Below, piece after piece: positions 1 through 64,000 of a stretch of DNA of 64,000 nucleotides (the first letter of the stretch is position 1; the number at the start of each line of letters is the position of its first letter). Below the pieces are notes generated by a model, which saw only the letters and a list, made by a program, of their open reading frames with translations, did not search any database and was not told where the DNA came from. A program made the translations under genes and the position numbers. The stretch is taken from NCBI RefSeq assembly GCF_003258315.1, contig NZ_CP030032.1, positions 1,588,001-1,652,000 on the forward strand, written 5' to 3'. Source of the DNA: Bradymonas sediminis. GTDB taxonomy: Bacteria; Myxococcota_A; Bradymonadia; Bradymonadales; Bradymonadaceae.

Positions 1-113
1 CCTCAAGTCTGCATGGGGGCCTGATGCGTTTGCGTCCTGGTGTGTCCGGAGAAAGTTGGCGAGCCCGCCCTTGGGGCCGGCTCGCCATTGAATCTAATTC
101 TTTGGAAGATGAA

Positions 114-1085
114 ATGCGTCCAATATTTAAACCGTTTTTACTCCTTAGCGTCATATTCACCATGTCTGTAGCCTGTGGCGACCCGGATGATGGATCCATA
201 ACAAGAGAAGGCGAAGACTCCGATGATGCCTCAATAGCGGTAGAGCAATGGTCGAGCGCTTACGCGGCAGCGATTTGTGAACAGGCATTCTCCTGTTGCT
301 CGACCGAAGAGATCCTATTGGCTTTCGGCCGCTATTATTCGGATTATCAGAGCGAGGCTCAATGCCGCGTTGAATTCGGCTCGATTATGTCTCTCAATAA
401 TCAATTGAGGGTCAATGCGGTTGCAGCCGGGCGCATGGAATACAACGCTGATACAGCAGCGGAATGCCTTCGTGAACTCCAGCGGAGGTCATGTGCCGAG
501 ACAATCATTCCGCTAGACGGTTCGATCGACGCGTGCGAGCACGTTTTCCGAGCAAAGGTCGCTGATGGCGGCGAATGTAGCGCATCGGAGGAATGTGTCG
601 AGGGCCATTATTGCGTCGGTCTTGAGTTTGGAAATACTGACAAGTTAGGTCTATGTCGCCCGCGGACTGGCGCTGGTGACGATTGCGGAGACGCTGCTGG
701 AGCCTGCATGGAGGGGTATGAGTGTATCCGAACATGGAGTCCCGATACAGACAACGAATGGGTCAACCACTGCGAGAAAATCGGCGAAATCGGCGAGGAG
801 TGCGCATTTAATTGTGTTGAAGGGGCCTATTGTGATGCGGACGGTATGTGTCGTGCGAGCAAAGGGGGGGGCCAACTCTGCTCGACGAGCGAGGAGTGTG
901 ATGCGGACACCTATTGCGACCCCGATGCTGCCGTGGGTGAGCGCACGTGTATTACAGGCTTAATCGACGATTGGGAGCCTTGCGACAATAGCGACCAATG
1001 TAGGAGCGGGAGTTGTGGAATCCACCAAGATCCAAACGCTCCAGTCTGCATTAGTGAAGCGCCTGCCGTGTGCACCAACGGGTGA
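114..1085 (+). CDS. Cys-rich lipoprotein of unknown function
   Basis: A 323-aa protein. I start it at the ATG at 114 rather than the upstream ATG at 24 because a lipoprotein signal (MRPIFKPFLLL...SVAC) begins there. The mature part starts GDPDD. The second half is a series of Cys-rich blocks of about 40-50 residues of the type GxxCxxxxxCxxGxYC, resembling the disulfide-rich EB/Dickkopf-like repeats common in myxobacterial surface lipoproteins. This points to an outer-membrane-anchored, disulfide-stabilised protein; no enzyme motif is visible. GC content looks lower than in the neighbouring feo genes. A strong terminator follows. The lipoprotein call is firm; the function is unknown. Confidence 0.75.
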   Translation: MRPIFKPFLLLSVIFTMSVACGDPDDGSITREGEDSDDASIAVEQWSSAYAAAICEQAFSCCSTEEILLAFGRYYSDYQSEAQCRVEFGSIMSLNNQLRVNAVAAGRMEYNADTAAECLRELQRRSCAETIIPLDGSIDACEHVFRAKVADGGECSASEECVEGHYCVGLEFGNTDKLGLCRPRTGAGDDCGDAAGACMEGYECIRTWSPDTDNEWVNHCEKIGEIGEECAFNCVEGAYCDADGMCRASKGGGQLCSTSEECDADTYCDPDAAVGERTCITGLIDDWEPCDNSDQCRSGSCGIHQDPNAPVCISEAPAVCTNG

Positions 1086-1126
1086 CGGCGAGGAGCCTGA
1101 GGGGCTTCGTTGACCGTATAATTTTC

Positions 1127-1173
1127 GAGGCCCCCGACTTCGCCCGGCGAAGTTGGGGGCCTCGTTTTATTTC
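1127..1173 (+). terminator. Rho-independent terminator
   Basis: A near-perfect stem, GAGGCCCCCGACTTCGCC against GGCGAAGTTGGGGGCCTC, is followed by GTTTTATTT on the plus strand. It lies 42 bp after the lipoprotein stop codon. Confidence 0.85.
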
Positions 1174-1226
1174 GCGCGCCTCAATAGGCCAGGGTGAAGT
1201 GGCGCCGCCGACTCTTAATGACTCAA

Positions 1227-1391
1227 TCAGTCATCGTCGCATTTAGCGCATCCGCCGCCCGATGTGGGGCCGTCGGCCGGCGCCGCTTTGAATACCAATC
1301 TTGAAACCCAGCCGGTGATACCAAAGCGCCAGAGCAGCCAATAGAAGGCGAGCAGGGCGATGCCGGCGGCGATCCAATCTTGAGTAGTCAT
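1227..1391 (-). CDS. FeoB-associated Cys-rich membrane microprotein
   Basis: A 54-aa ORF whose ATG overlaps the feoB stop codon (ATGA), so it is the translationally coupled third gene of the feo operon. Reading by hand gives an N-terminal hydrophobic helix (roughly residues 6-32, rich in Leu, Ile and Trp), then a Pro/Gly linker and a GGGCAKCDDD tail. This layout, one membrane helix followed by a C-x-x-C tail, is that of the FeoB-associated Cys-rich membrane proteins found next to feoB in many bacteria. The cysteines may bind Fe(II) or sense redox at the FeoB mouth; that is an inference. Confidence 0.8.
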   Translation of the reverse strand: MTTQDWIAAGIALLAFYWLLWRFGITGWVSRLVFKAAPADGPTSGGGCAKCDDD

Positions 1392-3592
1392 AGCAGTAGG
1401 TTTCCTATCTTCGTGGTGAGGAACGCGCCGATATAGGCCAGCAGCGTCATATAACTAAACGCGATAGCGGGCCATTTCCAGGAGCCGGTGACTCGGCGCA
1501 TGATCGCGAGGGTCGCGAAGCATTGCATGCACAGCGCGAAGAACACCATGATCGACATGGCCACCGGGATCGTAAAGACCTTGGAGCCGTCGGGGTGGCG
1601 GCTGTCCTGCAGCGCGCTCCTTAAGCCCTGGGACTCCTCGTCGGCGTCGGAGCCCACGCTATAGATGGTGCCCAGGGTCGCCACGATAATCTCACGCGCC
1701 GGGAAGCTCGCCAGCACGCTCATGCTCAACTTCCAATCCCAACCAAGCGGCGCGAATACGGGCTCAATCGTCTTCCCCATGCTCGCCAGATAGCTATGGT
1801 TGATATTGGCCGATTCCTCCTGGTGGTCGATCTCGACCAGGGCGGCGGCTTGTTTTTCCTCGTCGAATCCCTGGACCATGACCTCCTGGCGCGCCTCTTC
1901 GAATTCGAGATTTCGCACCTCGGAGCGCGGGAAATACGTCAGCGCCCAGACGACGATAGAGACGGCCAAGATGACCGTGCCCGCGTCGACGAGGAACGCC
2001 TTTGCCTGCCCGCCCGCGGTCGCCAGTACGGTCTTCCAGGCCGGCCATTTATAGCTCGGAAGCTCCATCACGAAGCTCGGCGACGGGCCCTTGAGCACGG
2101 TCCGCTTCAGGATAAACGCCACCGGCACGGCCACGATGATGCCCAGCGAATACATCGCCATGAGCACCAGGCTTTGCAGATTGATAAAGCCGGCGACGTA
2201 GACCGCCGGCACAAAGGCCGCGATGATCAGGATATACACCGGCAGGCGCGCCGAGCAGCTCATCAGGGGGATCACGAGGATGGTCGCCATGCGGTCCTTA
2301 TGGTCCGCGATGGTGCGCGCCGACATGATCGACGGGATGGCGCAGGCGAAGCCCGAGAGCATCGGGATAAACGAGGTGCCCGACAGGCCCACCTTGCTCA
2401 TCACCTTATCCATCAGCACCGCCGCGCGCGCCAGGTAGCCGCAATCCTCGAGGATGGCGATAAACAGGAAGAGGATGAAAATCTGGGGCACGAAGACGAT
2501 GACCCCGCCGACCCCGCCGATGATGCCATCGGCGACCAGGCTTTGCAGCGCGCCGGGCGGCATCATCTCGCGCACCACGTCGCCCAGGCTGCCAAAGACG
2601 CCCTCGATAAGGTCCATGGCGGGCGCCGCCCAGGCAAAGATCGCCTGGAAGATGGTCACCATGATGACCACAAAGAGCGCGGTGCCCCAGACCTTATGGG
2701 TGATGATCGCGTCAATTTTATCGCTGGAGGTGGCGACCCGCACGTCGGGTTTGGTGACGACTCCGTCGAGCAGCTCGGCGACCCAGCTATAGCGCGCGTG
2801 CGCCTCAAGGGCGGGCAGCACGCGCTGGGTGGTAATATCTTTTCTGATCTTCTCCAGGGTCGGGCGCAGCGCCTTGGCGGTCTTATCGTCGAGCAATTGC
2901 AGCAGATACCCGTCGACGTCGAAGATCATGCGCAGGCGCACGAAATCCGGCGGCACGGGCGCGCCGGCGGCTTCAAAGGCCGCGCCAAGCTCGGCCAATC
3001 CGTCGAGCACGGGCTGGGCGTGGACCTGATGTTCGGGCGGCAGGACGGCCTCGTGGCCCTCCTGGTCGATGCGCGCGATTTGCGCCGACACCGCGGCCTT
3101 CAGCTCTTCGATTCCCTCAGATTTTTGGGCGTGAACCGGCACCACGGGAACGCCAAGGCGCTCGGTGAGCAGGTCGATATCGATGGTGATGTTATTCTTT
3201 CGGGCGACGTCGACCATGGTCAACGCGACCACCACCGGGCGTTTGCTCTCGAGAATCTGGGAGTAGAGGTAGAGGTTTCGCCGCAGGTTTGAGGCGTCCA
3301 GGATCACCAGCAGCAGGTCGGCCGGGTGGTCGGCGAACTCGTGGGCCCACGCGATCATATCGACCGCGACCATCTCGTCGGGCGAGTGCGCGGCCAGGGA
3401 ATAGATCCCCGGCAGGTCGATGAGGTCGGCCTTTTGCTCCCCGAGAGCCACCGTGCCGACCTTGCGGTCGACCGTCACGCCAGCGTAGTTGCCGACTTTG
3501 TGTCGCAGCCCCGTGAGCGCGTTGAAGAGGGTCGTTTTACCGGTGTTGGGGTTTCCAACCAGCGCGATTTGTGGGGTGCGATCTAAGCTCAT
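1388..3592 (-). CDS. feoB: Ferrous iron transporter FeoB
   Basis: 734 aa, slightly shorter than the roughly 770-aa E. coli protein. The N-terminal G domain has the P-loop GNPNTGKTT and the G3 motif DLPG. The G4 position reads TMVD, where most FeoB proteins have N-x-x-D. Residues from about 290 onward carry the polytopic membrane part, with both Gate motifs visible: GFACAIPSIMSARTI with the following LMSCSARLPVY, and LASFPAREIIVATLGTIY. It imports Fe(II) across the inner membrane, driven by nucleotide hydrolysis. Its start overlaps the feoA stop (ATGA) and its stop overlaps the start of a Cys-rich microprotein, so the three genes are coupled. Confidence 0.97.
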   Translation of the reverse strand: MSLDRTPQIALVGNPNTGKTTLFNALTGLRHKVGNYAGVTVDRKVGTVALGEQKADLIDLPGIYSLAAHSPDEMVAVDMIAWAHEFADHPADLLLVILDASNLRRNLYLYSQILESKRPVVVALTMVDVARKNNITIDIDLLTERLGVPVVPVHAQKSEGIEELKAAVSAQIARIDQEGHEAVLPPEHQVHAQPVLDGLAELGAAFEAAGAPVPPDFVRLRMIFDVDGYLLQLLDDKTAKALRPTLEKIRKDITTQRVLPALEAHARYSWVAELLDGVVTKPDVRVATSSDKIDAIITHKVWGTALFVVIMVTIFQAIFAWAAPAMDLIEGVFGSLGDVVREMMPPGALQSLVADGIIGGVGGVIVFVPQIFILFLFIAILEDCGYLARAAVLMDKVMSKVGLSGTSFIPMLSGFACAIPSIMSARTIADHKDRMATILVIPLMSCSARLPVYILIIAAFVPAVYVAGFINLQSLVLMAMYSLGIIVAVPVAFILKRTVLKGPSPSFVMELPSYKWPAWKTVLATAGGQAKAFLVDAGTVILAVSIVVWALTYFPRSEVRNLEFEEARQEVMVQGFDEEKQAAALVEIDHQEESANINHSYLASMGKTIEPVFAPLGWDWKLSMSVLASFPAREIIVATLGTIYSVGSDADEESQGLRSALQDSRHPDGSKVFTIPVAMSIMVFFALCMQCFATLAIMRRVTGSWKWPAIAFSYMTLLAYIGAFLTTKIGNLLL

Positions 3593-3849
3593 TGAATTTC
3601 GACCAAGTCGGCTTCGTTGCGGCGCAGCGAGAGATGGTAATCAAAGACACAGATCTCGACGGGGCCGCCGAAGGGCGCATAGCGCACGACTTCGATCTCA
3701 TTCCCCTCAAGCAATCCCATCTCATAGAGGCGCTGAACCGTGCGTCCTTTTCCGCAAAGGCGGCAGATCTTAGCCGTCTCACCGGGTTTCAAATCACTGA
3801 GTTTACGGCCGATGAAGTTCGGTTGAGTAATTTGGAGTGCCGCAGACAT
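3589..3849 (-). CDS. feoA: FeoA family protein
   Basis: 86 aa, a single SH3-like FeoA domain with LSDLKPGETAKICRL near residues 17-31 and the RLYEMGLLEGNEIEV block typical of FeoA. It is a small cytoplasmic partner that binds FeoB and supports Fe(II) uptake. First gene of the feoA-feoB-microprotein operon; its TGA overlaps the feoB ATG. Two Fur-box-like sites lie 31-88 bp upstream of its start, so iron repression is likely. Confidence 0.95.
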   Translation of the reverse strand: MSAALQITQPNFIGRKLSDLKPGETAKICRLCGKGRTVQRLYEMGLLEGNEIEVVRYAPFGGPVEICVFDYHLSLRRNEADLVEIQ

Positions 3850-3879
3850 GATGGACCTCGAGGGTTGAGATTAAGCGTA

Positions 3880-3898
3880 GATATTGAAAGCCAATATC
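3880..3898 (-). promoter_or_regulatory. Second Fur-box-like inverted repeat upstream of feoA
   Basis: On the minus strand the site reads GATATTGGCTTTCAATATC. It has near-dyad symmetry (GATATTG/CAATATC) and matches 13 of 19 positions of the classical Fur consensus GATAATGATAATCATTATC by my count. It lies between the stronger site and feoA. Confidence 0.45.
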
Positions 3899-3918
3899 AA
3901 TACAGCGCCACCATAGTT

Positions 3919-3937
3919 GAAAATCGTTTTCATTATC
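3919..3937 (-). promoter_or_regulatory. Probable Fur box for the feo operon
   Basis: On the minus strand the site reads GATAATGAAAACGATTTTC. It matches 15 of 19 positions of the Fur consensus, including the entire left half (GATAATGA). It sits about 70 bp upstream of the feoA start, where a promoter for the iron uptake operon is expected. Confidence 0.65.
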
Positions 3938-4054
3938 AAGGGTGAACTGGCGATTGGGGCGTGGAATTTGCCGGAATCGGAGGGGAATCTGCGATTTTCT
4001 TGGGATTTGCGGCCGGGAGCGGGGCACTTTAGCGGTATTTGGCGCTATTTTTCA

Positions 4055-4099
4055 ATAAAAAACACCCAGACCAATCGCCGAGACGGCGTGATCTGGGTG
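4055..4099 (-). terminator. Terminator of lipoprotein gene A
   Basis: Inverted repeat CACCCAGA ... TCTGGGTG with a second inner stem, CGCCG/CGGCG. On the minus strand it is followed by a run reading TTTTTTATTG. It lies just downstream of the stop at 4163. Confidence 0.85.
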
Positions 4100-4162
4100 G
4101 ATTTATCTCAAGTCGTCTCCCAAGGCGGAGGTCGACTCAAGCTTGGCTTAACACAGGCGGGG

Positions 4163-4903
4163 TTACTCCGCCGGTGCCGGCGCCGGCATTTCATTGAAGT
4201 CGAAGCTATCGACGCACCAGCCGCTATTCTCGTCGTCGACGTTGACGAATTGCGCGCCGGTGAGGGTTGCCTTGAAGACGCCTGCCTCGGTGTCCATCTC
4301 GGTGATGGTGAACTCACCGGCGACCGCCGCGTAGTTCACTTCGCAGGAGCCCGTGCTCGCCGTGCCAACGGGGCAATTGACGCCGATGGTCAGGCACTCC
4401 ATGCACGAGACGGGATCGGGATCGTCGACCGGGTAGGGCACGCCGACTTCATAGGTGAAGTCCTGGGAGAACATCTCTCCGTAGAGCTCGAGCACCATCT
4501 GGTCCTGCGGATACGCTTCGCCGCTGGTTTCGCGCACGACGATGACGCCCTGGTCGGCCATCAGCTCGCTATGCATGGAGACGAAACCGTTGGTGTCGCA
4601 GGCGTCTTCGGTGGTGTCGCCTTCTTCGGTGGTGTCACCTTCTTCGGTGGTGTCACCTTCTTCGGTGGTGTCGCCTTCTTCGGTGGTGTCGCCTTCTTCG
4701 GTGGTGTCACCTTCTTCGGTGGTGTCACCTTCTTCGGTGGTGTCGCCTTCTTGGGTCACATCACTTTCGTCGATGACGTCGGCGGAGGTGTTATTGTCTT
4801 TGGACTTGTCGTCATCGTCGCCACAAGCCGTGAGGCCCAGGCTGAACGCGGCGGCCAGGCAAAGCATCGTCAACATTTTCTTGCTTTCAATCATCTTTCG
4901 CAT
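4163..4903 (-). CDS. Acidic-stalk lipoprotein A, one Cys module
   Basis: 246 aa. I start at the ATG at 4903 because GGAG lies about 10 nt upstream and the signal MRKMIESKKMLTMLCLAAAF...LTAC begins there; upstream in-frame ATGs have no such context. After the lipobox Cys come GDDDDKSKDNNTSADVIDESDV, then about eight GDTTEE repeats, then one module. The module runs from CDTNGF, through LELYGE and C-x-x-C (CMECLTIGVNC), to a C-terminal SGWCVDS. The design suggests an exported lipid-anchored protein with a flexible acidic stalk holding a disulfide-bonded domain. First of six paralogs, single-gene unit with its own terminator. Function unknown; I recognise no catalytic motif. Confidence 0.85.
   Translation of the reverse strand: MRKMIESKKMLTMLCLAAAFSLGLTACGDDDDKSKDNNTSADVIDESDVTQEGDTTEEGDTTEEGDTTEEGDTTEEGDTTEEGDTTEEGDTTEEGDTTEDACDTNGFVSMHSELMADQGVIVVRETSGEAYPQDQMVLELYGEMFSQDFTYEVGVPYPVDDPDPVSCMECLTIGVNCPVGTASTGSCEVNYAAVAGEFTITEMDTEAGVFKATLTGAQFVNVDDENSGWCVDSFDFNEMPAPAPAE
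4606..4752 (-). repeat. In-frame 18-nt tandem repeats (stalk of lipoprotein A)
   Basis: About eight copies of an 18-nt unit, on the plus strand TTCTTCGGTGGTGTCACC with CAC/CGC variants, encoding the hexapeptide GDTTEE. The unit is a multiple of three, so copy-number changes would alter stalk length without shifting frame. Confidence 0.9.
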
Positions 4904-5059
4904 CGGGGTTCGCTCCGTATGAATCGGGGTATCGCTCAAAAATTATGTGTTTCTACAGTCCAGCAGTGTGAGCTATCACGCCGGAGGAGCAGCTCAAAGG
5001 GGCGCATTTCTGTTTTGCGCAGAGGTAAAGGGCCGTCGGTGCGCGCGCAAGGTAGAATG

Positions 5060-5098
5060 AAATAAAAACCGGTCTTCGCGGTGTCGCAAAGACCGGGT
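5060..5098 (-). terminator. Terminator of lipoprotein gene B
   Basis: Stem AACCGGTCTT ... AAGACCGGGTT, with TTTTTATTT following on the minus strand. Lies about 60 bp after the stop at 5156. Confidence 0.8.
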
Positions 5099-5155
5099 TT
5101 ATTTATCCATCCTTAGGCGGTTTCGCTGCTGCGTTTTGACCGACTTGCCGCGCGA

Positions 5156-5863
5156 TTACTCGGGATCGGGAAACGCTTCGACGGCGATGTCGAAGGCGAG
5201 CGAGTCGATGCAATAGCCTGCGCCGTTGGCGACGGGGGTGGTCTCCAGGGTGTCGAAGTTAATCGTGACTTCGGCCAACTCCAGACCGGTGAAGGTCGCG
5301 GTGAATTGCCCGCCGGGCGCGCCGAAGCTCGTGATATCGAGCGTGCCGCTTTGCGCCATATAGGTGCGGGTCGGGTTGCCGGCCTCATCAAATGTATTGA
5401 TCATCACGCAATTGCTGCAGGTGGCGTAATCACCGTCGTCGATCTGGTATTGCCCGGGGCCCGAGGCGCCGCCCAGGTCGCCGTAGAGCTCGATAAGCAT
5501 CTCGTCGAGCGGGAGCTCTTCGGAGTTGGTGAGGTACGCCTTTAAGACAGAGTCTTCGGCGGAGGCGAACGCTTGCGACATTTCGGCGGCTTCGACGAAG
5601 CCGTTGGTGTCGCAGGTCGCGCCTTCGCCGGTGGTGTCGCTTTCGCCGGTGGTGTCGCTTTCGCCGGTGGTGTCGCTTTCGCCAGTGGTGTCGCCTTCGC
5701 CAGTGGTATCGCCTTCGCCAGTGGCATCGCTTTCGTCGACGACGTCAGCTTGGGTATTATTGTCATCCTTCTTTGCGTCGTCTCCGCAAGCCGTCGTCAG
5801 GCTGAACGCGGCGGCCAGGCAGAGGAGCGTAAGAAGTCGTTTGCTTTCGATTATTTTGGTCAT
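5156..5863 (-). CDS. Acidic-stalk lipoprotein B, one Cys module
   Basis: 235 aa. Signal MTKIIESKRLLTLLCLAAAF...TTAC, then GDDAKKDDNNTQADVVDESD, five or six GDTTGE/SDTTGE repeats and one module starting CDTNGF. The module has IELYGDLGG, YQIDDGDYATCSNC, a TLDITSFGAPGGQFTATF core and GAGYCIDSLAFD near the end. This version of the module (call it type I) recurs as the first module of paralogs D and F. Predicted to be a lipid-anchored envelope protein. No enzymatic or binding motif recognised. Monocistronic with its own terminator. Confidence 0.85.
   Translation of the reverse strand: MTKIIESKRLLTLLCLAAAFSLTTACGDDAKKDDNNTQADVVDESDATGEGDTTGEGDTTGESDTTGESDTTGESDTTGEGATCDTNGFVEAAEMSQAFASAEDSVLKAYLTNSEELPLDEMLIELYGDLGGASGPGQYQIDDGDYATCSNCVMINTFDEAGNPTRTYMAQSGTLDITSFGAPGGQFTATFTGLELAEVTINFDTLETTPVANGAGYCIDSLAFDIAVEAFPDPE
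5622..5733 (-). repeat. In-frame 18-nt tandem repeats (stalk of lipoprotein B)
   Basis: About six copies of TTCGCCGGTGGTGTCGCT-like 18-nt units (plus strand), encoding GDTTGE or SDTTGE. The copies are close to identical, differing mainly by single changes such as CCGG to CCAG. Confidence 0.88.
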
Positions 5864-5978
5864 TGCATCTGCTCCGAGACATTTATGGGTGAGCCAGGAA
5901 GTCCGGCTCTCTTTTCTGATAGCAAGGGCTGCGGCTCAGATCAAATTATTGGAAGGGATTGTGCGGCGGCGTTGGCAG

Positions 5979-6023
5979 CAAAAAGCCCGGGCCGCCTCAT
6001 CGCGAAGATTGGGCGGCCCGGGC
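5979..6023 (-). terminator. Terminator of lipoprotein gene C
   Basis: GC-rich 12-bp stem GCCCGGGCCGCC / GGCGGCCCGGGC with a short loop, followed by TTTTTGCTGCC on the minus strand. About 55 bp after the stop at 6080. Confidence 0.85.
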
Positions 6024-6079
6024 GCTCGCGCTGCGTCGCGCATCGATGAGGAGCAATGCGGTGACGCGTGGCGCACGGA

Positions 6080-7267
6080 TTAATCGCCAACAGGGGCAAA
6101 TCCGCTGATCGTGATCGAGTCAACGCACCAGCCGGCGGCGTTGTCGACGTTGATGGTGTGCAGCCCCTCCTGGTCTACTTCGATGAATTGCGCGTTCTCG
6201 ATCAGGCCGACGAACTCACCGGTGGTCTCGTCGAGCGTGGTGATCGTAAGCGTACCGGCGCCTGCGTTATAGCGCGTGTCGCAGGTGCCGCCGCTGATGT
6301 CGGCGCTCTCTTCGGTGCAGTTGGTCTGAATCGACAGGCAGGTCTCGCAGGTATTGTAGTTGAGGTCGTCAATCTGGTAGACGCCGCCGGCCTCATAGTC
6401 GCCGTAGAGCTCCAGGCGCATCTCGTCACGCGGGAACGCCTCGGTGGTCGTCGCGGTCGCCAGGATCGCGCCGAAAGACGAGAAGAAGATGTTATTGTAG
6501 GTGGCGGTGAAGCCTTCGGTGCCGTCCGCGCACACCGGGGCGGTCCAGACCGGCGCGCCCGGCAGCGGCTTGGTCGACATGCTCAGCGCGGTGTCGTCGA
6601 GGCAGGTGACTTCGCCGTTGACCACGAAGTCGTTCGCGTCTGCGTCAAACTCCTCCAGGACAATATCGTTGAGCGTGGCCTCGAAGGCGCCGCCTTCGGT
6701 CGGCTCGAAGACCGTGATCGTCATCGTGCCCTCGGTGGCCAGGAAGTATTTAGCGCAGCCTTCTTCGGTGCAGCCCTCGCCAGTGAAGATGGAGAGCGTC
6801 GGCTCGGTCTCAAGGTCGAGCGTTCCAAGCGTGGCGACCGACGGATCCCGGCCGAATCCAATCTGGAAATAGGTGTCGTCAACCAGGGCGAAGACCGACC
6901 AATCATCGTAAAAATCGTCTTCTTCCAGGACGAGGTCGCCCGGAATCGTCGGATTCTGGCAGGTGCCTTCGCCGGTGGTGTCGCCTTCGTCGGTCACATC
7001 TCCTTCGCCGGTGGTGTCGCCTTCGTCGGTGGTGTCGCCTTCGCCGGTGGTGTCGCCTTCGCCGGTGGTGTCGCCTTCGCCGGTGGTGTCGCCTTCGTCG
7101 GTGGTGTCGCCTTCGTCGGTTACATCACCTTCATCGACGACGTCGGCCGCGGTGTTTTTGTCTTTGGCGTTATCATCGTCGTCGCCACAGGCCGTGGTCG
7201 TGAGACCGAGGGCCGCGGCCAGGCATAGGAGGGTCAACAGGCGTTTGCTTTCCAATAGCGTCTTCAT
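6080..7267 (-). CDS. Acidic-stalk lipoprotein C, two modules
   Basis: 395 aa from the ATG at 7267, where the signal MKTLLESKRLLTLLCLAAAL...TTTAC starts; the frame is open 49 codons further upstream, but without any signal sequence. The stalk has nine GDTTDE/GDTTGE/GDVTDE repeats. The first module is atypical (CQNPTIPGDL..., EGCTEEGCAKYF, ITVFEPTEGGAFEATLNDI). The second is a clear type II module (RLELYGDYEAGGVYQIDD, C-x-x-C, CDTRYNAGAGTLTI, TTGEFVGLIENAQFIEV, AAGWCVDS). Predicted lipid-anchored envelope protein of unknown role. Monocistronic. Confidence 0.85.
   Translation of the reverse strand: MKTLLESKRLLTLLCLAAALGLTTTACGDDDDNAKDKNTAADVVDEGDVTDEGDTTDEGDTTGEGDTTGEGDTTGEGDTTDEGDTTGEGDVTDEGDTTGEGTCQNPTIPGDLVLEEDDFYDDWSVFALVDDTYFQIGFGRDPSVATLGTLDLETEPTLSIFTGEGCTEEGCAKYFLATEGTMTITVFEPTEGGAFEATLNDIVLEEFDADANDFVVNGEVTCLDDTALSMSTKPLPGAPVWTAPVCADGTEGFTATYNNIFFSSFGAILATATTTEAFPRDEMRLELYGDYEAGGVYQIDDLNYNTCETCLSIQTNCTEESADISGGTCDTRYNAGAGTLTITTLDETTGEFVGLIENAQFIEVDQEGLHTINVDNAAGWCVDSITISGFAPVGD
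6964..7131 (-). repeat. In-frame 18-nt tandem repeats (stalk of lipoprotein C)
   Basis: About nine 18-nt units (plus strand TTCGCCGGTGGTGTCGCC or TTCGTCGGTGGTGTCGCC), encoding mixed GDTTGE and GDTTDE hexapeptides. This is the longest stalk in the array. Confidence 0.88.
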
Positions 7268-7409
7268 AATCTTGCTCAATATAGTTGAAGTAAAATAGCA
7301 GTTGCTCGCCGCTCGGCGAGCGCAATATCCCGCACTGCATAGTTGATTTTGGCGTGGCGGGGAAGGGGGGCATGCGAGGGGACGCCGATGGAGCGAGCCC
7401 CGAAAACGC

Positions 7410-7451
7410 GACAAACCCGCGCTTCGCAGAGTCGCGAAGCGCGGGTTTGTC
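7410..7451. terminator. Perfect 18-bp inverted repeat, terminator of lipoprotein gene D
   Basis: GACAAACCCGCGCTTCGC is followed 6 nt later by its exact reverse complement. The minus-strand flank continues GCGTTTTCGG. It lies 57 bp past the stop of gene D and upstream of gene C, and could stop transcription in either direction. Confidence 0.8.
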
Positions 7452-7507
7452 TATGCCAGGCTGGGGTGCCCTCGACGCATCAACTCAGCGTCGTGTCACC
7501 CGCCGGA

Positions 7508-9181
7508 TTATGCTTCTTCGTCGAGGTAGTCGCCGGTGAACACGACTTCGTCGATGCAGAAACCAGCGCCGTTCTCCACGATATTGCCGGTCGCGTCGAT
7601 TTCGACGAATTTGGCGCCCGTGACTTTAAGCACGAGCTCGCCGGTGGTCTCGTCATGCGTCTGGACGAGGACGGTCCCGTCACCCGCGGCGTAGTTCGTC
7701 TCGCAGTTGAAGTCAGCCACGGTGCAGTTGGTGCCCAGGTTCAACTGGAACTCACCTTCTGCGTAGGGCTCTTCGAGGTTGTGAGTGCTGCCTTCGGCGT
7801 AGGTGGCGATGTCACCGTTGACGATGAGCGAGAGGTGGTCACGGCCGTCGGTGTCCGAGGTGAAGGCGTCTGCGAAGAAGACGAATCCCCAGAGCTCGAA
7901 ATACTCGGTGAGCGCGGCGTCGGGGGTGAAGCCGCTGCCGATGCCGGCGTCGCCACAGGTCGGGGCAACGTAATCAGCGGGGAGGTTGAACGTTCCCTCG
8001 ATCTCGATCGAGTCGATGCACCAGCCGGCGCCGCCTTCGACGATCTCGGTGCTAAAGCCGCTGTCGTCCACTTCGACCAGGCGCGCGTCGGTCAGCGTGG
8101 CTTTGAACGCGCCGGTGGTGTCGTCCAGGGTGTTGATCGTGACCGTACCTTCACCTGCGCGGTACTCGGTGGCGCATGTTCCGGCGGTGTCGTCACATTC
8201 GGTCTCGATGATGACGCAGTTGACGCAGTTGAACGAGTCGAACTCGTCGACGGCATAGTCTTGGCCGACCACATACGGATCGGGGGAGGTCAGCTCGAGG
8301 GTCAGACGGTCGTATTTACCGTCGACGTCGGCTTCGGTTTTGCTAACAGCGACGATTTCGCCGTTATAGACGAAGGTACCGGTGGTGCTGCCAGCTTCGG
8401 CTGCGAAGCCGTTGGAGACGCCTGCGTCGGTGCACACCGGCGCTTCAAAGACCGGGCCTTCTTCGCCGTCATCGCCTTCGATGGTGAGGTCGAAGTCGAT
8501 GCTGTCGATGCAATAGCCAGCGCCGTCGACGACCGGGACGGTGGTCGCGTCTTCTTCGTTGGCGAACTCAACTTCGACCATCACCGCGTTGGTGATCGAG
8601 GCGGTGAATTGCTCACCGATGGCGCCGAAGTTGGTGATCTCGAGCGTGCCGCTCTCGGGCAGATACATCTTGGTGGCGTTGCCTTCGGCGTCGACGCTGT
8701 TGATGATCAAGCAGTTGCCGCAAGCCTCGTAGTCGGTCCCGGCGAGGTCGAAGGTGCCGGCCTCGGTGGTTCCGCCGTAGTCGGCCCACAGCTCGAGCGT
8801 GAGCTGATCCAGGGGCGTGGTGTCGGCGTTCTGAGCGGTCAAGCGCAGCAGCCCGCCATCGTTGAGGCTCTCGGCGATCGCCGCGGTGGCCACGTAGCCG
8901 TCGGTGTCACAGGTGCCCTCGTCGGTGGTGTCGCCCTCGTCGGTGGTGTCGCCCTCGTCGGTGGTGTCGCCTTCGTCGGTGGTGTCACCTTCGTCGGTGG
9001 TGTCACCTTCGTCGGTGGTGTCACCTTCGTCGGTCACATCACTGTCGTCGATGACGTCAGCGGAGGTGTTATTGTCTTTGGACTTGTCATCATCGTCGCC
9101 ACAAGCCGTCGTCGTAAGGCTGATTGCCGCTGCCAGGCAGAGCATCGAGAGCCATTTTTTGCTGCTAAAAATCTTCGTCAT
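7508..9181 (-). CDS. Acidic-stalk lipoprotein D, three modules
   Basis: 557 aa, signal MTKIFSSKKWLSMLCLAAAI...TTTAC, then GDDDDKSKDNNTSADVIDDS and seven GDTTDE repeats. Three Cys-containing modules follow. The first is type I (CDTDGYVATA..., SGTLEITNFGAIGEQFTASI, GAGYCIDSIDFD). The second is type II (APVCTDAGVSNGF, LTLELTSPDPY, FNCVNCVIIETECD, TTGAFKATLTDARLVEV, GAGWCIDSIEIEG). The third is a shorter variant (APTCGDAGIGSGF, LGTNCTVADFNC, TTGELVLKVTGAKFVEI, GAGFCIDEVVF). Modules two and three are introduced by P-x-C-x-D-A-G. Same I+II+III order as paralog F. Function unknown; envelope lipoprotein by signal. Confidence 0.85.
   Translation of the reverse strand: MTKIFSSKKWLSMLCLAAAISLTTTACGDDDDKSKDNNTSADVIDDSDVTDEGDTTDEGDTTDEGDTTDEGDTTDEGDTTDEGDTTDEGTCDTDGYVATAAIAESLNDGGLLRLTAQNADTTPLDQLTLELWADYGGTTEAGTFDLAGTDYEACGNCLIINSVDAEGNATKMYLPESGTLEITNFGAIGEQFTASITNAVMVEVEFANEEDATTVPVVDGAGYCIDSIDFDLTIEGDDGEEGPVFEAPVCTDAGVSNGFAAEAGSTTGTFVYNGEIVAVSKTEADVDGKYDRLTLELTSPDPYVVGQDYAVDEFDSFNCVNCVIIETECDDTAGTCATEYRAGEGTVTINTLDDTTGAFKATLTDARLVEVDDSGFSTEIVEGGAGWCIDSIEIEGTFNLPADYVAPTCGDAGIGSGFTPDAALTEYFELWGFVFFADAFTSDTDGRDHLSLIVNGDIATYAEGSTHNLEEPYAEGEFQLNLGTNCTVADFNCETNYAAGDGTVLVQTHDETTGELVLKVTGAKFVEIDATGNIVENGAGFCIDEVVFTGDYLDEEA
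8916..9040 (-). repeat. In-frame 18-nt tandem repeats (stalk of lipoprotein D)
   Basis: Seven units of CCCTCGTCGGTGGTGTCG or TTCGTCGGTGGTGTCACC (plus strand), encoding GDTTDE. Confidence 0.88.
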
Positions 9182-9357
9182 TGAAGCTTCTCCATGAAAT
9201 TAAAATATGAATATGTTATGCGATCTCGACTACTATCAAGAGCAATTGGGCGCCATTATTAAGGGAAATCGGTTTTTGAAGCAAGCTGGGAGGCCCGAGG
9301 CCGCCCGCACCGTGATCGTCATTGGATGAATCGTCGGTGAGGGGCTGGCCAAAACGC

Positions 9358-9400
9358 GCAAAACCCGCCCGACGCGCTTATCGCGTCGGGCGGGTTTATT
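9358..9400 (-). terminator. Terminator of lipoprotein gene E
   Basis: 16-bp stem AAACCCGCCCGACGCG / CGCGTCGGGCGGGTTT with a 5-nt loop. The minus-strand tail reads TTTGCGCGTTTTGG. It lies 23 bp after the stop at 9423. Confidence 0.85.
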
Positions 9401-9422
9401 TGTGACGGGCGAGCCCAGGGTT

Positions 9423-10283
9423 TTAGCGGGCTTCGGTCACATCCAAGACGACATCGATGATATAGGAGTCGATGCACCATCCACCGCCATTGGGGACGAT
9501 GGTCGACTCCAGGTTTGCGTCGCCGCCCTGGGTCACTTCGACGAACTCCGCGTTGCGAAGCGTTGCTTTGAACTCACCACTCTGCGCATCGAAGGCATCG
9601 ATGGTGAGCTCGCCGGCCCGCGCGTTATAGTTGGTCTCGCAGTCACCTTCGACGTCACACCCGGTTTGGATGATGACGCATTGCAGGCAGCTTGCGTAGT
9701 TATAGTCGTCGACGGGGTAGGTGCTGCCGGCGACGTATGGGGTAGGGGAGGGGGCGATGACGGTATCGCCATAGAGCTCGACGCGCAGCCGCGTGTAGAG
9801 CTGGGTGGTCTCGTCGGCGCTGGTTCCCGCGAGCACCCCGATAGCCCCGCTGCCGTCTAGGTCGCCGAATTGCGCGCTGGTCACCAGGCCAACTTCGACC
9901 CCGGCGTCGACGTCATCGCAGAACGCTCCTTCGTCGACGGTATCCCCCTCATCGGTGACATCGCCCGCATCGGTGACATCGCCCGCATCGGTGACATCGC
10001 CCGCATCGGTGACATCGCCCGCATCGGTGACATCGCCCGCATCGGTGACATCGCCCGCATCGGTGACATCGCCGTCGGTCGCAGTGTCCGGTTCGCCGGA
10101 GGCATCTTCCTCGTCGCGGGTATCACCTTCCTGGGTAATATCCGCGTTGTCCTGGACATCGGCGAGCGTGTTGTTGTCGTTGGTGCTGGGGTCATCGTCG
10201 CTGCAGGCGGTGCTGCTCAGGCTCAGCGCGGCGACCAGGCACAAGACCATCATGTATTTCTGGCGCGTCAAAAACTTCATCAT
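9423..10283 (-). CDS. Acidic-stalk lipoprotein E, one Cys module
   Basis: 286 aa. Signal MMKFLTRQKYMMVLCLVAAL...STAC is the most divergent of the six. The stalk is SDDDPSTNDNNTLADVQDNA, a short acidic spacer, then seven GDVTDA repeats. One type II module follows (FCDDVDAGVEVG, RVELYGDTV, YPVDDYNYASCLQC, CETNYNARAGELTI, SGEFKATLRNAEFVEV, GGGWCIDSYIID). The divergent signal and the perfectly conserved DNA repeat suggest an older paralog whose stalk expanded recently. Function unknown. Confidence 0.85.
   Translation of the reverse strand: MMKFLTRQKYMMVLCLVAALSLSSTACSDDDPSTNDNNTLADVQDNADITQEGDTRDEEDASGEPDTATDGDVTDAGDVTDAGDVTDAGDVTDAGDVTDAGDVTDAGDVTDEGDTVDEGAFCDDVDAGVEVGLVTSAQFGDLDGSGAIGVLAGTSADETTQLYTRLRVELYGDTVIAPSPTPYVAGSTYPVDDYNYASCLQCVIIQTGCDVEGDCETNYNARAGELTIDAFDAQSGEFKATLRNAEFVEVTQGGDANLESTIVPNGGGWCIDSYIIDVVLDVTEAR
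9951..10073 (-). repeat. Seven perfect 18-nt tandem repeats (stalk of lipoprotein E)
   Basis: Copies of ATCGGTGACATCGCC plus a CGC spacer start at 9951, 9969, 9987, 10005, 10023, 10041 and 10059. They are identical at nucleotide level, including third codon positions, unlike the mixed repeats of the other paralogs. This indicates very recent slippage or ongoing homogenisation. Encodes GDVTDA. Confidence 0.93.
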
Positions 10284-10463
10284 ATGTATATCTCCACGAA
10301 AGTCCGACCGGTAAAATATCAGGTATCAACAGCCTATTCGGGCACCCGAATAGGCAGGCCGCCTACTAGATGAGATTGGGGTGGCAGGCAAGTCCCGCGG
10401 CTTGGTGGGGCGGGCGCCGGGGGCGGATCGCGACTCCTCGGCCCGCCCGAGCGGTTAAACATC

Positions 10464-10503
10464 AAAAAGCCGGCCTGCGCACGAGGGCGCAGGCCGGCTT
10501 TTT
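10464..10503. terminator. Terminator of lipoprotein gene F
   Basis: AAAAAGCCGGCCTGCGC pairs with GCGCAGGCCGGCTTTTT around a short loop. It has T-tracts on both strands, so it can act bidirectionally. 48 bp beyond the stop of gene F. Confidence 0.88.
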
Positions 10504-10551
10504 AGTCGCTAAGCGGACTCACCGGAGTGAGTCAGCTTTAAGCGTTTATGC

Positions 10552-12234
10552 TCAGGGAGCGCTCGGCGGAACATAGGTTCCTTCCATGGAGACCGAGCTG
10601 ATGCACCAGCCGGAGCCGTCATCGCCGACCAGGACCGCGTCCTGGACCGTGAGCTTGAGCACGCCGGTGGTGGCGTCATGCTCGTCGATGAGGATATTAC
10701 CCTCGGTGGCGGTGTAGACCGTGCCGACACAGTCGCCCATGTCGCCGGTGCACTCCGTCTGGAGCGCCACACAGTTGTCGCAGAGCTGGTCGTCGGTGAT
10801 CGGGTAGGTTTGGCCGGCCACATAGTCAGCTTCATAGAGGCTAAGCTCAAGCTGATCGTGCGGGTCCGTGGTGGAGGACCAGCCGTTAACAGCGATGAAT
10901 CCGCCAAAGCCAACATATTCCATGGTCGTTTGCTCGACCGTGTATCCGTTTTGGACGCCGGCGTCGGTGCACTCAAAGGTCTCGACGACTTCGGGGACCT
11001 CGAAGGTTCCTTCGATCGCCAGCGTGTCGATGCACCAGCCGCCGCCGTCGGCGACGATGGAGGTGTCGAGGCCGCTCTGCGTGACTTCCACGAGCTCGGC
11101 GCCGGTAAGCGTGGCTTTGAACTCGCCGGTGACTTCGTCCATCTCGGTGATGGTGATCTCACCGGCTCCCGCGTTATAACGGCTGGTGCAGGTTTCGGCG
11201 GCCAGGTCGCAACCGGTCAGGATCGAGACACAGTTAACACAGGTTGCGTAGTTCACGTCGTCGATCGCGTAGGGCGTGTTGAGCTCATACGCTTCCGGGG
11301 TCGAGACGACGCCCGGGGTGTTGGCGTAAAGCTCGACCTGCATGATGTCGACCAGGCCGCTACCGGTGGTCTCGGTGGTCGTGAGGGTCGCCAGGATGGC
11401 ACCGCTATCGGAGAGCTGACCTTCGGTCGTCGCGGCTTCGAAGCCACTGGCGACGTTCGGGTCGCCGCAGACGGGCGATTCAAAGACCGGCGGCACGGGG
11501 CCGCTGCCGCCGAAGGCTTGCAGGGGCAGGTCGAAGTTCATGCTGTCGATGCAATAGCCCGCGCCGTCCGGTACGGGGATCGTGGTGAGCCCATCGCTCT
11601 CGTCGAAGGTGACCTCGACCATCTCGACGCCGGTGATCGACGCCGTGAATTGCTCGCCAACAGCGCCGTAATTGGTGATTTCGAGCGTACCAGCCTGGGC
11701 GATGAAGGTTTTGGTGACGTTGCCTTCAACGTCCGCGCGGTTGATGAGCAGGCAGTTCGAGCAGGTGGCGTAGTTGCCGTCGTCGAGCTGATAGGTGCCC
11801 GCGGCGGTTGCGCCGCCGTCGGCGCCATAAAGCTCGAGGCTGAGCCGGTCGAAGGGCAGCTCCGCCGAGGTATAGGCGAAGACCTTCAGCGTGCCGCCGT
11901 CTTCGGGGGCGCGGAAGGCTTCTTGTTCGGCCGCGTTGAATCCGTTCTCGTCGCAGGTCTCTTCGGTGGTGTCACCTTCTTCGGTGGTGTCACCTTCTTC
12001 GGTGGCGTCACCTTCTTCGGTGGCGTCACCTTCTTCGGTGGCGTCACCTTCTTCGGTGGTGTCACCTTCTTCGGTGACATCACCTTCTTCGGTGACATCA
12101 CTCTCGTCGATTACGTCGGCGCCTTTGTTGTTTTCGTTGGCGTCGTCATCGCCGCCGCATGCGGTGGTAAGGCTGAACGCTGCCGCCAGGCACAGCAGGG
12201 TCAACCACTTTTTGCTCTCCAAAACGCTTCTCAT
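10552..12234 (-). CDS. Acidic-stalk lipoprotein F, three modules
   Basis: 560 aa from the ATG at 12234 (MRSVLESKKWLTLLCLAAAF...TTAC), preferred over the in-frame ATG at 12270 because the signal peptide starts here. Eight GDTTEE/GDATEE/GDVTEE repeats form the stalk. The three modules parallel paralog D: type I (CDENGFNAAE, GTYQLDDGNYATCSNC, GTLEITNYGAVGEQFTASI, GAGYCIDSMNFD), type II (SPVCGDPNVASGF, NYATCVNCVSILTGCD, TGEFKATLTGAELVEV, GGGWCIDTLAIEG) and a third (FECTDAGVQNGY, DQLCDNCVALQTEC, TTGVLKLTVQDAVLV, GSGWCISSVSMEG). Envelope lipoprotein of unknown role, monocistronic. Confidence 0.85.
   Translation of the reverse strand: MRSVLESKKWLTLLCLAAAFSLTTACGGDDDANENNKGADVIDESDVTEEGDVTEEGDTTEEGDATEEGDATEEGDATEEGDTTEEGDTTEETCDENGFNAAEQEAFRAPEDGGTLKVFAYTSAELPFDRLSLELYGADGGATAAGTYQLDDGNYATCSNCLLINRADVEGNVTKTFIAQAGTLEITNYGAVGEQFTASITGVEMVEVTFDESDGLTTIPVPDGAGYCIDSMNFDLPLQAFGGSGPVPPVFESPVCGDPNVASGFEAATTEGQLSDSGAILATLTTTETTGSGLVDIMQVELYANTPGVVSTPEAYELNTPYAIDDVNYATCVNCVSILTGCDLAAETCTSRYNAGAGEITITEMDEVTGEFKATLTGAELVEVTQSGLDTSIVADGGGWCIDTLAIEGTFEVPEVVETFECTDAGVQNGYTVEQTTMEYVGFGGFIAVNGWSSTTDPHDQLELSLYEADYVAGQTYPITDDQLCDNCVALQTECTGDMGDCVGTVYTATEGNILIDEHDATTGVLKLTVQDAVLVGDDGSGWCISSVSMEGTYVPPSAP
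11961..12101 (-). repeat. In-frame 18-nt tandem repeats (stalk of lipoprotein F)
   Basis: Eight 18-nt units, TTCTTCGGTGGTGTCACC and variants (plus strand), encoding GDTTEE, GDATEE and GDVTEE. Identical variants are adjacent (three GDATEE in a row), which fits unit-by-unit duplication. Confidence 0.88.
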
Positions 12235-12463
12235 TTCAATTTCCTTTATAGGGGGAGTTAATTGATTCACCAGTCACAGGGTCGATTTCTAGCGATAAAA
12301 GAGGGTTAAATCAAGCGCTCCGCGCGAAATCTGGGTGAAGAGTATGTAGATAAGGCGATTTTTCGGGTGGATTTTGCGACATCCTCGACCCCGCGTCGCT
12401 ATTGTTCCGATGCAGTGGCTCTGGCATCATGGCCTGGCGAGATTCCTAGAAAATGAAGGCAAG

Positions 12464-15295
12464 ATGGCTGAAGAATCCGGAAAATGTCCATCATGCGATG
12501 AAGTTGGTGTGGTGGGGGCGGCGTGTGGGGGAGTCGCGTGTCGAAAGCGCGGGTATCATTTTATCCCGCAGGATTTTTGGGCGCGCGCGCACCAGGGCGA
12601 CGGTCAGCCGAGCCCGCTGATCGGGCTATTTATCGGTGATTTTTTGCTCGTCGACACCGTGGGCGCGGGCGGCTTCGGCAGGGTGTGCCTGGGGCTGCAG
12701 ACGCCGCTTTTTCGGCTGCGCGGCGCCCTAAAGCTCATCGAGTTTCCCAACGATGACCCGAACTTCCAGCGCGTTCTCCTGGAGAAATTTCAGGGCGAGG
12801 CCGAGGTCCTGGCCGGGCTGAGCCACCCGAATATTGTGCGCCTGATCAAATACGGCATTCATGAGAATCGCCCCTATTTGGTCATGGAATACCTGGAGAA
12901 CGGCCTGACGCTGCGCGACGAGATGCTGCGGCGCGCGCGCCTCAACCGGGGTTTTAATCGCGACGACCTTCGGCTGATCTTTGGCCAGATGCTCAACGGC
13001 CTGGCCGCCGCCCACGCCCAGCAGATTATCCACCGTGACCTCAAACCCGAAAATATCATGCTGCAGCGGGTCGTCGGGAACCCGGCGCACCTGCGAATCC
13101 TCGACTTCGGGATCGCCAAATTCGTCGAGGGCCAGACCGACACCAAGTGGCCGCTGGGCTCGCCAAGTTATATGGCGCCCGAGCAGGTGAGCCTGCAGAA
13201 CCTGGGGACCTGGACCGACCTCTACGCGGTCGGGGTGATGTTCTTTGAGATGGTCACCGGTCGGCGCCCGTTCCCCGGCGACAGCGACGAAGCCATCATG
13301 TCCAAGAAGCTCAAGGGGGATTTCGATATCTTTGAGCAGGTCGCAGACCTGAATTTGCCCGAGGAGGCGGTGGTGTTTATGCGTCGGGCGATGTCGCGCG
13401 ACCCGGCCGCGCGCCAGCAGACCATCGCTGAGTTTCGACGCGAGCTCAACGTCGCGCTCGAGGCGCTCACGCGTGACGCGGAGGTCATTGGCCCGCAGGG
13501 GCGCGAGATGACCTTTTTGCTCCAATCCAAAGACGTCGTTCACTTCGATGATCTCGCCGAAGATGGCGGCAGCGCGCACGAGGCACCCACGCGCGCGGCT
13601 GATTGCGCGACCGGTCGCCAAGAAGCACCGGCCTCCCGAGCACAAACCGACCACTCCAGGCCCGGGCGTCGCTGGATTGGCGCGGGCTTGCTGGGCGTCA
13701 TATTGCTTGTGGGGGCAGTCCTCGCCGGCGATAGCCTGCGCGGGTTCTTCGGGGATAGTGGCCCGGCGCCTGCCCAGGACGAAGTCGCGCGCCAGGCGGG
13801 GGAGGGCGTGGCTGAGGCGACGCCGATGAAGCCGGATGCGGGCCAGGATATCGAGCGTCCTGATGTTGTCGCCGCGCCGGATACTTACGCACGGGATGAC
13901 GCGGCGGCGCTCGCCGAGAGCATTGCGTCGCGGATTTCGCTGCGCGGCGGCGATGTCGCGGCGAGCATTGCGGTGTTTGAGGCGCTGCCGAAGCTGCCGG
14001 CCTGGGCGATCACACAGATCAGCGCAGGCAAATTTCACACCTGCGCGCTGCGCGTCGACGGCGGCTTTCGCTGCTGGGGCGCCAATCAGTACGGGGAGTT
14101 GGGCGCGGGTAATACGCAGGCGATCGGCGACGATGAGCCGGCCGACGCGATCGACGTGCTCACCTTCGATGCGCCTGCGACCCAGATTTTGGCCGTCGGG
14201 GACCACCGGGCGTCATTTAGCTGCGCGCTGCTCAAAGATGGCAGCGTGCGTTGTTGGGGCAACAACACCCACGGGCAGCTTGGCTACGGCCACACGCGAA
14301 CGCTCGGCGACGATGAGACGATCGATGGGCTCGGGCCGATTGAGATCGGCGGCGTCGCCACGCAGATTGTGGGCGGAGCATCGGAATTCGGCTCGCACGT
14401 CTGCGCGCTGCTCAAGGACCAGACGATGCGCTGCTGGGGCAATGGGAAGTTCGGAAAGCTCGGCCTGGGGCATACCAATACCATCGGCGACGACGAGCTG
14501 CCGACCAGCGCCGCGACGGTCAGCGTGGGCGCAAAGATCGCGGCGATCGCCGCCGGGAAATACAACACCTGCGCGATACTTGAGGACCGCTCACTTCGCT
14601 GCTGGGGGTGGAACGCCCACGGGCAACTCGGCCTTGGGCACACCCGCGACATCGGCGATAATGAGGTGCCTTCGAGCGTCGACCCCATCGAACTGGGCGC
14701 TGCGGTGATGCAGGTTGCAGTCGGTCGGCGCCACCTGTGCGCGCTGCTCGAAGGCGGCGCTGTGCGCTGCTGGGGGTGGAATAACCGGGGACAATTGGGG
14801 CTCGGCAATACCGCGGATTTGGGCGGCGACGAACTCCCCATGACCGTCGATCCGGTCGCCCTCGGCGGCCCGGCGATTCAGGTCGTCACCGGCGAATTGC
14901 ATAGCTGTGCCTTGATCCTTGAAGAAGACGCCGAAGATATCGATGAGACGATTTTGGCGCGCAACGCGCAGGGTTGGCGGCCGGCTGGCGGCGTGACCGC
15001 GGGTGGGAAGGTGCAATGCTGGGGCGATAATAAATTCGGGCAACTTGGCTACGGGCACAAACGCAGCGTGGGTGATGAAAACTCGCCGCGGTCGGCCGGC
15101 ACGGTCTATCTTGGCGAGCCTGCGGTGGCGCTGAGCGCCGGGAATTATCACACCTGCGCGCTGCTCGCGGACGGGAATATGCGCTGCTGGGGCTATAACG
15201 ACCAGGGGCAACTTGGCTACGGCCACGTCAACCTGATCGGCGATAACGAGACGCCGGCGAGTGTCGGGAATGTGCCGGTAGGGGCGTTGAAATAG
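12464..15295 (+). CDS. Ser/Thr protein kinase with extracytoplasmic RCC1 propeller
   Basis: 943 aa from the ATG at 12464, which has GAAGG upstream and starts a typical N-terminus (MAEESGKCPSCDE...); the frame is open 30 codons further back. Order of parts: a four-Cys zinc-ribbon-like segment (C8, C11, C21, C26). Then a Hanks-type kinase (G-loop GAGGFGRVCLG, VAIK-type lysine in GALKLIEF, HRDLKPENIM, DFGIAKF, APEQ), a Pro-rich linker and one membrane helix (GAGLLGVILLVGAVLAG). Last come seven RCC1 repeats of the form GxxHTCAL...RCWGxNxxGQLGxGxT. Seven repeats make a complete propeller, so this looks like a receptor kinase with an external sensor and an active cytoplasmic kinase. Ligand unknown. 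Confidence 0.93.
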   Translation: MAEESGKCPSCDEVGVVGAACGGVACRKRGYHFIPQDFWARAHQGDGQPSPLIGLFIGDFLLVDTVGAGGFGRVCLGLQTPLFRLRGALKLIEFPNDDPNFQRVLLEKFQGEAEVLAGLSHPNIVRLIKYGIHENRPYLVMEYLENGLTLRDEMLRRARLNRGFNRDDLRLIFGQMLNGLAAAHAQQIIHRDLKPENIMLQRVVGNPAHLRILDFGIAKFVEGQTDTKWPLGSPSYMAPEQVSLQNLGTWTDLYAVGVMFFEMVTGRRPFPGDSDEAIMSKKLKGDFDIFEQVADLNLPEEAVVFMRRAMSRDPAARQQTIAEFRRELNVALEALTRDAEVIGPQGREMTFLLQSKDVVHFDDLAEDGGSAHEAPTRAADCATGRQEAPASRAQTDHSRPGRRWIGAGLLGVILLVGAVLAGDSLRGFFGDSGPAPAQDEVARQAGEGVAEATPMKPDAGQDIERPDVVAAPDTYARDDAAALAESIASRISLRGGDVAASIAVFEALPKLPAWAITQISAGKFHTCALRVDGGFRCWGANQYGELGAGNTQAIGDDEPADAIDVLTFDAPATQILAVGDHRASFSCALLKDGSVRCWGNNTHGQLGYGHTRTLGDDETIDGLGPIEIGGVATQIVGGASEFGSHVCALLKDQTMRCWGNGKFGKLGLGHTNTIGDDELPTSAATVSVGAKIAAIAAGKYNTCAILEDRSLRCWGWNAHGQLGLGHTRDIGDNEVPSSVDPIELGAAVMQVAVGRRHLCALLEGGAVRCWGWNNRGQLGLGNTADLGGDELPMTVDPVALGGPAIQVVTGELHSCALILEEDAEDIDETILARNAQGWRPAGGVTAGGKVQCWGDNKFGQLGYGHKRSVGDENSPRSAGTVYLGEPAVALSAGNYHTCALLADGNMRCWGYNDQGQLGYGHVNLIGDNETPASVGNVPVGALK

Positions 15296-15337
15296 GCGGG
15301 TATAATCGGCGAATCTATCGAGCCTTAGGAGAACTAT

Positions 15338-15832
15338 ATGAAGTCTGAAGAGAGTCTTAATCACGAATCACTGCTGCGCAATTTCTATGAAGCATTCGCC
15401 CGCGGCGACGCGGATGCGATGGCGGCGAGTTATCACGACCAGGCGAGCTTCTCGGACCCGGTGTTTCCGGGGCTGGACGCGCCGCAGGTTCGCGCGATGT
15501 GGAAGATGCTCACCTCACAGGCCACCGACCTGAAGCTTGAGTTTTCACAAATAACCGCCGACGAGCAGGGTGGCAGCGCCCATTGGGATGCCTATTATAC
15601 GTTCTCAGTGAGTGGAAATATGGTGCATAATTCCATCGACGCCACCTTTGAGTTTCGCGACGGGCTGATCTATCGGCACGTCGACACCTTTGGTTTTTGG
15701 CGATGGAGTAAGCAAGCGTTGGGCGTGCCCGGCCTGCTGATGGGGTGGAGCCCGATGCTCCGTGGCGTGGTGCGAAAGCAAGCCGCCAAGAGCCTGGCCA
15801 AATGGCAGGCGAAAGAGGCCGCCGCCCAATAG
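15338..15832 (+). CDS. NTF2-like / SnoaL-like protein
   Basis: 164 aa, good ribosome site (TTAGGAGAACTAT then ATG). The N-terminus (LLRNFYEAFARGDADAMAASYHDQASFSDPVFPGL) is the signature opening of the NTF2-like superfamily, followed by a beta-rich core (AHWDAYYTFSVSGNMVHNSI, ATFEFRDGLIYRHVDTF). Members are small cone-shaped proteins, some enzymes (SnoaL cyclases, ketosteroid isomerase) and many ligand-binding. The Lys/Ala-rich C-terminal extension is not part of the domain. Substrate cannot be told from sequence. Confidence 0.8.
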   Translation: MKSEESLNHESLLRNFYEAFARGDADAMAASYHDQASFSDPVFPGLDAPQVRAMWKMLTSQATDLKLEFSQITADEQGGSAHWDAYYTFSVSGNMVHNSIDATFEFRDGLIYRHVDTFGFWRWSKQALGVPGLLMGWSPMLRGVVRKQAAKSLAKWQAKEAAAQ

Positions 15833-15842
15833 GGTGGCGGCC
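15817..15842 (+). terminator. Possible terminator hairpin overlapping the NTF2-like stop codon
   Basis: GGCCGCCGCCC pairs with GGGTGGCGGCC (one G-T) across the stop codon. The following TTCAAC is a weak T-tract, so termination may be inefficient. Confidence 0.4.
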
Positions 15843-15870
15843 TTCAACGCTCGCTTCCATGCTATAATGC

Positions 15871-17073
15871 TCAGCCGCCCACCCGTTCCCGCAGGGTGGC
15901 GAGCGCCGCCTCGACATCGGCCGGGTGGCCATTTTCGACCAGGGTCTCGCCCACGGCGCGCACTGTTTTGGCCAATAGGCTGGGGCGCTCGATGACGTGT
16001 CCCATATGTCCCACCCGGAAATATTCGTCCTGTCGACCCGGATAAAGTCCGCCCGCGACGACGACTCCCCGGGCTTTGATGCCGGCGAGTAGTCGCGCTC
16101 CATCGACGCCGTCGGGGTAGCGCAGCGCGCTCATGGTATTTGCGCTGAGATCGGGCTCGCAGAAGAGCTCCAGGCCAAGCGCCGCCCAGGCCGCGCGCAT
16201 GCCGTCGGCGCAGCGCTGATGGGCTGCGATCCGCGGGCCGATGCCGCGTTGGCCGCTCGCTTCGAAGGCGGTGATCTCACTGAGACTGGCGAATAGGGCG
16301 CAGACCAGGCTGGTCGCTGGCGTTGAGAAGTAGCTTCCTTTGCGCGCCTCGTAGGCCTGCATGATCGGCGACCATTGCTCGATATCGACCGACATGGGCG
16401 GCGGCTCCGACAGCGATTTTCGGGCCTCAAGTGCTCGCTCGCTGAAGACCATCAGCGCCAGCCCGGGAGGCGCGCCGATGGCCTTTTGAGAGGCCGTTAA
16501 ATAGATATCGGCGCCCCAACTCTGCATCTCAAACGCCTCGCCGGCGGTCGCACAGACGCCGTCGAAGACCGAGAGCAAGCCGCGCCTGTCGGCCGCGCGA
16601 GCGATGGCCTGGGCGTCAACGCGAACGCCGGTGGAGGTGTCAACGTGGGTCGCGAAGAGGGCGTCATAGGCCCGGCCATCCTGCTGCGCGCTGTCGAGCG
16701 CGGTTTCGATCTCTTCGAGGCTCGGCGCCTTGCCGGCAGGTGCGCCCACCTCGCCGACCTCCACGCCGCGGCGGCGAAGCATCTCGGCCATGCGCGCCGA
16801 GAAATAGCCCGTATTCACCACCAGCGCCCGCTGCCCGCGCGCGACCACATTCGCCACCGCCATCTCCATCGCGATGGTGCCGCTGCCCGCGATGATGAAC
16901 GGCTGACTCTTCGGGCCCGCCCCCCACACCTGGCGCATCAATTCGAGCGATGCGCCAAAAATCTCGATAAAATCGGGGGCGACGTGGCTCGGCGGCGCCG
17001 CCTTTAGCGCGGTGAGCACGGCGGGCGATAATTCAATGGGTCCGGGGATCATCAATAACTTTCGATCGCTCAT
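15871..17073 (-). CDS. Class V aminotransferase (alanine/serine-glyoxylate type)
   Basis: 400 aa, the usual length for the family. It opens with MIPGPIELSPAVL, the classic N-terminus of alanine-glyoxylate and serine-glyoxylate aminotransferases. GSGTIAMEMAVANV fits the cofactor-phosphate region, and the PLP lysine lies in LTASQKAIGAPPGLAL near residue 210. VDTSTGVRVDA and FDGVCATAGE match the conserved cofactor pocket. Expected to transfer an amino group to glyoxylate or a related 2-oxoacid in the cytosol. Serine, alanine and phosphonopyruvate-type activities cannot be separated by eye. Likely single-gene unit. Confidence 0.88.
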   Translation of the reverse strand: MSDRKLLMIPGPIELSPAVLTALKAAPPSHVAPDFIEIFGASLELMRQVWGAGPKSQPFIIAGSGTIAMEMAVANVVARGQRALVVNTGYFSARMAEMLRRRGVEVGEVGAPAGKAPSLEEIETALDSAQQDGRAYDALFATHVDTSTGVRVDAQAIARAADRRGLLSVFDGVCATAGEAFEMQSWGADIYLTASQKAIGAPPGLALMVFSERALEARKSLSEPPPMSVDIEQWSPIMQAYEARKGSYFSTPATSLVCALFASLSEITAFEASGQRGIGPRIAAHQRCADGMRAAWAALGLELFCEPDLSANTMSALRYPDGVDGARLLAGIKARGVVVAGGLYPGRQDEYFRVGHMGHVIERPSLLAKTVRAVGETLVENGHPADVEAALATLRERVGG

Positions 17074-17386
17074 GCCTGGGTACCTCCGATTTTATAGGTT
17101 CCGGTCGATTCGACCCGAATTTGTTGTTTGGCCTATTTCCTCTGGAGTGTTTCACAACTTCGAGGTTGTGCAAAGAAGGCTTCGGTAGATTCCAGAAGAG
17201 GGCGATGGGAGCGGCTGTGGCGCCCGGAAGCGAAAGGGCGGGAAGTTGGCGATTCGAGGCCGGCGGGAATTCGCTTATCGCGACAGGTGTTGTAGGATGC
17301 AGACGCTCCTATTCACATTCCCCCCTATTTATCTATTCGAGCACCACCGTGTCTCGAGTCATTTCACATGTTTACCGGGTCCTATA
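17074..17386. other. Intergenic region between divergent aminotransferase and desaturase genes
   Basis: No convincing gene. It holds a small hairpin (CACAAC TTCGAG GTTGTG, about 17152-17169). An open stretch continues the desaturase frame upstream, but without family-like sequence. Probably carries both divergent promoters; I could not place them. Confidence 0.4.
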
Positions 17387-18496
17387 TTGAACACCACGAG
17401 TGAGAGCACGCAGAATCTTAAATTCGGCCGTCAGAGCGAATTAAGACGGACGTTGCGCACACGAGTTAACGAGTATTTTACAGAGAACGGTCTGCAGAAG
17501 CGCGACCAGGGTGCGATGTACCTGAAGACTGCGACTATCTTTCTGTGGCTGGCTGCATCTTATGGGGTCTTGGTCTTTGCGCCGGTGCCTGCGTGGGTTC
17601 GCGCCGTGGCGGCGGTTTCCCTGGGGCTGGCGGCGGCGGGGGTGGGCTTTAGCGTGATGCATGACGCGGGACACCGCGCGTATTCGAAAAGCAAGAGAGT
17701 CAATTCCTTACTTTTTCTCTCCATCGATCTGCTCGGTGCGAGTTCCTATGTGTGGAATATTAAACATAATATTATCCACCATTCCTTCGCGAATATCGAC
17801 GAGCACGACGACGACATTGACGTTGGGTGGCTGGCGAGGCTCTCGCCGGAGCAAGACCGCCACAGCTTCCACCGTTTTCAGCATTTTTATATCTGGCCCC
17901 TCTACGGGTTCCTGATGTTCAAATGGCACTTCTTCGATGATTTCTATAGCTGGGGGACCGGTCGGATTGGGCAGCGCAAGATGCAGCGGCCCAAGGGACG
18001 CGACGCGCTGACGCTTATTTTAGGCAAGCTGGTGTGGTTTACGCTGGCGTTCGTGGTGCCCTCGTTCTTCTTTCCGATCCCCTGGGTTATCGCGACCTAT
18101 TTCCTCTTCTCCATCGTCCTGGGCCTGGTGATGGCCGTGGTCTTCCAACTCGCCCACTGCGTCGAGGAGGCGCACTTTCCGCCGGTTCCCCAAGACATGA
18201 AAATGGAGACCGATTGGGCGACACATCAGTTGATGACGACGGTCGATTTCGGCCGCGATAACCGCCTTTTGAGCTGGTATATCGGCGGACTAAATTTCCA
18301 GGTGGAGCACCACCTCTTCCCCGGGATTTCTCATATTCATTACCCGGCGATTTCCAAAATCGTCGAGCAAACCTGCGTTGAATACGGGATTCCGTACCTG
18401 TCACAGCCGACGTTTTTGGGCGGCATTCGCTCGCATTATCGCCATCTTCGCGCGATGGGCCGCGCGCCGGAGTTGGCGGCGCCCGCCGCAGCCTGA
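17387..18496 (+). CDS. Membrane fatty acid desaturase (front-end type)
   Basis: 369 aa from a TTG at 17387. The frame is open to an ATG at 17246, but the extra 47 residues are not family-like, so the start is uncertain. The three histidine boxes of di-iron membrane desaturases are present: HDAGH, HNIIHH and QVEHH(LFP). The Q-x-x-H-H third box places it with front-end/linoleoyl-CoA-type desaturases rather than stearoyl Delta9 enzymes. Hydrophobic segments lie around residues 35-85 and 220-270. Acts in the inner membrane, inserting a cis double bond into an acyl chain. Substrate and double-bond position unknown. Confidence 0.9.
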   Translation: MNTTSESTQNLKFGRQSELRRTLRTRVNEYFTENGLQKRDQGAMYLKTATIFLWLAASYGVLVFAPVPAWVRAVAAVSLGLAAAGVGFSVMHDAGHRAYSKSKRVNSLLFLSIDLLGASSYVWNIKHNIIHHSFANIDEHDDDIDVGWLARLSPEQDRHSFHRFQHFYIWPLYGFLMFKWHFFDDFYSWGTGRIGQRKMQRPKGRDALTLILGKLVWFTLAFVVPSFFFPIPWVIATYFLFSIVLGLVMAVVFQLAHCVEEAHFPPVPQDMKMETDWATHQLMTTVDFGRDNRLLSWYIGGLNFQVEHHLFPGISHIHYPAISKIVEQTCVEYGIPYLSQPTFLGGIRSHYRHLRAMGRAPELAAPAAA

Positions 18497-18536
18497 AGGG
18501 CATCGGGCCCGTGAGCGCCGCGTCCTTGGCGCGCGC

Positions 18537-18983
18537 TTACGGGCGGTCCGATTCGGCTTCTCCGCTGGAGTCCGGCTTCTGCATATCCTGCTGCAGGTCG
18601 CGCGGCATGATTTCATAGCGGGCGCGTTTGTGCTCTTCGAGGGCGAGTCGAATCTCCTCGCGCACCGTCTCGCTATCGCGCACCGGCCGCTCGTCGCGCT
18701 CCCCCGGCACAAAGCGCTCGGGCTCTCGGGATACCGAGACCGGTTGAATTGCCAGCTCGCTGAGCCAGAGTTCGTCGTCGCGAAGCTCGACATTCTCGGT
18801 GAGCACGTGGCTGTCGTCCTGCATCACCACGCTGGTCACCAGCCCCAACTCGGTGTCCACCACCATATCGATCACCGTGCCGATGACCTCGCCATTTTGC
18901 GCCCTCAAGACCCTGCCGCACAGATTCTGTTCGCGGTCCTTGAGTTTCCAATCGCTCAGCCTTGATAGCCGTTGAATGGTCAT
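18537..18983 (-). CDS. PRC-barrel domain protein
   Basis: 148 aa. Residues 1-75 (RLSDWKLKDREQNLCGRVLR..., EVIGTVIDMVVDTELGLVTSVVM) fit the PRC-barrel fold seen in photosynthetic reaction-centre H subunits, RimM and many small stress proteins: a short barrel with a G-x-V/I-x-D motif. The second half is charged and Arg/Glu-rich, probably helical. Role not predictable. A 37-aa membrane microprotein lies just upstream on the same strand and may be co-transcribed. Confidence 0.75.
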   Translation of the reverse strand: MTIQRLSRLSDWKLKDREQNLCGRVLRAQNGEVIGTVIDMVVDTELGLVTSVVMQDDSHVLTENVELRDDELWLSELAIQPVSVSREPERFVPGERDERPVRDSETVREEIRLALEEHKRARYEIMPRDLQQDMQKPDSSGEAESDRP

Positions 18984-19029
18984 AATTGCTCCCCCTTGTG
19001 GGCGCTCATAGCCGCCCTTTAACGCGATA

Positions 19030-19143
19030 TTAGACGAGTTCGATCACCGCCCAAATCACCATCGCTAACAACAAGAACAGCAGCGCCCAACTCCAGAACG
19101 CAGTCGTCGACGTCGGTCTCTTCTCTACCTCGATACGCACCAT
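19030..19143 (-). CDS. 37-aa single-pass membrane microprotein
   Basis: Short ORF with an excellent ribosome site (AAGGGGGCG directly before the ATG). The product starts MVRIEVEKRPTSTTAFW and continues as an uninterrupted hydrophobic helix (SWALLFLLLAMVIWAVIELV) to the stop. Lies 46 bp upstream of the PRC-barrel gene on the same strand. No family recognised. The strong Shine-Dalgarno sequence and clean helix argue that it is translated. Confidence 0.6.
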   Translation of the reverse strand: MVRIEVEKRPTSTTAFWSWALLFLLLAMVIWAVIELV

Positions 19144-19357
19144 CGCCCCCTTATATTATCTTAGATCTATCCAGCCGCCCCGAGTGTATCTTCCTACTTC
19201 TTCGAAGGTAGGCAGGCGCCCCGATCGGTCAAGATGCGGCGGGCCCGCGTGCGTTTGCCTGCGCGCCGATTCTTGGCGACAATACCTGCTGAGAATATCG
19301 GCGCGCCCTCAACGGTTGGCAGGGCGCCTGTTGTGCCCCAAACCTGGCCCCTCAAAA

Positions 19358-19648
19358 ATGATGCACGATCAGGATGCCCCAATGCCCGCGGAGCTGGCCC
19401 AGATTATCGCCGACTTCGAGGCGGCGCGCACCGACGCCGAGCAACTCGGCGACGCGCTGGTGGACTTCTGCGCGCGCTTCGGGCAACAGGAGAACCCCCC
19501 GGACACCGCCGGGGACTTCCTGGCGCGCGTCGAGCAATTGGCCGCCCGCGTCGAGATGATGCACTTTAACCTCTGTCGGGCCGCTCGCCGCGGCGCCGTG
19601 CTGGAGCTTGTCGCAGACTTTCGCGCCCGGGCGTGCGACGCGTCTTAA
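19358..19648 (+). CDS. Small hypothetical helical protein
   Basis: 96 aa from MMHDQDAPMPAELAQ; the frame is open further upstream, but the extra residues are Arg/Cys-rich and look non-coding. The product is Ala/Glu/Asp-rich and predicted to be largely alpha-helical (AELAQIIADFEAARTDAEQL, VEQLAARVEMMHFNLC). No strong ribosome site and no recognised family. It lies 32 bp upstream of the sugE-type gene and could be co-transcribed with it. Moderate doubt that it is real. Confidence 0.45.
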   Translation: MMHDQDAPMPAELAQIIADFEAARTDAEQLGDALVDFCARFGQQENPPDTAGDFLARVEQLAARVEMMHFNLCRAARRGAVLELVADFRARACDAS

Positions 19649-19680
19649 CTTCTTCTTAATCCGTACTGAGGCAGCAGCGT

Positions 19681-20010
19681 ATGGCTTGGATTTATCTGAT
19701 TATTGGCGGGCTTTTTGAGTGCGGGTGGGCCATCGGGCTTAAATATACCGAGGGCTTCACCCGGCTTTGGCCCACGGTCTTCTCGGTGGTCGCGATGCTC
19801 ATCAGCCTGGGACTTCTGGGGCTGTCGATGCGCGAGATTCCGGTCGGCACCGCCTACGCGGTCTGGACCGGCATTGGCGCGGTGGGCGTGGCTCTTTTGG
19901 GGATGCTGCTCTTCGGAGACTCCCGCGATGTCGCCCGCCTGGTTTGCCTGGGGCTGATTGTCTCGGGTGTGGTCGGACTGCAGATTTTCTCGGGCACCGC
20001 CGATGCCTGA
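19681..20010 (+). CDS. sugE: SMR-family exporter of the SugE/Gdx type
   Basis: 109 aa, four membrane helices, typical SMR length. The charged substrate glutamate lies in helix 1 ([14 protein letters not shown]), followed by the SugE-like GFTRLWP. The helix-3 motif [16 protein letters not shown] is nearly identical to E. coli SugE/Gdx. Gdx proteins export guanidinium in exchange for protons, as dual- or antiparallel dimers. No guanidine riboswitch is visible, because the gap to the upstream ORF is only 32 bp. A drug-export (Qac) role is less likely given the motifs. Confidence 0.92.
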
Positions 20011-20069
20011 AGGATGTGTGCGCCGAGGTTTAGAAATAACCCGCTTCTTTTGAAATCATGGGATACAAA

Positions 20070-20876
20070 ATGAAACGATCACCGCGCGCGTTAATTCTTC
20101 TGTTGGTTCTGATGCTCGGTGCGTCCGCGTGTGACAACCAGGCTGGCCCTCAACTCGACGCCAATCGGCCCGCTAAAAACGAAGACGGGGTTGTCTCAAA
20201 GAGCGCCGAGCCGGCAGCCAAGGAGACGCCTGAGAAGAAGGTCGAGGCTGCGAAGACGCCCGCCGACAAGCTCGCCGAGCGCGTGATCGCGGCCAGCGGC
20301 GACCCTGAATCGCTCTCGCGCCTCGAGTTTAGCTTTGTGCCCAGGCGCGACGGCGAGGAGGTCTCTCGCCGCCATCATAATTGGCAGCCGAAGGCCGGTG
20401 AGGTCACGATCACCGCGGGTGAGAAGGACTATCGACTGACGCATCTTCGCGACTATGACCTGACGAAGTTAAGCGCCGAGCCCGACCAACACGCCGAGGC
20501 GTGGGAGGCCATCGCGCCGGACCTGACGCCCGAGGAAGCAGCCAAGGCCTGGGGTTGGTTTATCAATGATAGCTATTGGCTATTGGTGCCGTCGAAGTTG
20601 ATGGACGAGGGCGTCAACCGGCAGCTCGACGACCAGGGCCGTCTGGTGCTGACCTTCGGCGAGGTTGGCCTGACGCCGGGCGATCGTTATGTGTTGACGG
20701 TGGACCCGGAGACGCATCGGGTGACGCGTTGGGAGTTTAAATTGCAGGGCGGCAATGAAGGCGACTTCGCCTGGAGCGATTACCAGCAGGTTGGGCCGCT
20801 GACGCTCTCAGGGGTGCGCAGTGCGAAGGACTCGGAGATGGCGATCACCTTCGATAACCTGCGCGCGCAGCCCTGA
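20070..20876 (+). CDS. Lipoprotein of unknown function
   Basis: 268 aa from the second ATG (20070), which has GGGA about 7 nt upstream; an in-frame ATG at 20058 would add four residues. Signal MKRSPRALILLLVLMLGASAC with a good lipobox. A Lys/Glu/Ala-rich linker (about residues 30-70) precedes a compact beta-rich domain (RLEFSFVPRRDGEEVSRRHHNWQPKAGEVTI, YWLLVPSKLMDEGVNRQL, GDRYVLTVDPETHRVTRWEFKLQGG). The last part resembles LolA-like outer-membrane lipoprotein carrier folds in pattern only. Envelope-located; function unknown. Confidence 0.78.
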   Translation: MKRSPRALILLLVLMLGASACDNQAGPQLDANRPAKNEDGVVSKSAEPAAKETPEKKVEAAKTPADKLAERVIAASGDPESLSRLEFSFVPRRDGEEVSRRHHNWQPKAGEVTITAGEKDYRLTHLRDYDLTKLSAEPDQHAEAWEAIAPDLTPEEAAKAWGWFINDSYWLLVPSKLMDEGVNRQLDDQGRLVLTFGEVGLTPGDRYVLTVDPETHRVTRWEFKLQGGNEGDFAWSDYQQVGPLTLSGVRSAKDSEMAITFDNLRAQP

Positions 20877-20918
20877 GAGGCGAAGTCGTGTGGGGCGGGG
20901 CGGATTCGGCGCCAGGCC

Positions 20919-22553
20919 TTAGAGGCTGACGTCTCGGCCGTAGAGCTTTTTGCGGCGCTCAATGACGCGCTCACTGACCAGGTATTGGTCGAAGGTCATC
21001 AACTGGTCGATCAGCCCGTTCGGGGTGATCTCGATGATGCGGTTGGCGACCGTGTTGACCAACTCGCGGTCATGCGAGGCGAAAAGGATGACCGAATCTT
21101 TGACCTTGGCCAGCGCGTTGTTGAGCGCGGTGATGCTCTCAAGGTCAAGGTGGTTGGTGGGGTCGTCAAAGATCAGCGCGTTCGCGCCCGACTGCATCAT
21201 GCGGCTGAGCATGCAGCGCACCCGCTCGCCACCCGAGAGTACGTTGACCGGCTTGAGCGTATCTTCGCCGCTAAAGAGCATCTTTCCGAGGAATCCGCGC
21301 ACGAACTCTTCGTCCTTTTGCTCGGTGAACTGGCGCATCCAGTCGATGATATTGAGCTCAACCCCGTTGAAGAACTCCTCGTTATCCTTGGGGAAATAGG
21401 CCTTGGTCATTGTCTGGCCCCACTCGATGCTCCCGCTGTCGGGCTCAGTGACGCCGGCCAAGATATCGAAGAGGGCGCTGGTGGCGCGGCCGTCCAACCC
21501 AACAAACGCGATGCGGTCGTCGGGCTGGAGCGTGAAGCTCACGTCCTTGAGCAATTGCTCGCCGTCGATGGTCTTGGAGACCGAGTCGACGCTCAGGATC
21601 ATGCGGCCCTGCGGGCGCTCGGGCTTGAAGACAATATGCGGGTATTTGCGCGTCGAGATCGGCATATCGTCGAGGGTCAACTCGTCGAGCAATTTCTTGC
21701 GCGCGGTGGCCTGCTTCGCCTTCGAGGCGTTGCTGCTGAAGCGCTGGATGAACGCTTTAAGGTCTTTGGCTTTGTCGGACGCTTTCTTCTGGGCGTCGCG
21801 GCTCTGGCGAAGCATCAGCTCGCTGGCCTGAATCCAGAAGTCGTAGTTGCCCGCGTAAATGCGCACCTTGCGATAGTCGATATCGGCAATATGGGTGCAG
21901 ACGTTATTGAGGAAATGACGGTCATGGCTGACCACGATGACCAGGGCGCTGAGCCGAGAGATATAATCCTCCAGCCAGGCGACCGTGTGCACATCGAGGT
22001 TGTTCGTGGGCTCGTCGAGCAGCAGGATATCGGGCTTGCCAAAGAGCGCTTGGGCGAGCAACACGCGGACCTTATCGCCGCTCTCAAGCTCGCCCATGCG
22101 TTTGGTGTGCAGAGACTGGTCGACGCCGAGGCCCGACAGAAGAATCGAGACTTCCGACTCCGCCTCGTAGCCGTTGAGATCGGCGTAGGCCATCTCGAGT
22201 TCGCCGGCGCGCACGCCGTCTTCTTCGTTGAAGTCGGGCTTTGCGTAGAGCTTTTCGCGCTCGCGATGCACCTCGTAAAGTTTCGGGTGTCCGCTCAGGA
22301 CCGTATTGATGACCTGCATCTCATCGAATTTAAATTGGTCCTGCTCCAGCTTCGCCAGGCGAAGGTTCCCCGGGATGTTGATCTCACCGGAGGTTGGCTC
22401 GAGCTCGCCGCTCAAGACCTTGAGGAAGGTCGATTTTCCCGCGCCGTTAGCGCCAATAAGCCCGTAGCAGTTGCCGGGCACGAATTTAACGGAAACATCC
22501 TCGAAGAGGGGTTTGCCGCTAAAGCGGACCATCAAGTTCGATGTTGTAATCAT
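20919..22553 (-). CDS. ABC-F family ATPase with degenerate second site
   Basis: 544 aa, two ABC domains joined by a charged linker and no membrane segments: the soluble ABC-F layout, closest to the YbiT/YkpA group. NBD1: Walker A GANGAGKST, Walker B LLLDEPTNNLD. Its signature is LESGD rather than LSGGE. NBD2: signature LSGGERVR is intact, but Walker A reads GLDGRATS (lysine replaced by Thr) and Walker B reads IFDDPTNHLD (catalytic Glu replaced by Asp). ABC-F proteins bind ribosomes and tune elongation or give antibiotic protection. Here probably only some sites hydrolyse ATP. A 14-bp inverted repeat separates it from the pirin gene. Confidence 0.92.
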   Translation of the reverse strand: MITTSNLMVRFSGKPLFEDVSVKFVPGNCYGLIGANGAGKSTFLKVLSGELEPTSGEINIPGNLRLAKLEQDQFKFDEMQVINTVLSGHPKLYEVHREREKLYAKPDFNEEDGVRAGELEMAYADLNGYEAESEVSILLSGLGVDQSLHTKRMGELESGDKVRVLLAQALFGKPDILLLDEPTNNLDVHTVAWLEDYISRLSALVIVVSHDRHFLNNVCTHIADIDYRKVRIYAGNYDFWIQASELMLRQSRDAQKKASDKAKDLKAFIQRFSSNASKAKQATARKKLLDELTLDDMPISTRKYPHIVFKPERPQGRMILSVDSVSKTIDGEQLLKDVSFTLQPDDRIAFVGLDGRATSALFDILAGVTEPDSGSIEWGQTMTKAYFPKDNEEFFNGVELNIIDWMRQFTEQKDEEFVRGFLGKMLFSGEDTLKPVNVLSGGERVRCMLSRMMQSGANALIFDDPTNHLDLESITALNNALAKVKDSVILFASHDRELVNTVANRIIEITPNGLIDQLMTFDQYLVSERVIERRKKLYGRDVSL

Positions 22554-22568
22554 AGTTCAGTCTCTCGC

Positions 22569-22642
22569 AAAAGTCGGCTGCCCACTACTACGCGCGCGCG
22601 TTTCGGTCAAACGAATTCGCGTCGTAGAGGCAGCCGACTTTT
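22569..22642 (-). terminator. Long-looped inverted repeat between pirin and ABC-F genes
   Basis: Perfect 14-bp arms, AAAAGTCGGCTGCC at 22569-22582 and GGCAGCCGACTTTT at 22629-22642, with an inner CTACGCG/CGCGTCGTAG pairing. T-runs flank both strands. It lies right after the pirin stop and before the ABC-F start, so it is probably the pirin terminator. Confidence 0.65.
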
Positions 22643-22672
22643 ATGCTTAAACCCCGGGGTGTCCCCGAAGGG

Positions 22673-23707
22673 TCAGGAGGTGGGGGTTTCGCGGCGTCCA
22701 TCGGCGTGGATGGCGAAGCGGCCTTCGTCGGCCGGGTGCACCGGGGAGTCCTGGTCCCAGGGCCATCCGCCGAATCCGGTGTGGTGATAATCGAGCATCG
22801 TCTGGCGGATTTCGCCGGGCGTATTCATGACGAATGGCCCCTGTTTAACCACAGGCTCGCCGATCGGTCGGCCTTGCAAAATAAGGAACTCGCCGGGCGT
22901 ATCGCCGTTTTGGATCACACACGCCGCGTCGGCGCGCACCTGGACCGCGTGGCGCGCCGGGATGGACTCGCCGCCGACGGTGCAGGCGTCGCCCTCGAAG
23001 AAATAGATGATCCGAGTCGACTCGGGGTGCGCCGGCGGCACGCTCCACTCGGCGCCGGCCTCCATCTTCAGCGTCCACACCGCGACATCGGAGTCATCGC
23101 GCGCAGCCCAACTGCTCGGCGGCGGCGTCAGCGGCGTTAGCTCGTCGAGCACCCCTGCGACCACGCTGATCTCGCTGCGTTTTCCGGCCGCGTCGGTCAC
23201 GGTCTTATTCGGAATCTGCTCGTGCCAGAACATGGTGAAATAGGCGTCTTCTTTCTTATTCGCCCGCGGCAGGTTCAGCCAGACCTGGAAGAGCTCGGTC
23301 GGGTTGGGTTTGTCGCGGTTGACCAGCGGGAAGGTCTCCGAGTGAACGACGCCGTTGCCGGCGGTCATCCATTGGACGTCGCCCTGACCAAAGCGTGCGG
23401 TCGCTCCCAGGGAGTCCGCGTGGTCGATAAAGCCGTTTCGGGCGATGGTAATCGTCTCGAAACCGCGGTGAGGATGGCGCGGGAACCCCGGCACTTCCTC
23501 GCCGTGGTACATGCTCCAGCCGTCTTTATTCGAGAAGTCCTGGCCAATCTGGCGGCCCTCCAAAGAGGCCGCCGGGCCCATCTTCTCGTTGCCGGCCGGG
23601 TATTGGTCGTTGTGGTGCATGCAGAAAAGAAACGGGTCGAGCGTCTGCCAGGGCGTGCTCAGCGGAACTTTGGCGAGGACGACGGGTTGGGTGTTTTTTG
23701 CGCTCAT
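22673..23707 (-). CDS. Pirin family protein
   Basis: 344 aa, bicupin. The N-terminal cupin carries the pirin signature: PGFPRHPHRGFETITIARNG with metal-ligand histidines, a later HAD motif, and MTAGNGVVHSE. The C-terminal part contains the second cupin (PAHPESTRIIYFFEGDACTVGG). Pirins are non-haem Fe proteins; bacterial members include quercetin 2,3-dioxygenases and regulators of pyruvate metabolism. Slightly longer than the usual roughly 290 aa. Single-gene unit. Exact substrate unknown. Confidence 0.92.
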   Translation of the reverse strand: MSAKNTQPVVLAKVPLSTPWQTLDPFLFCMHHNDQYPAGNEKMGPAASLEGRQIGQDFSNKDGWSMYHGEEVPGFPRHPHRGFETITIARNGFIDHADSLGATARFGQGDVQWMTAGNGVVHSETFPLVNRDKPNPTELFQVWLNLPRANKKEDAYFTMFWHEQIPNKTVTDAAGKRSEISVVAGVLDELTPLTPPPSSWAARDDSDVAVWTLKMEAGAEWSVPPAHPESTRIIYFFEGDACTVGGESIPARHAVQVRADAACVIQNGDTPGEFLILQGRPIGEPVVKQGPFVMNTPGEIRQTMLDYHHTGFGGWPWDQDSPVHPADEGRFAIHADGRRETPTS

Positions 23708-23832
23708 TCATTACCTCCAATTTGGGTTTCGCGGGCTACTTGGGCGAAAATTTGGCGAGGCCTGGGCCTCGTGTCTGGTATTTGATGCAATGAATGCGCA
23801 AAAGGGTTCATAGCGACGCTCGGGGGCATGAT

Positions 23833-24618
23833 TTATCGGTATTTCGGGCGGCGCTTCTCCAAGAATGCGGCCATGCCTTCGCGAGCCTCGTCGGTGACGA
23901 CCGCCTCGCTGATGGCTTTGCGCTCCAGGTCGAGCTGTTCGCTCAGCGAGTTGTCAAAGGACGCCGACAGCAAACGCTTGGCCCGCGCCAGCGCGCCGGT
24001 GGGCATCTCGGCCAGGCGGTTGGCCAGGGTGAGGGTGGCCTTGGGGAGCTCGTCGGCGGGCACGATTCTACTGACCAGGCCGAGCTCAAGCGCGCGCACG
24101 GCGCTGATCTTTTCATCCAAGAAGGCAATTTCAATCGCCCGGGAGAGCCCGATCAGGCGCGGCAGGCTAAAGGATCCGCCGCCGTCGATGCTCAGCGCGT
24201 TCTCGATATAGCCGATCTTCAAAAACGCGTTGTCGGCCATGATGCGCATATCGCAGGCCAGCGCTAAGGACAGGCCGCCGCCTGCGGCCGGGCCGTTGAT
24301 GGCCGCGATGACCGGCTTGCCCATCGCGCGGATTTCGCGAATCCCCTCGTGGAACTTCCCGGCGAGGTGCCACAGGCCGCGGTCGACGCGCTCGCTGTCG
24401 GAGCTTTGGATCGCGGCCAGGTCGCCCCCGCCGCAGAAGGCGCGCCCCTCGCCGGTCACGATGACCACGCGGATCGCGTCGTCGAAGCCCAGCCGGTACA
24501 TCGCGTCGTGGAGCTCAGTGAACATCGGTCCATCGAGGGCGTTGAATTTTTTGGGACGGTTCAGGCGCACGGTGGCGATGTCGCCGTTGATTTCGACATG
24601 AATGGGGTTTTCGGCCAT
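23833..24618 (-). CDS. Enoyl-CoA hydratase/isomerase (crotonase) family protein
   Basis: 261 aa, typical length. Crotonase fold markers: VRLNRPKKFNALD at the N-terminus, GEGRAFCGGGDLA (CoA-binding loop and first oxyanion residue), GKPVIAAINGPAAGGGLSLALACDMRIM (second oxyanion loop) and a C-terminal helix with LEQLDLERKAI. The position usually holding the first hydratase glutamate reads AAGGGLSLAL. The second acidic position is not clear, so isomerase or another crotonase chemistry is as likely as hydration. Cytosolic acyl-CoA metabolism, apparently monocistronic. Confidence 0.88.
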   Translation of the reverse strand: MAENPIHVEINGDIATVRLNRPKKFNALDGPMFTELHDAMYRLGFDDAIRVVIVTGEGRAFCGGGDLAAIQSSDSERVDRGLWHLAGKFHEGIREIRAMGKPVIAAINGPAAGGGLSLALACDMRIMADNAFLKIGYIENALSIDGGGSFSLPRLIGLSRAIEIAFLDEKISAVRALELGLVSRIVPADELPKATLTLANRLAEMPTGALARAKRLLSASFDNSLSEQLDLERKAISEAVVTDEAREGMAAFLEKRRPKYR

Positions 24619-24691
24619 GGGGTTCTCCGGGATGAGGTCGGGACAATTTAAGTATATATCATCTAAATGATCGATTCTTAGCGAAGGCAGT

Positions 24692-24764
24692 GCTAGCGTC
24701 GTGCTAGCATAGGGTGGGGCGCTCTCGGAAGGGAGTGGTTGCGCTGCGGCGCGGATGCGCTAGC
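24692..24764. promoter_or_regulatory. Three GCTAGC palindromes in a divergent intergenic region
   Basis: GCTAGC occurs at 24692-24697, 24703-24708 and 24759-24764. The first two sit in an 11-nt-spaced pair (TGCTAGCGTCG TGCTAGCAT). They lie between the divergent crotonase and lipoprotein genes. An operator is possible but not supported beyond the pattern. Confidence 0.25.
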
Positions 24765-24900
24765 ATATTCGGGACTTCACTGAATTATGAGCGGGGCTGC
24801 GCGTCCAATCGCATGTCGTCCACCGGCGCGTCGCCGCTGACATCGCGACGGCGACCCCAAAAATAGCCAACGCTAAATACCTCGAAGAATAGTAGACGCC

Positions 24901-26376
24901 ATGAATGATAAGTTAAGCTCTCGGCATATTTTGATCGTATTGCTCCTCGCCGTCCCCGCGATGGCGCTGCTGGTGGGCGGGTGTGAGGAGTTCTGCTCGA
25001 GCACGGAGCGCTCGTACCAGCAGGCGCTGGCGGCCGAGCAGACCGAGCTGGCGGAGCCAGAAAGTTTGAGCGCCGAGAGCCCGGCGCAATTTGGCCTGTC
25101 GATGAAGACCTCTTTGATCGGCGATATCCTGGATATCGTCCTGGAGCCGACGCTTAAAGCGGCGCTCCGAGCGGTCTCGAGTGTTGAGATCGGTGGCGAG
25201 CGAATCGAGTTGACGAGCGCGGGAAATTTGGTGTCGCTCAACGTTGAGTCGAGCTCGGCCTGTGAGCATTGCTTTAGCGTGGGTGGCAGCCTGGGCGGCC
25301 GAATTCGGGCGAGCGTGCCGGGCTTTGGGCAGCATACGGCGAATCTCGGCGGGTCGCTTAACCTGGTCGCGCCGCTGATCTTGGGCAAGGGCGATGGCTC
25401 GGACGCCGCGCTCAAGCTGGACCTGCCGGCCTACGCCGCCATCGGGCAATCGTCGCTGTCGGCGCGCCTCAGCGGCATCGACTCCGACCTTGTCGACCTC
25501 TTGCAGGGGCCGCTGTCGAATCTACTATTCAATACGGTCGCCCAGCGCCTCAAACCGGTGACGCTCTTTGAGTTTAACGCCCCAAGCTTCGGCATCCCCG
25601 GGTTTGAAATCCTGCCGGTCCAGCTTGTCACGAAGGGTGACACCGGCACCGTCTTCGCCGGGTTCGCCACCAATATCGACGCCCTCAACGCCCCGGGCTC
25701 CCCGAGCGTCGCTCCGATCACCGACCTGAGCGCGAATGAGAACTTCGCCTTCGCGTTCCAGCCGGCGATTATCCCGCACGCGCTGTCGCTATTGATCGAG
25801 GATAATAAGGTCTCGCGCACCTATGACCTGTCGGGTAACGCCGACCGAAGCGGCAACGCGCACGTCACGATGGGCAAATTCCGCGTCGGCCCCGAGGTCC
25901 TGGATGGCAGCGGTGGTGATGACGCCGGATACACCGAAGACGTCGGTTATTCTCAAGACACCGGCGTCTCAGAGTCCACGCTCACCCGGCAATCTGGCCT
26001 CAACGGCAATGACCCGGATATCCCCTTCGCCCTCGGGTTCGACGTGTTCAACCTGGCGAGCAACGCCAACTTCTGCTTCGGCTTCGGCGCCGAGGCCGTC
26101 GGCGGCGTGTCGGTGCGCGAGAATGCCCTGCAGGTCGATCTTATCAGCATGCGTTTTACCAATGAGACCCTGCAGGAAAATCTGGTGCAGCTGTCGAACT
26201 GGGCTGGCGCCGACTTCGTCACCGAGAGTCATAATCTGGTGAGTCAGTCACTGTCTCGGACCAGCGTCGCGGTCCCGGGCACCAACCTCGAATTTGCGGG
26301 GCTTGGGCTGGGCATGCGACCAAACGCGGTGGTGTTGCGCGCGAATTCAACGCCCAGGGCGATTGAGGCGGAGTGA
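24901..26376 (+). CDS. Large lipoprotein of unknown function
   Basis: 491 aa. Signal MNDKLSSRHILIVLLLAVPAMALLVGGC with the lipobox Cys at about residue 28. The mature protein is Ser/Gly/Leu-rich, with alternating hydrophobic patterns suggesting extended beta structure and amphipathic helices (LLQGPLSNLLFNTVAQRLKPV). A TULIP/BPI-like lipid-binding fold is conceivable from the layout, but no diagnostic motif is visible. A short acidic Gly/Asp/Thr spacer (about residues 340-360) separates two halves. Envelope location is well supported; function is not. Confidence 0.75.
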   Translation: MNDKLSSRHILIVLLLAVPAMALLVGGCEEFCSSTERSYQQALAAEQTELAEPESLSAESPAQFGLSMKTSLIGDILDIVLEPTLKAALRAVSSVEIGGERIELTSAGNLVSLNVESSSACEHCFSVGGSLGGRIRASVPGFGQHTANLGGSLNLVAPLILGKGDGSDAALKLDLPAYAAIGQSSLSARLSGIDSDLVDLLQGPLSNLLFNTVAQRLKPVTLFEFNAPSFGIPGFEILPVQLVTKGDTGTVFAGFATNIDALNAPGSPSVAPITDLSANENFAFAFQPAIIPHALSLLIEDNKVSRTYDLSGNADRSGNAHVTMGKFRVGPEVLDGSGGDDAGYTEDVGYSQDTGVSESTLTRQSGLNGNDPDIPFALGFDVFNLASNANFCFGFGAEAVGGVSVRENALQVDLISMRFTNETLQENLVQLSNWAGADFVTESHNLVSQSLSRTSVAVPGTNLEFAGLGLGMRPNAVVLRANSTPRAIEAE

Positions 26377-26570
26377 GGGGGGGCAAAAACACCATCGCAC
26401 GTCCCGTTTTAGCGGCTCGCTGGGTCCCAAATGCCGCGAGGTGTGACATTTTTACACGGTCGGGGGTTCCAAATGCCATCGAGCGTGTGATTGGAGGGGT
26501 TATATCACTCGGGACGGGCGCTTCTGGTCGTGGCGTCTAGCCAACGCGGCTCCCCCTTCTGACGCACTTT

Positions 26571-26922
26571 GCTGATCCGCAATTTCAAGAACCGACTCCT
26601 TTGCCGATCCGCAACGGGCCCCCGGCCGCTGAACGCGGCCAGCCCCCAGGCTTCGCCCAGGGGCTTAGATGGTTGCTCTTGCAGCCACTTTGCAGGACCC
26701 AAGCTGCGCGAACCGACCACTTTGCCGATCCGCAACTTCAAGAACCGACCCTTCCTAATAAACCGACCATTTAGCCCCCCAAGCGCAGCTGGGGGGGCAG
26801 GCGCGCATGCGCCGGGGGGCCTCACCGCGAACCGACCACCTCGCCGATCCGCAACTTCAAAAACCGACCCCTTTGCCGATCCGCAACTTCAAGAACCGAC
26901 CCCTTTGCCAATCCGCAACCCC
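26571..26922 (+). repeat. Degenerate 32-nt repeat cluster
   Basis: The core GCCGATCCGCAACTTCAAG, followed by AACCGACCCCTTT, occurs as full or partial copies near 26571, 26603, 26724, 26843, 26875 and 26907. The last three are in register at 32 bp. Shorter AACCGACC fragments lie between them, mixed with GC-rich palindromic filler (for example CCCCCGGCCGCTGAACGCGGCC). No spacers of constant length and no cas genes, so it is not CRISPR. An ORF runs through it but is repeat-derived. No gene seen from 26377 to 26936. Confidence 0.8.
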
Positions 26923-26936
26923 TCAAATAAACGGGT

Positions 26937-27660
26937 TCAACCCGAATAATCCGCCACGATCGCTCGCCCCACATGCAACCCCATGGCGTAAATCGAGACC
27001 TGCGGCGGCACCCCGATCGACGTCGGAAACAGCGACCCATCGGCCACCCACAACCCCGTCGCGGCGTGGAATTTACCGCGGCTGTCGACCGCGGCGCGCG
27101 CCGGGTCGTCGTCCACCGGGACCGAGCCCATTGGGTGCACGGCGGTCATATCGATAAGTCCGGGCTTCATCTCGAGCGCGTCGATCCAGTCGAGTGAGTC
27201 GCCGGGTTTTAAGATGCGCGGGGGGCGCATCGGGACGATGACTTCGGCGGCGCCGGAGGCGAATAAGAGTTCGACCGTGCGGGCGAGCCCGAATAATAAC
27301 TCGCGCCGGTCGGCCTCATTGGGCCACCAGTCGATGTCGACGCCGAGCTTTCCGGACGGGCGAACCTTTCCGACGCTCAGGTCGTGGATCATGGCGCTTA
27401 AGACCGCGAAATGATCATAGGATTCCATGAGTTCGCGGTGCGTCTTGCCCCAGCCTGGGAGCATCTTCGCGGTGGCGACCGGGTGGGCAAATGAGTTGAT
27501 GATCCAGGTTCGGTTTCCAGGGATGTCCTCGGCGTGTGCCGCCTCGAAATTCAGAAATTCGGTGCATTCATAGGATTGGGGGATGCCTTTCCATGCCTGC
27601 ACTTTTTCATCGAAGCGCCCCGCGGCGACGAGCGCCGGGTGGATGCGCAGCGTGTTCCTC
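26937..27660 (-). pseudogene. 3' fragment of a duplicated GMC oxidoreductase gene
   Basis: Encodes a C-terminal GMC segment nearly identical to that of the intact gene at 31261-32805 (same MLPGWG, KVRPSGKLGVDI, ELLFGLARTVELLFASGAAE, TAVHPMGSVP and VADGSLFPTSIGVPPQVSIY blocks). Similarity stops around 27650-27660. Upstream of that point the frame enters unrelated sequence, so the FAD-binding N-terminal half is missing and the product cannot work as an oxidoreductase. The few differences are mostly conservative, so the duplication is fairly recent or gene conversion maintains it. Confidence 0.88.
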
Positions 27661-29059
27661 GCCCGTAGAAGCGGACAAAATCCGAATCTATCGAGACCGT
27701 GCAATAACCAGCAATAATGATCCAGATAATGATGGTCTGAGCACCGAACTTGAAAATGCGATCGGTCTTATGCCTTTTGGTCTTGACCCGAATAGTGCCG
27801 ACACATCCCAAGATGGCATTATAGACGGCCTGGCTGTTTATGGCTCGGACGATCTTCCACTCCCCAATCTTGGGGTCATCGCCGAGCAAAAAAATATCGT
27901 CGTTGAAGTTGACCATATTGTTGGCATGGAACTTAATTCAAACCGGCGGGCCGCAATACAAGCTACAGGATATGCACTTGACGAAGTCAGCCTAAATTTT
28001 ATCGGTTTGACAGGCGAGTACGCGACATACCCGGTGACATCCTGCGAACAGGAATGCCATTTTATTGCTGGTCGTGGATGGATATGCGGGTCCGTTTGTG
28101 AAGATATAGAAGTGCCAGTCGTGCCGCCCAGCAACGTCACGTCAACCATTCCTGACTCAGAGATTGGTCCGGAAGAAAGTTGTGGCGCAACTTGTCTCGA
28201 GCAAGCTAGTCCAGGTTCAAGCTTCAATCTCAATAAGTTTCCATTTGTGCGGCGAATAGCTTGGGCTTATATTTATGATGCTTGCGGCAGTGCAAAAGGT
28301 CCTGAAACCAGCGGCATTGGTCGGTATGGCATCGTTAAGTGTGATGGCACAACTTTCGCCCATGAACTCGGTCATATGTTGGGGCTCGGTCATGGTGGAC
28401 GCAATGATGTTCGGCCTTATAAACCAAATTATTGGTCGGTCATGAGTAATGGCATGACATTACCGATGCCAGAGGGGGGCTATATGCTTTTAGAAACGGA
28501 AGAAAGCGCCAGTCTAGGTTTTACAAAGGGTCGTCCTGCTCGTTTCTCAAATTCAAACTTCGGGCCTGTTAACGAAAATGCGCTCGACGAAGAGGCAGGT
28601 ATTACAGGCGGTCATTGTTTGAATCAAGATTGCTCCGATTATTCGGCCCCATATACTTTTGAATCCGTAAGAAACCCTTATAGTCCCCCTCCTGGTCAGA
28701 TTAGTCCCTATTGGGCCGATGTTACAGTGGGCTGGTTGGATTGGGAAGTTGATGGGGAAATTAATCCAAACCCGGTTATAATGAATATTGATAGTCAATG
28801 TGAGTATAACGAAGAGGAAGAGGAGTGGACCAATAAGAATGCGGACGCGACGGGCCCCACTCAAGCAATATGCTACGAAAAATTGCAGCCAAAAAACGAC
28901 CATGATTTCTTCAAATATGAGATGCACGCATATAATTGGACCATCTGTGAAAACCTCGATGCTCAGCGCGACGAGTTGGGATTGAATCCGGTAACGAATT
29001 GCACCACTCCTCTCTTACCTTTTCATCTTCTCCCCACAAATGAAATTAGTTGTGAATAG
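27536..29059 (+). CDS. Metzincin-like zinc metalloprotease, chimeric or 5'-truncated
   Basis: The open frame runs from an ATG at 27536, but only the part from about 27662 on looks like this protein; the first 42 residues are antisense of the GMC fragment. No signal peptide is left, although family context suggests an exported enzyme. From there: a Ca-binding thrombospondin-3-like motif (NDPDNDGLSTELE), then a Cys-rich region, then HELGHMLGLGHGG, the HExxHxxGxxH zinc site of metzincins, followed by YWSVMSNGM as a Met-turn-like segment. GC is clearly lower than the genome average. It may be expressed as a cytosolic chimera or be a pseudogene; I lean to the latter. Confidence 0.65.
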   Translation: MPPRNSEIRCIHRIGGCLSMPALFHRSAPRRRAPGGCAACSSPVEADKIRIYRDRAITSNNDPDNDGLSTELENAIGLMPFGLDPNSADTSQDGIIDGLAVYGSDDLPLPNLGVIAEQKNIVVEVDHIVGMELNSNRRAAIQATGYALDEVSLNFIGLTGEYATYPVTSCEQECHFIAGRGWICGSVCEDIEVPVVPPSNVTSTIPDSEIGPEESCGATCLEQASPGSSFNLNKFPFVRRIAWAYIYDACGSAKGPETSGIGRYGIVKCDGTTFAHELGHMLGLGHGGRNDVRPYKPNYWSVMSNGMTLPMPEGGYMLLETEESASLGFTKGRPARFSNSNFGPVNENALDEEAGITGGHCLNQDCSDYSAPYTFESVRNPYSPPPGQISPYWADVTVGWLDWEVDGEINPNPVIMNIDSQCEYNEEEEEWTNKNADATGPTQAICYEKLQPKNDHDFFKYEMHAYNWTICENLDAQRDELGLNPVTNCTTPLLPFHLLPTNEISCE

Positions 29060-29170
29060 TGCATCCTATAAATCGCCCTCGATATTTGGCATTCAAACAC
29101 TCAAAATATTGGGGGTTGTTTTAGTTGAAGACTGCACAGTCAATGTGTTACGCCATCGAAAGTTATAGAT

Positions 29171-31243
29171 ATGAATTATTCAGTCTCGTTATCTGGAATC
29201 TCAAAAAAATATTTATTTTTTATAGTTTGGGGGCTTTTTTGTGTTGCGTGGCCTGGCGCAGCGTTTGCGGACTCAAACACCGATAGTTTTGGAGAAACCG
29301 ACGACAGTTGCTTATATACCGGACTGCTCGGTGGTCCTTTTCCAGGCGTTCCAGCCTGTGAGCAGGGGCGCACCACCGAGATGCCAACCTGCACGAATTG
29401 CACACGCTCATGGAAGCCTGAACGCGAAGAGAGAATTGAGTGCGAAGATCCCGCCGATTGCGTGCAATTGACCGCGAAATTCATGGCCTGCGCAGGACCT
29501 ATCGGCCCGTTTGCAGTCGATGATGAGGATAATATCTATTTCTGGGCGGGGCGCTGGACGCTACACTCGTTGGATAGTCAGGGAAACCTGCGGTGGCGTT
29601 ATAAATTCTGTAATCCGCCCGAAGACTCCTTATGCCGTGCGTCACCAAACGATTGCCAGCCAGATGCGGCCCGAATGGTTCCAATGGTGGTGGATTATCA
29701 TGGAACCCTCTTCTTCTTTATTGGTGATATCTTTTACGCGATCAGCTCGGAGGGTGAACTGCTTCTAACGCATCGGGTCGACATCCCGGAAGTGCCGGTG
29801 GGACCGGGACAAAATCTCACCATTGCCGACGGACCCGCAAATGTTACCGGGGGTGGTTGGTATAATACCAGAGGAGCCCCAGTCCTTTATGAAGACGGCA
29901 CCATTTTAGTCAGTTTTGGTGTTTCAATGCCTGGCCGGAATGGCGAACTCCTCCGCACGGGGGCTATTAGAGTGTCTCGTAGCGGCGCGGTATTAGAAGC
30001 CGGGCATTTTCTGTGGAAAGACGATCCTTCCAAACGATTGGGGATGACGCGGCTCGCCGGTGTTCACAGCGGACAATTGGCGCTAAGTGGGCGGCGTAGG
30101 TACTCTGATAGCGAGGGTATAGATTATAAAGAGGGAGCGTTTTATGGGCTCAATAACCTTGAGCCACTCTGGAATATGGAACTTCCCTTTGGGCATTCGG
30201 AGGAATCAGGGAGAGACTTCGACGAAATCGAAACCGACCTGGCCATTGGTCCGAACGAGCGCGCCTTTGGGGTGACCTATCATGGCGTAGTGTATGCGTT
30301 TGATGTGAAGAACAAAGTCGGAAAGCCGATCTTCAACTTTCATGAGTCTGAAGCTCTCTCCTGGCAAAACCGCCCCGTTATCGCGGCGGATGGGACGATG
30401 TATCTAGCTTATCATCATTTTCCACTGGGCCCCGGCGTATTGTGGGCCATGGATACCCAAAAACTCTGGGATGAGCCGGTTCCTCAGCGCCTCAACCCAC
30501 ATGAGATGCCCGATCCGGATGACTATGAAGGATTGAAGTGGCGCAAGATTTACAGCGGCTCCGGCGGCTGGTCGACGCCCGTGCTGAGCAAAAACGGTCG
30601 GTTATACGAGGCGATGGGCGGTATCGGCGCGCTTGACCCGGAAACCGGCGAGCAGATCTGGCGTTTCGGGGAGCGCACGATGGCGAGCGCGCCGACGATT
30701 TTGTCGGACGGTACGATTGTGGTGGGCCAGGGCATCACGGGGCGGATCTTTTTTCTCAAAGAAGACACGCCCAATGGCGGCATGGCGGACGAGGGCTGGC
30801 CGGGCGCGATGCGCGATCATTATTTGTCGAATAATGCGGCGCATCCGTTCCGCTGGGATCGAAGCGGGGACGCGCCGTATCCGCCGCTTGAGGATCTGCT
30901 CGACGAGGCGGGGCCGTGTTGGAATGAGGTCGGTTGGGACGTCGACACGTGTGGGCCGCTTCCGGATCATAGCGACCGTGACGTTCCGGGCGACGAAGAT
31001 GCGGGAGCGGTCGATGAAGACGCGACGTCGGTTGATGCGGGCGGGCAGCCGCCGTCGGATGCTGCGGGTGATGTCGGGAACGACTCCGCTCCCGAGGCGC
31101 TCGGGAGTAGGGGCTGTGTGGGGTGTTCGGCGAGCGGTGCGGCGGGAGGGCCGGGGCTGCTGTTTTGGGGGATGCTATTTGGCGGGGCGGTGTTTTGGCG
31201 CTTATTGGCGCGACGTCTTGCTAATCCAATATCCCCCTTGTGA
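29171..31243 (+). CDS. Exported PQQ-propeller-like protein with MYXO-CTERM-like tail
   Basis: 690 aa. Signal peptide MNYSVSLSGISKKYLFFIVWGL...GAAFA. Many beta-propeller blades of the PQQ/BamB type (LHSLDSQGNLRWRYKF, FYAISSEGELLLTHRV, GALDPETGEQIWRFGE, SAPTILSDGTIVVGQG). The C-terminus has an acidic Asp/Ala/Gly spacer, then GCVGCSASGAAGG, a hydrophobic helix and RRLA: the Cys-motif, helix, basic-end layout of MYXO-CTERM surface-sorting signals. Probably displayed on the cell surface. The 5' two thirds are AT-richer than the last 700 bp. Its 3' end recurs, eroded, near 26.52 kb. Confidence 0.8.
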   Translation: MNYSVSLSGISKKYLFFIVWGLFCVAWPGAAFADSNTDSFGETDDSCLYTGLLGGPFPGVPACEQGRTTEMPTCTNCTRSWKPEREERIECEDPADCVQLTAKFMACAGPIGPFAVDDEDNIYFWAGRWTLHSLDSQGNLRWRYKFCNPPEDSLCRASPNDCQPDAARMVPMVVDYHGTLFFFIGDIFYAISSEGELLLTHRVDIPEVPVGPGQNLTIADGPANVTGGGWYNTRGAPVLYEDGTILVSFGVSMPGRNGELLRTGAIRVSRSGAVLEAGHFLWKDDPSKRLGMTRLAGVHSGQLALSGRRRYSDSEGIDYKEGAFYGLNNLEPLWNMELPFGHSEESGRDFDEIETDLAIGPNERAFGVTYHGVVYAFDVKNKVGKPIFNFHESEALSWQNRPVIAADGTMYLAYHHFPLGPGVLWAMDTQKLWDEPVPQRLNPHEMPDPDDYEGLKWRKIYSGSGGWSTPVLSKNGRLYEAMGGIGALDPETGEQIWRFGERTMASAPTILSDGTIVVGQGITGRIFFLKEDTPNGGMADEGWPGAMRDHYLSNNAAHPFRWDRSGDAPYPPLEDLLDEAGPCWNEVGWDVDTCGPLPDHSDRDVPGDEDAGAVDEDATSVDAGGQPPSDAAGDVGNDSAPEALGSRGCVGCSASGAAGGPGLLFWGMLFGGAVFWRLLARRLANPISPL

Positions 31244-31260
31244 TGCGCTTTGCTTGAGCG

Positions 31261-32805
31261 CTAGGTCGAATAATCCGCCACGATCGCTCGCCCCACATGC
31301 AACCCCATGGCGTAAATCGAGACCTGCGGCGGCACCCCGATCGAGGTCGGAAAGAGCGACCCATCGGCCACCCACAACCCTGTCGCGGCGTGAAATTTAC
31401 CGCGGCTGTCGACCGCGGCGCGTGCCGGGTCGTCGTCCATCGGGACCGAGCCCATCGGGTGTACGGCGGTCATATCGATCAGTCCGGGTTCCATTTCGAG
31501 CGCCTCGATCCAGTCGAGGGAGTCGCCGGGCTTGAGGATGCGCGGGGGGCGCATCGGCACGATGACTTCGGCGGCGCCGGAGGCGAATAAGAGTTCGACC
31601 GTGCGGGCGAGCCCGAATAATAACTCGCGCTGGTCGGCCTCATCGGGCCACCATTTGATATCGACGCCGAGCTTTCCGGACGGGCGAACCTTTCCGGCGC
31701 TTAAGTCGTGAATCATGGCGCTGAAAACCGCGAAATGATCGTAGGACGCCATGAGTTCGCGGTGCGCCTCGCCCCAGCCGGGCAGCATCTTGGCGGTGGC
31801 GACCGGGTGGGCAAAGGCGGGAATAATCCAGGTGCGGTTTCCCGGGGCGTCGGGGGATTTGTGGGCCGCCTCGAAGTTTAGAAACTCGGTGCATTCATAG
31901 GATTGGGGGATGCCTTTCCATGCCTGGACTCTGGCGTCGAAGCGCCCGGCGGCGACCAGCGCCGGGTGCACGCGCAACGCATTGCCGATGGCGTCTTGGG
32001 GGCCCGGGAGCCGCGAGCGCAGCAGCAGGGCGGGGGTGCCGGTCGCCGAGGCCGACACACACACGCGCTCGGCGTCGATGCGCACTTCTCCGATGACTTC
32101 GCGGGTCGTCGGGTCCAGCGCCAGCGCGTCGACGCCGAGCACCTGCCCGTTTCGATGCCGCACGGTGACGGCGCGGCAATGGGTCAAAAATTGCGCGCCC
32201 GCGTCGACCGCGCGCGGGATAAATACCTTGGTCGCGTTGTTCTTTGCGTCATAGGCGCAGCCAACCTCGCAGAACCCGCTGCCGATGCAACCCGTTCGGT
32301 TATGGCGCAGCCCGCCGCCGCGCCAGCCGAGGTTCTCGACCCCATCTTGCAACAATTGATTGTGTGGATTTCGCCGGGTCTCGGGGATCTCGGAGACGCC
32401 GATGAGCGCCTCGACTTCGGTATAAAGCCCGTCCCAGGTCTGCAGCGACAGGTGTTCGAGCTGGTGGTCGCGGTGCCATTGCTTAAGGATCGCGTCGGGG
32501 ATGCGTTTGCATAGGTTGATGTTATGGACCGTTGAGCCGCCCAGCGCGCGCCCCTGCACGATGGTGCAACTTCGGTTTTTATTGGTCTGGGAGCCGTTGG
32601 CGTAGAGGAGTTCGGGGAACATATCCTCCTCGCGCTGGTTCATCTGTGCCGGCGGGATAAACGCGCCAGACTCGAGCACCACGACCGATAGGCCCGCCTC
32701 GGCCGCGACCATCGCGGCCGCCGCGCCGCCCGCCCCGGAGCCGATGATGCACAGATCTGCCTCAATATGCAGGGGCAGGTCGAGAGTTGATGCGTCGAAA
32801 ATCAT
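31261..32805 (-). CDS. GMC-type FAD-dependent oxidoreductase
   Basis: 514 aa from the ATG at 32805, preceded by AAAGGA at 6-nt spacing; the frame is open 50 codons upstream without family sequence. FAD Rossmann motif ADLCIIGSGAGGAAAAMVA with the following VLESG; GRALGGSTVHN; C-terminal TAVHPMGSVP carrying the GMC active-site His; ADGSLFPTSIGVPPQ closing the FAD site. The start overlaps the stop of a Tat-exported small partner (ATGA), the arrangement of membrane-bound sugar/alcohol dehydrogenases. No signal peptide of its own, so it may be co-exported with the partner. Substrate unknown. Confidence 0.9.
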   Translation of the reverse strand: MIFDASTLDLPLHIEADLCIIGSGAGGAAAAMVAAEAGLSVVVLESGAFIPPAQMNQREEDMFPELLYANGSQTNKNRSCTIVQGRALGGSTVHNINLCKRIPDAILKQWHRDHQLEHLSLQTWDGLYTEVEALIGVSEIPETRRNPHNQLLQDGVENLGWRGGGLRHNRTGCIGSGFCEVGCAYDAKNNATKVFIPRAVDAGAQFLTHCRAVTVRHRNGQVLGVDALALDPTTREVIGEVRIDAERVCVSASATGTPALLLRSRLPGPQDAIGNALRVHPALVAAGRFDARVQAWKGIPQSYECTEFLNFEAAHKSPDAPGNRTWIIPAFAHPVATAKMLPGWGEAHRELMASYDHFAVFSAMIHDLSAGKVRPSGKLGVDIKWWPDEADQRELLFGLARTVELLFASGAAEVIVPMRPPRILKPGDSLDWIEALEMEPGLIDMTAVHPMGSVPMDDDPARAAVDSRGKFHAATGLWVADGSLFPTSIGVPPQVSIYAMGLHVGRAIVADYST

Positions 32806-33452
32806 AGCGTTCCTTTGGGGCGCGTGCCGGCCGGGGCGATGAGGCGGGCGTATTTTCCGGCGCTCTGGGGCGTTTGCACCGGCTGCGGGGCGGGGCGCAC
32901 GAGCAGCGGGCCGTCGTAGCCCATGGGCTCCCAGGTCTTCGGATGCGCGTACCACCCGAGCAGCGAGAGGTCGCGAATCCCGCGAAACGCATCGCCGAAT
33001 TTGGAGCCCATCTCATTGAGGCGCTGCAGGTAGGCGAGGCGTTTGGGCGGCGACAGGCGTGTAAACCGAAGCACCGATCCATTGAGGATGGTTCCATGCT
33101 CGATCAGCCCGAACATCGCGTGGATCTCCACCAGCATCGTGAAGGGCAAGCCCTGCAAAAAGGTGTCGACCTTTTGGGCGACCTGCAGGCCGCTTGGGCT
33201 CGTCGCGCTCGCCTGTCGAAGCTCGGTAGGGCTATCGGGAATCAGCGCGCCCGCGGCGGCGGCGAGCACCGCGATCTCCCAGTCGGTCAGCACGGCTTGA
33301 GACCAGGCGTCGCTGGTTGGGTCTTCGTAAAAGCAGGTTCGCCCGGTCAGCGCGAGCGCCGCGACGCCCGCCGCCGATAGCCCCAAAAATTGGCGCCGCG
33401 AAAGATGACGGTGGTTGCTCTTTTGTTCTGGCTCGTTTTTGTCTTTTGTCAT
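32802..33452 (-). CDS. Tat-exported gluconate 2-dehydrogenase subunit 3-like protein
   Basis: 216 aa from the ATG at 33452. Twin-Arg signal HLSRRQFLGLSAAGVAALAL near residues 16-35. The mature part (LTDWEIAVLAAAAGALIPDS, VDTFLQGLP, LEIHAMFGLIEHG-like region, FTRLSPPKRLAYLQRLNEM) follows the pattern of the small gamma subunit (DUF/GLUC2DH subunit 3) that escorts FAD dehydrogenases through the Tat pathway. It overlaps the GMC gene by 4 bp, so the two are coupled. No cytochrome subunit gene is adjacent. Confidence 0.82.
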   Translation of the reverse strand: MTKDKNEPEQKSNHRHLSRRQFLGLSAAGVAALALTGRTCFYEDPTSDAWSQAVLTDWEIAVLAAAAGALIPDSPTELRQASATSPSGLQVAQKVDTFLQGLPFTMLVEIHAMFGLIEHGTILNGSVLRFTRLSPPKRLAYLQRLNEMGSKFGDAFRGIRDLSLLGWYAHPKTWEPMGYDGPLLVRPAPQPVQTPQSAGKYARLIAPAGTRPKGTL

Positions 33453-33566
33453 GAGTTGGGACCCATCCTGATTGCGTATGCGTCGCGCAAACGCTGCGCG
33501 GGCAAGTCTGTCGCCGCTTGCCCCTGTATACCATAAATACTCGCATCTAAGTTCTAGGCGAATTAT

Positions 33567-33609
33567 GGCAAATAAGAAGGCCCGCCGCGAAGATGAATTC
33601 GGGCGGGCC
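33567..33609 (-). terminator. Terminator of the EF-hand-like lipoprotein gene
   Basis: GGCCCGCC ... GGCGGGCC stem with a 15-nt loop; the minus-strand continuation reads TTCTTATTTG. It lies 46 bp after the stop at 33655. Confidence 0.7.
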
Positions 33610-33654
33610 GTCGGGCGACTCAATTGAAGTCAATCAAGTTAGGGGGGGCGAAAC

Positions 33655-34824
33655 TTAAAGTCCCGGCGCGTTAGTGGGGTATCTTGTGATCGCTACCATC
33701 CAGAAATCAACCTCATTCATGGAGCCCTCCTCACAGCTAGCCTCCCGAGCGTTGCATGCCGCGATGATTCCGCCGGCCTCCTCGAAGCGGTGCAACGCTG
33801 CGGTCGCGTCCGCCAAGGAGTTGGAGGTCAAGGTATCGGCATCTGAGCTGCTCAATTCAATCATGATACTTGTACCATCGTACGGCGCTGGCATCTGGTT
33901 TGAGAGGCTCTCGAATCGGATTCTATCGTGCCGGGTGGAAGTGGTGCCGGTGTCATGAACCGTGACGAGCAGCGCGTCGGGTGCCGGATTGGTATAGAAT
34001 ACTTCGTCGCCGAGCGTGACGTAGATGCCATTCGGGGCGTCGGAGTATGCGTAGGTCGTCTGCCCGAATTCCTCGCCGCTCTCCGGTTGACTCGTATCGT
34101 AGACCAGATCCACCCTGCAGGGGGTGCCTGGCCCGAGCATATACGGGTAAAGACCGGTGGGGTTTAGAGCCATTTCAACCGTGCAAAAGAGCGTCAATTG
34201 CGGCTCGACGCAGGCGTTGGCGGGCTGCGAAAGGATCATCGAACCCGGGCATTTTTCCTCGCAGATAAATGTCGTCTGGGTGACTTCATCGACGTCGAGG
34301 ATGCCGTCTGCGCTGGTATCGGCGCCAACTTCGATGCGGCTTCCGCCGGCAGGGCAATTGTCGCCAAGGGGCTCTTCGTTCACCGCGACCAGGGTTTGAA
34401 CGCCATCTTCGCCGTCGACGGTATCGCAGACGTAGGATGTCTGAGTGACCTCATCGGCGCCGAGAGTCCCGTCGCTGTTGGTGTCGACGCCGGTCTGAAT
34501 GACCTTTCCTCCGTTTTCGCAGTTTTCGCCAGCGGGCTCATCGGCGAGGTTCACCAGGGCGCCGTCTTTTCCGGGGGCGCTATTGCAAATATAGGCGGTC
34601 TGCGCGACCTCATCGGCATCGAGTACCCCATTATCATTGGCGTCGAGACCGGTTTGAATAGCCTGCCCGCCATTTTCGCAATTTTCACCGGCGGACTCTT
34701 CGACGAGATTCACCAGAGAATTGTGCGCCTTTGAGCCGTTGCCTGAGGCGTCATCACCGCAGCCAAGGGCGCTGGTGGCCAATAAAGCGATCGCTGCGAG
34801 TGCTAAGATCTTTCTATTCATCAT
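33655..34824 (-). CDS. Lipoprotein with three EF-hand-like Ca-binding repeats
   Basis: 389 aa from the ATG at 34824, where the signal MMNRKILALAAIALLATSALGC begins. Three repeats of about 50 residues follow: EESAGENCENGGQAIQTGLD then DANDNGVLDADEV, DTNSDGTLGADEV and DTSADGILDVDEV, each followed by QT-x-Y/F-I/V-C. The D-x-D/N-x-G-x-L-x-x-D-E core resembles EF-hand or dockerin calcium loops. The C-terminal 200 residues are a separate domain with scattered Cys. Probably surface-exposed and calcium-stabilised. Function unknown; GC is somewhat lower than the surroundings. Confidence 0.8.
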   Translation of the reverse strand: MMNRKILALAAIALLATSALGCGDDASGNGSKAHNSLVNLVEESAGENCENGGQAIQTGLDANDNGVLDADEVAQTAYICNSAPGKDGALVNLADEPAGENCENGGKVIQTGVDTNSDGTLGADEVTQTSYVCDTVDGEDGVQTLVAVNEEPLGDNCPAGGSRIEVGADTSADGILDVDEVTQTTFICEEKCPGSMILSQPANACVEPQLTLFCTVEMALNPTGLYPYMLGPGTPCRVDLVYDTSQPESGEEFGQTTYAYSDAPNGIYVTLGDEVFYTNPAPDALLVTVHDTGTTSTRHDRIRFESLSNQMPAPYDGTSIMIELSSSDADTLTSNSLADATAALHRFEEAGGIIAACNAREASCEEGSMNEVDFWMVAITRYPTNAPGL

Positions 34825-35163
34825 CGTATCCAGTGTTGCTGAGTAAATAAAACAAAGCTGTCCCAAACTTGTGTGTCTTAATTCGCAACATAAAGTTTCT
34901 TTCGGGTTTGGACAATGTGGTTGTGTGAGGAAATCGCTTGTTTGGGCGACCGTTCGCCGGCATAAAAAAATTGACCGCATCTCTACGTCGGGTACCGTGG
35001 TTGTCGGTGTTGCACTTAGGCGGTGTCACGGATTGAGGAATACCGACCTAAAAATTGAATCCGCTGGCCATGCCAGGAGGGCAAATACGCATAAGGAAGT
35101 GCGTGCCGGTCGGATTCGGAAGGGATGCAACGAAACGACATATTTACGGATACGGAGATCCTT
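34825..35163. other. Divergent intergenic region
   Basis: 339 bp between the EF-hand-like lipoprotein gene and the PilZ gene. The first half is AT-rich and probably carries the lipoprotein promoter. GGAG at about 35153 belongs to the PilZ gene. No RNA gene or hairpin stands out. Confidence 0.5.
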
Positions 35164-35589
35164 ATGTTCGCGCACAATCTCGAAGATTCGAATATTCGCC
35201 GCACCCCCCAGGCTCAGCCCACCTTTAACGGCATTCGGCGCTATAATCGCTGCCAGATGACCCTCGACGTGGTCGTGCAGGACCAGGATGGCTGGGAGAT
35301 TCCGCTGGAGAGCGTGGACATCAGCCCCACCGGCATCTTCGTGCGCTCGAATTTCCTCTTCGAGGTCGGCGAGGTGCACACGTTGATCTTCGAGGTCCAG
35401 GGCAAGGGGCTCTTTCGGGTTCAAGGGCGCGTGGCGCGGGTCGAAGAGCCCGACGCTCAGGCCGATTACGCAGGTCTAGGCGGACTCGGCGCGATGAGCG
35501 CGAGCATGACCCCCGGCATGGGCTATGAATTTATCGAAACCCACGAAAAAACCTGGCAGGACCTCTGCGCGGTCGTCGCGGGCGTCTGA
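35164..35589 (+). CDS. PilZ domain protein
   Basis: 141 aa from the ATG at 35164, which has GGAG 8 nt upstream (an in-frame ATG at 35125 lacks this). PilZ hallmarks: an Arg-rich GIRRYNRCQ segment equivalent to R-x-x-x-R and the (D/N)-x-S-x-x-G motif in SVDISPTGIFVRS, followed by the barrel strands (VHTLIFEVQGKGLFRVQGRVARV). Such domains bind cyclic-di-GMP and act on motility or envelope functions, in myxobacteria often gliding. No effector domain is attached. Confidence 0.85.
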   Translation: MFAHNLEDSNIRRTPQAQPTFNGIRRYNRCQMTLDVVVQDQDGWEIPLESVDISPTGIFVRSNFLFEVGEVHTLIFEVQGKGLFRVQGRVARVEEPDAQADYAGLGGLGAMSASMTPGMGYEFIETHEKTWQDLCAVVAGV

Positions 35590-35725
35590 GCTTCGGTATC
35601 TGCTTCGAATTAAAGGCGTTTTATCGCTTTATATTCAGGGTTTATGGGTTGAGTTCTTGTGCTTTTGGGCGTATGAACGCCGCGCTGAACGCCCCGTCAG
35701 TTCTCCACTTTGGTGACGAAACTCC

Positions 35726-36622
35726 GTGAAAAACGCTCAGAAATCCCAGCGGATTCCGTTTTTTAAATACCACGGATTGGGTAATGATTTCGCGGTGTTA
35801 CGTACCCGTGATTTCAGCGATGGGCGACCCGCGGAAGAGGTCGACTTCGGCGCGAAAGCGGTCATGCTTTGCGACCGAAATCGTGGCATCGGCGCCGACG
35901 GCTTATTGTTGCTGTGGCTTCCGGAAGACGGCGATGATTCCGCAGAACTCGCCCCAAATTCAGCCCGCATGATCATCTATAATCGGGACGGCACTCGCCC
36001 CGAGATGTGCGGAAATGGCGTGCGCTGCGTGGCGCGTTATCTGATTGAGCACGAAGGGTTTTCTGCGCATGATTTGCAGATTGTCAGTGACGCCGGGCCT
36101 CGCGCGTGTCGCTTGTTGATGGGCGGCGCGGAGGCGTCCGCGCGAGAAGATGATGTCTGGCAAATTGAGGTTGATATGGGGGCGGCGAGCATCGCGCCCC
36201 AGAATATCGACCTCGAAGAACAAGGGCAGGCGTTTTCGCTGGTTCGCGTGAATATGGGCAATCCGCACGCGGTGGCCTTTGAGCGAGACGTCAATGATGT
36301 TGAGTTGTTGGAGTGCTTCGGCAGCCGATTGAACGCCGCGCACCCGGCTTTTCCGACCGGGGTGAACCTGGAGTTCGTCGAGCAGGTCGGCCCGCAAAGA
36401 CTGCGCGCGAGCGTATTTGAGCGCGGGGTAGGGCGCACCCTGGCATGTGGCACGGGCGCCTGCGCCGTCGCGGCCGCCGCGGTTCAAACGGGCCGATGCG
36501 ACCCGGCGTTTCCGGTGGAGGTCGAACTCCCCGGCGGCGCACTCTCCATCACCCTGCGTGACGGGCGCGTCTGGATGGCCGGGCCGGTCGAAGCGGTCTT
36601 TGATGGTCGCATCAAAAAATAA
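35726..36622 (+). CDS. dapF: Diaminopimelate epimerase
   Basis: 298 aa. Motifs: FFKYHGLGNDFAVL at the N-terminus; RNRGIGADGLLL; the first catalytic Cys in RPEMCGNGVRCVARYL; substrate region VNMGNPHAV; the second catalytic Cys in GVGRTLACGTGACAVAAAA. Interconverts LL- and meso-diaminopimelate for lysine and peptidoglycan synthesis in the cytosol. Slightly longer than average because of a 20-residue insert near 115-135. No other dap genes are adjacent; the next gene is a micro-lipoprotein 69 bp downstream. Confidence 0.97.
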   Translation: MKNAQKSQRIPFFKYHGLGNDFAVLRTRDFSDGRPAEEVDFGAKAVMLCDRNRGIGADGLLLLWLPEDGDDSAELAPNSARMIIYNRDGTRPEMCGNGVRCVARYLIEHEGFSAHDLQIVSDAGPRACRLLMGGAEASAREDDVWQIEVDMGAASIAPQNIDLEEQGQAFSLVRVNMGNPHAVAFERDVNDVELLECFGSRLNAAHPAFPTGVNLEFVEQVGPQRLRASVFERGVGRTLACGTGACAVAAAAVQTGRCDPAFPVEVELPGGALSITLRDGRVWMAGPVEAVFDGRIKK

Positions 36623-36691
36623 CACGAACGATATACATACCTTTTAATTTCGCACCGAGTTGACCTCGATAGATAGCAATAAGGAATAAAG

Positions 36692-36850
36692 ATGACCCAG
36701 AGCCGACTGATCAAATTCGCGATTTTACTTGTCTCCGCCATCTGCCTCAGCGGGTGTGAGGGCGAGTTTCTGGTCTTCGGAAATATGGCCACGATGGGGA
36801 TCACCTGCGCGATGCTCTATTCGACCGTTCGCGTGAAAAAAGACGCTTAA
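36692..36850 (+). CDS. 52-aa micro-lipoprotein
   Basis: Clear ribosome site (AAGGAATAAAG then ATG). Product MTQSRLIKFAILLVSAICLSGC: a lipoprotein signal with lipobox LSGC. After cleavage about 30 residues remain (EGEFLVFGNMATMGITCAM...), hydrophobic in the middle, ending VRVKKDA. The size and context suggest a small envelope peptide; no family recognised. Lies 69 bp downstream of dapF on the same strand. Confidence 0.65.
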   Translation: MTQSRLIKFAILLVSAICLSGCEGEFLVFGNMATMGITCAMLYSTVRVKKDA

Positions 36851-36927
36851 GTAGGCCGCCTATGTAGTTTCTAAGGCACCTGGTTTTGGTCTGCATCATC
36901 GGGCCAAATGACTCGTGGGAGTACGCT

Positions 36928-37575
36928 ATGAAGATTGAGGACGCATTAAAACCCGAGGTTAGCCCCTACGTTTTTTTCACGGAATATGTCCCTGAATTAT
37001 TCGAGGCGCGCCGGGAGCTGTTTTGCGAGTCATCCGAAGTCGACGTGATCGTGTCGGTCTATTTTAGCGATACCGACGCGCGCTATACCTGCGAATTTCG
37101 CGCCGATGGGTGCACCGTCGAGTGCGATGAGATGATTGATTTCCCGGTCGCCACCATCATTGGCAATGAGTCCGATTGGGAAGACTTCAAGCGCCATATG
37201 CTCGAGATTCTGGTGCCGCTGGAGCGGCGGGCCAATGATTATCGCGACCGCGCGGCGGCGAGCATGAGCCGGCTGACCGCTGAATTTTTGGAGCAGTTAG
37301 AGCGCTTTGACGGCGTCTTCGAGTGCACGCTGACGGCGGAGGGCCTCGATGCTCCCATCGAAGTCGAGCTGGTCCTCAATGATTATGATGCCCCCGACGG
37401 CGCTGCGCGCCTGCGGCTCGGCGCGTCGTTTGAGACCGGGATGGCCCTGGCCACCGGCGAGATCTTCCCGACCGACTTGCCCGACCGTGTGCGCGTCGGC
37501 GGGGAGCTGAGCCTGGGGCTCGAAATCGGAGGGCTCTTGCTCAAGCATTTCCCGGAGCTTGAATCGCGCGGCTGA
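36928..37575 (+). CDS. Hypothetical protein, possibly SCP2-like
   Basis: 215 aa from the ATG at 36928, which has GGGAG upstream; the frame opens 14 codons earlier. Acidic, no signal or membrane segment. Two similar halves (SEVDVIVSVYFSDTDARYTCEF ... CDEMIDFPVATIIGNESDWEDFKRHMLEIL and FECTLTAEGLDAPIEVELVLNDYD ... TGMALATGEIFPTDLPDRV) recall the alternating strands and lipid-pocket helix of SCP2 sterol-carrier domains. This is a pattern impression, not a motif match. Followed by a strong terminator. Confidence 0.65.
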   Translation: MKIEDALKPEVSPYVFFTEYVPELFEARRELFCESSEVDVIVSVYFSDTDARYTCEFRADGCTVECDEMIDFPVATIIGNESDWEDFKRHMLEILVPLERRANDYRDRAAASMSRLTAEFLEQLERFDGVFECTLTAEGLDAPIEVELVLNDYDAPDGAARLRLGASFETGMALATGEIFPTDLPDRVRVGGELSLGLEIGGLLLKHFPELESRG

Positions 37576-37630
37576 GCGCCGGCGGGTTATTCTCCGGCAG
37601 GAGTGACAAATAAAGGATGTGCTCAAAAAG

Positions 37631-37668
37631 GAAGCGCCGAGGCAATATTTGCCTCGGCGCTTCTTTAT
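37631..37668 (+). terminator. Rho-independent terminator
   Basis: Perfect 15-bp stem GAAGCGCCGAGGCAA / TTGCCTCGGCGCTTC with a 3-nt loop, followed by TTTATTG. Ends the unit of the 215-aa hypothetical gene. Confidence 0.9.
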
Positions 37669-38066
37669 TGGGAATGACTCATTCAACAATAGGGCAACAT
37701 TGCATTTTAGCGGTGGCCTTCCGAGCCCAAAATACATCCATTTCATACATTCGTTGGGGAGTAGAGCAGGAAGTGTGCCAACTTGAAGCGAGCACATCTT
37801 CGGAAATTCAACACGCTCCTGAGGCGTTCTATCCACTCGTGTGCACGGGCGGCGCCCGCAGCGTCTAGCCGGGTGTGCCTGATGTGAGGACATGAATGTC
37901 CGAGTGGATAAACCTCTGTCCACTCGGCTCGGGGCGCGCACTTTTAGTGGTGGCGCCGCGGTGTGCTCGGCGATTTTTAGAAGTTGCCCTTTACCCGGGG
38001 CTTCGGCTGCTTAGGTTGGTGCACCGGATTGGATTGGGTTTGTAATCTGCGCTGTAGGGACTGCTA
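37669..38066. other. Gene-poor stretch with a 9-bp inverted repeat
   Basis: About 400 bp without a credible gene. An inverted repeat CCGAGTGGA (37900-37908) / TCCACTCGG (37919-37927) stands out. Open frames on both strands cross the preceding terminator or lack start signals and are not convincing. The end of the region carries AGGGA before the next gene's ATG. Confidence 0.5.
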
Positions 38067-39107
38067 ATGAATTCGCTGCGATTGAAAAAAACGATGGGTC
38101 TTCGACGAGTGGTCGCGGCGATACTATTCTCAATGGTTTTGGTCTTTTCAGGGAACGTCAGCGTCTTCGACAAGGGGGCACTTGCTCAGGATTGGGTCGC
38201 CAGCGCGCAGGCCCAGATTCCGCCGGAGCAAATGACCACAAAGGCGATGCCCGCCGATGGCCTGACCTTCCACTTCCTTAAGCGATACAGCCCGGCGATT
38301 GAGAAGCTCGCCGAGGAGGCGCCCGCGCTGCGCGAGCGCGCCCACCAGAACCTGGGGTTGGTTGATCCCGCGCCGATTGACGTGTGGATTTTGCCGAAGG
38401 TCTCGGACTATTACGCGCTGCGCGGCGAGCCAAATCGCGCGCCGGAATGGGCGGTGGGGCTGTCGCTTTCGGGGCGAAGCACCATCATCGTCGCCCACGG
38501 CGGGCAGCGTACGCCGGATGACGTGATGTTCACCTATGCCCACGAACTCGCCCATGTCGCGGTTGACCATGCGCGCGGCGATGTGCCGGTGCCGCGCTGG
38601 TTTCATGAGGGGTTCGCGGTGATGATGGCCCAGGAGTGGACCCCGGAGCGCAGCGAGAAGCTCTCCCAGGCCGCGGCGAGGGGGCAATTGCAGCCGTTCT
38701 CGAAGCTGACGCGGACTTTCCCGTCGCATCAGATGTCGGTGTCTTTGGCCTATGACCAGAGCTTTCATTTCGTGCGCTGGATGCAGGATAAATACGGCGC
38801 GGACTTCTGGGCGCGGGTGATGCGCCAGATGGAAGGAGGCGCGGACTTCGACGGCGCGATTCGGGCCGAGGCGGGCATCACGTTGCCTGAAATCGAGTCT
38901 CAGTGGCACGAGCAGCTCAGTTCATCGACCAATCGCTGGTCGATACTGGCCGATGAGACCATAATATTTTTTGGCGTTTCGCTTCTTTTCATATTAGCCT
39001 ATATTCGTGCGCGCAGCCGCCGACGTCGCCAATTGGCATCAATGGAAGATGACAATAGCGACGAATGGCGCTACGACCCAGCACGCTACCCGCTTCCCGG
39101 GGATTAA
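38067..39107 (+). CDS. MA-family (gluzincin) membrane metallopeptidase
   Basis: 346 aa. The N-terminal hydrophobic stretch (residues 11-35) acts as signal or anchor. The catalytic domain has YAHELAHVAVDH (HExxH zinc site) and the downstream glutamate in RWFHEGFAVMMAQEW, the arrangement of gluzincin peptidases of the MA family. A C-terminal membrane helix (ETIIFFGVSLLFILAYI) is followed by an Arg-rich cytosolic tail. Expected to work on the periplasmic side, cleaving unknown proteins. The big TPR gene starts 86 bp after its stop and is probably co-transcribed. Confidence 0.85.
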   Translation: MNSLRLKKTMGLRRVVAAILFSMVLVFSGNVSVFDKGALAQDWVASAQAQIPPEQMTTKAMPADGLTFHFLKRYSPAIEKLAEEAPALRERAHQNLGLVDPAPIDVWILPKVSDYYALRGEPNRAPEWAVGLSLSGRSTIIVAHGGQRTPDDVMFTYAHELAHVAVDHARGDVPVPRWFHEGFAVMMAQEWTPERSEKLSQAAARGQLQPFSKLTRTFPSHQMSVSLAYDQSFHFVRWMQDKYGADFWARVMRQMEGGADFDGAIRAEAGITLPEIESQWHEQLSSSTNRWSILADETIIFFGVSLLFILAYIRARSRRRRQLASMEDDNSDEWRYDPARYPLPGD

Positions 39108-39192
39108 AGAGTACCGCCGTAAGAGCGCTATCAAGGATGATGCGCCCGGCAGTCGTATTGGGAGGCGATTGACTCAGCTAAGGATGGCTACG

Positions 39193-42100
39193 ATGGCGCA
39201 TACCACCCTCGATCTCACTCCACGTATAAATCGACGCAGCGGTCCCGAAGACGGGCGCGCCGCGAAATTTCGTCGCGCATCGGTGCCCGGCGAATCGGGT
39301 CAATCCTCGATGGAATCGACCGCGCGCCGTGCGGCGTATCGCCCGCGCGAAGAAGTCGCGGTGCGACGCGATGTGGTCGAAGAGTTTCGAAATCGTCTGG
39401 AGCGCGACGCGACGCACACACCCGACGCGCCGGAGGCGGTCGAGGGCTCGCTGATCGGCATCGCGCGCGCGGAAGAGGCGCTGGGTCGCTTCGAAGAGGC
39501 GCGCCTTGCGCTCAAACGGCTATCCAATTTGGGAGATTTCTCGCCGGTGGTCTGGGCGCTTTCGCGGCGTTTGCACCGTCGGGAAGGGCGCCGCGAAGCC
39601 GCGCGCGATACGCTTCGGCGCGCCTATGAGGTCGCCGAGCCGAGCCTGGCTGTTTTGCTCAAACTCGAAGAATTGCGCCAGGATTGGCTTGACGATGCGC
39701 CGCCCAGCGAAGTCGCGGTCGCCTTGCATATTCTCGCCGGCGATATGGCTCAGCAATCCGGCGATTATACGCGTCTGTGGAAGACCCGCCTGGAGCTCGA
39801 CGCCCTTCTTGAGCAGGGGCGAATCGACCGGGTTGGCGAGGTCATCGCGCAGCGCGCTGTTGCGTTTGATGACGGCGAGATTGCCGATTTGATGCGCACG
39901 CGCTCGGCGATTTGGAGCGCGGTCTGGGGGGATGTGAGCGGCGCGGCGACCTTGCTCGAGCAGATTCATCAGCGCGCGCATCTTCGCGGTGACCTGGGTG
40001 AGTTCTTGGGCTCCCTCTATTTCGACCTGGGCGATCGCGAGTCGGCGACCACGCTGTATCGCGGGTTGTCCGAAGAGTCCGAGCTTGAGCCGACCGAAGC
40101 GGTCGGCGCGGCGATGCTTCAAGAGAGCGTCGCGCGCGACCTGGGCTCGGCCGACAAGATGTTGGCCGACCTCTGCGCGCGCGAGCCGGAGGATTGGACC
40201 GCGCTTCGGGTCCGCGAATCGCTGCTCGAGCGACATTTCACCGCGGCCGATGCCGGGGGCGATGACGCCGAGTCGGGCGGCGTGTCTGGCACCGGTACGT
40301 CGCTGATCGATGTCCTTAATATGCAACTCGAAGGGCCGTTGACCAACGGCGAGCGCATCACGAAGTTGACCCGGCTCGGGCGCCTCTACGAAGAGGAGGC
40401 TCAGGACCAGGTCGCCGCCGCCGAAGTCTACCGCGAAGCGCTGTCACTGAAGGCCGACCATCTTCCCGCGCTACGCGCGCTCGGGCGACTCTACGCTCAG
40501 CGCGATAATTTCTCGGGCCTCGTCGACCTTTACGAGCGCGAGATTGCGCAGATGCAGGGCGCCCCGAGTGTGTGGCGCCGGCACTTCCAGGCGGCCGAGC
40601 TCTATCGCGTGCGCCTCGAAAATCGAGTGCGCGCTCTCGACCATTATCGCCACGTGCTCGACCATCGCCCGCATTATTTGCCGGCCCTCAAAGCGGCCGC
40701 GGGACTCCTGGGCGAGCTGGGCCGATGGCGCGAATTGGCCGACCTCTTTTTGGCCTCGGTCGAGGTCGCGCCCAACCGCCGCCAGAAGATGTATCTGCTC
40801 GATAAGGTCGCCGAGGTGGCCGAGAACGAGCTGCAGAATTACGACGTCGCCATCGGCGCCTGGCAGGAAATTCTGATCCTCGACGACCAGCACCCGCGCG
40901 CCTTCGCGGCGCTGGGGCGCCTGTACGCGCGCACCGGTCAATTCGCCGAGTTGATCGAGTTGAATATGCGCGAGCTCGAGCTGGTGGAGGATGACGAAGA
41001 AGAGGCGGTGCTGCACCAAAAATGTGCCGAAATCGCCGAGCGTCATCTCGAGGACCCACAGCTCGCCGAGAAGCATTATCGCCGGGCCCTGGAGATTCTC
41101 CCCGACTTCCTGCCCGCACTTGAGGGGCTGGGGCGCATCTATATGCGCAATAAGCGCTGGGACGATATCATCGAGATGAGCGGGCGAGAGCTGCGCGAGA
41201 CCGATGACCCGCGCGAGACGATTCGCCGACTCGGGGCGCTTGCCGAAATCTTTGAGACCCAGCTCGACCGTAGCGAAGACGCGATTCGCATTTACGCGCG
41301 GATTCTCGAGATTGCCCCCGAAGACAACCACGCCCTGGAGTCGGCCCTGCGCTTGAATTATGCGCTCGGTCGTTTCGATCAGGTGGTGGTGTTGGTGGAG
41401 CGAAAGATCGCCGCGACCGACGACCCGCGCGCCTTCGCCGCGTTGCACGGCGAGTTGGCTGGAGTCGCTGAGTGGCAGCAGGGCGACCTGGCCGGGGCGT
41501 TCGCGCGCTATCTTATCGCCCTCGACGCCGAGCCCGGCAACGGCCATTGGCTCGCCGGTATCGCGCGGACCTGGTCGTATTCGAGCCTGTCGGTCGATGA
41601 GGTCGCGGACCGCCTCGAAAATAATGTCATGAAGCCGATGAACGCGCAGGCGCGCGACCGTTATTTCAAGGTCATCGCGCGTCTTCGCGAGCGGGCGCAC
41701 CAAAGCGCCGATGTCAGCCGAGCGTTTCGCACGCACGGCTCCACCGAGAGCCTGGAGAACCAGCTCGTGTTGGAGTTGGCGATGGCGCGCGGCGGAGAGC
41801 GCGAGGTCCTGCACCAATTCCGCCGGGCCAACCCGCAGCATCCGCTGGAGCGCTTGCTCGAGATCAAACGCGAGGGCCTTACGGTCGGCGATGTCGACGC
41901 GATTCGCGCGGCCATCGACGTGCTGGAGCCCTCGGAGCGGGCGATGCTTTTGGGCGAGTTGCCGGTGAATGTGGCGGCTGAGTTCTCGAGCCCCGAAGAC
42001 CCCGCCGAGCTGCGATTGTCGGCTGAGTTGGTGCGCGTGCTCGAAGGCGAAGTGCTGCGCAGCGACGAAGATTATCAATCCGAAGACCCGCTGGCGCTTC

Positions 42101-44505
42101 GCCTTCGCGCCGTCGAAGCGCGCCAATCGCATGACTTCGAGGGCTATGTGCTCTGGACGCGGCGCGAGTTGGCGCTGCGAGATAGTCGTGACCTCAAGGT
42201 CTCGCGCCTCACCGAGTTGGCCGAATTCGCCGAGCGCCACCAGCGCCACGAGCAGGTCGCCGACTTCTTGGCCGAAGCCGCGCGCACCGCGTTCCCAGAG
42301 ATGCGCGCTCAGGACGAGGCCGCCGATAAGGTGGAGCCCGCGGAGCAACTTGGCGCCGAGGCATCCGAAGAGCAGGGCGAAGAGGTTGTCGCCGAGGCGG
42401 GCCTGGAGGGCGACGCAGACGCCGCGAACACGGCAGAAGCGCCCGACGAAGCCGAGGAGCACTTTCCCCAGGATATGTGCGACGGCCCGACGCTCGACCG
42501 CCTCTACCAGACCATCCGCAACGCCGAGGGTTTTGCGGGACGCTGGATGCTGCTGCGCGATTGCCTGGACGCCCACGCGATGCGCGACGGGCTGACCCGA
42601 AGCCGTCGCCTCTATCTCTTCCGCACGCTGGCCGAGATCTTAGAGGAAGAGCTCGATGACCTCGACGGCGCCTCGACCGCGTTGAGCAATTGCTGGCAAT
42701 TGTCGGAAGACGCCGCCTATCTGCGCGAATTGGTGCGGGTGAGCATGGCGCTTAATGACCTGGAGCGCGCGATTCGTTTCCAGCAGCGTCATTTCGAGCA
42801 TATGACCAACCCGACGCGGGCCATCGGTGCGAACCTATGCATCGAGTCCGGCCTGTGGTTGGCTGAATTGCTGCTGCAGAGCGAGGAGCGCATCGACGAC
42901 GGCATCGACTGCCTTGAGCATCTCCTGGCGAGCTATGAGGAGTGTGAACTCTTCGAGCACGCGCGCCGGCAATTGGCCTACGCGTATTTCGAGCATGGCA
43001 ATCCCTACCGCGCGGTGGAGCTATTCCAACGCGTGCTCGACGGTGAGATCTCCAGCGAGAATCTCAAGGATTGGCGCACGCTGGTCGAGGTCTACCGCGA
43101 TAAGCTCGACGACGGCCTTACCGCCTACGAGCTGCAATGGCAGATCGTGGACGCGGGGCTGGGGAGCGCTCAGGACCTCGATGAATTGGTCGGGCTCGGC
43201 TTCCGCGCGGATATGCTCAAGGACTGCGCCGGCCGCCTGGAGTCGATGGCGACCCAGAAGGGCAGCGATATGCCGCCGGCGCGCCAGCGCCAATTGCTTG
43301 GCCGCGCCGCCGAGATCGTCGAGGAAGACCTTATGTGGCCCGAGGAGGCCGTGCGCCTCTACACCCTGGCGCTGGAGCGCTGCACGGGCGCCAAGAATGC
43401 CCAGGACGGCGACGGCATTGAGCTATTGCGCCGCCGCGCCTTCTGCCTGGCGCAGATCGCCGGGCGTGAGTCCCAGGCGCTTGAGGAGTTCCGAAAGATT
43501 GTGCTCGTCGACCCCTTCGAGCCCACGACCTATCGGGGACTCAGCGACCTTCTGGGGCGGGCGCAGGCCTTCGACCGGGCGCGTATCTCCGATCAAATCC
43601 TGCGCGTGCTCAATTGCACCGTCGAGAACGAGGCGCTGCCGACCAAGACCTCGCCGTCGCGCCTTATTAGCGATGAGCAGGTTGAGCAGTTCCTGATGCC
43701 GGCCGGGCTGAATGTCCAGATGATCGACACCCTCGCCGCGGCGATGCCCTTTGTCGAAAAGGTCTGGGCCGATGAACTTCCCCAGCGCAAAGCGCTCGAG
43801 GGCGTGAGCCTGAACCGCCTCGACGCCCAGGACGCCTGCGACAGCATGCAGGCCGCGATGGACGCCTTTGGTATCCCGCGCTTTAAGGCAGAGTCTGGCG
43901 ACGCTGGCCCGATGACCCCGCAGGTCTTCTCGGCGGGAACGCCGAGCATCTGGGTCAATTGGGAGCAGATCAGTCAGATGAACGCGGCCGAAGCTCGGTT
44001 CATCGCCGGGTATTGCGCCGCCTTGGCCTGGTCCGGATTGCCGGCCTTGCTCGCCCTCGACGGGCGCCGGGTGTGGCATATGGTCGAAGCCGTGTTGCTC
44101 AAGCAGACCGGTCAGGGTTTCGGCGAGCGCGTCGATATGGCGACCCAGGACCTGGTCGAGCATATTTCCAGCCCCTTCCACGCGGTCGCGCGCCGTCGAT
44201 TGACCAGCGCGCTTGAGCCGGTGATGGAGCAATTCGCGACCGCCGAGTGCGAATTGTGGCCCGGCGTCCTGGAGGAATTCGCCTGCCGCGTCGGCATGGT
44301 GACCGCCGGGGATGTGAGCGCGGCCGTGCGCGGCTTGCTCAGCTTCCACGGGTGGAACCTTGGCCTGGACGCTCCTGAGACCCAGAAGCAAATCCGGCGC
44401 AACCCCAGCGTGCGCCGACTGATCTCCTTCGCCATGAGCGACGATTATCTGGAAGCACGCTACGCCCTGGGCCTGGCGGGGCGTCCGAGTAAACTCGTCA
44501 GTTGA
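39193..44505 (+). CDS. Very large TPR-repeat protein
   Basis: 1770 aa from the ATG at 39193, chosen because AAGGA lies 8 nt upstream; the frame overlaps the previous gene if extended. No signal or membrane segment, so apparently cytosolic. Nearly the whole protein is TPR/SEL-type helical hairpins: repeats such as ALGRLYARTGQFAELIELNMREL, AEIAERHLEDPQLAEKHYRRALE and LGALAEIFETQLDRSEDAIRIY recur from about residue 340 to 800. A charged Glu/Asp/Ala segment near 1045-1090 divides it. The C-terminal part is less repetitive. Likely a protein-interaction scaffold; partners unknown. Confidence 0.88.
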   Translation: MAHTTLDLTPRINRRSGPEDGRAAKFRRASVPGESGQSSMESTARRAAYRPREEVAVRRDVVEEFRNRLERDATHTPDAPEAVEGSLIGIARAEEALGRFEEARLALKRLSNLGDFSPVVWALSRRLHRREGRREAARDTLRRAYEVAEPSLAVLLKLEELRQDWLDDAPPSEVAVALHILAGDMAQQSGDYTRLWKTRLELDALLEQGRIDRVGEVIAQRAVAFDDGEIADLMRTRSAIWSAVWGDVSGAATLLEQIHQRAHLRGDLGEFLGSLYFDLGDRESATTLYRGLSEESELEPTEAVGAAMLQESVARDLGSADKMLADLCAREPEDWTALRVRESLLERHFTAADAGGDDAESGGVSGTGTSLIDVLNMQLEGPLTNGERITKLTRLGRLYEEEAQDQVAAAEVYREALSLKADHLPALRALGRLYAQRDNFSGLVDLYEREIAQMQGAPSVWRRHFQAAELYRVRLENRVRALDHYRHVLDHRPHYLPALKAAAGLLGELGRWRELADLFLASVEVAPNRRQKMYLLDKVAEVAENELQNYDVAIGAWQEILILDDQHPRAFAALGRLYARTGQFAELIELNMRELELVEDDEEEAVLHQKCAEIAERHLEDPQLAEKHYRRALEILPDFLPALEGLGRIYMRNKRWDDIIEMSGRELRETDDPRETIRRLGALAEIFETQLDRSEDAIRIYARILEIAPEDNHALESALRLNYALGRFDQVVVLVERKIAATDDPRAFAALHGELAGVAEWQQGDLAGAFARYLIALDAEPGNGHWLAGIARTWSYSSLSVDEVADRLENNVMKPMNAQARDRYFKVIARLRERAHQSADVSRAFRTHGSTESLENQLVLELAMARGGEREVLHQFRRANPQHPLERLLEIKREGLTVGDVDAIRAAIDVLEPSERAMLLGELPVNVAAEFSSPEDPAELRLSAELVRVLEGEVLRSDEDYQSEDPLALRLRAVEARQSHDFEGYVLWTRRELALRDSRDLKVSRLTELAEFAERHQRHEQVADFLAEAARTAFPEMRAQDEAADKVEPAEQLGAEASEEQGEEVVAEAGLEGDADAANTAEAPDEAEEHFPQDMCDGPTLDRLYQTIRNAEGFAGRWMLLRDCLDAHAMRDGLTRSRRLYLFRTLAEILEEELDDLDGASTALSNCWQLSEDAAYLRELVRVSMALNDLERAIRFQQRHFEHMTNPTRAIGANLCIESGLWLAELLLQSEERIDDGIDCLEHLLASYEECELFEHARRQLAYAYFEHGNPYRAVELFQRVLDGEISSENLKDWRTLVEVYRDKLDDGLTAYELQWQIVDAGLGSAQDLDELVGLGFRADMLKDCAGRLESMATQKGSDMPPARQRQLLGRAAEIVEEDLMWPEEAVRLYTLALERCTGAKNAQDGDGIELLRRRAFCLAQIAGRESQALEEFRKIVLVDPFEPTTYRGLSDLLGRAQAFDRARISDQILRVLNCTVENEALPTKTSPSRLISDEQVEQFLMPAGLNVQMIDTLAAAMPFVEKVWADELPQRKALEGVSLNRLDAQDACDSMQAAMDAFGIPRFKAESGDAGPMTPQVFSAGTPSIWVNWEQISQMNAAEARFIAGYCAALAWSGLPALLALDGRRVWHMVEAVLLKQTGQGFGERVDMATQDLVEHISSPFHAVARRRLTSALEPVMEQFATAECELWPGVLEEFACRVGMVTAGDVSAAVRGLLSFHGWNLGLDAPETQKQIRRNPSVRRLISFAMSDDYLEARYALGLAGRPSKLVS

Positions 44506-44512
44506 AGCCGCG

Positions 44513-44564
44513 CGGGCGGCGGGTTAACGTGCATCGAAAGATGCATTCTTTGACCCGCTGCCCG
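44513..44564. other. Nested hairpin between the TPR gene and the DtxR-type regulator
   Basis: Outer arms CGGGCGGCGGGT and ACCCGCTGCCCG (one mismatch), with an inner perfect GCATC-GAAA-GATGC hairpin. It ends 8 nt before the regulator's ATG and would cover the ribosome site region of its mRNA. Could be a terminator for the TPR gene, though it lacks a strong T-tract, or a translational control element. Confidence 0.5.
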
Positions 44565-44572
44565 AGTAAGCG

Positions 44573-45238
44573 ATGCCAACGATTTCCGTCGAAAATTACC
44601 TCAAGGCCATCTATCATCTTGAGTCGCATGGGGAGGTGCCGGTGAAGACGAAATCGCTGGCCGAACGCCTCGAGATCTCGTTGCCGTCGGTGACGAGTAT
44701 GTTGAAGTCTTTGGCCCGCGACGGTCTCGTTGATTATAAGCCCTATCACGGGGCGAGTTTGAACGAAGACGGCGTGCGCGCGGCGCTTAAGGTGATTCGC
44801 AAGCATCGCCTGGTCGAGGTCTTTTTGGTGCAGACCCTGGGCTTGAGCTGGGACGAGGTGCACGAAGAGGCCGAGCTTTTGGAGCACGCGGTGAGCGAAT
44901 CACTGGTCGCCCGCATCGACGACTTTTTAGGGCATCCCAAATTCGACCCCCACGGCGACCCCATCCCCACGGCCGACGGCCAGATTCACCGCCTGGAGAC
45001 CATCCGCCTCGACGAAGCCGAGCTCGGCGCGACCTACCGACTCGAGCGCGTCCTCGACCAGGAATCCGACGTCCTCCAATACCTCGATAAGATCGGTTTG
45101 ACGCTGAATCGCTCCTTCACGGTGGTTGAGATTCTATCCTTCGACGGCCAGCTTTTCTTGGACATCCACGACACCGACCCGCTGCGCGCCGCGATCAGCA
45201 AGTCGCTGGCCGAGCGCCTCCTGGTCACGAAATTATGA
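44573..45238 (+). CDS. DtxR/MntR-family metal-dependent repressor
   Basis: 221 aa, the length of DtxR proteins with a C-terminal SH3-like FeoA domain. Winged helix at residues 1-60 (TISVENYLKAIYHLES, TKSLAERLEISLPSVTSMLKSL). Dimerisation and metal region: RKHRLVEVFLVQTLGLSWDEVHEEAELLEHAVSE. At the DtxR Cys-102 position the residue is Glu (E-x-x-E-H), as in manganese-sensing MntR, while the SH3 tail is DtxR-like, so the metal could be Mn or Fe. Represses metal uptake genes when loaded. The feo genes lie 40 kb away, and other targets are not visible. Confidence 0.9.
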   Translation: MPTISVENYLKAIYHLESHGEVPVKTKSLAERLEISLPSVTSMLKSLARDGLVDYKPYHGASLNEDGVRAALKVIRKHRLVEVFLVQTLGLSWDEVHEEAELLEHAVSESLVARIDDFLGHPKFDPHGDPIPTADGQIHRLETIRLDEAELGATYRLERVLDQESDVLQYLDKIGLTLNRSFTVVEILSFDGQLFLDIHDTDPLRAAISKSLAERLLVTKL

Positions 45239-45289
45239 GCGCTGAGAACCGCTAAACCCGCCACGCGTTTGATGAATCGGGAGTGAAGT

Positions 45290-45706
45290 ATGTCAGAGAC
45301 GATCGAGATTGATGATACCGAGGGGCTTGAGGCGGGTCGGCTCGACCGGCCCGCGCTGCTCTGGGATGGGAAATGCGGGTTTTGCAAGCGCGCCCTCGGT
45401 CATATCATCGCCCAGGCTGGGGACCGTATTCGCTACGTGAGTTATCAGAGTTTTATGCCGTATTTCCCGGAGTTTCGCGAAGAGGACCTCGCCCGCGAGA
45501 TTCATTTTGTGGAGCCCGATGGGAGCGTGTACCGTGGGGCGGCGGCGATCTTTCGGGCCCTGTCCATGCGCCCGCAGGGCAGCTATTTGATGGGGATCTA
45601 CCGGCGCAGCGCGGTCTTCGCAGGGCTCTCGGAGTGGGGCTATCGGCGAGTCGCGCGTAATCGACAGTTCGCCAGTCGGGTCGCGAAATTTATCCCCGGC
45701 TGGTGA
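45290..45706 (+). CDS. DCC family thiol-disulfide oxidoreductase-like protein
   Basis: 138 aa. Opens PALLWDGKCGFCKRALGHII, the D-G-x-C-G-F-C motif that defines the DCC (DUF393) family, thioredoxin-like proteins of poorly known role. The middle (YRGAAAIFRALSMRPQGSYLMGIYR) and the end (YRRVARNRQFASRV) fit the family layout. Located 51 bp downstream of the metal regulator on the same strand, possibly co-transcribed. Confidence 0.87.
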   Translation: MSETIEIDDTEGLEAGRLDRPALLWDGKCGFCKRALGHIIAQAGDRIRYVSYQSFMPYFPEFREEDLAREIHFVEPDGSVYRGAAAIFRALSMRPQGSYLMGIYRRSAVFAGLSEWGYRRVARNRQFASRVAKFIPGW

Positions 45707-45734
45707 GTTTGTGTTGCCCCCGAGCGGCCCTGGT

Positions 45735-46574
45735 TCAACGGATCGTGAACTGCAGGCCGATGTTGGCGGAGGCGTAGAGCAGGGTGGAGAAGAAGGCGGC
45801 TTCAGTGGATTCGCCGATGGCGGCGGCGCGGCGCGCGGAGTCGCTTCGCCTGCCGTAGTGACTGGTGGCGAGCGCGTGCAGTCGGGCATCAAAGACCAGC
45901 CCAATGCGGCTATTGATGTCGAGCACGGCGCCCACGCCGGTAGACATCGCCAGGCCAAGTCGGTTGGAGGCGGCGGGCCGGGTGACATGGGTCAGCACGA
46001 TCTCGGCGCCGATGGGGATGAAGAAGTCAATGGCTTCGTCGGGCCAGTAGATGCGGTAGTCGCCGCCCAGGCCGACCACGATCAAGGAGTCTTGCAGGCG
46101 GCTGGGGATCGATTCATTGATGGGCGGGCTCAGCGGTGCGTATTCGGTGCCGCTATCATCGACGGATCCGTCGGCGCGTTGACGAGTTGGGGGGAGCGCG
46201 CGGTCGCCGCGGTAGTAGGTTGTAAATGAGGGGAGGTCAAATACCTGCAGGCTCGCGCCGGCGGTCAGGTTCGAGGCGACCAATTTCAGCGAGGCCGCGA
46301 CCGAGCGGCCGGTCTCGATATGGGCCAGGGATGGGATGATCCAGGGGCGTTCGTCGGTGCCGCTGGTGGGCAGCGGTTGAGCGACGACTTCGTTTCGCAG
46401 GTAGGGGCTTAGACCGAGCGCGGCGCCCACGCCGACCTCAACCCCAAATTGGGGCGGGTCGGCGTGGGCGACGCTCGGCAGCAGCGTCGCCCATCCCAAT
46501 GCCACGCTTGCCAAGAGTGCGGCGCGCGCGGCGAGGATGAGCGATGGTTGAATTTGGCGGCCCTGCACACTCAC
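45735..46574 (-). CDS. Outer-membrane beta-barrel-like exported protein
   Basis: 279 aa. Signal peptide ends ...LLPSVAHADPP (about residue 38). The mature protein alternates hydrophobic and polar residues in short strands, including FGVEVGVGAALGLSPYL, GRSVAASLKLVASNLTAGASLQVF and RIGLVFDARLHAL, and ends in aromatic IGLQFTIR, which resembles a barrel-closing strand. Cys-free, as usual for barrels. It lies 49 bp downstream of gltX on the same strand and may be read with it. Precise family not recognised. Confidence 0.75.
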   Translation of the reverse strand: MSVQGRQIQPSLILAARAALLASVALGWATLLPSVAHADPPQFGVEVGVGAALGLSPYLRNEVVAQPLPTSGTDERPWIIPSLAHIETGRSVAASLKLVASNLTAGASLQVFDLPSFTTYYRGDRALPPTRQRADGSVDDSGTEYAPLSPPINESIPSRLQDSLIVVGLGGDYRIYWPDEAIDFFIPIGAEIVLTHVTRPAASNRLGLAMSTGVGAVLDINSRIGLVFDARLHALATSHYGRRSDSARRAAAIGESTEAAFFSTLLYASANIGLQFTIR

Positions 46575-46623
46575 ATTTCACTCCGTGGTTCGTTACGCTT
46601 GGGCGTCGCCAGTTTGGCCTGGG

Positions 46624-48030
46624 TTACTCGGCAGCTTTCATGCGCTCGACGCCGGCTGCCAGACGCTCCAAGACGCGCTCGCGGCCGCAGAGGGCGACCG
46701 TCTCGAAGACGCCCGGGCTCGAGGTCGAGCCGGTCAGGCAGACGCGCGTGGGCTGCGCGAAATGCTTGAGGCCAAGCTCGTATTTCTCGACCAGGTCGCG
46801 GTAGATCGCCTCGATATTCTCGGTCGTCCAATCTTCGAGCGCAGACAACCGCGTATGCAGCTCATCGAAGGCGTCGGCATATTTTTGCACCAACCATTTG
46901 CTCGCCGCTTTCTCGTCATACTCGACGGAGTCGGTGAAGAAGAAGGCGCCTTTCTCGGTCATCTCGACCAGGGTTTTGGCCCGACCGCTCAGGGCTTCGG
47001 CGATCTCGGTGAGACGCGCGAATTCCGGCGAGTCCACGCTCGGCGCGGGCAGTCCGGCTTCGGCTAAAAAGGGCAGCCAGCGCTCGGCCAACACGGCCGG
47101 CTCCAGGCGCTTCATCCACTCGGCGTTGACCCATTGGAACTTCTTGATGTCGAATTGCGACGCGCTCTTTCCGACATGGTCGAAGTCGAAATACTCGATA
47201 AGCTCTTCCATGCTGAAGATCTCCTGGTCGCCGTGCGACCAGCCCAGGCGCGCCAGGTAATTATTGACCGCTTCGCGCAAATAGCCAAGGGCGCGGTACT
47301 CGGGGACCGAGGTGCTGCCCTTTCGCTTGCTGAGCCCGGCGACCAGCGCGACGTGGCCAAAACGCGGGGGCTTGGCGCCCAGGGCCAGGTACACCGGAAG
47401 TTGGCGGAAGGCGTTATTGAGGTGGTCATCGCCGCGCACGATATGCGTGACCTCCATGAGGATATCGTCTACGACCACGGTGAAGTTATAGGTGGGCGTC
47501 CCGTCGCTGCGCAGGATGATGAAGTCATCGAGCTCGGTGGCCGACACGGTGACCTCGCCCTGGACCATATCATCGATGGTCAGATCGCCTTCCAGCGGCG
47601 ACTTAAAACGCACCACGAAGGGCTGGCCTTCGGGGTGGTCATCGCGGTCACGCCAGATGCGCGACGCCGCGGAGAGGTCTCCGCCGGACTCCATCGCCTT
47701 TTGACGGCGCTCTTCGAGCTCTTCTTTGGTGGCGAAGCATTTATAGGCGTTGCCGCTAGCCAGCAACTCCTCGACTTTTTCTTTATAGATATCGGTGCGC
47801 TTGGTCTGGAAGAAGGGGCCTTCGTCGGCCTCCATGCCCATCCAGTCCATCGCTTCGAGAATCGCGTCGGTATATTCTGGCTTACTACGCTCAAGGTCGG
47901 TATCCTCAATGCGCAGGATAAACGTTCCTTTGTGGTGGCGCGTGTAGAGGTAGTTGAATAGGGCCGTGCGCGCATTGCCCATATGAAGGAATCCGGTATT
48001 TGACGGGGCGAATCGCAGACGAACGGACAT
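46624..48030 (-). CDS. gltX: Glutamyl-tRNA synthetase
   Basis: 468 aa, class I synthetase. The HIGH-equivalent motif is in SNTGFLHMGNARTALFNYLY, the KMSKS-equivalent in GLSKRKGSTSVPE. Other family blocks: FILRIEDTDLERSKPEY and TYNFTVVVDDILMEVTHIVRGDDHLNN. Charges tRNA-Glu with glutamate in the cytosol. No Cys4 zinc site is seen in the insertion. Whether it discriminates tRNA-Glu from tRNA-Gln cannot be told here. Confidence 0.95.
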   Translation of the reverse strand: MSVRLRFAPSNTGFLHMGNARTALFNYLYTRHHKGTFILRIEDTDLERSKPEYTDAILEAMDWMGMEADEGPFFQTKRTDIYKEKVEELLASGNAYKCFATKEELEERRQKAMESGGDLSAASRIWRDRDDHPEGQPFVVRFKSPLEGDLTIDDMVQGEVTVSATELDDFIILRSDGTPTYNFTVVVDDILMEVTHIVRGDDHLNNAFRQLPVYLALGAKPPRFGHVALVAGLSKRKGSTSVPEYRALGYLREAVNNYLARLGWSHGDQEIFSMEELIEYFDFDHVGKSASQFDIKKFQWVNAEWMKRLEPAVLAERWLPFLAEAGLPAPSVDSPEFARLTEIAEALSGRAKTLVEMTEKGAFFFTDSVEYDEKAASKWLVQKYADAFDELHTRLSALEDWTTENIEAIYRDLVEKYELGLKHFAQPTRVCLTGSTSSPGVFETVALCGRERVLERLAAGVERMKAAE

Positions 48031-48292
48031 GGTAGTTCCTTTGGTGTGTCAGCATAAGTAAAAACCGCAACAGGGCGGGTTGGCTCGAACTATCACGCTG
48101 AGAAAATGCCGGTCAAGCCGTTAGAGTGACGCGAGGAATTCCCGGGCGAACTTTCGCGCTTTGGCCCCCTCGATAAGCCGTCAGCCAACCCGGCGGGTTG
48201 ACGCATAGTGCGCAGATCTCTAAAGAAAGTTAGGTTTGGATTCGATGGATTCGGTCCATCATCGCAGTGAATTCGGTTTTAAAGGTGTAGTC

Positions 48293-49315
48293 GTGAAAAG
48301 ATATCCAATCATCATCGCTCTGCTTCTGGCATTTTCGGCGATCAGCGTGAGCTCGCCGGCGTTTGCCGAAGACCGCAGCGCAAAAGAAGGCAATATCGTC
48401 CGTTATACCGTCGCCGAAGGCGATACGCTTGGGGGAATCGCGCTAAAATTCGGGGCCGAGTTGGAGGACGTTCAAACGTGGAACGAGCTCAGCGGGTTGG
48501 AGGTCGAGCCGGGGCGTGAGTTGATCGTGAAGTCGGGCAAGAAGGTGAAGAAGAAGCCCAGCGGTCCGGTCCCCATTACCCACCGCGTGCGGCCCGGCGA
48601 TACCTTCGAGGGGATCGCGAAAAAATACAAAGTTAAGATCTCCAGCGTGAAGCGATGGAACCGTGGGGTTAACCCGCGAAAGCTGCAGATCGGCCAGCGC
48701 GTGCGCGTGTACGTGCAGTCCAAAGGCGGCGCGTCGGAGTCCTATGGCAAGGCCAACGGCGGCCGGCTCTATAACGGCGTGCCGCTCAAAGACGGCCCGG
48801 GGCTGCAGGTTCGCTCGAAGGCGCGCGCCTATGCCACCGAGCGCACCACGCGCCTGATTCGCGCCGCGCTGGCCGACGTCAAAGCGCGTTGGCCCGACGC
48901 GCCCGAGGCGATCGCCGGTGACCTGAGCCAGCGCGGCGGCGGTCGGATCCGCCCGCACGCCAGCCACCAATCCGGGCGCGACGCCGATATCAGCTATTAT
49001 TATCGGGGCAACGTCCAACTGCCCAATCTCTACCCGATCACCTACGAGACGCTGGACGCGGTCAAGACCTGGCATCTCTTCAAGACCCTGATCGACACCG
49101 GCAAGGTTGAATTCATCTTCGCGGTTCGCCCGGTGCAGCGCGCGCTCTATGAGTATGCTCGCTCCATTGGTTATACCGAAGAAGAGCTTGAGCCCATTCT
49201 GCAATACCCGCGCCCGAACAGCGCGCGCGAAGGTATCATTCGCCACGTCTCGGGACACGATACGCACTTTCATATTCGCTTTACCTGTGGTCCGCTGGAC
49301 CGTAGTTGCCGCTAA
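48293..49315 (+). CDS. LysM-MepA family penicillin-insensitive murein endopeptidase
   Basis: 340 aa from a GTG at 48293, which has AAAGG 7 nt upstream and begins the signal peptide (KRYPIIIALLLAF...SSPAFA); the upstream ATG frame lacks these features. Two LysM domains (YTVAEGDTLGGIALKFGAEL, HRVRPGDTFEGIAKKYKVKI) bind peptidoglycan. The C-terminal domain has SHQSGRDADISYYY and GHDTHFHIRF, the zinc-ligand H-x-x-G-x-D-x-D and H-x-H motifs of M74 MepA peptidases. Cleaves peptide cross-links in the periplasm and takes part in cell-wall turnover. Confidence 0.93.
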   Translation: MKRYPIIIALLLAFSAISVSSPAFAEDRSAKEGNIVRYTVAEGDTLGGIALKFGAELEDVQTWNELSGLEVEPGRELIVKSGKKVKKKPSGPVPITHRVRPGDTFEGIAKKYKVKISSVKRWNRGVNPRKLQIGQRVRVYVQSKGGASESYGKANGGRLYNGVPLKDGPGLQVRSKARAYATERTTRLIRAALADVKARWPDAPEAIAGDLSQRGGGRIRPHASHQSGRDADISYYYRGNVQLPNLYPITYETLDAVKTWHLFKTLIDTGKVEFIFAVRPVQRALYEYARSIGYTEEELEPILQYPRPNSAREGIIRHVSGHDTHFHIRFTCGPLDRSCR

Positions 49316-49375
49316 AGCCCCGCGGCGAGTGCTGCCGGGTTAGTTAATGCGCGCTTTATTTTTGAGGATGTAGAT

Positions 49376-49837
49376 ATGGCATGGATTGAAGGCACCGAAG
49401 AGCAGACCTTTGTCGTGAATAGGGGTTATGATGAGGTCGCGAATTATTTTAGCGACCCGGCCGAGTTTAAGCGTTGCCTGAGCGACCTGGAGTCGGCCGA
49501 GGAGGTCGAGCCGATGGTGTGGCGCTGGCAGCTTAAGGAGAAGTCCGAGAAGGGCATCACTTTTCGGGCCGATTATACGGTCGCCTACAAGGCCAGCGAC
49601 GGAGAGGTCGAGTGGGAGACCCGCCAGGGCAATATGCGCTCCGCGGGCGTCGCTCGGTTCAAGAAGCTCTCCGACGAGCGCACCGAGGTAAATTACCGCG
49701 AGACCATCGCCACGGATCTGCCGGTGGCGCGTCTGCTCGCCAAGGTCTTCGGGCCCATCGTCGCCCGCGAGATTCGCCGCGGCGTCGGCTCCTTCCTCGA
49801 CGCCTCGCGGGAATGGCTCGAGCATGGCTCCAAATAA
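49376..49837 (+). CDS. SRPBCC (START/Bet v1-like) family protein
   Basis: 153 aa. The N-terminus EQTFVVNRGYDEVANYFSDPAEFKRCL and the strands ITFRADYTVAYKASDGEVEWET and TEVNYRETIATDLPV follow the SRPBCC pattern of a beta-grip cupping a long C-terminal helix (AREIRRGVGSFLDASREWL). Family members bind hydrophobic ligands in a central cavity. It lies 87 bp upstream of the trpB-like gene on the same strand, so it may belong to the same unit; a link in function would be a guess. Confidence 0.8.
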   Translation: MAWIEGTEEQTFVVNRGYDEVANYFSDPAEFKRCLSDLESAEEVEPMVWRWQLKEKSEKGITFRADYTVAYKASDGEVEWETRQGNMRSAGVARFKKLSDERTEVNYRETIATDLPVARLLAKVFGPIVAREIRRGVGSFLDASREWLEHGSK

Positions 49838-49924
49838 TCCCTTCGATTTCGAGCATTTCTTTCCTAGATATTGCGCGCGCAAGTGCCGCGTTTTTGGGAA
49901 ACTCCCCTCCGATATTGAGAACCG

Positions 49925-51133
49925 ATGAGCGGCGAAGAAAAGACTGGACGCTACGGGCGTTTCGGCGGGCGATTTGTGGCGGAAGCGCTGTGGGGACCTC
50001 TCCAAGAGGTCGCCGACGCCTATGAGTTGGCGGTCGCAGACCCCCAGTTCCTTAAACAATTCGATGAACTATTGGACCGCCGCCTCGGCCGTCCCACGCC
50101 GCTGACGCCGTTGCCAAGACTCTCCGAGAAGCTCGGGCGGGCTAGGCTGTGGCTGAAGCGCGAGGACCTGTGCCAGGGCGGAAACTTCACCGCGAACCTG
50201 GCCGCAGCCTACGCCTTGATGGCGGTGCGGATGGGCCGAAAGGCCCTGGTCGGCGAGAGCGCGACCGGGGAGTTTGGCGCCGCGCTCGGCGCGATGGGCA
50301 ACGCCTTGGGCCTGAAGACGCTGATATTTATGGGGCGAGAGGACCAGGATAGCGAGCCGATGGGCGTGCGCCGAATGAAGGAATTGGGCGTGAAGATCGA
50401 GACCGTCGACGCGCCGATTCGCGGGCGTAAGATCGCCCAGTCCGAGGCGCTTCGCTTCTGGGGTACCCACCCCGATGACTATTTTTATTGCCCGAGTTCG
50501 CTCGCGGCGCCGGACCCCTATCCGCGCATGAGCGCGTTCTTCTTGTCGACCATCGGGGTGGAGGCCCGCGTGCAAATCGAGCGCGCGGATTGCACGCCCG
50601 AGTATTTGGTCGCGCCGGTGGGCAGTGGCGGATTCGCCGCGGGATTCTTCGCCGAATTTGCCCCCAACGAGACCATTCAATTGGTCGGCGTTCAGGGCGC
50701 GGGCGAAGGGCTCTCGGGGCGTCACGCGGCCAGCGTGGTCAACGGGCGCCCCGGCGTTTTCCAGGGCACCTATTCCTTCCTCCTCCAAGACGAAGACGGC
50801 CAGATCCTCGCCCCGGCAAGCGCCGCGGCGGGATTGAGCGTGGCCAATGTGGGCCCGCAACATGCCCAGTGGGCCGAGCAGGGGCGGGTGCATTATGTCG
50901 CGGTCGAAGACCGCGAAGCCTATAAGGCGGTCCAAATGCTGTTGAAAGAAGAGGGTCTGTTGGTGTCTCTGGAGTCCGGGCACGCCTTGGCGTACGCGCT
51001 GAAATTATTGCCCACCCTCGACGAGGGGCAGGATATCGTGGTCGGGATTTCGGGCGCGGGTGAGCGCGATTTGGCGCGCCTGGAGGCTTTCCGCGCCGCT
51101 GAGAAGGCCGCCGAATCCGGGGGGCGGGCATGA
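49925..51133 (+). CDS. trpB: Tryptophan synthase beta-like protein lacking the PLP lysine
   Basis: 402 aa, collinear with TrpB from GRFGGRFVAEAL to SGAGERDL. Key positions differ. The PLP-lysine block, usually GGAHKTN, reads GGNFTAN, so Lys is Thr at residue 89. The His of AETGAGQHG is Phe (GESATGEFG). The phosphate loop GGGSNA reads GSGGFA. The Asp of SAGLDxPxVGP is Ser at residue 305. The glutamate of the first block is kept. Canonical PLP chemistry with serine is therefore very unlikely. Its TGA overlaps the trpA-like ATG, so the pair is coupled. It may have a new role, or be a scaffold for the partner. Confidence 0.9.
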   Translation: MSGEEKTGRYGRFGGRFVAEALWGPLQEVADAYELAVADPQFLKQFDELLDRRLGRPTPLTPLPRLSEKLGRARLWLKREDLCQGGNFTANLAAAYALMAVRMGRKALVGESATGEFGAALGAMGNALGLKTLIFMGREDQDSEPMGVRRMKELGVKIETVDAPIRGRKIAQSEALRFWGTHPDDYFYCPSSLAAPDPYPRMSAFFLSTIGVEARVQIERADCTPEYLVAPVGSGGFAAGFFAEFAPNETIQLVGVQGAGEGLSGRHAASVVNGRPGVFQGTYSFLLQDEDGQILAPASAAAGLSVANVGPQHAQWAEQGRVHYVAVEDREAYKAVQMLLKEEGLLVSLESGHALAYALKLLPTLDEGQDIVVGISGAGERDLARLEAFRAAEKAAESGGRA

Positions 51134-51921
51134 ACTCGCGACTCTCTCGGGTGATAGAGCAGGCCAAGATTACCCAGCGACCGATCTTTATGGCGGCGCT
51201 GGTCGCCGCCGACCCTTATCTCGACGCGACCCTGGATTATATGAAGGTGCTCGCCGATGAGGGCGCGGATCTCATTGAGCTGATCCTTCCGTTCTCGGAC
51301 CCCACCTACCACGGCGCGGTGATTCAGCGCGCCTCGGCGCGGGCGCTGCGCGAAGAGGTCGGTTGGGATGAGATCGTGACGCTCGGGCAGCGCTTTCGCG
51401 AGACCCACCAGACCCCGGTGATCCTGTCGACCTATTATAATCGCGTGCTGAGCCGGGGCGTGACACCGTTTATTGCCTCGCTCTGCGCGGCCGATTTCGA
51501 CGGCGCGCTGGTCACCGATTTGCCCTTCGATGAGAGTGAGAAGTTGCGCGCCGCGCTGAGCGAAGCGAACCTGGTCTTGCCGCCATTTATCGCGCCGACC
51601 ACCTCGCTTGAGCGCTTCAAGCATATCGCCCAGGGCTGTGATTCCTTTTTGGTCTGGACCGGCCATACCGGCGGGGACCCGACCATGACGGCGCAGCAAT
51701 TCGAGCAGCGCATGCGCGAGTTTAAGGCGGTGAGCTCGCGCCCAATTCTCGGGTCGATGAAGGTCGCCGACGCCGAGCGTGCCAGGATGGTCTCGCGCCA
51801 CTGCGACGGCGTACTGGTGGGTTCGGCGATGGTGTGGCTTATCGAGGGCCGTGGCTCTCAGACCACCGACACACTCGCGGCGTTTGTGCGCGATCTTCGC
51901 GCCGGAATGGACGCTGAGTAG
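51130..51921 (+). CDS. trpA: Tryptophan synthase alpha-like protein lacking the catalytic Asp
   Basis: 263 aa, TIM-barrel collinear with TrpA. The first catalytic residue is kept (Glu in ADLIELILPFSDP). The second is not: the canonical ADGP block reads YHGA, placing His at residue 61 where the catalytic Asp belongs. The phosphate site also differs (ILGSMKV where VGFGIS is usual), while FLVWTGHTGG and CDGVLVGSAMVWLIEG are recognisable. Coupled to the beta-like gene by ATGA overlap. Indole-glycerol phosphate cleavage by the known mechanism is doubtful. Confidence 0.88.
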   Translation: MNSRLSRVIEQAKITQRPIFMAALVAADPYLDATLDYMKVLADEGADLIELILPFSDPTYHGAVIQRASARALREEVGWDEIVTLGQRFRETHQTPVILSTYYNRVLSRGVTPFIASLCAADFDGALVTDLPFDESEKLRAALSEANLVLPPFIAPTTSLERFKHIAQGCDSFLVWTGHTGGDPTMTAQQFEQRMREFKAVSSRPILGSMKVADAERARMVSRHCDGVLVGSAMVWLIEGRGSQTTDTLAAFVRDLRAGMDAE

Positions 51922-51948
51922 GCCGTCGAGGCCGCTCGTCCTGAGCGG

Positions 51949-53106
51949 CTAATCGATCATCTCAAAACGCGTGAAGACCAGGGAGAAGACCGTCCCCTCG
52001 CCGGGCGTGCTCTCCAGATGAATATCGCCGTCGACCCGGCGCATCAATCGCAGACAAATCGCAAGCCCGAGACCGGTGCCTTCGCCCGGGTCCTTGGTGG
52101 TGAAGAAGGGGTCGAAGACCCGCTGGAGTTTTTCGGGCGGGATGCCGGGGCCGTTATCCTCGACGCGCAGGATGATCGCGTCGGGGTCACTCGTGTCGGC
52201 GCTCAGGGTGATCTGGGCGGGGCGGTCGGTGTTGGCGTGGTTTAACGCGTCGATGGCGTTTAGCAAAAGATTAACCAGCACCTGGACGACCTCGCTGGAC
52301 ACCGCGCGCACCGCGACGAGCGCGGCGGGCAGGGCGGTGTCGATGGCGGTATTCTGCGCCTTTGGCTGCGCCTGTACCAGGTGAATTGCTTCGTCGACGC
52401 AGGCGCTAAGGTCGACGGCTTCGACGCTCGCGTTGCTCTCTTCGCGGCTATAATTGAGCAGGTTTCCGACGGTGTCGCGGATGCGGTCGACGTTCTGTTG
52501 ACTGCGCTTCAGGATGTCGCGGCGGATCTCGGGGGCGAGGTCCTCGTCGCTCAGAATCTCGAGGTAGCCCGAGATCGCGGCCAGGGGATTGCCGACCTCG
52601 TGGGCGACGCCAGCGGCGAGCTGTCCGACGCTCGCAAGCTTCTCGGAGCGGATGAGCGAGTCCTGGGCTTCGTGGAGCTGGCGGTTGGCCTGGTCGAGCT
52701 CTTTGAGGCGTTGCTCGAGCTTCTCACGATTCTTGCCCAACTCCTCGAGCATCGTGTTGAATTGGCGGCTCACTGTGCCGAATTCATTGCGCGGTAGATA
52801 TTTAATGGGCGACGCCAGGTCTCCCTTGGCGGCGCGCTGGCTCGCCACGCCCAGGGCGCGGATGGGGCGCACCACCAGGAAGGTGAAGAAGCCGTAGCCC
52901 AGCAGCAGGACGACCAGCATCTCCAGGGCGATATAGGTGGCGAGCAGTTGGCGAGCGGCCTGCGGGGCGAGGTCGGCGCGCTGGGGGATCATCACCGCGC
53001 CGCTGCCGAGCGCGACCGCGATGGTGATGAGCAGGCATAAAACCAGGAGCAATTGCGCCCGAAGACCGCCCGGAAATCCTCTGCGTTCGGCGCCGGATTC
53101 GCGCAT
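51949..53106 (-). CDS. HAMP-containing sensor histidine kinase
   Basis: 385 aa. Two membrane helices near the N-terminus ([17 protein letters not shown] and [19 protein letters not shown]) flank a short extracytoplasmic loop. Then come HAMP ([19 protein letters not shown]), a coiled coil, the HisKA phospho-acceptor block ([22 protein letters not shown]) and a HATPase with N-box [21 protein letters not shown] and [10 protein letters not shown]. Its stimulus is unknown and no response regulator gene is adjacent. Start overlaps the prepilin peptidase stop by 1 bp (TAATG), so the two are coupled. Confidence 0.94.
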
Positions 53107-54167
53107 TACCAGAACCCGTATTTATAGAGATAGCTCATCGAGAAGGCCGACGGCAGCAGGTTGCCGACGAAGAAGAATTCGAGAGCAGCCAGGGCGATAA
53201 ATGGCCCGAAGGGCACCGCCAGTGCGCCGGCCTCGACCTCGTCATCGATGCTCTCGTCCGCCGTGTCTTTGTCCTCCGCGCTGTCCAGGGCGGCGCGAGC
53301 ATCACCCTGGGCGAGCGCATCGTCTTGAGCGGGCGCCGCATCACTCGGCAGCTCATCTTCTTCAAAAATCGTCGCGCTATCGCGCAGCAACCCGCCGCCA
53401 AAGAGCATCGCCAGGCCGGCCGCGATCACGCCCTGCATGCTCGCCGCAAAGAAGACAAAAACGAGCGACGGCCACCCGAGCCACGCGCCGACCAGCGCCA
53501 TCAGCGTGACGTCGCCCCCGCCAATCCCGGGCACGCCCCGCAGGGCAAAATATCCGTAGAATATCGCGATGACCGTCACCCCTCCGGCGACCGCGCCGAT
53601 GATGCTCTCCATGGGCGTGACCGGCGGCCAGAAGCCCACGAGGCTCCCGGGCGGCATGACCGCGTTGAAGAGGAATGGCACGCCGATGCCCAGCGCGATG
53701 CCCGGCAGGGTAAATCCGTGGGGAATCAGCAGGTGTTCCAGGTCCACAAAGGTGATGACCACGAGCAGGCAGATGAAGACGAAATAGAGCCCGAAGGGCA
53801 GCAGATAGCTGATGGGTTCGGTCTGCTGGAAGGCCTCCATCGAGGCGAAGGGCTTATGCGCAATCTTATACCACAGGGCCAGCGTAAGGCTGCCGGTGAG
53901 GGCTTCTACCATGGCGTATTGGCCCGAGATTGGCACGCCGCAGTCGCGGCATTTGCCGCGCAGAAAGAGCGCCCACGACAGGATGGGGATATTGTCGTGC
54001 CAGCGAATCGAGGCGTCGCAATTCGGGCAGCGACTCGGCGGGTGGACCACCGAGAGCCCGGCGGGGACCCGGTAGATGACGACATTGAGGAAGCTGCCGA
54101 CCACAGCCCCGAAGACGAAGGCAAAGCCCGCGAAGAGCCAGAAAATCGTGTCGATTGAATTCATCAT
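53106..54167 (-). CDS. pilD: Type IV prepilin peptidase/methyltransferase
   Basis: 353 aa. Zinc-binding C-x-x-C pairs in PSRCPNCDASIRW and RGKCRDCGVPISG; the first catalytic Asp in FVDLEHLLIPHGF; the second in GGGDVTLMALVGAWLGW; about eight membrane helices. Cleaves and N-methylates prepilins of type IV pili or type II secretion. An unusual acidic loop of about 60 residues (EEDELPSDAAPAQDDALAQ and following) is inserted before the last helix. Member of a three-gene unit with a membrane protein and a histidine kinase. Confidence 0.93.
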   Translation of the reverse strand: MMNSIDTIFWLFAGFAFVFGAVVGSFLNVVIYRVPAGLSVVHPPSRCPNCDASIRWHDNIPILSWALFLRGKCRDCGVPISGQYAMVEALTGSLTLALWYKIAHKPFASMEAFQQTEPISYLLPFGLYFVFICLLVVITFVDLEHLLIPHGFTLPGIALGIGVPFLFNAVMPPGSLVGFWPPVTPMESIIGAVAGGVTVIAIFYGYFALRGVPGIGGGDVTLMALVGAWLGWPSLVFVFFAASMQGVIAAGLAMLFGGGLLRDSATIFEEDELPSDAAPAQDDALAQGDARAALDSAEDKDTADESIDDEVEAGALAVPFGPFIALAALEFFFVGNLLPSAFSMSYLYKYGFW

Positions 54168-54200
54168 CCGCAGGGGCTAAAAGTTGGAGAATCCGGGTCG

Positions 54201-54785
54201 CTAAGACTGGTCGCTGGTTGTATCACGCCGCTTAATGCGGCGATACCCGCGCCCCAGCACGATGGCGTGCACGAGGATGAGCAGGCCGCTGAGGATGGTG
54301 AGGGCCGCCGCGCCTTCGAGGCGGGCCAGGTGGGCGCGCTCGACCAACTTTGCGCCGGTGATCACCTGTTGGGCCGGCGCGCGGTCCAGGCAAACGCCCG
54401 CCAGCACCGCCGTGAGCGCCACGACCATCAGCAGGGCGCTGTATTTCATGAAGGGGCGGCGGTATTGGTAGGCGAGGCTGTAGATCCACTCCCAAACGTA
54501 GAGCATCGTCCAGCCGATAATCACCGGCCCGACCGCCCATTCGCCGGCGTCAATGGCGAAGTTGGCGCTGATGCCCGCGCCCAAGATGCACGCAATATAC
54601 GCCGAATAGCTCGTCCATCGCGGGTCGATAAGCCCGGGGAGCACACGCTCCTTGGGGGCCTGTCGGGCGCCGTCGCTGCTGCCGAGGATAACCCTCGGCA
54701 GCTCGACCGTCGCGCGCACAGACGCATCCTTCGAGGTGTCATGCACCTCGAGCGGCTCATCTTCAGATTTGTGTTCGTCGCTCAC
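54201..54785 (-). CDS. Hypothetical four-helix membrane protein
   Basis: 194 aa. Acidic, polar N-terminus of about 55 residues, then hydrophobic helices around YSAYIACILGAGISANFAI, WAVGPVIIGWTMLYVWEWI, YSALLMVVALTAVLAGVCL and ALTILSGLLILVHAIVLG, ending in a basic tail (RGYRRIKRRD). No family recognised. Lies 33 bp upstream of pilD on the same strand, so it may be co-expressed with prepilin processing. Confidence 0.7.
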   Translation of the reverse strand: MSDEHKSEDEPLEVHDTSKDASVRATVELPRVILGSSDGARQAPKERVLPGLIDPRWTSYSAYIACILGAGISANFAIDAGEWAVGPVIIGWTMLYVWEWIYSLAYQYRRPFMKYSALLMVVALTAVLAGVCLDRAPAQQVITGAKLVERAHLARLEGAAALTILSGLLILVHAIVLGRGYRRIKRRDTTSDQS

Positions 54786-54857
54786 GTTATGGTCGCTTAC
54801 GGGGTCATCACATTCTGAGAGGAGCCGAAAGAATATGCGCCGATGCTCAGCGGTGGA

Positions 54858-56165
54858 TTAGGGCGTCAACTTGTCCATCATACGCGCGAAGGGAATGGTC
54901 TCGCGCACGTGGTGCAGCCCGCAGATCCAGGCGACGGTGCGCTCCAGACCCAGGCCGAAGCCGGCGTGGGGGACCGAGCCGTAGCGGCGCACGTCGAGGT
55001 ACCACTCGAAGGCCTCCATCGGCAGGTTATGCGCCTTAATAGCCTCCTCCAACTTCTCGACGTCATACTCACGCTCGCCGCCGCCGATGATCTCGCCGAA
55101 GCCTTCCGGGGCGATCATGTCGACGCAGAGGGCGCGGGTCTCGTCGTTGGGGTCTTTGCGCATATAGAACGCCTTGATCTCCAGCGGGTAGCGGTGGACA
55201 AGGACGGGGCGCTCGAAATGCTCGCCGAGCATGGTCTCGTGCGGGGCGCCGAAGTCGGCCTCGTCTTCGATCTCGCCGCCGTTGGCGCGGATGATCTCGA
55301 CGGCCTCATCGTAGCTGATGCGCGGGAAGGGCTCGGGGTCGGCGATCTTCTCGAGCAGCGTGGTGTCGCGCTCCAGGATCTCGAGCTCTTTGGCGCAATT
55401 GGTCAGCACGCGCTCGACGATGGCGCGCACGAATTTCTCGGCGAGATCCATATTTTCTTCGAGCTCCATGAAGGCAACTTCGGGCTCGACCATCCAGAAC
55501 TCGGTCAGGTGACGGCGGGTCTTGGACTTCTCGGCGCGGAAGGTCGGGCCGAAGCAATAGACCTTGCCGAAGGCCGCCGCCGCCGCTTCCATATAGAGTT
55601 GGCCGGTCTGGGCCAGGTAGGCTTTCTGGCTGAAATACTGGGTCTCGAACAGGTCCGTGGTGCCCTCGGCCGCCGCGGGCGTGAAGATCGGGGAGTCGAC
55701 CAGGCGGAATTTATTGTCGTCGAAGAAGCCGCGGATCGCGCTGATGATCTCGTGGCGAACCTTCATAATCGCGACCTGGCGCGGGGTGCGCAGCCAGAGG
55801 TGGCGGTTCTCCATCAGGTAGGCGACGCCATGCTCTTTGTGGGTGATCGGATAATCGCCGACCGGCTCAGCGATGACCTCAAGGTCCTCGATGCCCATCT
55901 CAAACGGGATAAACGGGGCGCGCTCGTCGGCGCGCACTTTGCCGGTGACCACGACGCTGGTCTCCTGGCGAAGGTGCCCGGTGGTGTCGAAGAGCTCGGG
56001 GCTCACGTCGCCCTTGAACATCACGGCCTGCATAAAGCCGGTGCCGTCGCGCAGCTCCAGGAAGTGCAGCTTCCCGCTCGAGCGGCTATTATAGAGCCAA
56101 CCCTTGATCTTGATGGTCTCATCGACATGCTCGGCGATATCTTCGATATAAATATGCTCAGCCAT
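54858..56165 (-). CDS. asnS: Asparaginyl-tRNA synthetase
   Basis: 435 aa from the ATG at 56165 (GAGGATA directly upstream; a second ATG three codons earlier has poor spacing). N-terminal OB fold ([30 protein letters not shown]) then the class II catalytic domain with [23 protein letters not shown], typical of AsnRS rather than AspRS, and C-terminal motif 3 ([15 protein letters not shown]). Makes Asn-tRNA(Asn) in the cytosol. Stands alone on the minus strand. Confidence 0.95.
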
Positions 56166-56498
56166 TATCCTCATCCTTTATGCATGAAATACGATACGAT
56201 TCGATTGGTGTTCCCCGCGGTTTTTTGCCACTCCGGGGAGACTGGGGACGATTAGCATGCGCGCCAATAGTCGGGCAAGATGTGTCGACGCCGCGTTTGG
56301 CTTGCCCGGCGGCCCCAACGATGCTAATTCGGGGCGCGTAACCCGGGCGTCGTGGTCGCTGCGTTGTGGCAGGGACCCCGAAAATAGAGGCCCGTACTAC
56401 CAAATGAATGCGCGCCGCGGTGTTTTATCGCCACCCGGCGCCCCTGTATATAATGAAGCGCGCCTTAAAATCGGGGCGCATGAAGCCAGGAGAAGTCG
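56166..56498. other. Intergenic region upstream of asnS
   Basis: About 330 bp with no gene I can support. It has a pyrimidine-rich patch near 56215 and a strong ribosome site (AGGAGAAGTCG) for the 68-aa membrane protein at its right end. It probably holds both divergent promoters. Confidence 0.45.
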
Positions 56499-56705
56499 AT
56501 GGATAAAAATAGTGATCTGGCCAAGGACCATCTCGGCGCCGACAAAGAGCCCGTTTGGTGGGATTGGTGGAGTGAGAACCCCACCGAGATCATCTTGGTG
56601 ACCTTTATTCTGGTGTTCTTCTTCCTATTGCCGCGCACCGGGTGCGGAATCACCCAGGTCGAGGCCCAGACGCCGGCGCCCGCCGATCAGGTCGCTCAGC
56701 CCTGA
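56499..56705 (+). CDS. 68-aa single-pass membrane protein
   Basis: ATG with AGGAGAAGTCG upstream. Polar N-terminus with tryptophans (EPVWWDWWSENPTE), then one helix IILVTFILVFFFLLPRTGC and a Pro/Ala/Gln tail. Short orphan membrane protein, no family recognised. Followed by a strong terminator, so it is expressed as its own unit. Confidence 0.72.
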   Translation: MDKNSDLAKDHLGADKEPVWWDWWSENPTEIILVTFILVFFFLLPRTGCGITQVEAQTPAPADQVAQP

Positions 56706-56736
56706 GCGGTCGGGTTTTATGGCGTGAGAATCTAAG

Positions 56737-56777
56737 AGCCCGAAGAATTCCTCGAATTCTTCGGGCTTTTTGTGTTT
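56737..56777 (+). terminator. Rho-independent terminator
   Basis: 14-bp perfect stem AGCCCGAAGAATTC / GAATTCTTCGGGCT, 3-nt loop, then TTTTTGTGTTTT. Confidence 0.92.
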
Positions 56778-56959
56778 TGGCGCGAAATTCGCCGCCTACA
56801 TCAAGTGCCCAATAATAGTTGTGTGGTTTCGTTTGCCGTGATGTGGAGTCATGGCGTAGGATACGCCCGATGCCGGCGATATTTACGAGTGGACGATGCA
56901 GGCCGCCGGCCACCGATGCTTAGCTAAAGCGCACCCATTTATTTTAGAGGTATTATACC

Positions 56960-58021
56960 ATGCGAAATATGAATTGGCGGAATGAGATTTTGAAAGTCAG
57001 CGCCCTCGCGGCCCCCTTGATTATTTCGGTTGGGATCGGCGGCGCGACGCTCGGCTGGTCCTCGGCCGCGCAGGCTCAGCAGCCGGCGCCAAAGGCCGGG
57101 TCGACCTCGAGCGACGAGGAAGTCGCCAAGCAGGTTCTGGCGCTAATTCGCGAGGCGAACACCGCCTACGATGCCGAGGATTATACGACGGCGGCCGCTA
57201 AATATAGCGAGGCCTACGCGCTTTACCCGGACCCGGCGATCCTGGTGCGCATGGGGAAGACGGCCGAGAAGATGGGGAAGACCGACGAGGCGATCGGCCA
57301 CTATAAAGAATTCGTGCGTCTGCTGCCCGATGACCCGACCAGCGCCGAGCTTCAGCGCGAGATCACCAAGCTGGAGAAGAGCGCGACGGTCCAGGTCACG
57401 GTCGCCAGTGAGCCGGCCGGCGCCCAGGTCTTCGTCGACGACGAAATCGCGCCGCTTGAGACGCTGACCCCCGCGACCGTCGAGCTCACCCCGGGCAAAT
57501 ATAGCCTGCGCATCGAAAAAGACGGCTTCGAGAGCTATACCGAGGCGGTCAAGGTCGTGGCCGGCCAAGAGCAGCAGGTGTCGGTGACCCTGACGCGTCA
57601 GATGCTCTCGGACGTGTCGGCGGCGAATTTCGAGACCGAGCCGGTCGAGGAATCCGACGGGCTTCGCCTTGATATCTACGGGTGGACCACCCTCGGGCTG
57701 GGCGTGGCGACGCTGGCCACCAGCGGCGTCTTTTACGCCCTGGCTTCGACGGCTGAGGACGACGTGAATACCTATAATAAGCGCGCCCCCGACGCGTCGC
57801 GCGAGGACCTTCAGGACCTCAAAGACTCCGCCACCAATAATTATAAGGTCGGCAATATCACCGCGATCGCCGGTGGTGTGTTGACCGCGGTCGGCGCGGG
57901 TCTGGTGACCTATCATTATCTGAGCGCGGATGAGGCGGATGCTGGCCCCACCATCGTCTGGGGCCTGGACGCCGCGGGTGATTCCAAGAGTGCTTGGCTC
58001 GGTATTAACGGAAGTTTCTGA
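56960..58021 (+). CDS. Exported TPR-PEGA domain protein
   Basis: 353 aa. Signal peptide ends near SSAAQAQ (about residue 40). TPR-like helices (VLALIREANTAYDAEDYTTAAAKYSEAYALYP, EKMGKTDEAIGHYKEFVRL), then a PEGA domain (VTVASEPAGAQVFVDD ... LTPGKYSLRIEKDGFESY). Two hydrophobic segments follow: GWTTLGLGVATLATSGVFYAL and a later Gly-rich one near residue 300. Envelope-located; PEGA domains usually bind or present surface structures. It is followed at 26 bp by a TPR kinase, suggesting a signalling unit. Confidence 0.85.
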   Translation: MRNMNWRNEILKVSALAAPLIISVGIGGATLGWSSAAQAQQPAPKAGSTSSDEEVAKQVLALIREANTAYDAEDYTTAAAKYSEAYALYPDPAILVRMGKTAEKMGKTDEAIGHYKEFVRLLPDDPTSAELQREITKLEKSATVQVTVASEPAGAQVFVDDEIAPLETLTPATVELTPGKYSLRIEKDGFESYTEAVKVVAGQEQQVSVTLTRQMLSDVSAANFETEPVEESDGLRLDIYGWTTLGLGVATLATSGVFYALASTAEDDVNTYNKRAPDASREDLQDLKDSATNNYKVGNITAIAGGVLTAVGAGLVTYHYLSADEADAGPTIVWGLDAAGDSKSAWLGINGSF

Positions 58022-58046
58022 GGTTACCGAGTTCTTCGGTCCGCAT

Positions 58047-60500
58047 ATGATCTTCAAGAGTGAAACGATTTTAAGTCAGATCCCGGTCCTGCTTCAGGCA
58101 GGCACGGGCATCGACATCGCGGCCGGCGCCAAGCAAGGCGGCGGCTGGGACATCGTCTCCAATGTTCTCATTGGATTTATGGTCCTGGCTGCTGTCGTGT
58201 TGGTCGGCTATTTCGCGGTCAAGATCTATCGGGCCAGAGCCGCCACCGCCTCTCCCAAAAGGGTCGAGCCCATCGACTCACTCGCGCGCGCCACTCGCGC
58301 GCGGGTCAAAAAGGCCCTGGCTCGCGGCGACTATGAGGTCGCCGGCGATATTCTGGCGCACGCCGGAATGCACCGGGAGGCCGCCGACGCCTATGCCGAC
58401 GCCGATGCCTTCGAGAAAGCCGCCCGAAGCTTTCAGGTGCAGGGCGATACCCAAAAGGCAATTCACTATTATAAGCGGGCCGGGGATTTTGAGATGACCG
58501 CCCGCCTCTATGTCGAGAGCGGTGAGCATCGCGCGGCGGCGGCAGAATTTCTTCAGGCGAAGAATTATGCGGCCGCGGCGGCCCAATACGAGGCGTCCAA
58601 GGACCCGCAGCGCGCCGCTGAGAATTACGAGAAGGTCCGGCAATTCCGAAGCGCCGCCATTAATTACGAACAATGCGACGAGCCACTTAAAGCCGCAGAA
58701 TGCTACGCCGCCTATTTTGAGGCTCATTGGGACGATGCCCCCGACGCCACGGGGGGCGCGGACCCGAAGCTTATTGAGGCCGCTCGGCGCGCTGGCGAGC
58801 TTTGGCAAGAAGCCGGGCAAGCTGATTTGGCGGCCGATATCTATTATCGCGCCGGACTATTGGCGGAGGGCGCTGAATGCCTGCGCGCCAACCGCGACTT
58901 TGCCCGCGCCGCCGATTGGTTCCTCGAGGCCGGACAGTCCCTCAAGGCGGCCGAGGCGTTGGAGGAGAGCGGCGACCTCGAGCGGGCGGCGAAGATGCGC
59001 GCCGAGGCCGCGCTCAAGGGCGGCGACCGAAGGGCCGCCGCCGAGATGCTCGCCCAGGCCGGCGAGGTCGAGCGCGCCGCCGATATTTTCGAGGGCATTG
59101 GGGAGTTCGAGCAGGCCGCGGCGCTCTTTGAGACGCTCGGCGAGCATGTGCGCGCCGCCGACCTCTACCAAAAAGTTGAGCAACACGGGCTTGAGGCGCG
59201 CTGCGCCGAACTCGCCGGTCTAACCTCGCGGGCCGCCGACGCGTATCGGCGCGCCGGGGACGTCGAGTCCGAGATTCGACTGCGCATCCAGCAGGGCGAT
59301 TATTTCCGCGCTGGCCGCTTGCTCTTCGAGCATCGTCGCTTCGTCGAAGCCCTTGAGGTCCTGGCCAAGATCGACTCCGCCAACCCGATTTACCTGCGCG
59401 CCCTGGAATTGGCCGGCGATATTTACCAGGCCCAGGGGCGCTACGAGCGCGCGTTTAGTCGCTACAAGTCCGCCCTTGGGCAGCGTGAGGTCGACGCCGC
59501 GACGCTGCCCCTTGTGTATAAGATGGCCCACGCCCTGGAGGAGGAAAAAGACCTCAGCGGAGCGATGGAGCATTATAATAAGATTGTCGAGGTGGACCCG
59601 AATTTCGAGGACGCCGTCGCGCGCCTCAACGGCATTCGCAAGCGTCTTCGCCGCGGGAGCATGGTCAACGCGACCGCAAGTGGGCTCTTCGTGGGCAGCG
59701 GCGACGGCGACGGCGCGCTGCAGAGTCGCTACGAGATCATCGACGAGGTCGCGCGCGGCGGCATGGGCATTGTCTACAAGGCGCGCGACACCGTCCTTGG
59801 CCGCATCGTCGCGTTTAAGATTCTGGGCGAAAACCTCAAGGATAATCAGGTCGCGGTGAAGTATTTTCTGCGCGAAGCCCGCGCCGCCGCCGCGCTCTCG
59901 CACTCCAATATCGTCACCATCTACGACGCCGGTGAGCAAGAGGGCGAGTATTATATGGCGATGGAATTCGTCGAAGGCACCACCCTGAAGCAGCTCGTGC
60001 AGCGAAAGGGCGCGCTGGCCGAAAAGCAGGTGCGCTATGTGCTTGATTATTGCTGCCAGGCCCTCGAGTACGCGCATTCCAAGGGGGTCGTCCACCGCGA
60101 CATCAAGAGCGGCAACGTCATGCTCACCGTCGATAAGGCGCTGAAGATCATGGACTTCGGCCTGGCCAAATTTTTGCGCGAATACCAGAACAATCACACC
60201 CAGCAGGTGGGCACGCCGTTCTATATGTCGCCGGAGCAGATCATCGGCAAAGACCTCGATTTCCGCAGCGACCTCTACAGCCTCGGCTGCACCGTCTTTG
60301 AGTGCGCCACCGGTAAAGTCCCGTTTTATAAGGGGGACTTGAGCTATCATCACCTGCACACCGAGCCGCCCAAGCCGCGCTCGCTCAACGCGGCGATCAG
60401 CCCGGAGCTTGAGCAAATTATCTTAAAGTTATTGGTTAAGAATCCGGACCAGCGCTACCAATCGGCGGGCGAAGTGCTCACGGCGCTTAAAAAGATCTGA
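58047..60500 (+). CDS. Membrane-anchored TPR protein with C-terminal Ser/Thr kinase
   Basis: 817 aa from the ATG at 58047; earlier in-frame ATGs lie inside the upstream PEGA gene. N-terminal membrane helix (VLIGFMVLAAVVLVGYFAV), then about 450 residues of TPR helices (RAAAEFLQAKNYAAAAAQYE, AAEALEESGDLERAAKMRAEA and similar). Then a Hanks kinase: GGMGIVYKARD, VAFKILGE with the lysine, HRDIKSGNVM, DFGLAKF, SPEQ. The order is reversed compared with most bacterial kinases, where the kinase comes first. Active by motif. Probably signals from a cytosolic scaffold; substrates unknown. Confidence 0.92.
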   Translation: MIFKSETILSQIPVLLQAGTGIDIAAGAKQGGGWDIVSNVLIGFMVLAAVVLVGYFAVKIYRARAATASPKRVEPIDSLARATRARVKKALARGDYEVAGDILAHAGMHREAADAYADADAFEKAARSFQVQGDTQKAIHYYKRAGDFEMTARLYVESGEHRAAAAEFLQAKNYAAAAAQYEASKDPQRAAENYEKVRQFRSAAINYEQCDEPLKAAECYAAYFEAHWDDAPDATGGADPKLIEAARRAGELWQEAGQADLAADIYYRAGLLAEGAECLRANRDFARAADWFLEAGQSLKAAEALEESGDLERAAKMRAEAALKGGDRRAAAEMLAQAGEVERAADIFEGIGEFEQAAALFETLGEHVRAADLYQKVEQHGLEARCAELAGLTSRAADAYRRAGDVESEIRLRIQQGDYFRAGRLLFEHRRFVEALEVLAKIDSANPIYLRALELAGDIYQAQGRYERAFSRYKSALGQREVDAATLPLVYKMAHALEEEKDLSGAMEHYNKIVEVDPNFEDAVARLNGIRKRLRRGSMVNATASGLFVGSGDGDGALQSRYEIIDEVARGGMGIVYKARDTVLGRIVAFKILGENLKDNQVAVKYFLREARAAAALSHSNIVTIYDAGEQEGEYYMAMEFVEGTTLKQLVQRKGALAEKQVRYVLDYCCQALEYAHSKGVVHRDIKSGNVMLTVDKALKIMDFGLAKFLREYQNNHTQQVGTPFYMSPEQIIGKDLDFRSDLYSLGCTVFECATGKVPFYKGDLSYHHLHTEPPKPRSLNAAISPELEQIILKLLVKNPDQRYQSAGEVLTALKKI

Positions 60501-60521
60501 CCCGAAATTCCCCGCCCAAGC

Positions 60522-61520
60522 TCAGCGCAATTTACGCATCTTCTTCTTCTTAATTCCCGGCATATTCGCCTGAGCGCGCGCCTTCATCGCGGCCGCGCGC
60601 TCGTGCTCGCCGCGTCCTTCCAGATAGCGCGCGTAGCGCATCAGGATGCCCGAACTCTCGGGTTGAGCGGCCAGCAATTCCTCGTAGACCGCGTTCGCGC
60701 GATCATGGGTGCCGAGGGTCGCGTAGATATCGGCGAGTTGGATGCCCGCGATGATATGGTCGGGGTGGGCCTGGTAGATTTCTTCGAAAAGTCGGCGGGC
60801 GTCCTGGATTTTCTGCTCCTCCAAAAGGATCGTCGCCAGGCGTGTGCTCGCCGTAATATTGTCGGGCGACACCTTATATAACCACTGATAATAGGGCAGG
60901 GCGCGGGCGGGTTCGGCGGCGTCGTCCCAGAGCTGGGCGGCCAGCGTTTGAGCCTCGGCGTTGCTGGTCTGTAAGTCGACCGCCTGGCTTGCCATCGGCG
61001 CCAATTCCTCGGCCATCACCCCGATTTGCTGGCCGACAAGAATGGCTTGCACCAGGTCCTTGGAGCCAAGCGCCGGCGCCGGCTCGGCCTCGGCGGCCAA
61101 GCGTCGGTGCTCGTAGGCTTTCTGAAGGTCGCCGTCTTCCACGGCCTTGTCGGCGACCGCGCGCTCCAATTCGGCCAGCAGCGCTCGGGCCTTGCTATGG
61201 AAGACGGGCTGGCCGGCGGCGTCTTGCGTGGCCGACAGCTCAATCATCGCCCGCGCGGCGCTGAATTCCTTGGCATCGAGCTCGGCGCGCGCATCTTCGA
61301 GATATTTCTCGGCCTCCGCGCTGAGCTTCGGCTCCACCGGCGGCGGCGTGGGGCGCGTCTTCGAGGTCGGCTCAATCGACTTCTCGGAGTCCGTGGAGTC
61401 CTTCGAAACCTGAGCGGGCGATTGGGAGGAACATCCGCTCAGGCCGAGCCCAAGCGCCCCGGTCGCCAGCGCGCTGACCAGCAGCAGGTGCGAAGTTTTC
61501 CGAGGGGTGATTGCGGACAT
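60522..61520 (-). CDS. TPR-containing lipoprotein
   Basis: 332 aa from the ATG at 61520, preceded by GGGAGTGGCC; the signal MSAITPRKTSHLLLVSALATGALGLGLSGC begins there. A Ser/Thr/Pro-rich linker (to about 60) is followed by helical repeats (EKYLEDARAELDAKEFSAARAMIEL, LAAQLWDDAAEPARALPYYQW, LATILLEEQKIQDARRLFEEI, LADIYATLGTHDRANAVYEEL) and a basic C-terminus ending KKKKMRKLR. Outer-membrane scaffold by inference; convergent to the kinase gene. Confidence 0.82.
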   Translation of the reverse strand: MSAITPRKTSHLLLVSALATGALGLGLSGCSSQSPAQVSKDSTDSEKSIEPTSKTRPTPPPVEPKLSAEAEKYLEDARAELDAKEFSAARAMIELSATQDAAGQPVFHSKARALLAELERAVADKAVEDGDLQKAYEHRRLAAEAEPAPALGSKDLVQAILVGQQIGVMAEELAPMASQAVDLQTSNAEAQTLAAQLWDDAAEPARALPYYQWLYKVSPDNITASTRLATILLEEQKIQDARRLFEEIYQAHPDHIIAGIQLADIYATLGTHDRANAVYEELLAAQPESSGILMRYARYLEGRGEHERAAAMKARAQANMPGIKKKKMRKLR

Positions 61521-61601
61521 AGGCCACTCCCGACTACATAGGATTTCCCGATTCGTGCTCCGCTCGGTGTGGAGCTTTTCCCGAAGATAGGTCGCGATAC
61601 G

Positions 61602-62126
61602 ATGAGTGAGTTTAGTCATATAGATAAGTCTGGCAAAGCCAATATGGTCGACGTTGGGGCCAAGGATACCACCGCGCGCGAGGCGATCGCGCGTGGGTTC
61701 ATTTCGATGAATGAGGAGACGCTAAAAGCGGTCTCTCAACGTCGTATAGTGAAGGGAGAGGTGTTGCAAGTCGCTCGAATCGCCGGGATCATGGGGGCCA
61801 AGCGAACCTGGGAGTTAATCCCCATGTGTCACGCGGTGCCGATCGACAAAGTCGGGGTGCGATTTCGCGCGATGCCCGAGGCCGGCGGCATCGCCATTGA
61901 GGCGGTGGCGCGCTGCAGCGCAAAGACCGGTGTCGAGATGGAAGCGCTCACCGCGGTGAGCATGGCCGCGCTGACGATCTACGATATGTGCAAGGCGATG
62001 GATAAATCGATGAGCATCGGCGCGGTGCATCTGGCCAAGAAGACCGGCGGTAAATCCGGAGAGTTCCGGCACGCCTCGCCGCCCGGGCCGGATTTTAGTG
62101 CCATTAACGCCGACGATTGGGAGTGA
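61602..62126 (+). CDS. moaC: Cyclic pyranopterin monophosphate synthase MoaC
   Basis: 174 aa from the ATG at 61602 (start of the conserved FSHIDKSGKANMVDVG; an in-frame ATG at 61569 lies before it). Family blocks: ARGFISMNEETL, GKRTW-type GAKRTWELIPMCHAVPIDKVGV (the usual CHPLPL is CHAVPI) and TGVEMEALTAVSMAALTIYDMCKAMDKSM. Forms cyclic pyranopterin monophosphate, the second step of molybdenum cofactor synthesis, in the cytosol. A TatD-like gene starts 3 bp after its stop. No other moa genes are in the window. Confidence 0.95.
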   Translation: MSEFSHIDKSGKANMVDVGAKDTTAREAIARGFISMNEETLKAVSQRRIVKGEVLQVARIAGIMGAKRTWELIPMCHAVPIDKVGVRFRAMPEAGGIAIEAVARCSAKTGVEMEALTAVSMAALTIYDMCKAMDKSMSIGAVHLAKKTGGKSGEFRHASPPGPDFSAINADDWE

Positions 62127-62129
62127 TTT

Positions 62130-62969
62130 TTGAAGATCTTTGACGCCCAGATGCGCAGCGATATTTGCTCGAACGCAGACCTTCAGAATCTGCATTATTT
62201 CGAGACCGAGTGCGTGATCACCTGCGCGCACGCGCCGCGAAAATTTGAGCGCGCCGAAGACCTTCTCGGGTATTTCGAGGCGTTGCTGGGCGAGGAGCGC
62301 GCGCGCCTGATTGGCTGTGGGCTCAAACCCTATGTCGCCCTGGGCGTGCTGCCGAGCGCGGTCCCCCGGCGCTCGCATTTCGAGGTCTGGCGCGCGCTGC
62401 CCGCGCTATTGAAGCGCCCCGAGGTGGTCGCGCTTGGCGAGGTCGGGGCGTGGGCGGATGACGCGCGTCAATGGGCCTTATTTGAGCGTCAGGTTAAGAT
62501 CGCCCGCGACCTCGGCTCGCCCCGCTCGGGCCAAAAAAGGCGCGTCGCCGGGTTGCCGATGATCTGCACCCCGCCCGAGGGGCTTCGGGTGAATATGACC
62601 TTTAAGATGATGCAGCGGGTCGAGAAGTTGGGCATGGCGCCCGGGCGCGTGATGATGAATCGGCTCGATGACCGTCTTATCGAGGCGGTGGTGCGCGAGG
62701 GCTTTGTGGCCGGGGTGAGCGTCGGGACGTCGAACCTTAAACCCCGAGCGTCCGCGCGGGTGCTGGCCGACCTGATTCAGACGCTCGGGAGCGCCGAGGG
62801 CATCGTGCTCAATAGCGCGCTTCGCGCCGGGGGCGCCGATATCCTGGGCGTCCCCAAGACGATCGTCGCCCTGCAGGATTTAGGCGTAGACGCCGAGAGC
62901 ATCGAGAAGATGGTCTACGGCAACGCGAAGGCGTTATTTTTGGACAATGCCAACCGGGTCACGGCCTAG
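62130..62969 (+). CDS. TatD-like protein without metal-binding histidines
   Basis: 279 aa from a TTG at 62130, 3 nt after the moaC stop, with GGGAGTGATTT just upstream. The layout follows TatD/COG1099 metal-dependent hydrolases: opening beta strand, PEVVALGEVG with the conserved Glu, a VIxHTP-type strand and a GNAKALF ending. Every expected His ligand is replaced: the HxH of the first strand is QxR (FDAQMRSD), the later IHTP is ICTP, and the DH strand reads NR (MMNRLDD). Likely a non-catalytic relative or one with altered chemistry. Operon position with moaC is clear; function is not. Confidence 0.75.
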   Translation: MKIFDAQMRSDICSNADLQNLHYFETECVITCAHAPRKFERAEDLLGYFEALLGEERARLIGCGLKPYVALGVLPSAVPRRSHFEVWRALPALLKRPEVVALGEVGAWADDARQWALFERQVKIARDLGSPRSGQKRRVAGLPMICTPPEGLRVNMTFKMMQRVEKLGMAPGRVMMNRLDDRLIEAVVREGFVAGVSVGTSNLKPRASARVLADLIQTLGSAEGIVLNSALRAGGADILGVPKTIVALQDLGVDAESIEKMVYGNAKALFLDNANRVTA

Positions 62970-63016
62970 AAGAGCCTTGGCCTGCTTCGTCCCGCGATGA
63001 TTGCGGGACGGATGCG

Positions 63017-63409
63017 TCAGATGAACTTCTGGCAGGTCAGCGGCGCGCCGGGTTGGTCCAGCGCGTGGCGCTCGACGAGTTCGCCGCAGGTATCGTCGCC
63101 AATCGCGTTGTCACATTTATCCAGGGCGTCGAAGGGGTCGCGAATCGAGCGGGCCTGGTCGCTGCAGCGGTCGTTTAACACGCTCTCGCACGCCGCCTGA
63201 GAGTCCCCTTTATTCGCCGGGATATTGCATAACTCAGCGCCGCTGACGCCGTCGACGTCGGCCGCGCAGGCGTAACAATTGGCGCAGTGGGACTCGGCGA
63301 TGCTCGTGCACGCACCGTCGATCGTGGTGAGGCAACCGCTGCTCAGCAGGCACGCAGCGCCCAGGAGTGGAAATAGAAGATCGCGAAGCCGGCTATAAAC
63401 CATAGTCAT
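63017..63409 (-). CDS. Small Cys-rich lipoprotein
   Basis: 130 aa from the ATG at 63409 (another at 63403); signal ends LLSSGC, a lipobox. The mature part has about ten Cys (CTSIAESHCANCYACAAD, CNIPANKGD, CESVLNDRCSD, CDNAIGDDTCGELV), likely disulfide-bonded. No known domain recognised. Convergent with the TatD-like gene, and the N-terminal start is uncertain because no clear ribosome site is present. Envelope location by signal. Confidence 0.72.
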   Translation of the reverse strand: MTMVYSRLRDLLFPLLGAACLLSSGCLTTIDGACTSIAESHCANCYACAADVDGVSGAELCNIPANKGDSQAACESVLNDRCSDQARSIRDPFDALDKCDNAIGDDTCGELVERHALDQPGAPLTCQKFI

Positions 63410-63704
63410 CAAAGGGGCAGGGCCGAGAAAGCCGGCCGGGTCGAAAAGCAATTATCTTAAGATCTAAACACCATCTACTTCGGCAAAATATGCACCGCGC
63501 TTCTACCGTATTTATGCGCAGTACAAAAGCCCGGCGACCGCCTTGTCCAAATTTGTGCATCTTTCCTATCATGGGGGGCGATGAGCGCGCCGCGAGCGCC
63601 ATTCATCTTGCAATCACCCGGCGCGCCGACTAATTGTCGGCCGGCAGCAGGAGCACTCGTTGCACCTCGTTTATTCTCGTTTCTTTTAACGCGCGGAATC
63701 TATT

Positions 63705-64000
63705 TTGGAGCCACTTCAAACGGCCGGTGAGCTAGTTCGCCGCTACGAACGACAAGCTAAAAAACGCTTCGGCCAGCACTTTCTGGTTGACCCCAATATT
63801 CTGGGGGGCATCGCCGCGGCCGCAAATATCGTCGAGGGCGACCGCGTCCTCGAGATTGGCCCCGGCCCGGGCACCCTCAGCACGACCATCCTCGGGCTCG
63901 GCGCGAATGTGTTGGCCGTGGAGTTGGACCGTGACCTCGTCGCCTTCTTGGGCGAAGTTCTGGCGCCGCACCCCGGCTTCGACCTTATCGAAGGCGATAT
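63705..64000 (+). CDS. rsmA: 16S rRNA dimethyladenosine transferase, 5' part
   Basis: Runs off the window end. Start set at a TTG (63705) with GGAATC upstream; no in-frame ATG is nearby, so the start is tentative. Family sequence: KKRFGQHFLVDPNILGGIAAAA (the RsmA/KsgA opening), then the SAM-binding VLEIGPGPGTLSTTIL and AVELDRDLVAFL. Methylates two adjacent adenines near the 3' end of 16S rRNA during ribosome maturation. Only about 98 codons are visible, roughly a third of the usual length. Confidence 0.9.
   Translation, partial: MEPLQTAGELVRRYERQAKKRFGQHFLVDPNILGGIAAAANIVEGDRVLEIGPGPGTLSTTILGLGANVLAVELDRDLVAFLGEVLAPHPGFDLIEGD

Follow-up and report, generated by a model that had tools for sequence, protein, structure and literature searches.

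A conserved TrpB-TrpA-like pair lacking canonical catalytic residues of tryptophan synthase in Bradymonas sediminis and its relatives

Bradymonas sediminis carries a coupled pair of genes resembling those for the beta and alpha subunits of tryptophan synthase, the products of which (TrpB* and TrpA*) have lost catalytic residues at both active sites. The pair has very likely ceased to make tryptophan from indole-glycerol phosphate and serves some other conserved function. It lies within the stretch of DNA analysed here (the window; 64,000 nucleotides, positions 1,588,001 to 1,652,000 of contig NZ_CP030032.1), and coupled TrpB*A* pairs are present in 16 genomes of the window's family. The locus contains the following features (window positions):

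48236..49315, + strand: LysM + M74 murein endopeptidase-like protein, a conserved upstream neighbour
49376..49837, + strand: SRPBCC / Polyketide_cyc2 (CoxG-like) protein, upstream of the TrpB* gene
49925..51133, + strand: TrpB-like protein (TrpB*), 402 aa, without the PLP lysine
51130..51921, + strand: TrpA-like protein (TrpA*), 263 aa, with His replacing the catalytic Asp60
51130..51133, + strand: overlap of the two genes, 4 bp, ATGA, from the coordinates

Neither frame is interrupted or truncated, and the original prediction of clean, full-length frames with a 4 bp overlap held. In most of the relatives with both ends read, the two genes overlap by 1-8 bp, with the starts as chosen. A scan for promoters and terminators returned nothing notable.

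The proteins were aligned residue by residue with TrpB and TrpA from E. coli K-12, LBCA and other canonical sequences. TrpB* of the window carries the changes H86 to F88, K87 to T89, Q114 to E116, H115 to F117, R141 to S143 and D305 to S305, its phosphate loop GGGSN (232-236) reads GSGGF, and E109, E350 and S377 are retained. Canonical H86, K87, H115, N236 and D305 are missing throughout the TrpB* clade (15/15). The lysine that forms the PLP Schiff base is thus present in 0/15 sequences, position 87 being occupied by Cys in nine, Thr in three, Ser in two and Ala in one. The positions of His86 and Asn236, which together with Ser235 bind the PLP phosphate in the beta subunit (PMC6608616), hold Phe or Tyr in every TrpB*, and Ser235 is variable. 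Glu109, Glu350 and Ser377 are present in most or all members, Glu109 being retained in 13/15 and the Ser377 position holding Ser or Thr in every member that reaches it. In TrpA* of the window, D60 is replaced by H61, Y175 by V175, F22 by A23 and GF (211-212) by SM, and V182-T183 are deleted. Asp60, Tyr175 and Thr183 are missing from every TrpA* member, with His at Asp60 and a deletion at Thr183 in 16/16, while the other alpha catalytic group, Glu49 (Glu50 in TrpA*), is kept in all 16. Linked residues have therefore been lost together, Asp60 with Thr183, which supports it, and, in most TrpB* members, Asp305 with Arg141, with which it closes the beta subunit (PMC9512447). The loss of key catalytic residues from both subunits and the retention of the alpha Glu had been predicted originally and both held, but the losses at Y175, V182-T183, F22 and GF (211-212) had been missed.

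The original prediction would have failed if a small shift of the alignment had restored a lysine, or if close relatives carried canonical residues. No small shift places a Lys in the 85-89 block of TrpB*, and the relatives share the substitutions; misalignment was accordingly rejected, as was a private broken copy, since 15 other genomes have the same changes. A TrpA* profile searched against 379 genomes of the phylum scored 324-428 bits on members and no more than 190.7 on anything else, separating the divergent proteins cleanly from canonical TrpA, and this search of 379 genomes found no TrpB*A* member outside the family. Out-of-family contig matches (L124-L128, L130 and L131) have the canonical Lys, His and Asp, and a wider distribution was rejected; a single-protein query against the contig collection gave no match. 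Within the family, the pair was not detected in five genomes (G001, G005, G006, G007 and G009), and its function is therefore dispensable there. In phylogenetic trees each subunit forms one divergent clade with 100/100 support. Residue conservation was counted over 16 TrpA* and 15 TrpB* sequences drawn from the 16 genomes. Canonical-invariant residues missing in all divergent members number 8 in alpha and 22 in beta, and new residues have become established in at least 90% of members at 12 alpha and 17 beta positions, although the canonical comparison set holds only 9-10 sequences and a larger one would shrink the invariant-residue counts somewhat. The new invariants are His61, Trp176, Gly178, His179 and Ser209 in TrpA* (16/16) and Thr114, Phe117, Ser191, P231, Ser234 and Gln257 in TrpB* (15/15), and new invariant residues occupy old catalytic positions. 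No published description of the pair was found in the literature searched, most subscription papers being outside its coverage.

TrpB*A* is under strong purifying selection. Within the genus Lujinxingia, dN/dS (Nei-Gojobori) is 0.03-0.04 for TrpB* (0.033-0.043) and 0.08-0.15 for TrpA*; between-genus estimates are near saturation and less reliable. Reading frames are intact in all members apart from truncations at contig ends (G004, G015, G017 and G020). The original claim that decay is unlikely was upheld by the open frames, a dN/dS far below 1, the new invariants and the kept overlap, and purifying selection, the original proposal for a check, was confirmed within this one genus. Constraint has also moved within the proteins. 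Mean pairwise identity of the beta loop 85-89 falls from 0.893 in canonical sequences to 0.449 in TrpB*, against a TrpB* average of 0.548. Conservation persists in beta loops 109-117 and 230-237, the former being the best-conserved beta stretch examined (0.870), and alpha loop 2 (53-62) is the best-conserved alpha stretch examined (0.810). It is mainly this shift that leads us to read alpha as the working site and beta as a changed pocket without a Schiff base.

AlphaFold2 models of TrpB* (mean pLDDT 87.8) and TrpA* (mean pLDDT 91.1) match TrpB 5ey5_B (Z 57.7, rmsd 1.6, 379 residues) and TrpA 5kmy (Z 36.6, rmsd 1.7, 258 residues), respectively. Agreement in fold is expected, as the alignments used by the predictor held canonical homologues; the models indicate that the sequences are compatible with TrpB and TrpA folds and say nothing on the function of the sites. 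From the known TrpA site it can be inferred that Glu50, His61 and His179 lie near each other in TrpA*. Documented alpha-beta contact residues (PMC6608616) are mostly kept, namely D56 (D/E), P57 and G181 in alpha and R175 in beta, and at beta K167 most members have K or R, but one genus has Ser. Formation of a TrpB*A* complex is inferred, from sequence alone, from these contact residues and the coupling of the genes.

Bradymonabacteria are described as predators with auxotrophies for numerous amino acids, tryptophan among them (PMC7460792). TrpC, TrpF, TrpD and canonical TrpA are missing in 15/16 carriers of the pair, and IGPS was not found in the window's genome, which is a single contig of 5,045,683 bp and 99.81% complete. 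PRAI and above-cut-off IGPS and TrpD were found in only four genomes (G013, G021, G022 and G023), among which only G013 carries the divergent pair, in addition to a canonical trp operon. The pathway genes searched for were detected in all 14 reference genomes serving as positive controls; TrpE was outside the search. Several carriers are incomplete drafts (77-99%), five of the 15 being at least 96% complete, and a lone absence may reflect an assembly gap, but it is very unlikely that gaps explain the absence of pathway genes across all 15. Canonical TrpB scores above cut-off in the same four genomes and, alone, in the window's genome (G000 C1:949043-950194, - strand; L007 9032-10306). The lone TrpB has intact catalytic residues, a GAHKINH block and a long tree branch, and no trpA was found beside it. 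It was all that a search of the window's genome for a second canonical trpBA pair, suggested with the original prediction, recovered. Since TrpC is missing from this genome, the lone TrpB would be consistent with indole salvage. A second IGPS-PRAI fusion-like frame of 458 aa is present in G013 (C1:5011216-5012562, - strand) besides the copy in the trp operon.

The reading we prefer, with a probability of roughly 0.5, is a division of labour in which TrpB* would be a cofactor-less partner and TrpA* would carry a remodelled site; the complex, the absence of PLP, catalysis and the ligand are all inferred. An ancestor of the family would have possessed an ordinary trp operon in which an SRPBCC gene preceded trpB. 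The upstream trpD, trpC and trpF would have been lost as the predators became tryptophan auxotrophs, with the native trpBA kept and altered. TrpB* would then most likely be a pseudoenzyme without a PLP Schiff base, as it has lost the lysine, the loop around that residue has diverged freely, and Phe or Tyr has replaced two of the three side chains that bind the phosphate. Loss of the lysine is not in itself proof of PLP loss, because an engineered K87T enzyme holds external aldimines, but PLP loss becomes likely once the missing His86 and Asn236 are also taken into account. The role of TrpB* would be to support TrpA* structurally and allosterically. In TrpA*, the TIM barrel is kept together with Glu50 and the framework of loops 2 and 6, and, with its new invariant or near-invariant set of His61, Trp176, Gly178, His179, Ser209 and Met210, this subunit would bind, and most likely turn over, some ligand that is not indole-glycerol phosphate. 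Catalysis by TrpA* is the weakest step of this proposal. A bolder reading, towards which the balance of evidence tips slightly unfavourably, is that of a PLP-free enzyme with a new alpha-site reaction relying on Glu50, His61 and His179 and a beta pocket that binds a different effector or substrate; if true, a textbook allosteric bienzyme would have been repurposed at both of its sites in tryptophan-auxotrophic predators.

The main rival is a sensor or scaffold in which neither subunit is an enzyme and the old alpha-beta allosteric coupling serves to report an aromatic metabolite, which might be tryptophan, indole or a compound from prey. This is possible, given that both classical catalytic centres are gone while the loop framework and contact residues stay, that carriers lack the tested Trp genes and bradymonabacteria are predatory tryptophan auxotrophs (PMC7460792), and that a protein of ligand-binding type, SRPBCC, is encoded beside the pair. 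A constrained alpha site would be expected equally of a sensor, which counts against our proposal. However, no DNA-binding or signalling domain was found in the pair, and Glu50 with two new invariant His residues resembles acid-base or metal chemistry more than simple binding. Our proposal is also weakened by the constrained pocket of TrpB*, evident from the conservation of its loops 109-117 and 230-237, and this subunit may do more than support its partner. Alternatively, TrpB* might hold PLP in the absence of a lysine, through an external aldimine with an amino acid, and act as an amino-acid-responsive switch or a slow enzyme. Engineered Salmonella beta K87T, the same substitution as T89 of the window, forms serine and tryptophan external aldimines in closed complexes (PMC9512447; PDB 1ubs, 2tys), and the prevalence of Glu109, Glu350 and Ser377 among members is also in favour. 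Nevertheless, this reading appears unlikely, as position 87 varies among T, S, C and A, every member has Phe or Tyr in place of the phosphate anchors His86 and Asn236, and Ser235 varies (for their role see PMC6608616).

Activation or stabilisation of a working TrpB by an inactive TrpA*, in the style of Chlamydia trachomatis, where a dead TrpA is needed by TrpB (PMC3937554), is suggested by the lone canonical TrpB of the window's genome. It can be given very little weight, since 14/16 carriers have no canonical TrpB, G013, which has one, possesses its own canonical TrpA, and TrpA* is coupled to TrpB* and not to the canonical gene. Decaying remnants of a lost pathway would account for the disappearance of its other genes and for the five family genomes without the pair, but this explanation is all but excluded by open frames, low dN/dS, new invariants and an overlap kept across the family. 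Returning to the original prediction, several lines of evidence support its proposal of a neofunctionalised TrpBA maintained as a pair: clade-wide conservation, the new invariants, low dN/dS, intact predicted folds, pathway loss and gene overlap. Its choice between regulator, scaffold and enzyme is unresolved, and formation of the complex is only inferred.

Several known systems resemble TrpB*A* in part. Canonical tryptophan synthase, an alpha-beta-beta-alpha complex, shares its gene order, overlap, predicted folds, several contacts, Glu49 and, mostly, Glu109, but the pair lacks Lys87, His86, His115, Asn236 and Asp305 in beta and Asp60, Tyr175 and Thr183 in alpha. The eudicot TSB-like protein has lost the Glu109 equivalent (mostly to Ala), carries an Asp to Glu change and activates normal TSA (PMC12727527); like TrpB*, it descends from TrpB and persists as a non-catalytic partner of an alpha subunit. 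However, its TSA still cleaves indole-glycerol phosphate, whereas TrpA* lacks Asp60, and TrpB* has lost Lys87, His86, His115 and Asn236 while keeping Glu109 in 13/15, so that the TSB-like criteria of Glu109 loss and an intact catalytic alpha partner are unmet. TrpBA of Chlamydia trachomatis (PMC3937554) is likewise a pair without the upstream pathway and with a catalytically inactive alpha subunit, but its beta is an active indole-salvage TrpB, in contrast to TrpB*, where the catalytic lysine is absent in all 15. As neither system has both sites replaced or shares the defining substitutions, TrpB*A* is likely to be a type of tryptophan-synthase-derived pseudoenzyme complex outside the TSB-like and chlamydial classes. 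Plant BX1 and the indole-3-glycerol phosphate lyases, which are TrpA paralogs, also have a TrpA fold in a changed biological role. BX1 retains the indole-glycerol phosphate lyase reaction, whereas 15/16 carriers of TrpA* have no IGPS to make that substrate and Asp60 is His. Tryptophan synthase is a model system in the study of allostery and channelling; pathway loss left its last step free for a new role and, if the proposed account is true, rebuilt sites with kept coupling would offer a probe of allosteric communication after removal of the original chemistry.

There are also consequences for annotation. TrpB* of the window scores 137 bits with PF00291 and 343.5 bits with TIGR00263, which, like the scores of three relatives (305-373), is below the curated cut-off of 392.45. 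TrpA* scores 161 bits with PF00290 and 158.8 bits with TIGR00262, above the curated cut-off of 102.35, as are three relatives (111.6-165 bits). TrpA* therefore passes the NCBIfam trpA cut-off despite the lost Asp, and annotation pipelines would name it tryptophan synthase alpha, giving a false-positive trpA in auxotrophs.

The simplest, and likely, account of the origin of the pair is that it is a remnant of a native trp operon and not a recent duplication. In G023 (family f2) the canonical pair lies in an operon of order trpD-trpC-trpF-SRPBCC-trpB-trpA, and the order SRPBCC-trpB-trpA is common to this operon and the TrpB*A* locus. The canonical G023 protein groups with the divergent clade in the TrpB tree (94/90 support); for TrpA the corresponding grouping is not rejected (p-AU 0.124) and has no positive support. 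Native-operon descent is favoured because the same SRPBCC gene precedes the pair, TrpB groups with G023, and grouping with G013 is disfavoured. Duplication of the canonical G013 pair was assessed by constraining each divergent clade to group with it: this grouping is strongly rejected for TrpA (p-AU 1.7e-7) and marginally for TrpB (p-AU 0.045). The SRPBCC gene adjoins TrpB* upstream in nearly all carriers with that region sequenced. The exceptions are G003, in which no such gene was found, and two genomes with contigs that end at this point (G004 and G017). In G001, which is complete on one contig, the SRPBCC gene directly abuts the MscS-type gene that elsewhere follows TrpA*, and hence both genes of the pair come and go together, and the neighbours can do without them. 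In the canonical operon of G023, the SRPBCC gene between trpF and trpB was located at L073 8734-9255 (- strand; G023:C216). The LysM/M74 and SRPBCC genes remain adjacent in four family genomes without the pair (G001, G005, G006 and G009). They form a conserved pair of their own, with the LysM/M74 gene probably outside the TrpB*A* unit, as it stays with the SRPBCC gene where TrpB*A* is absent.
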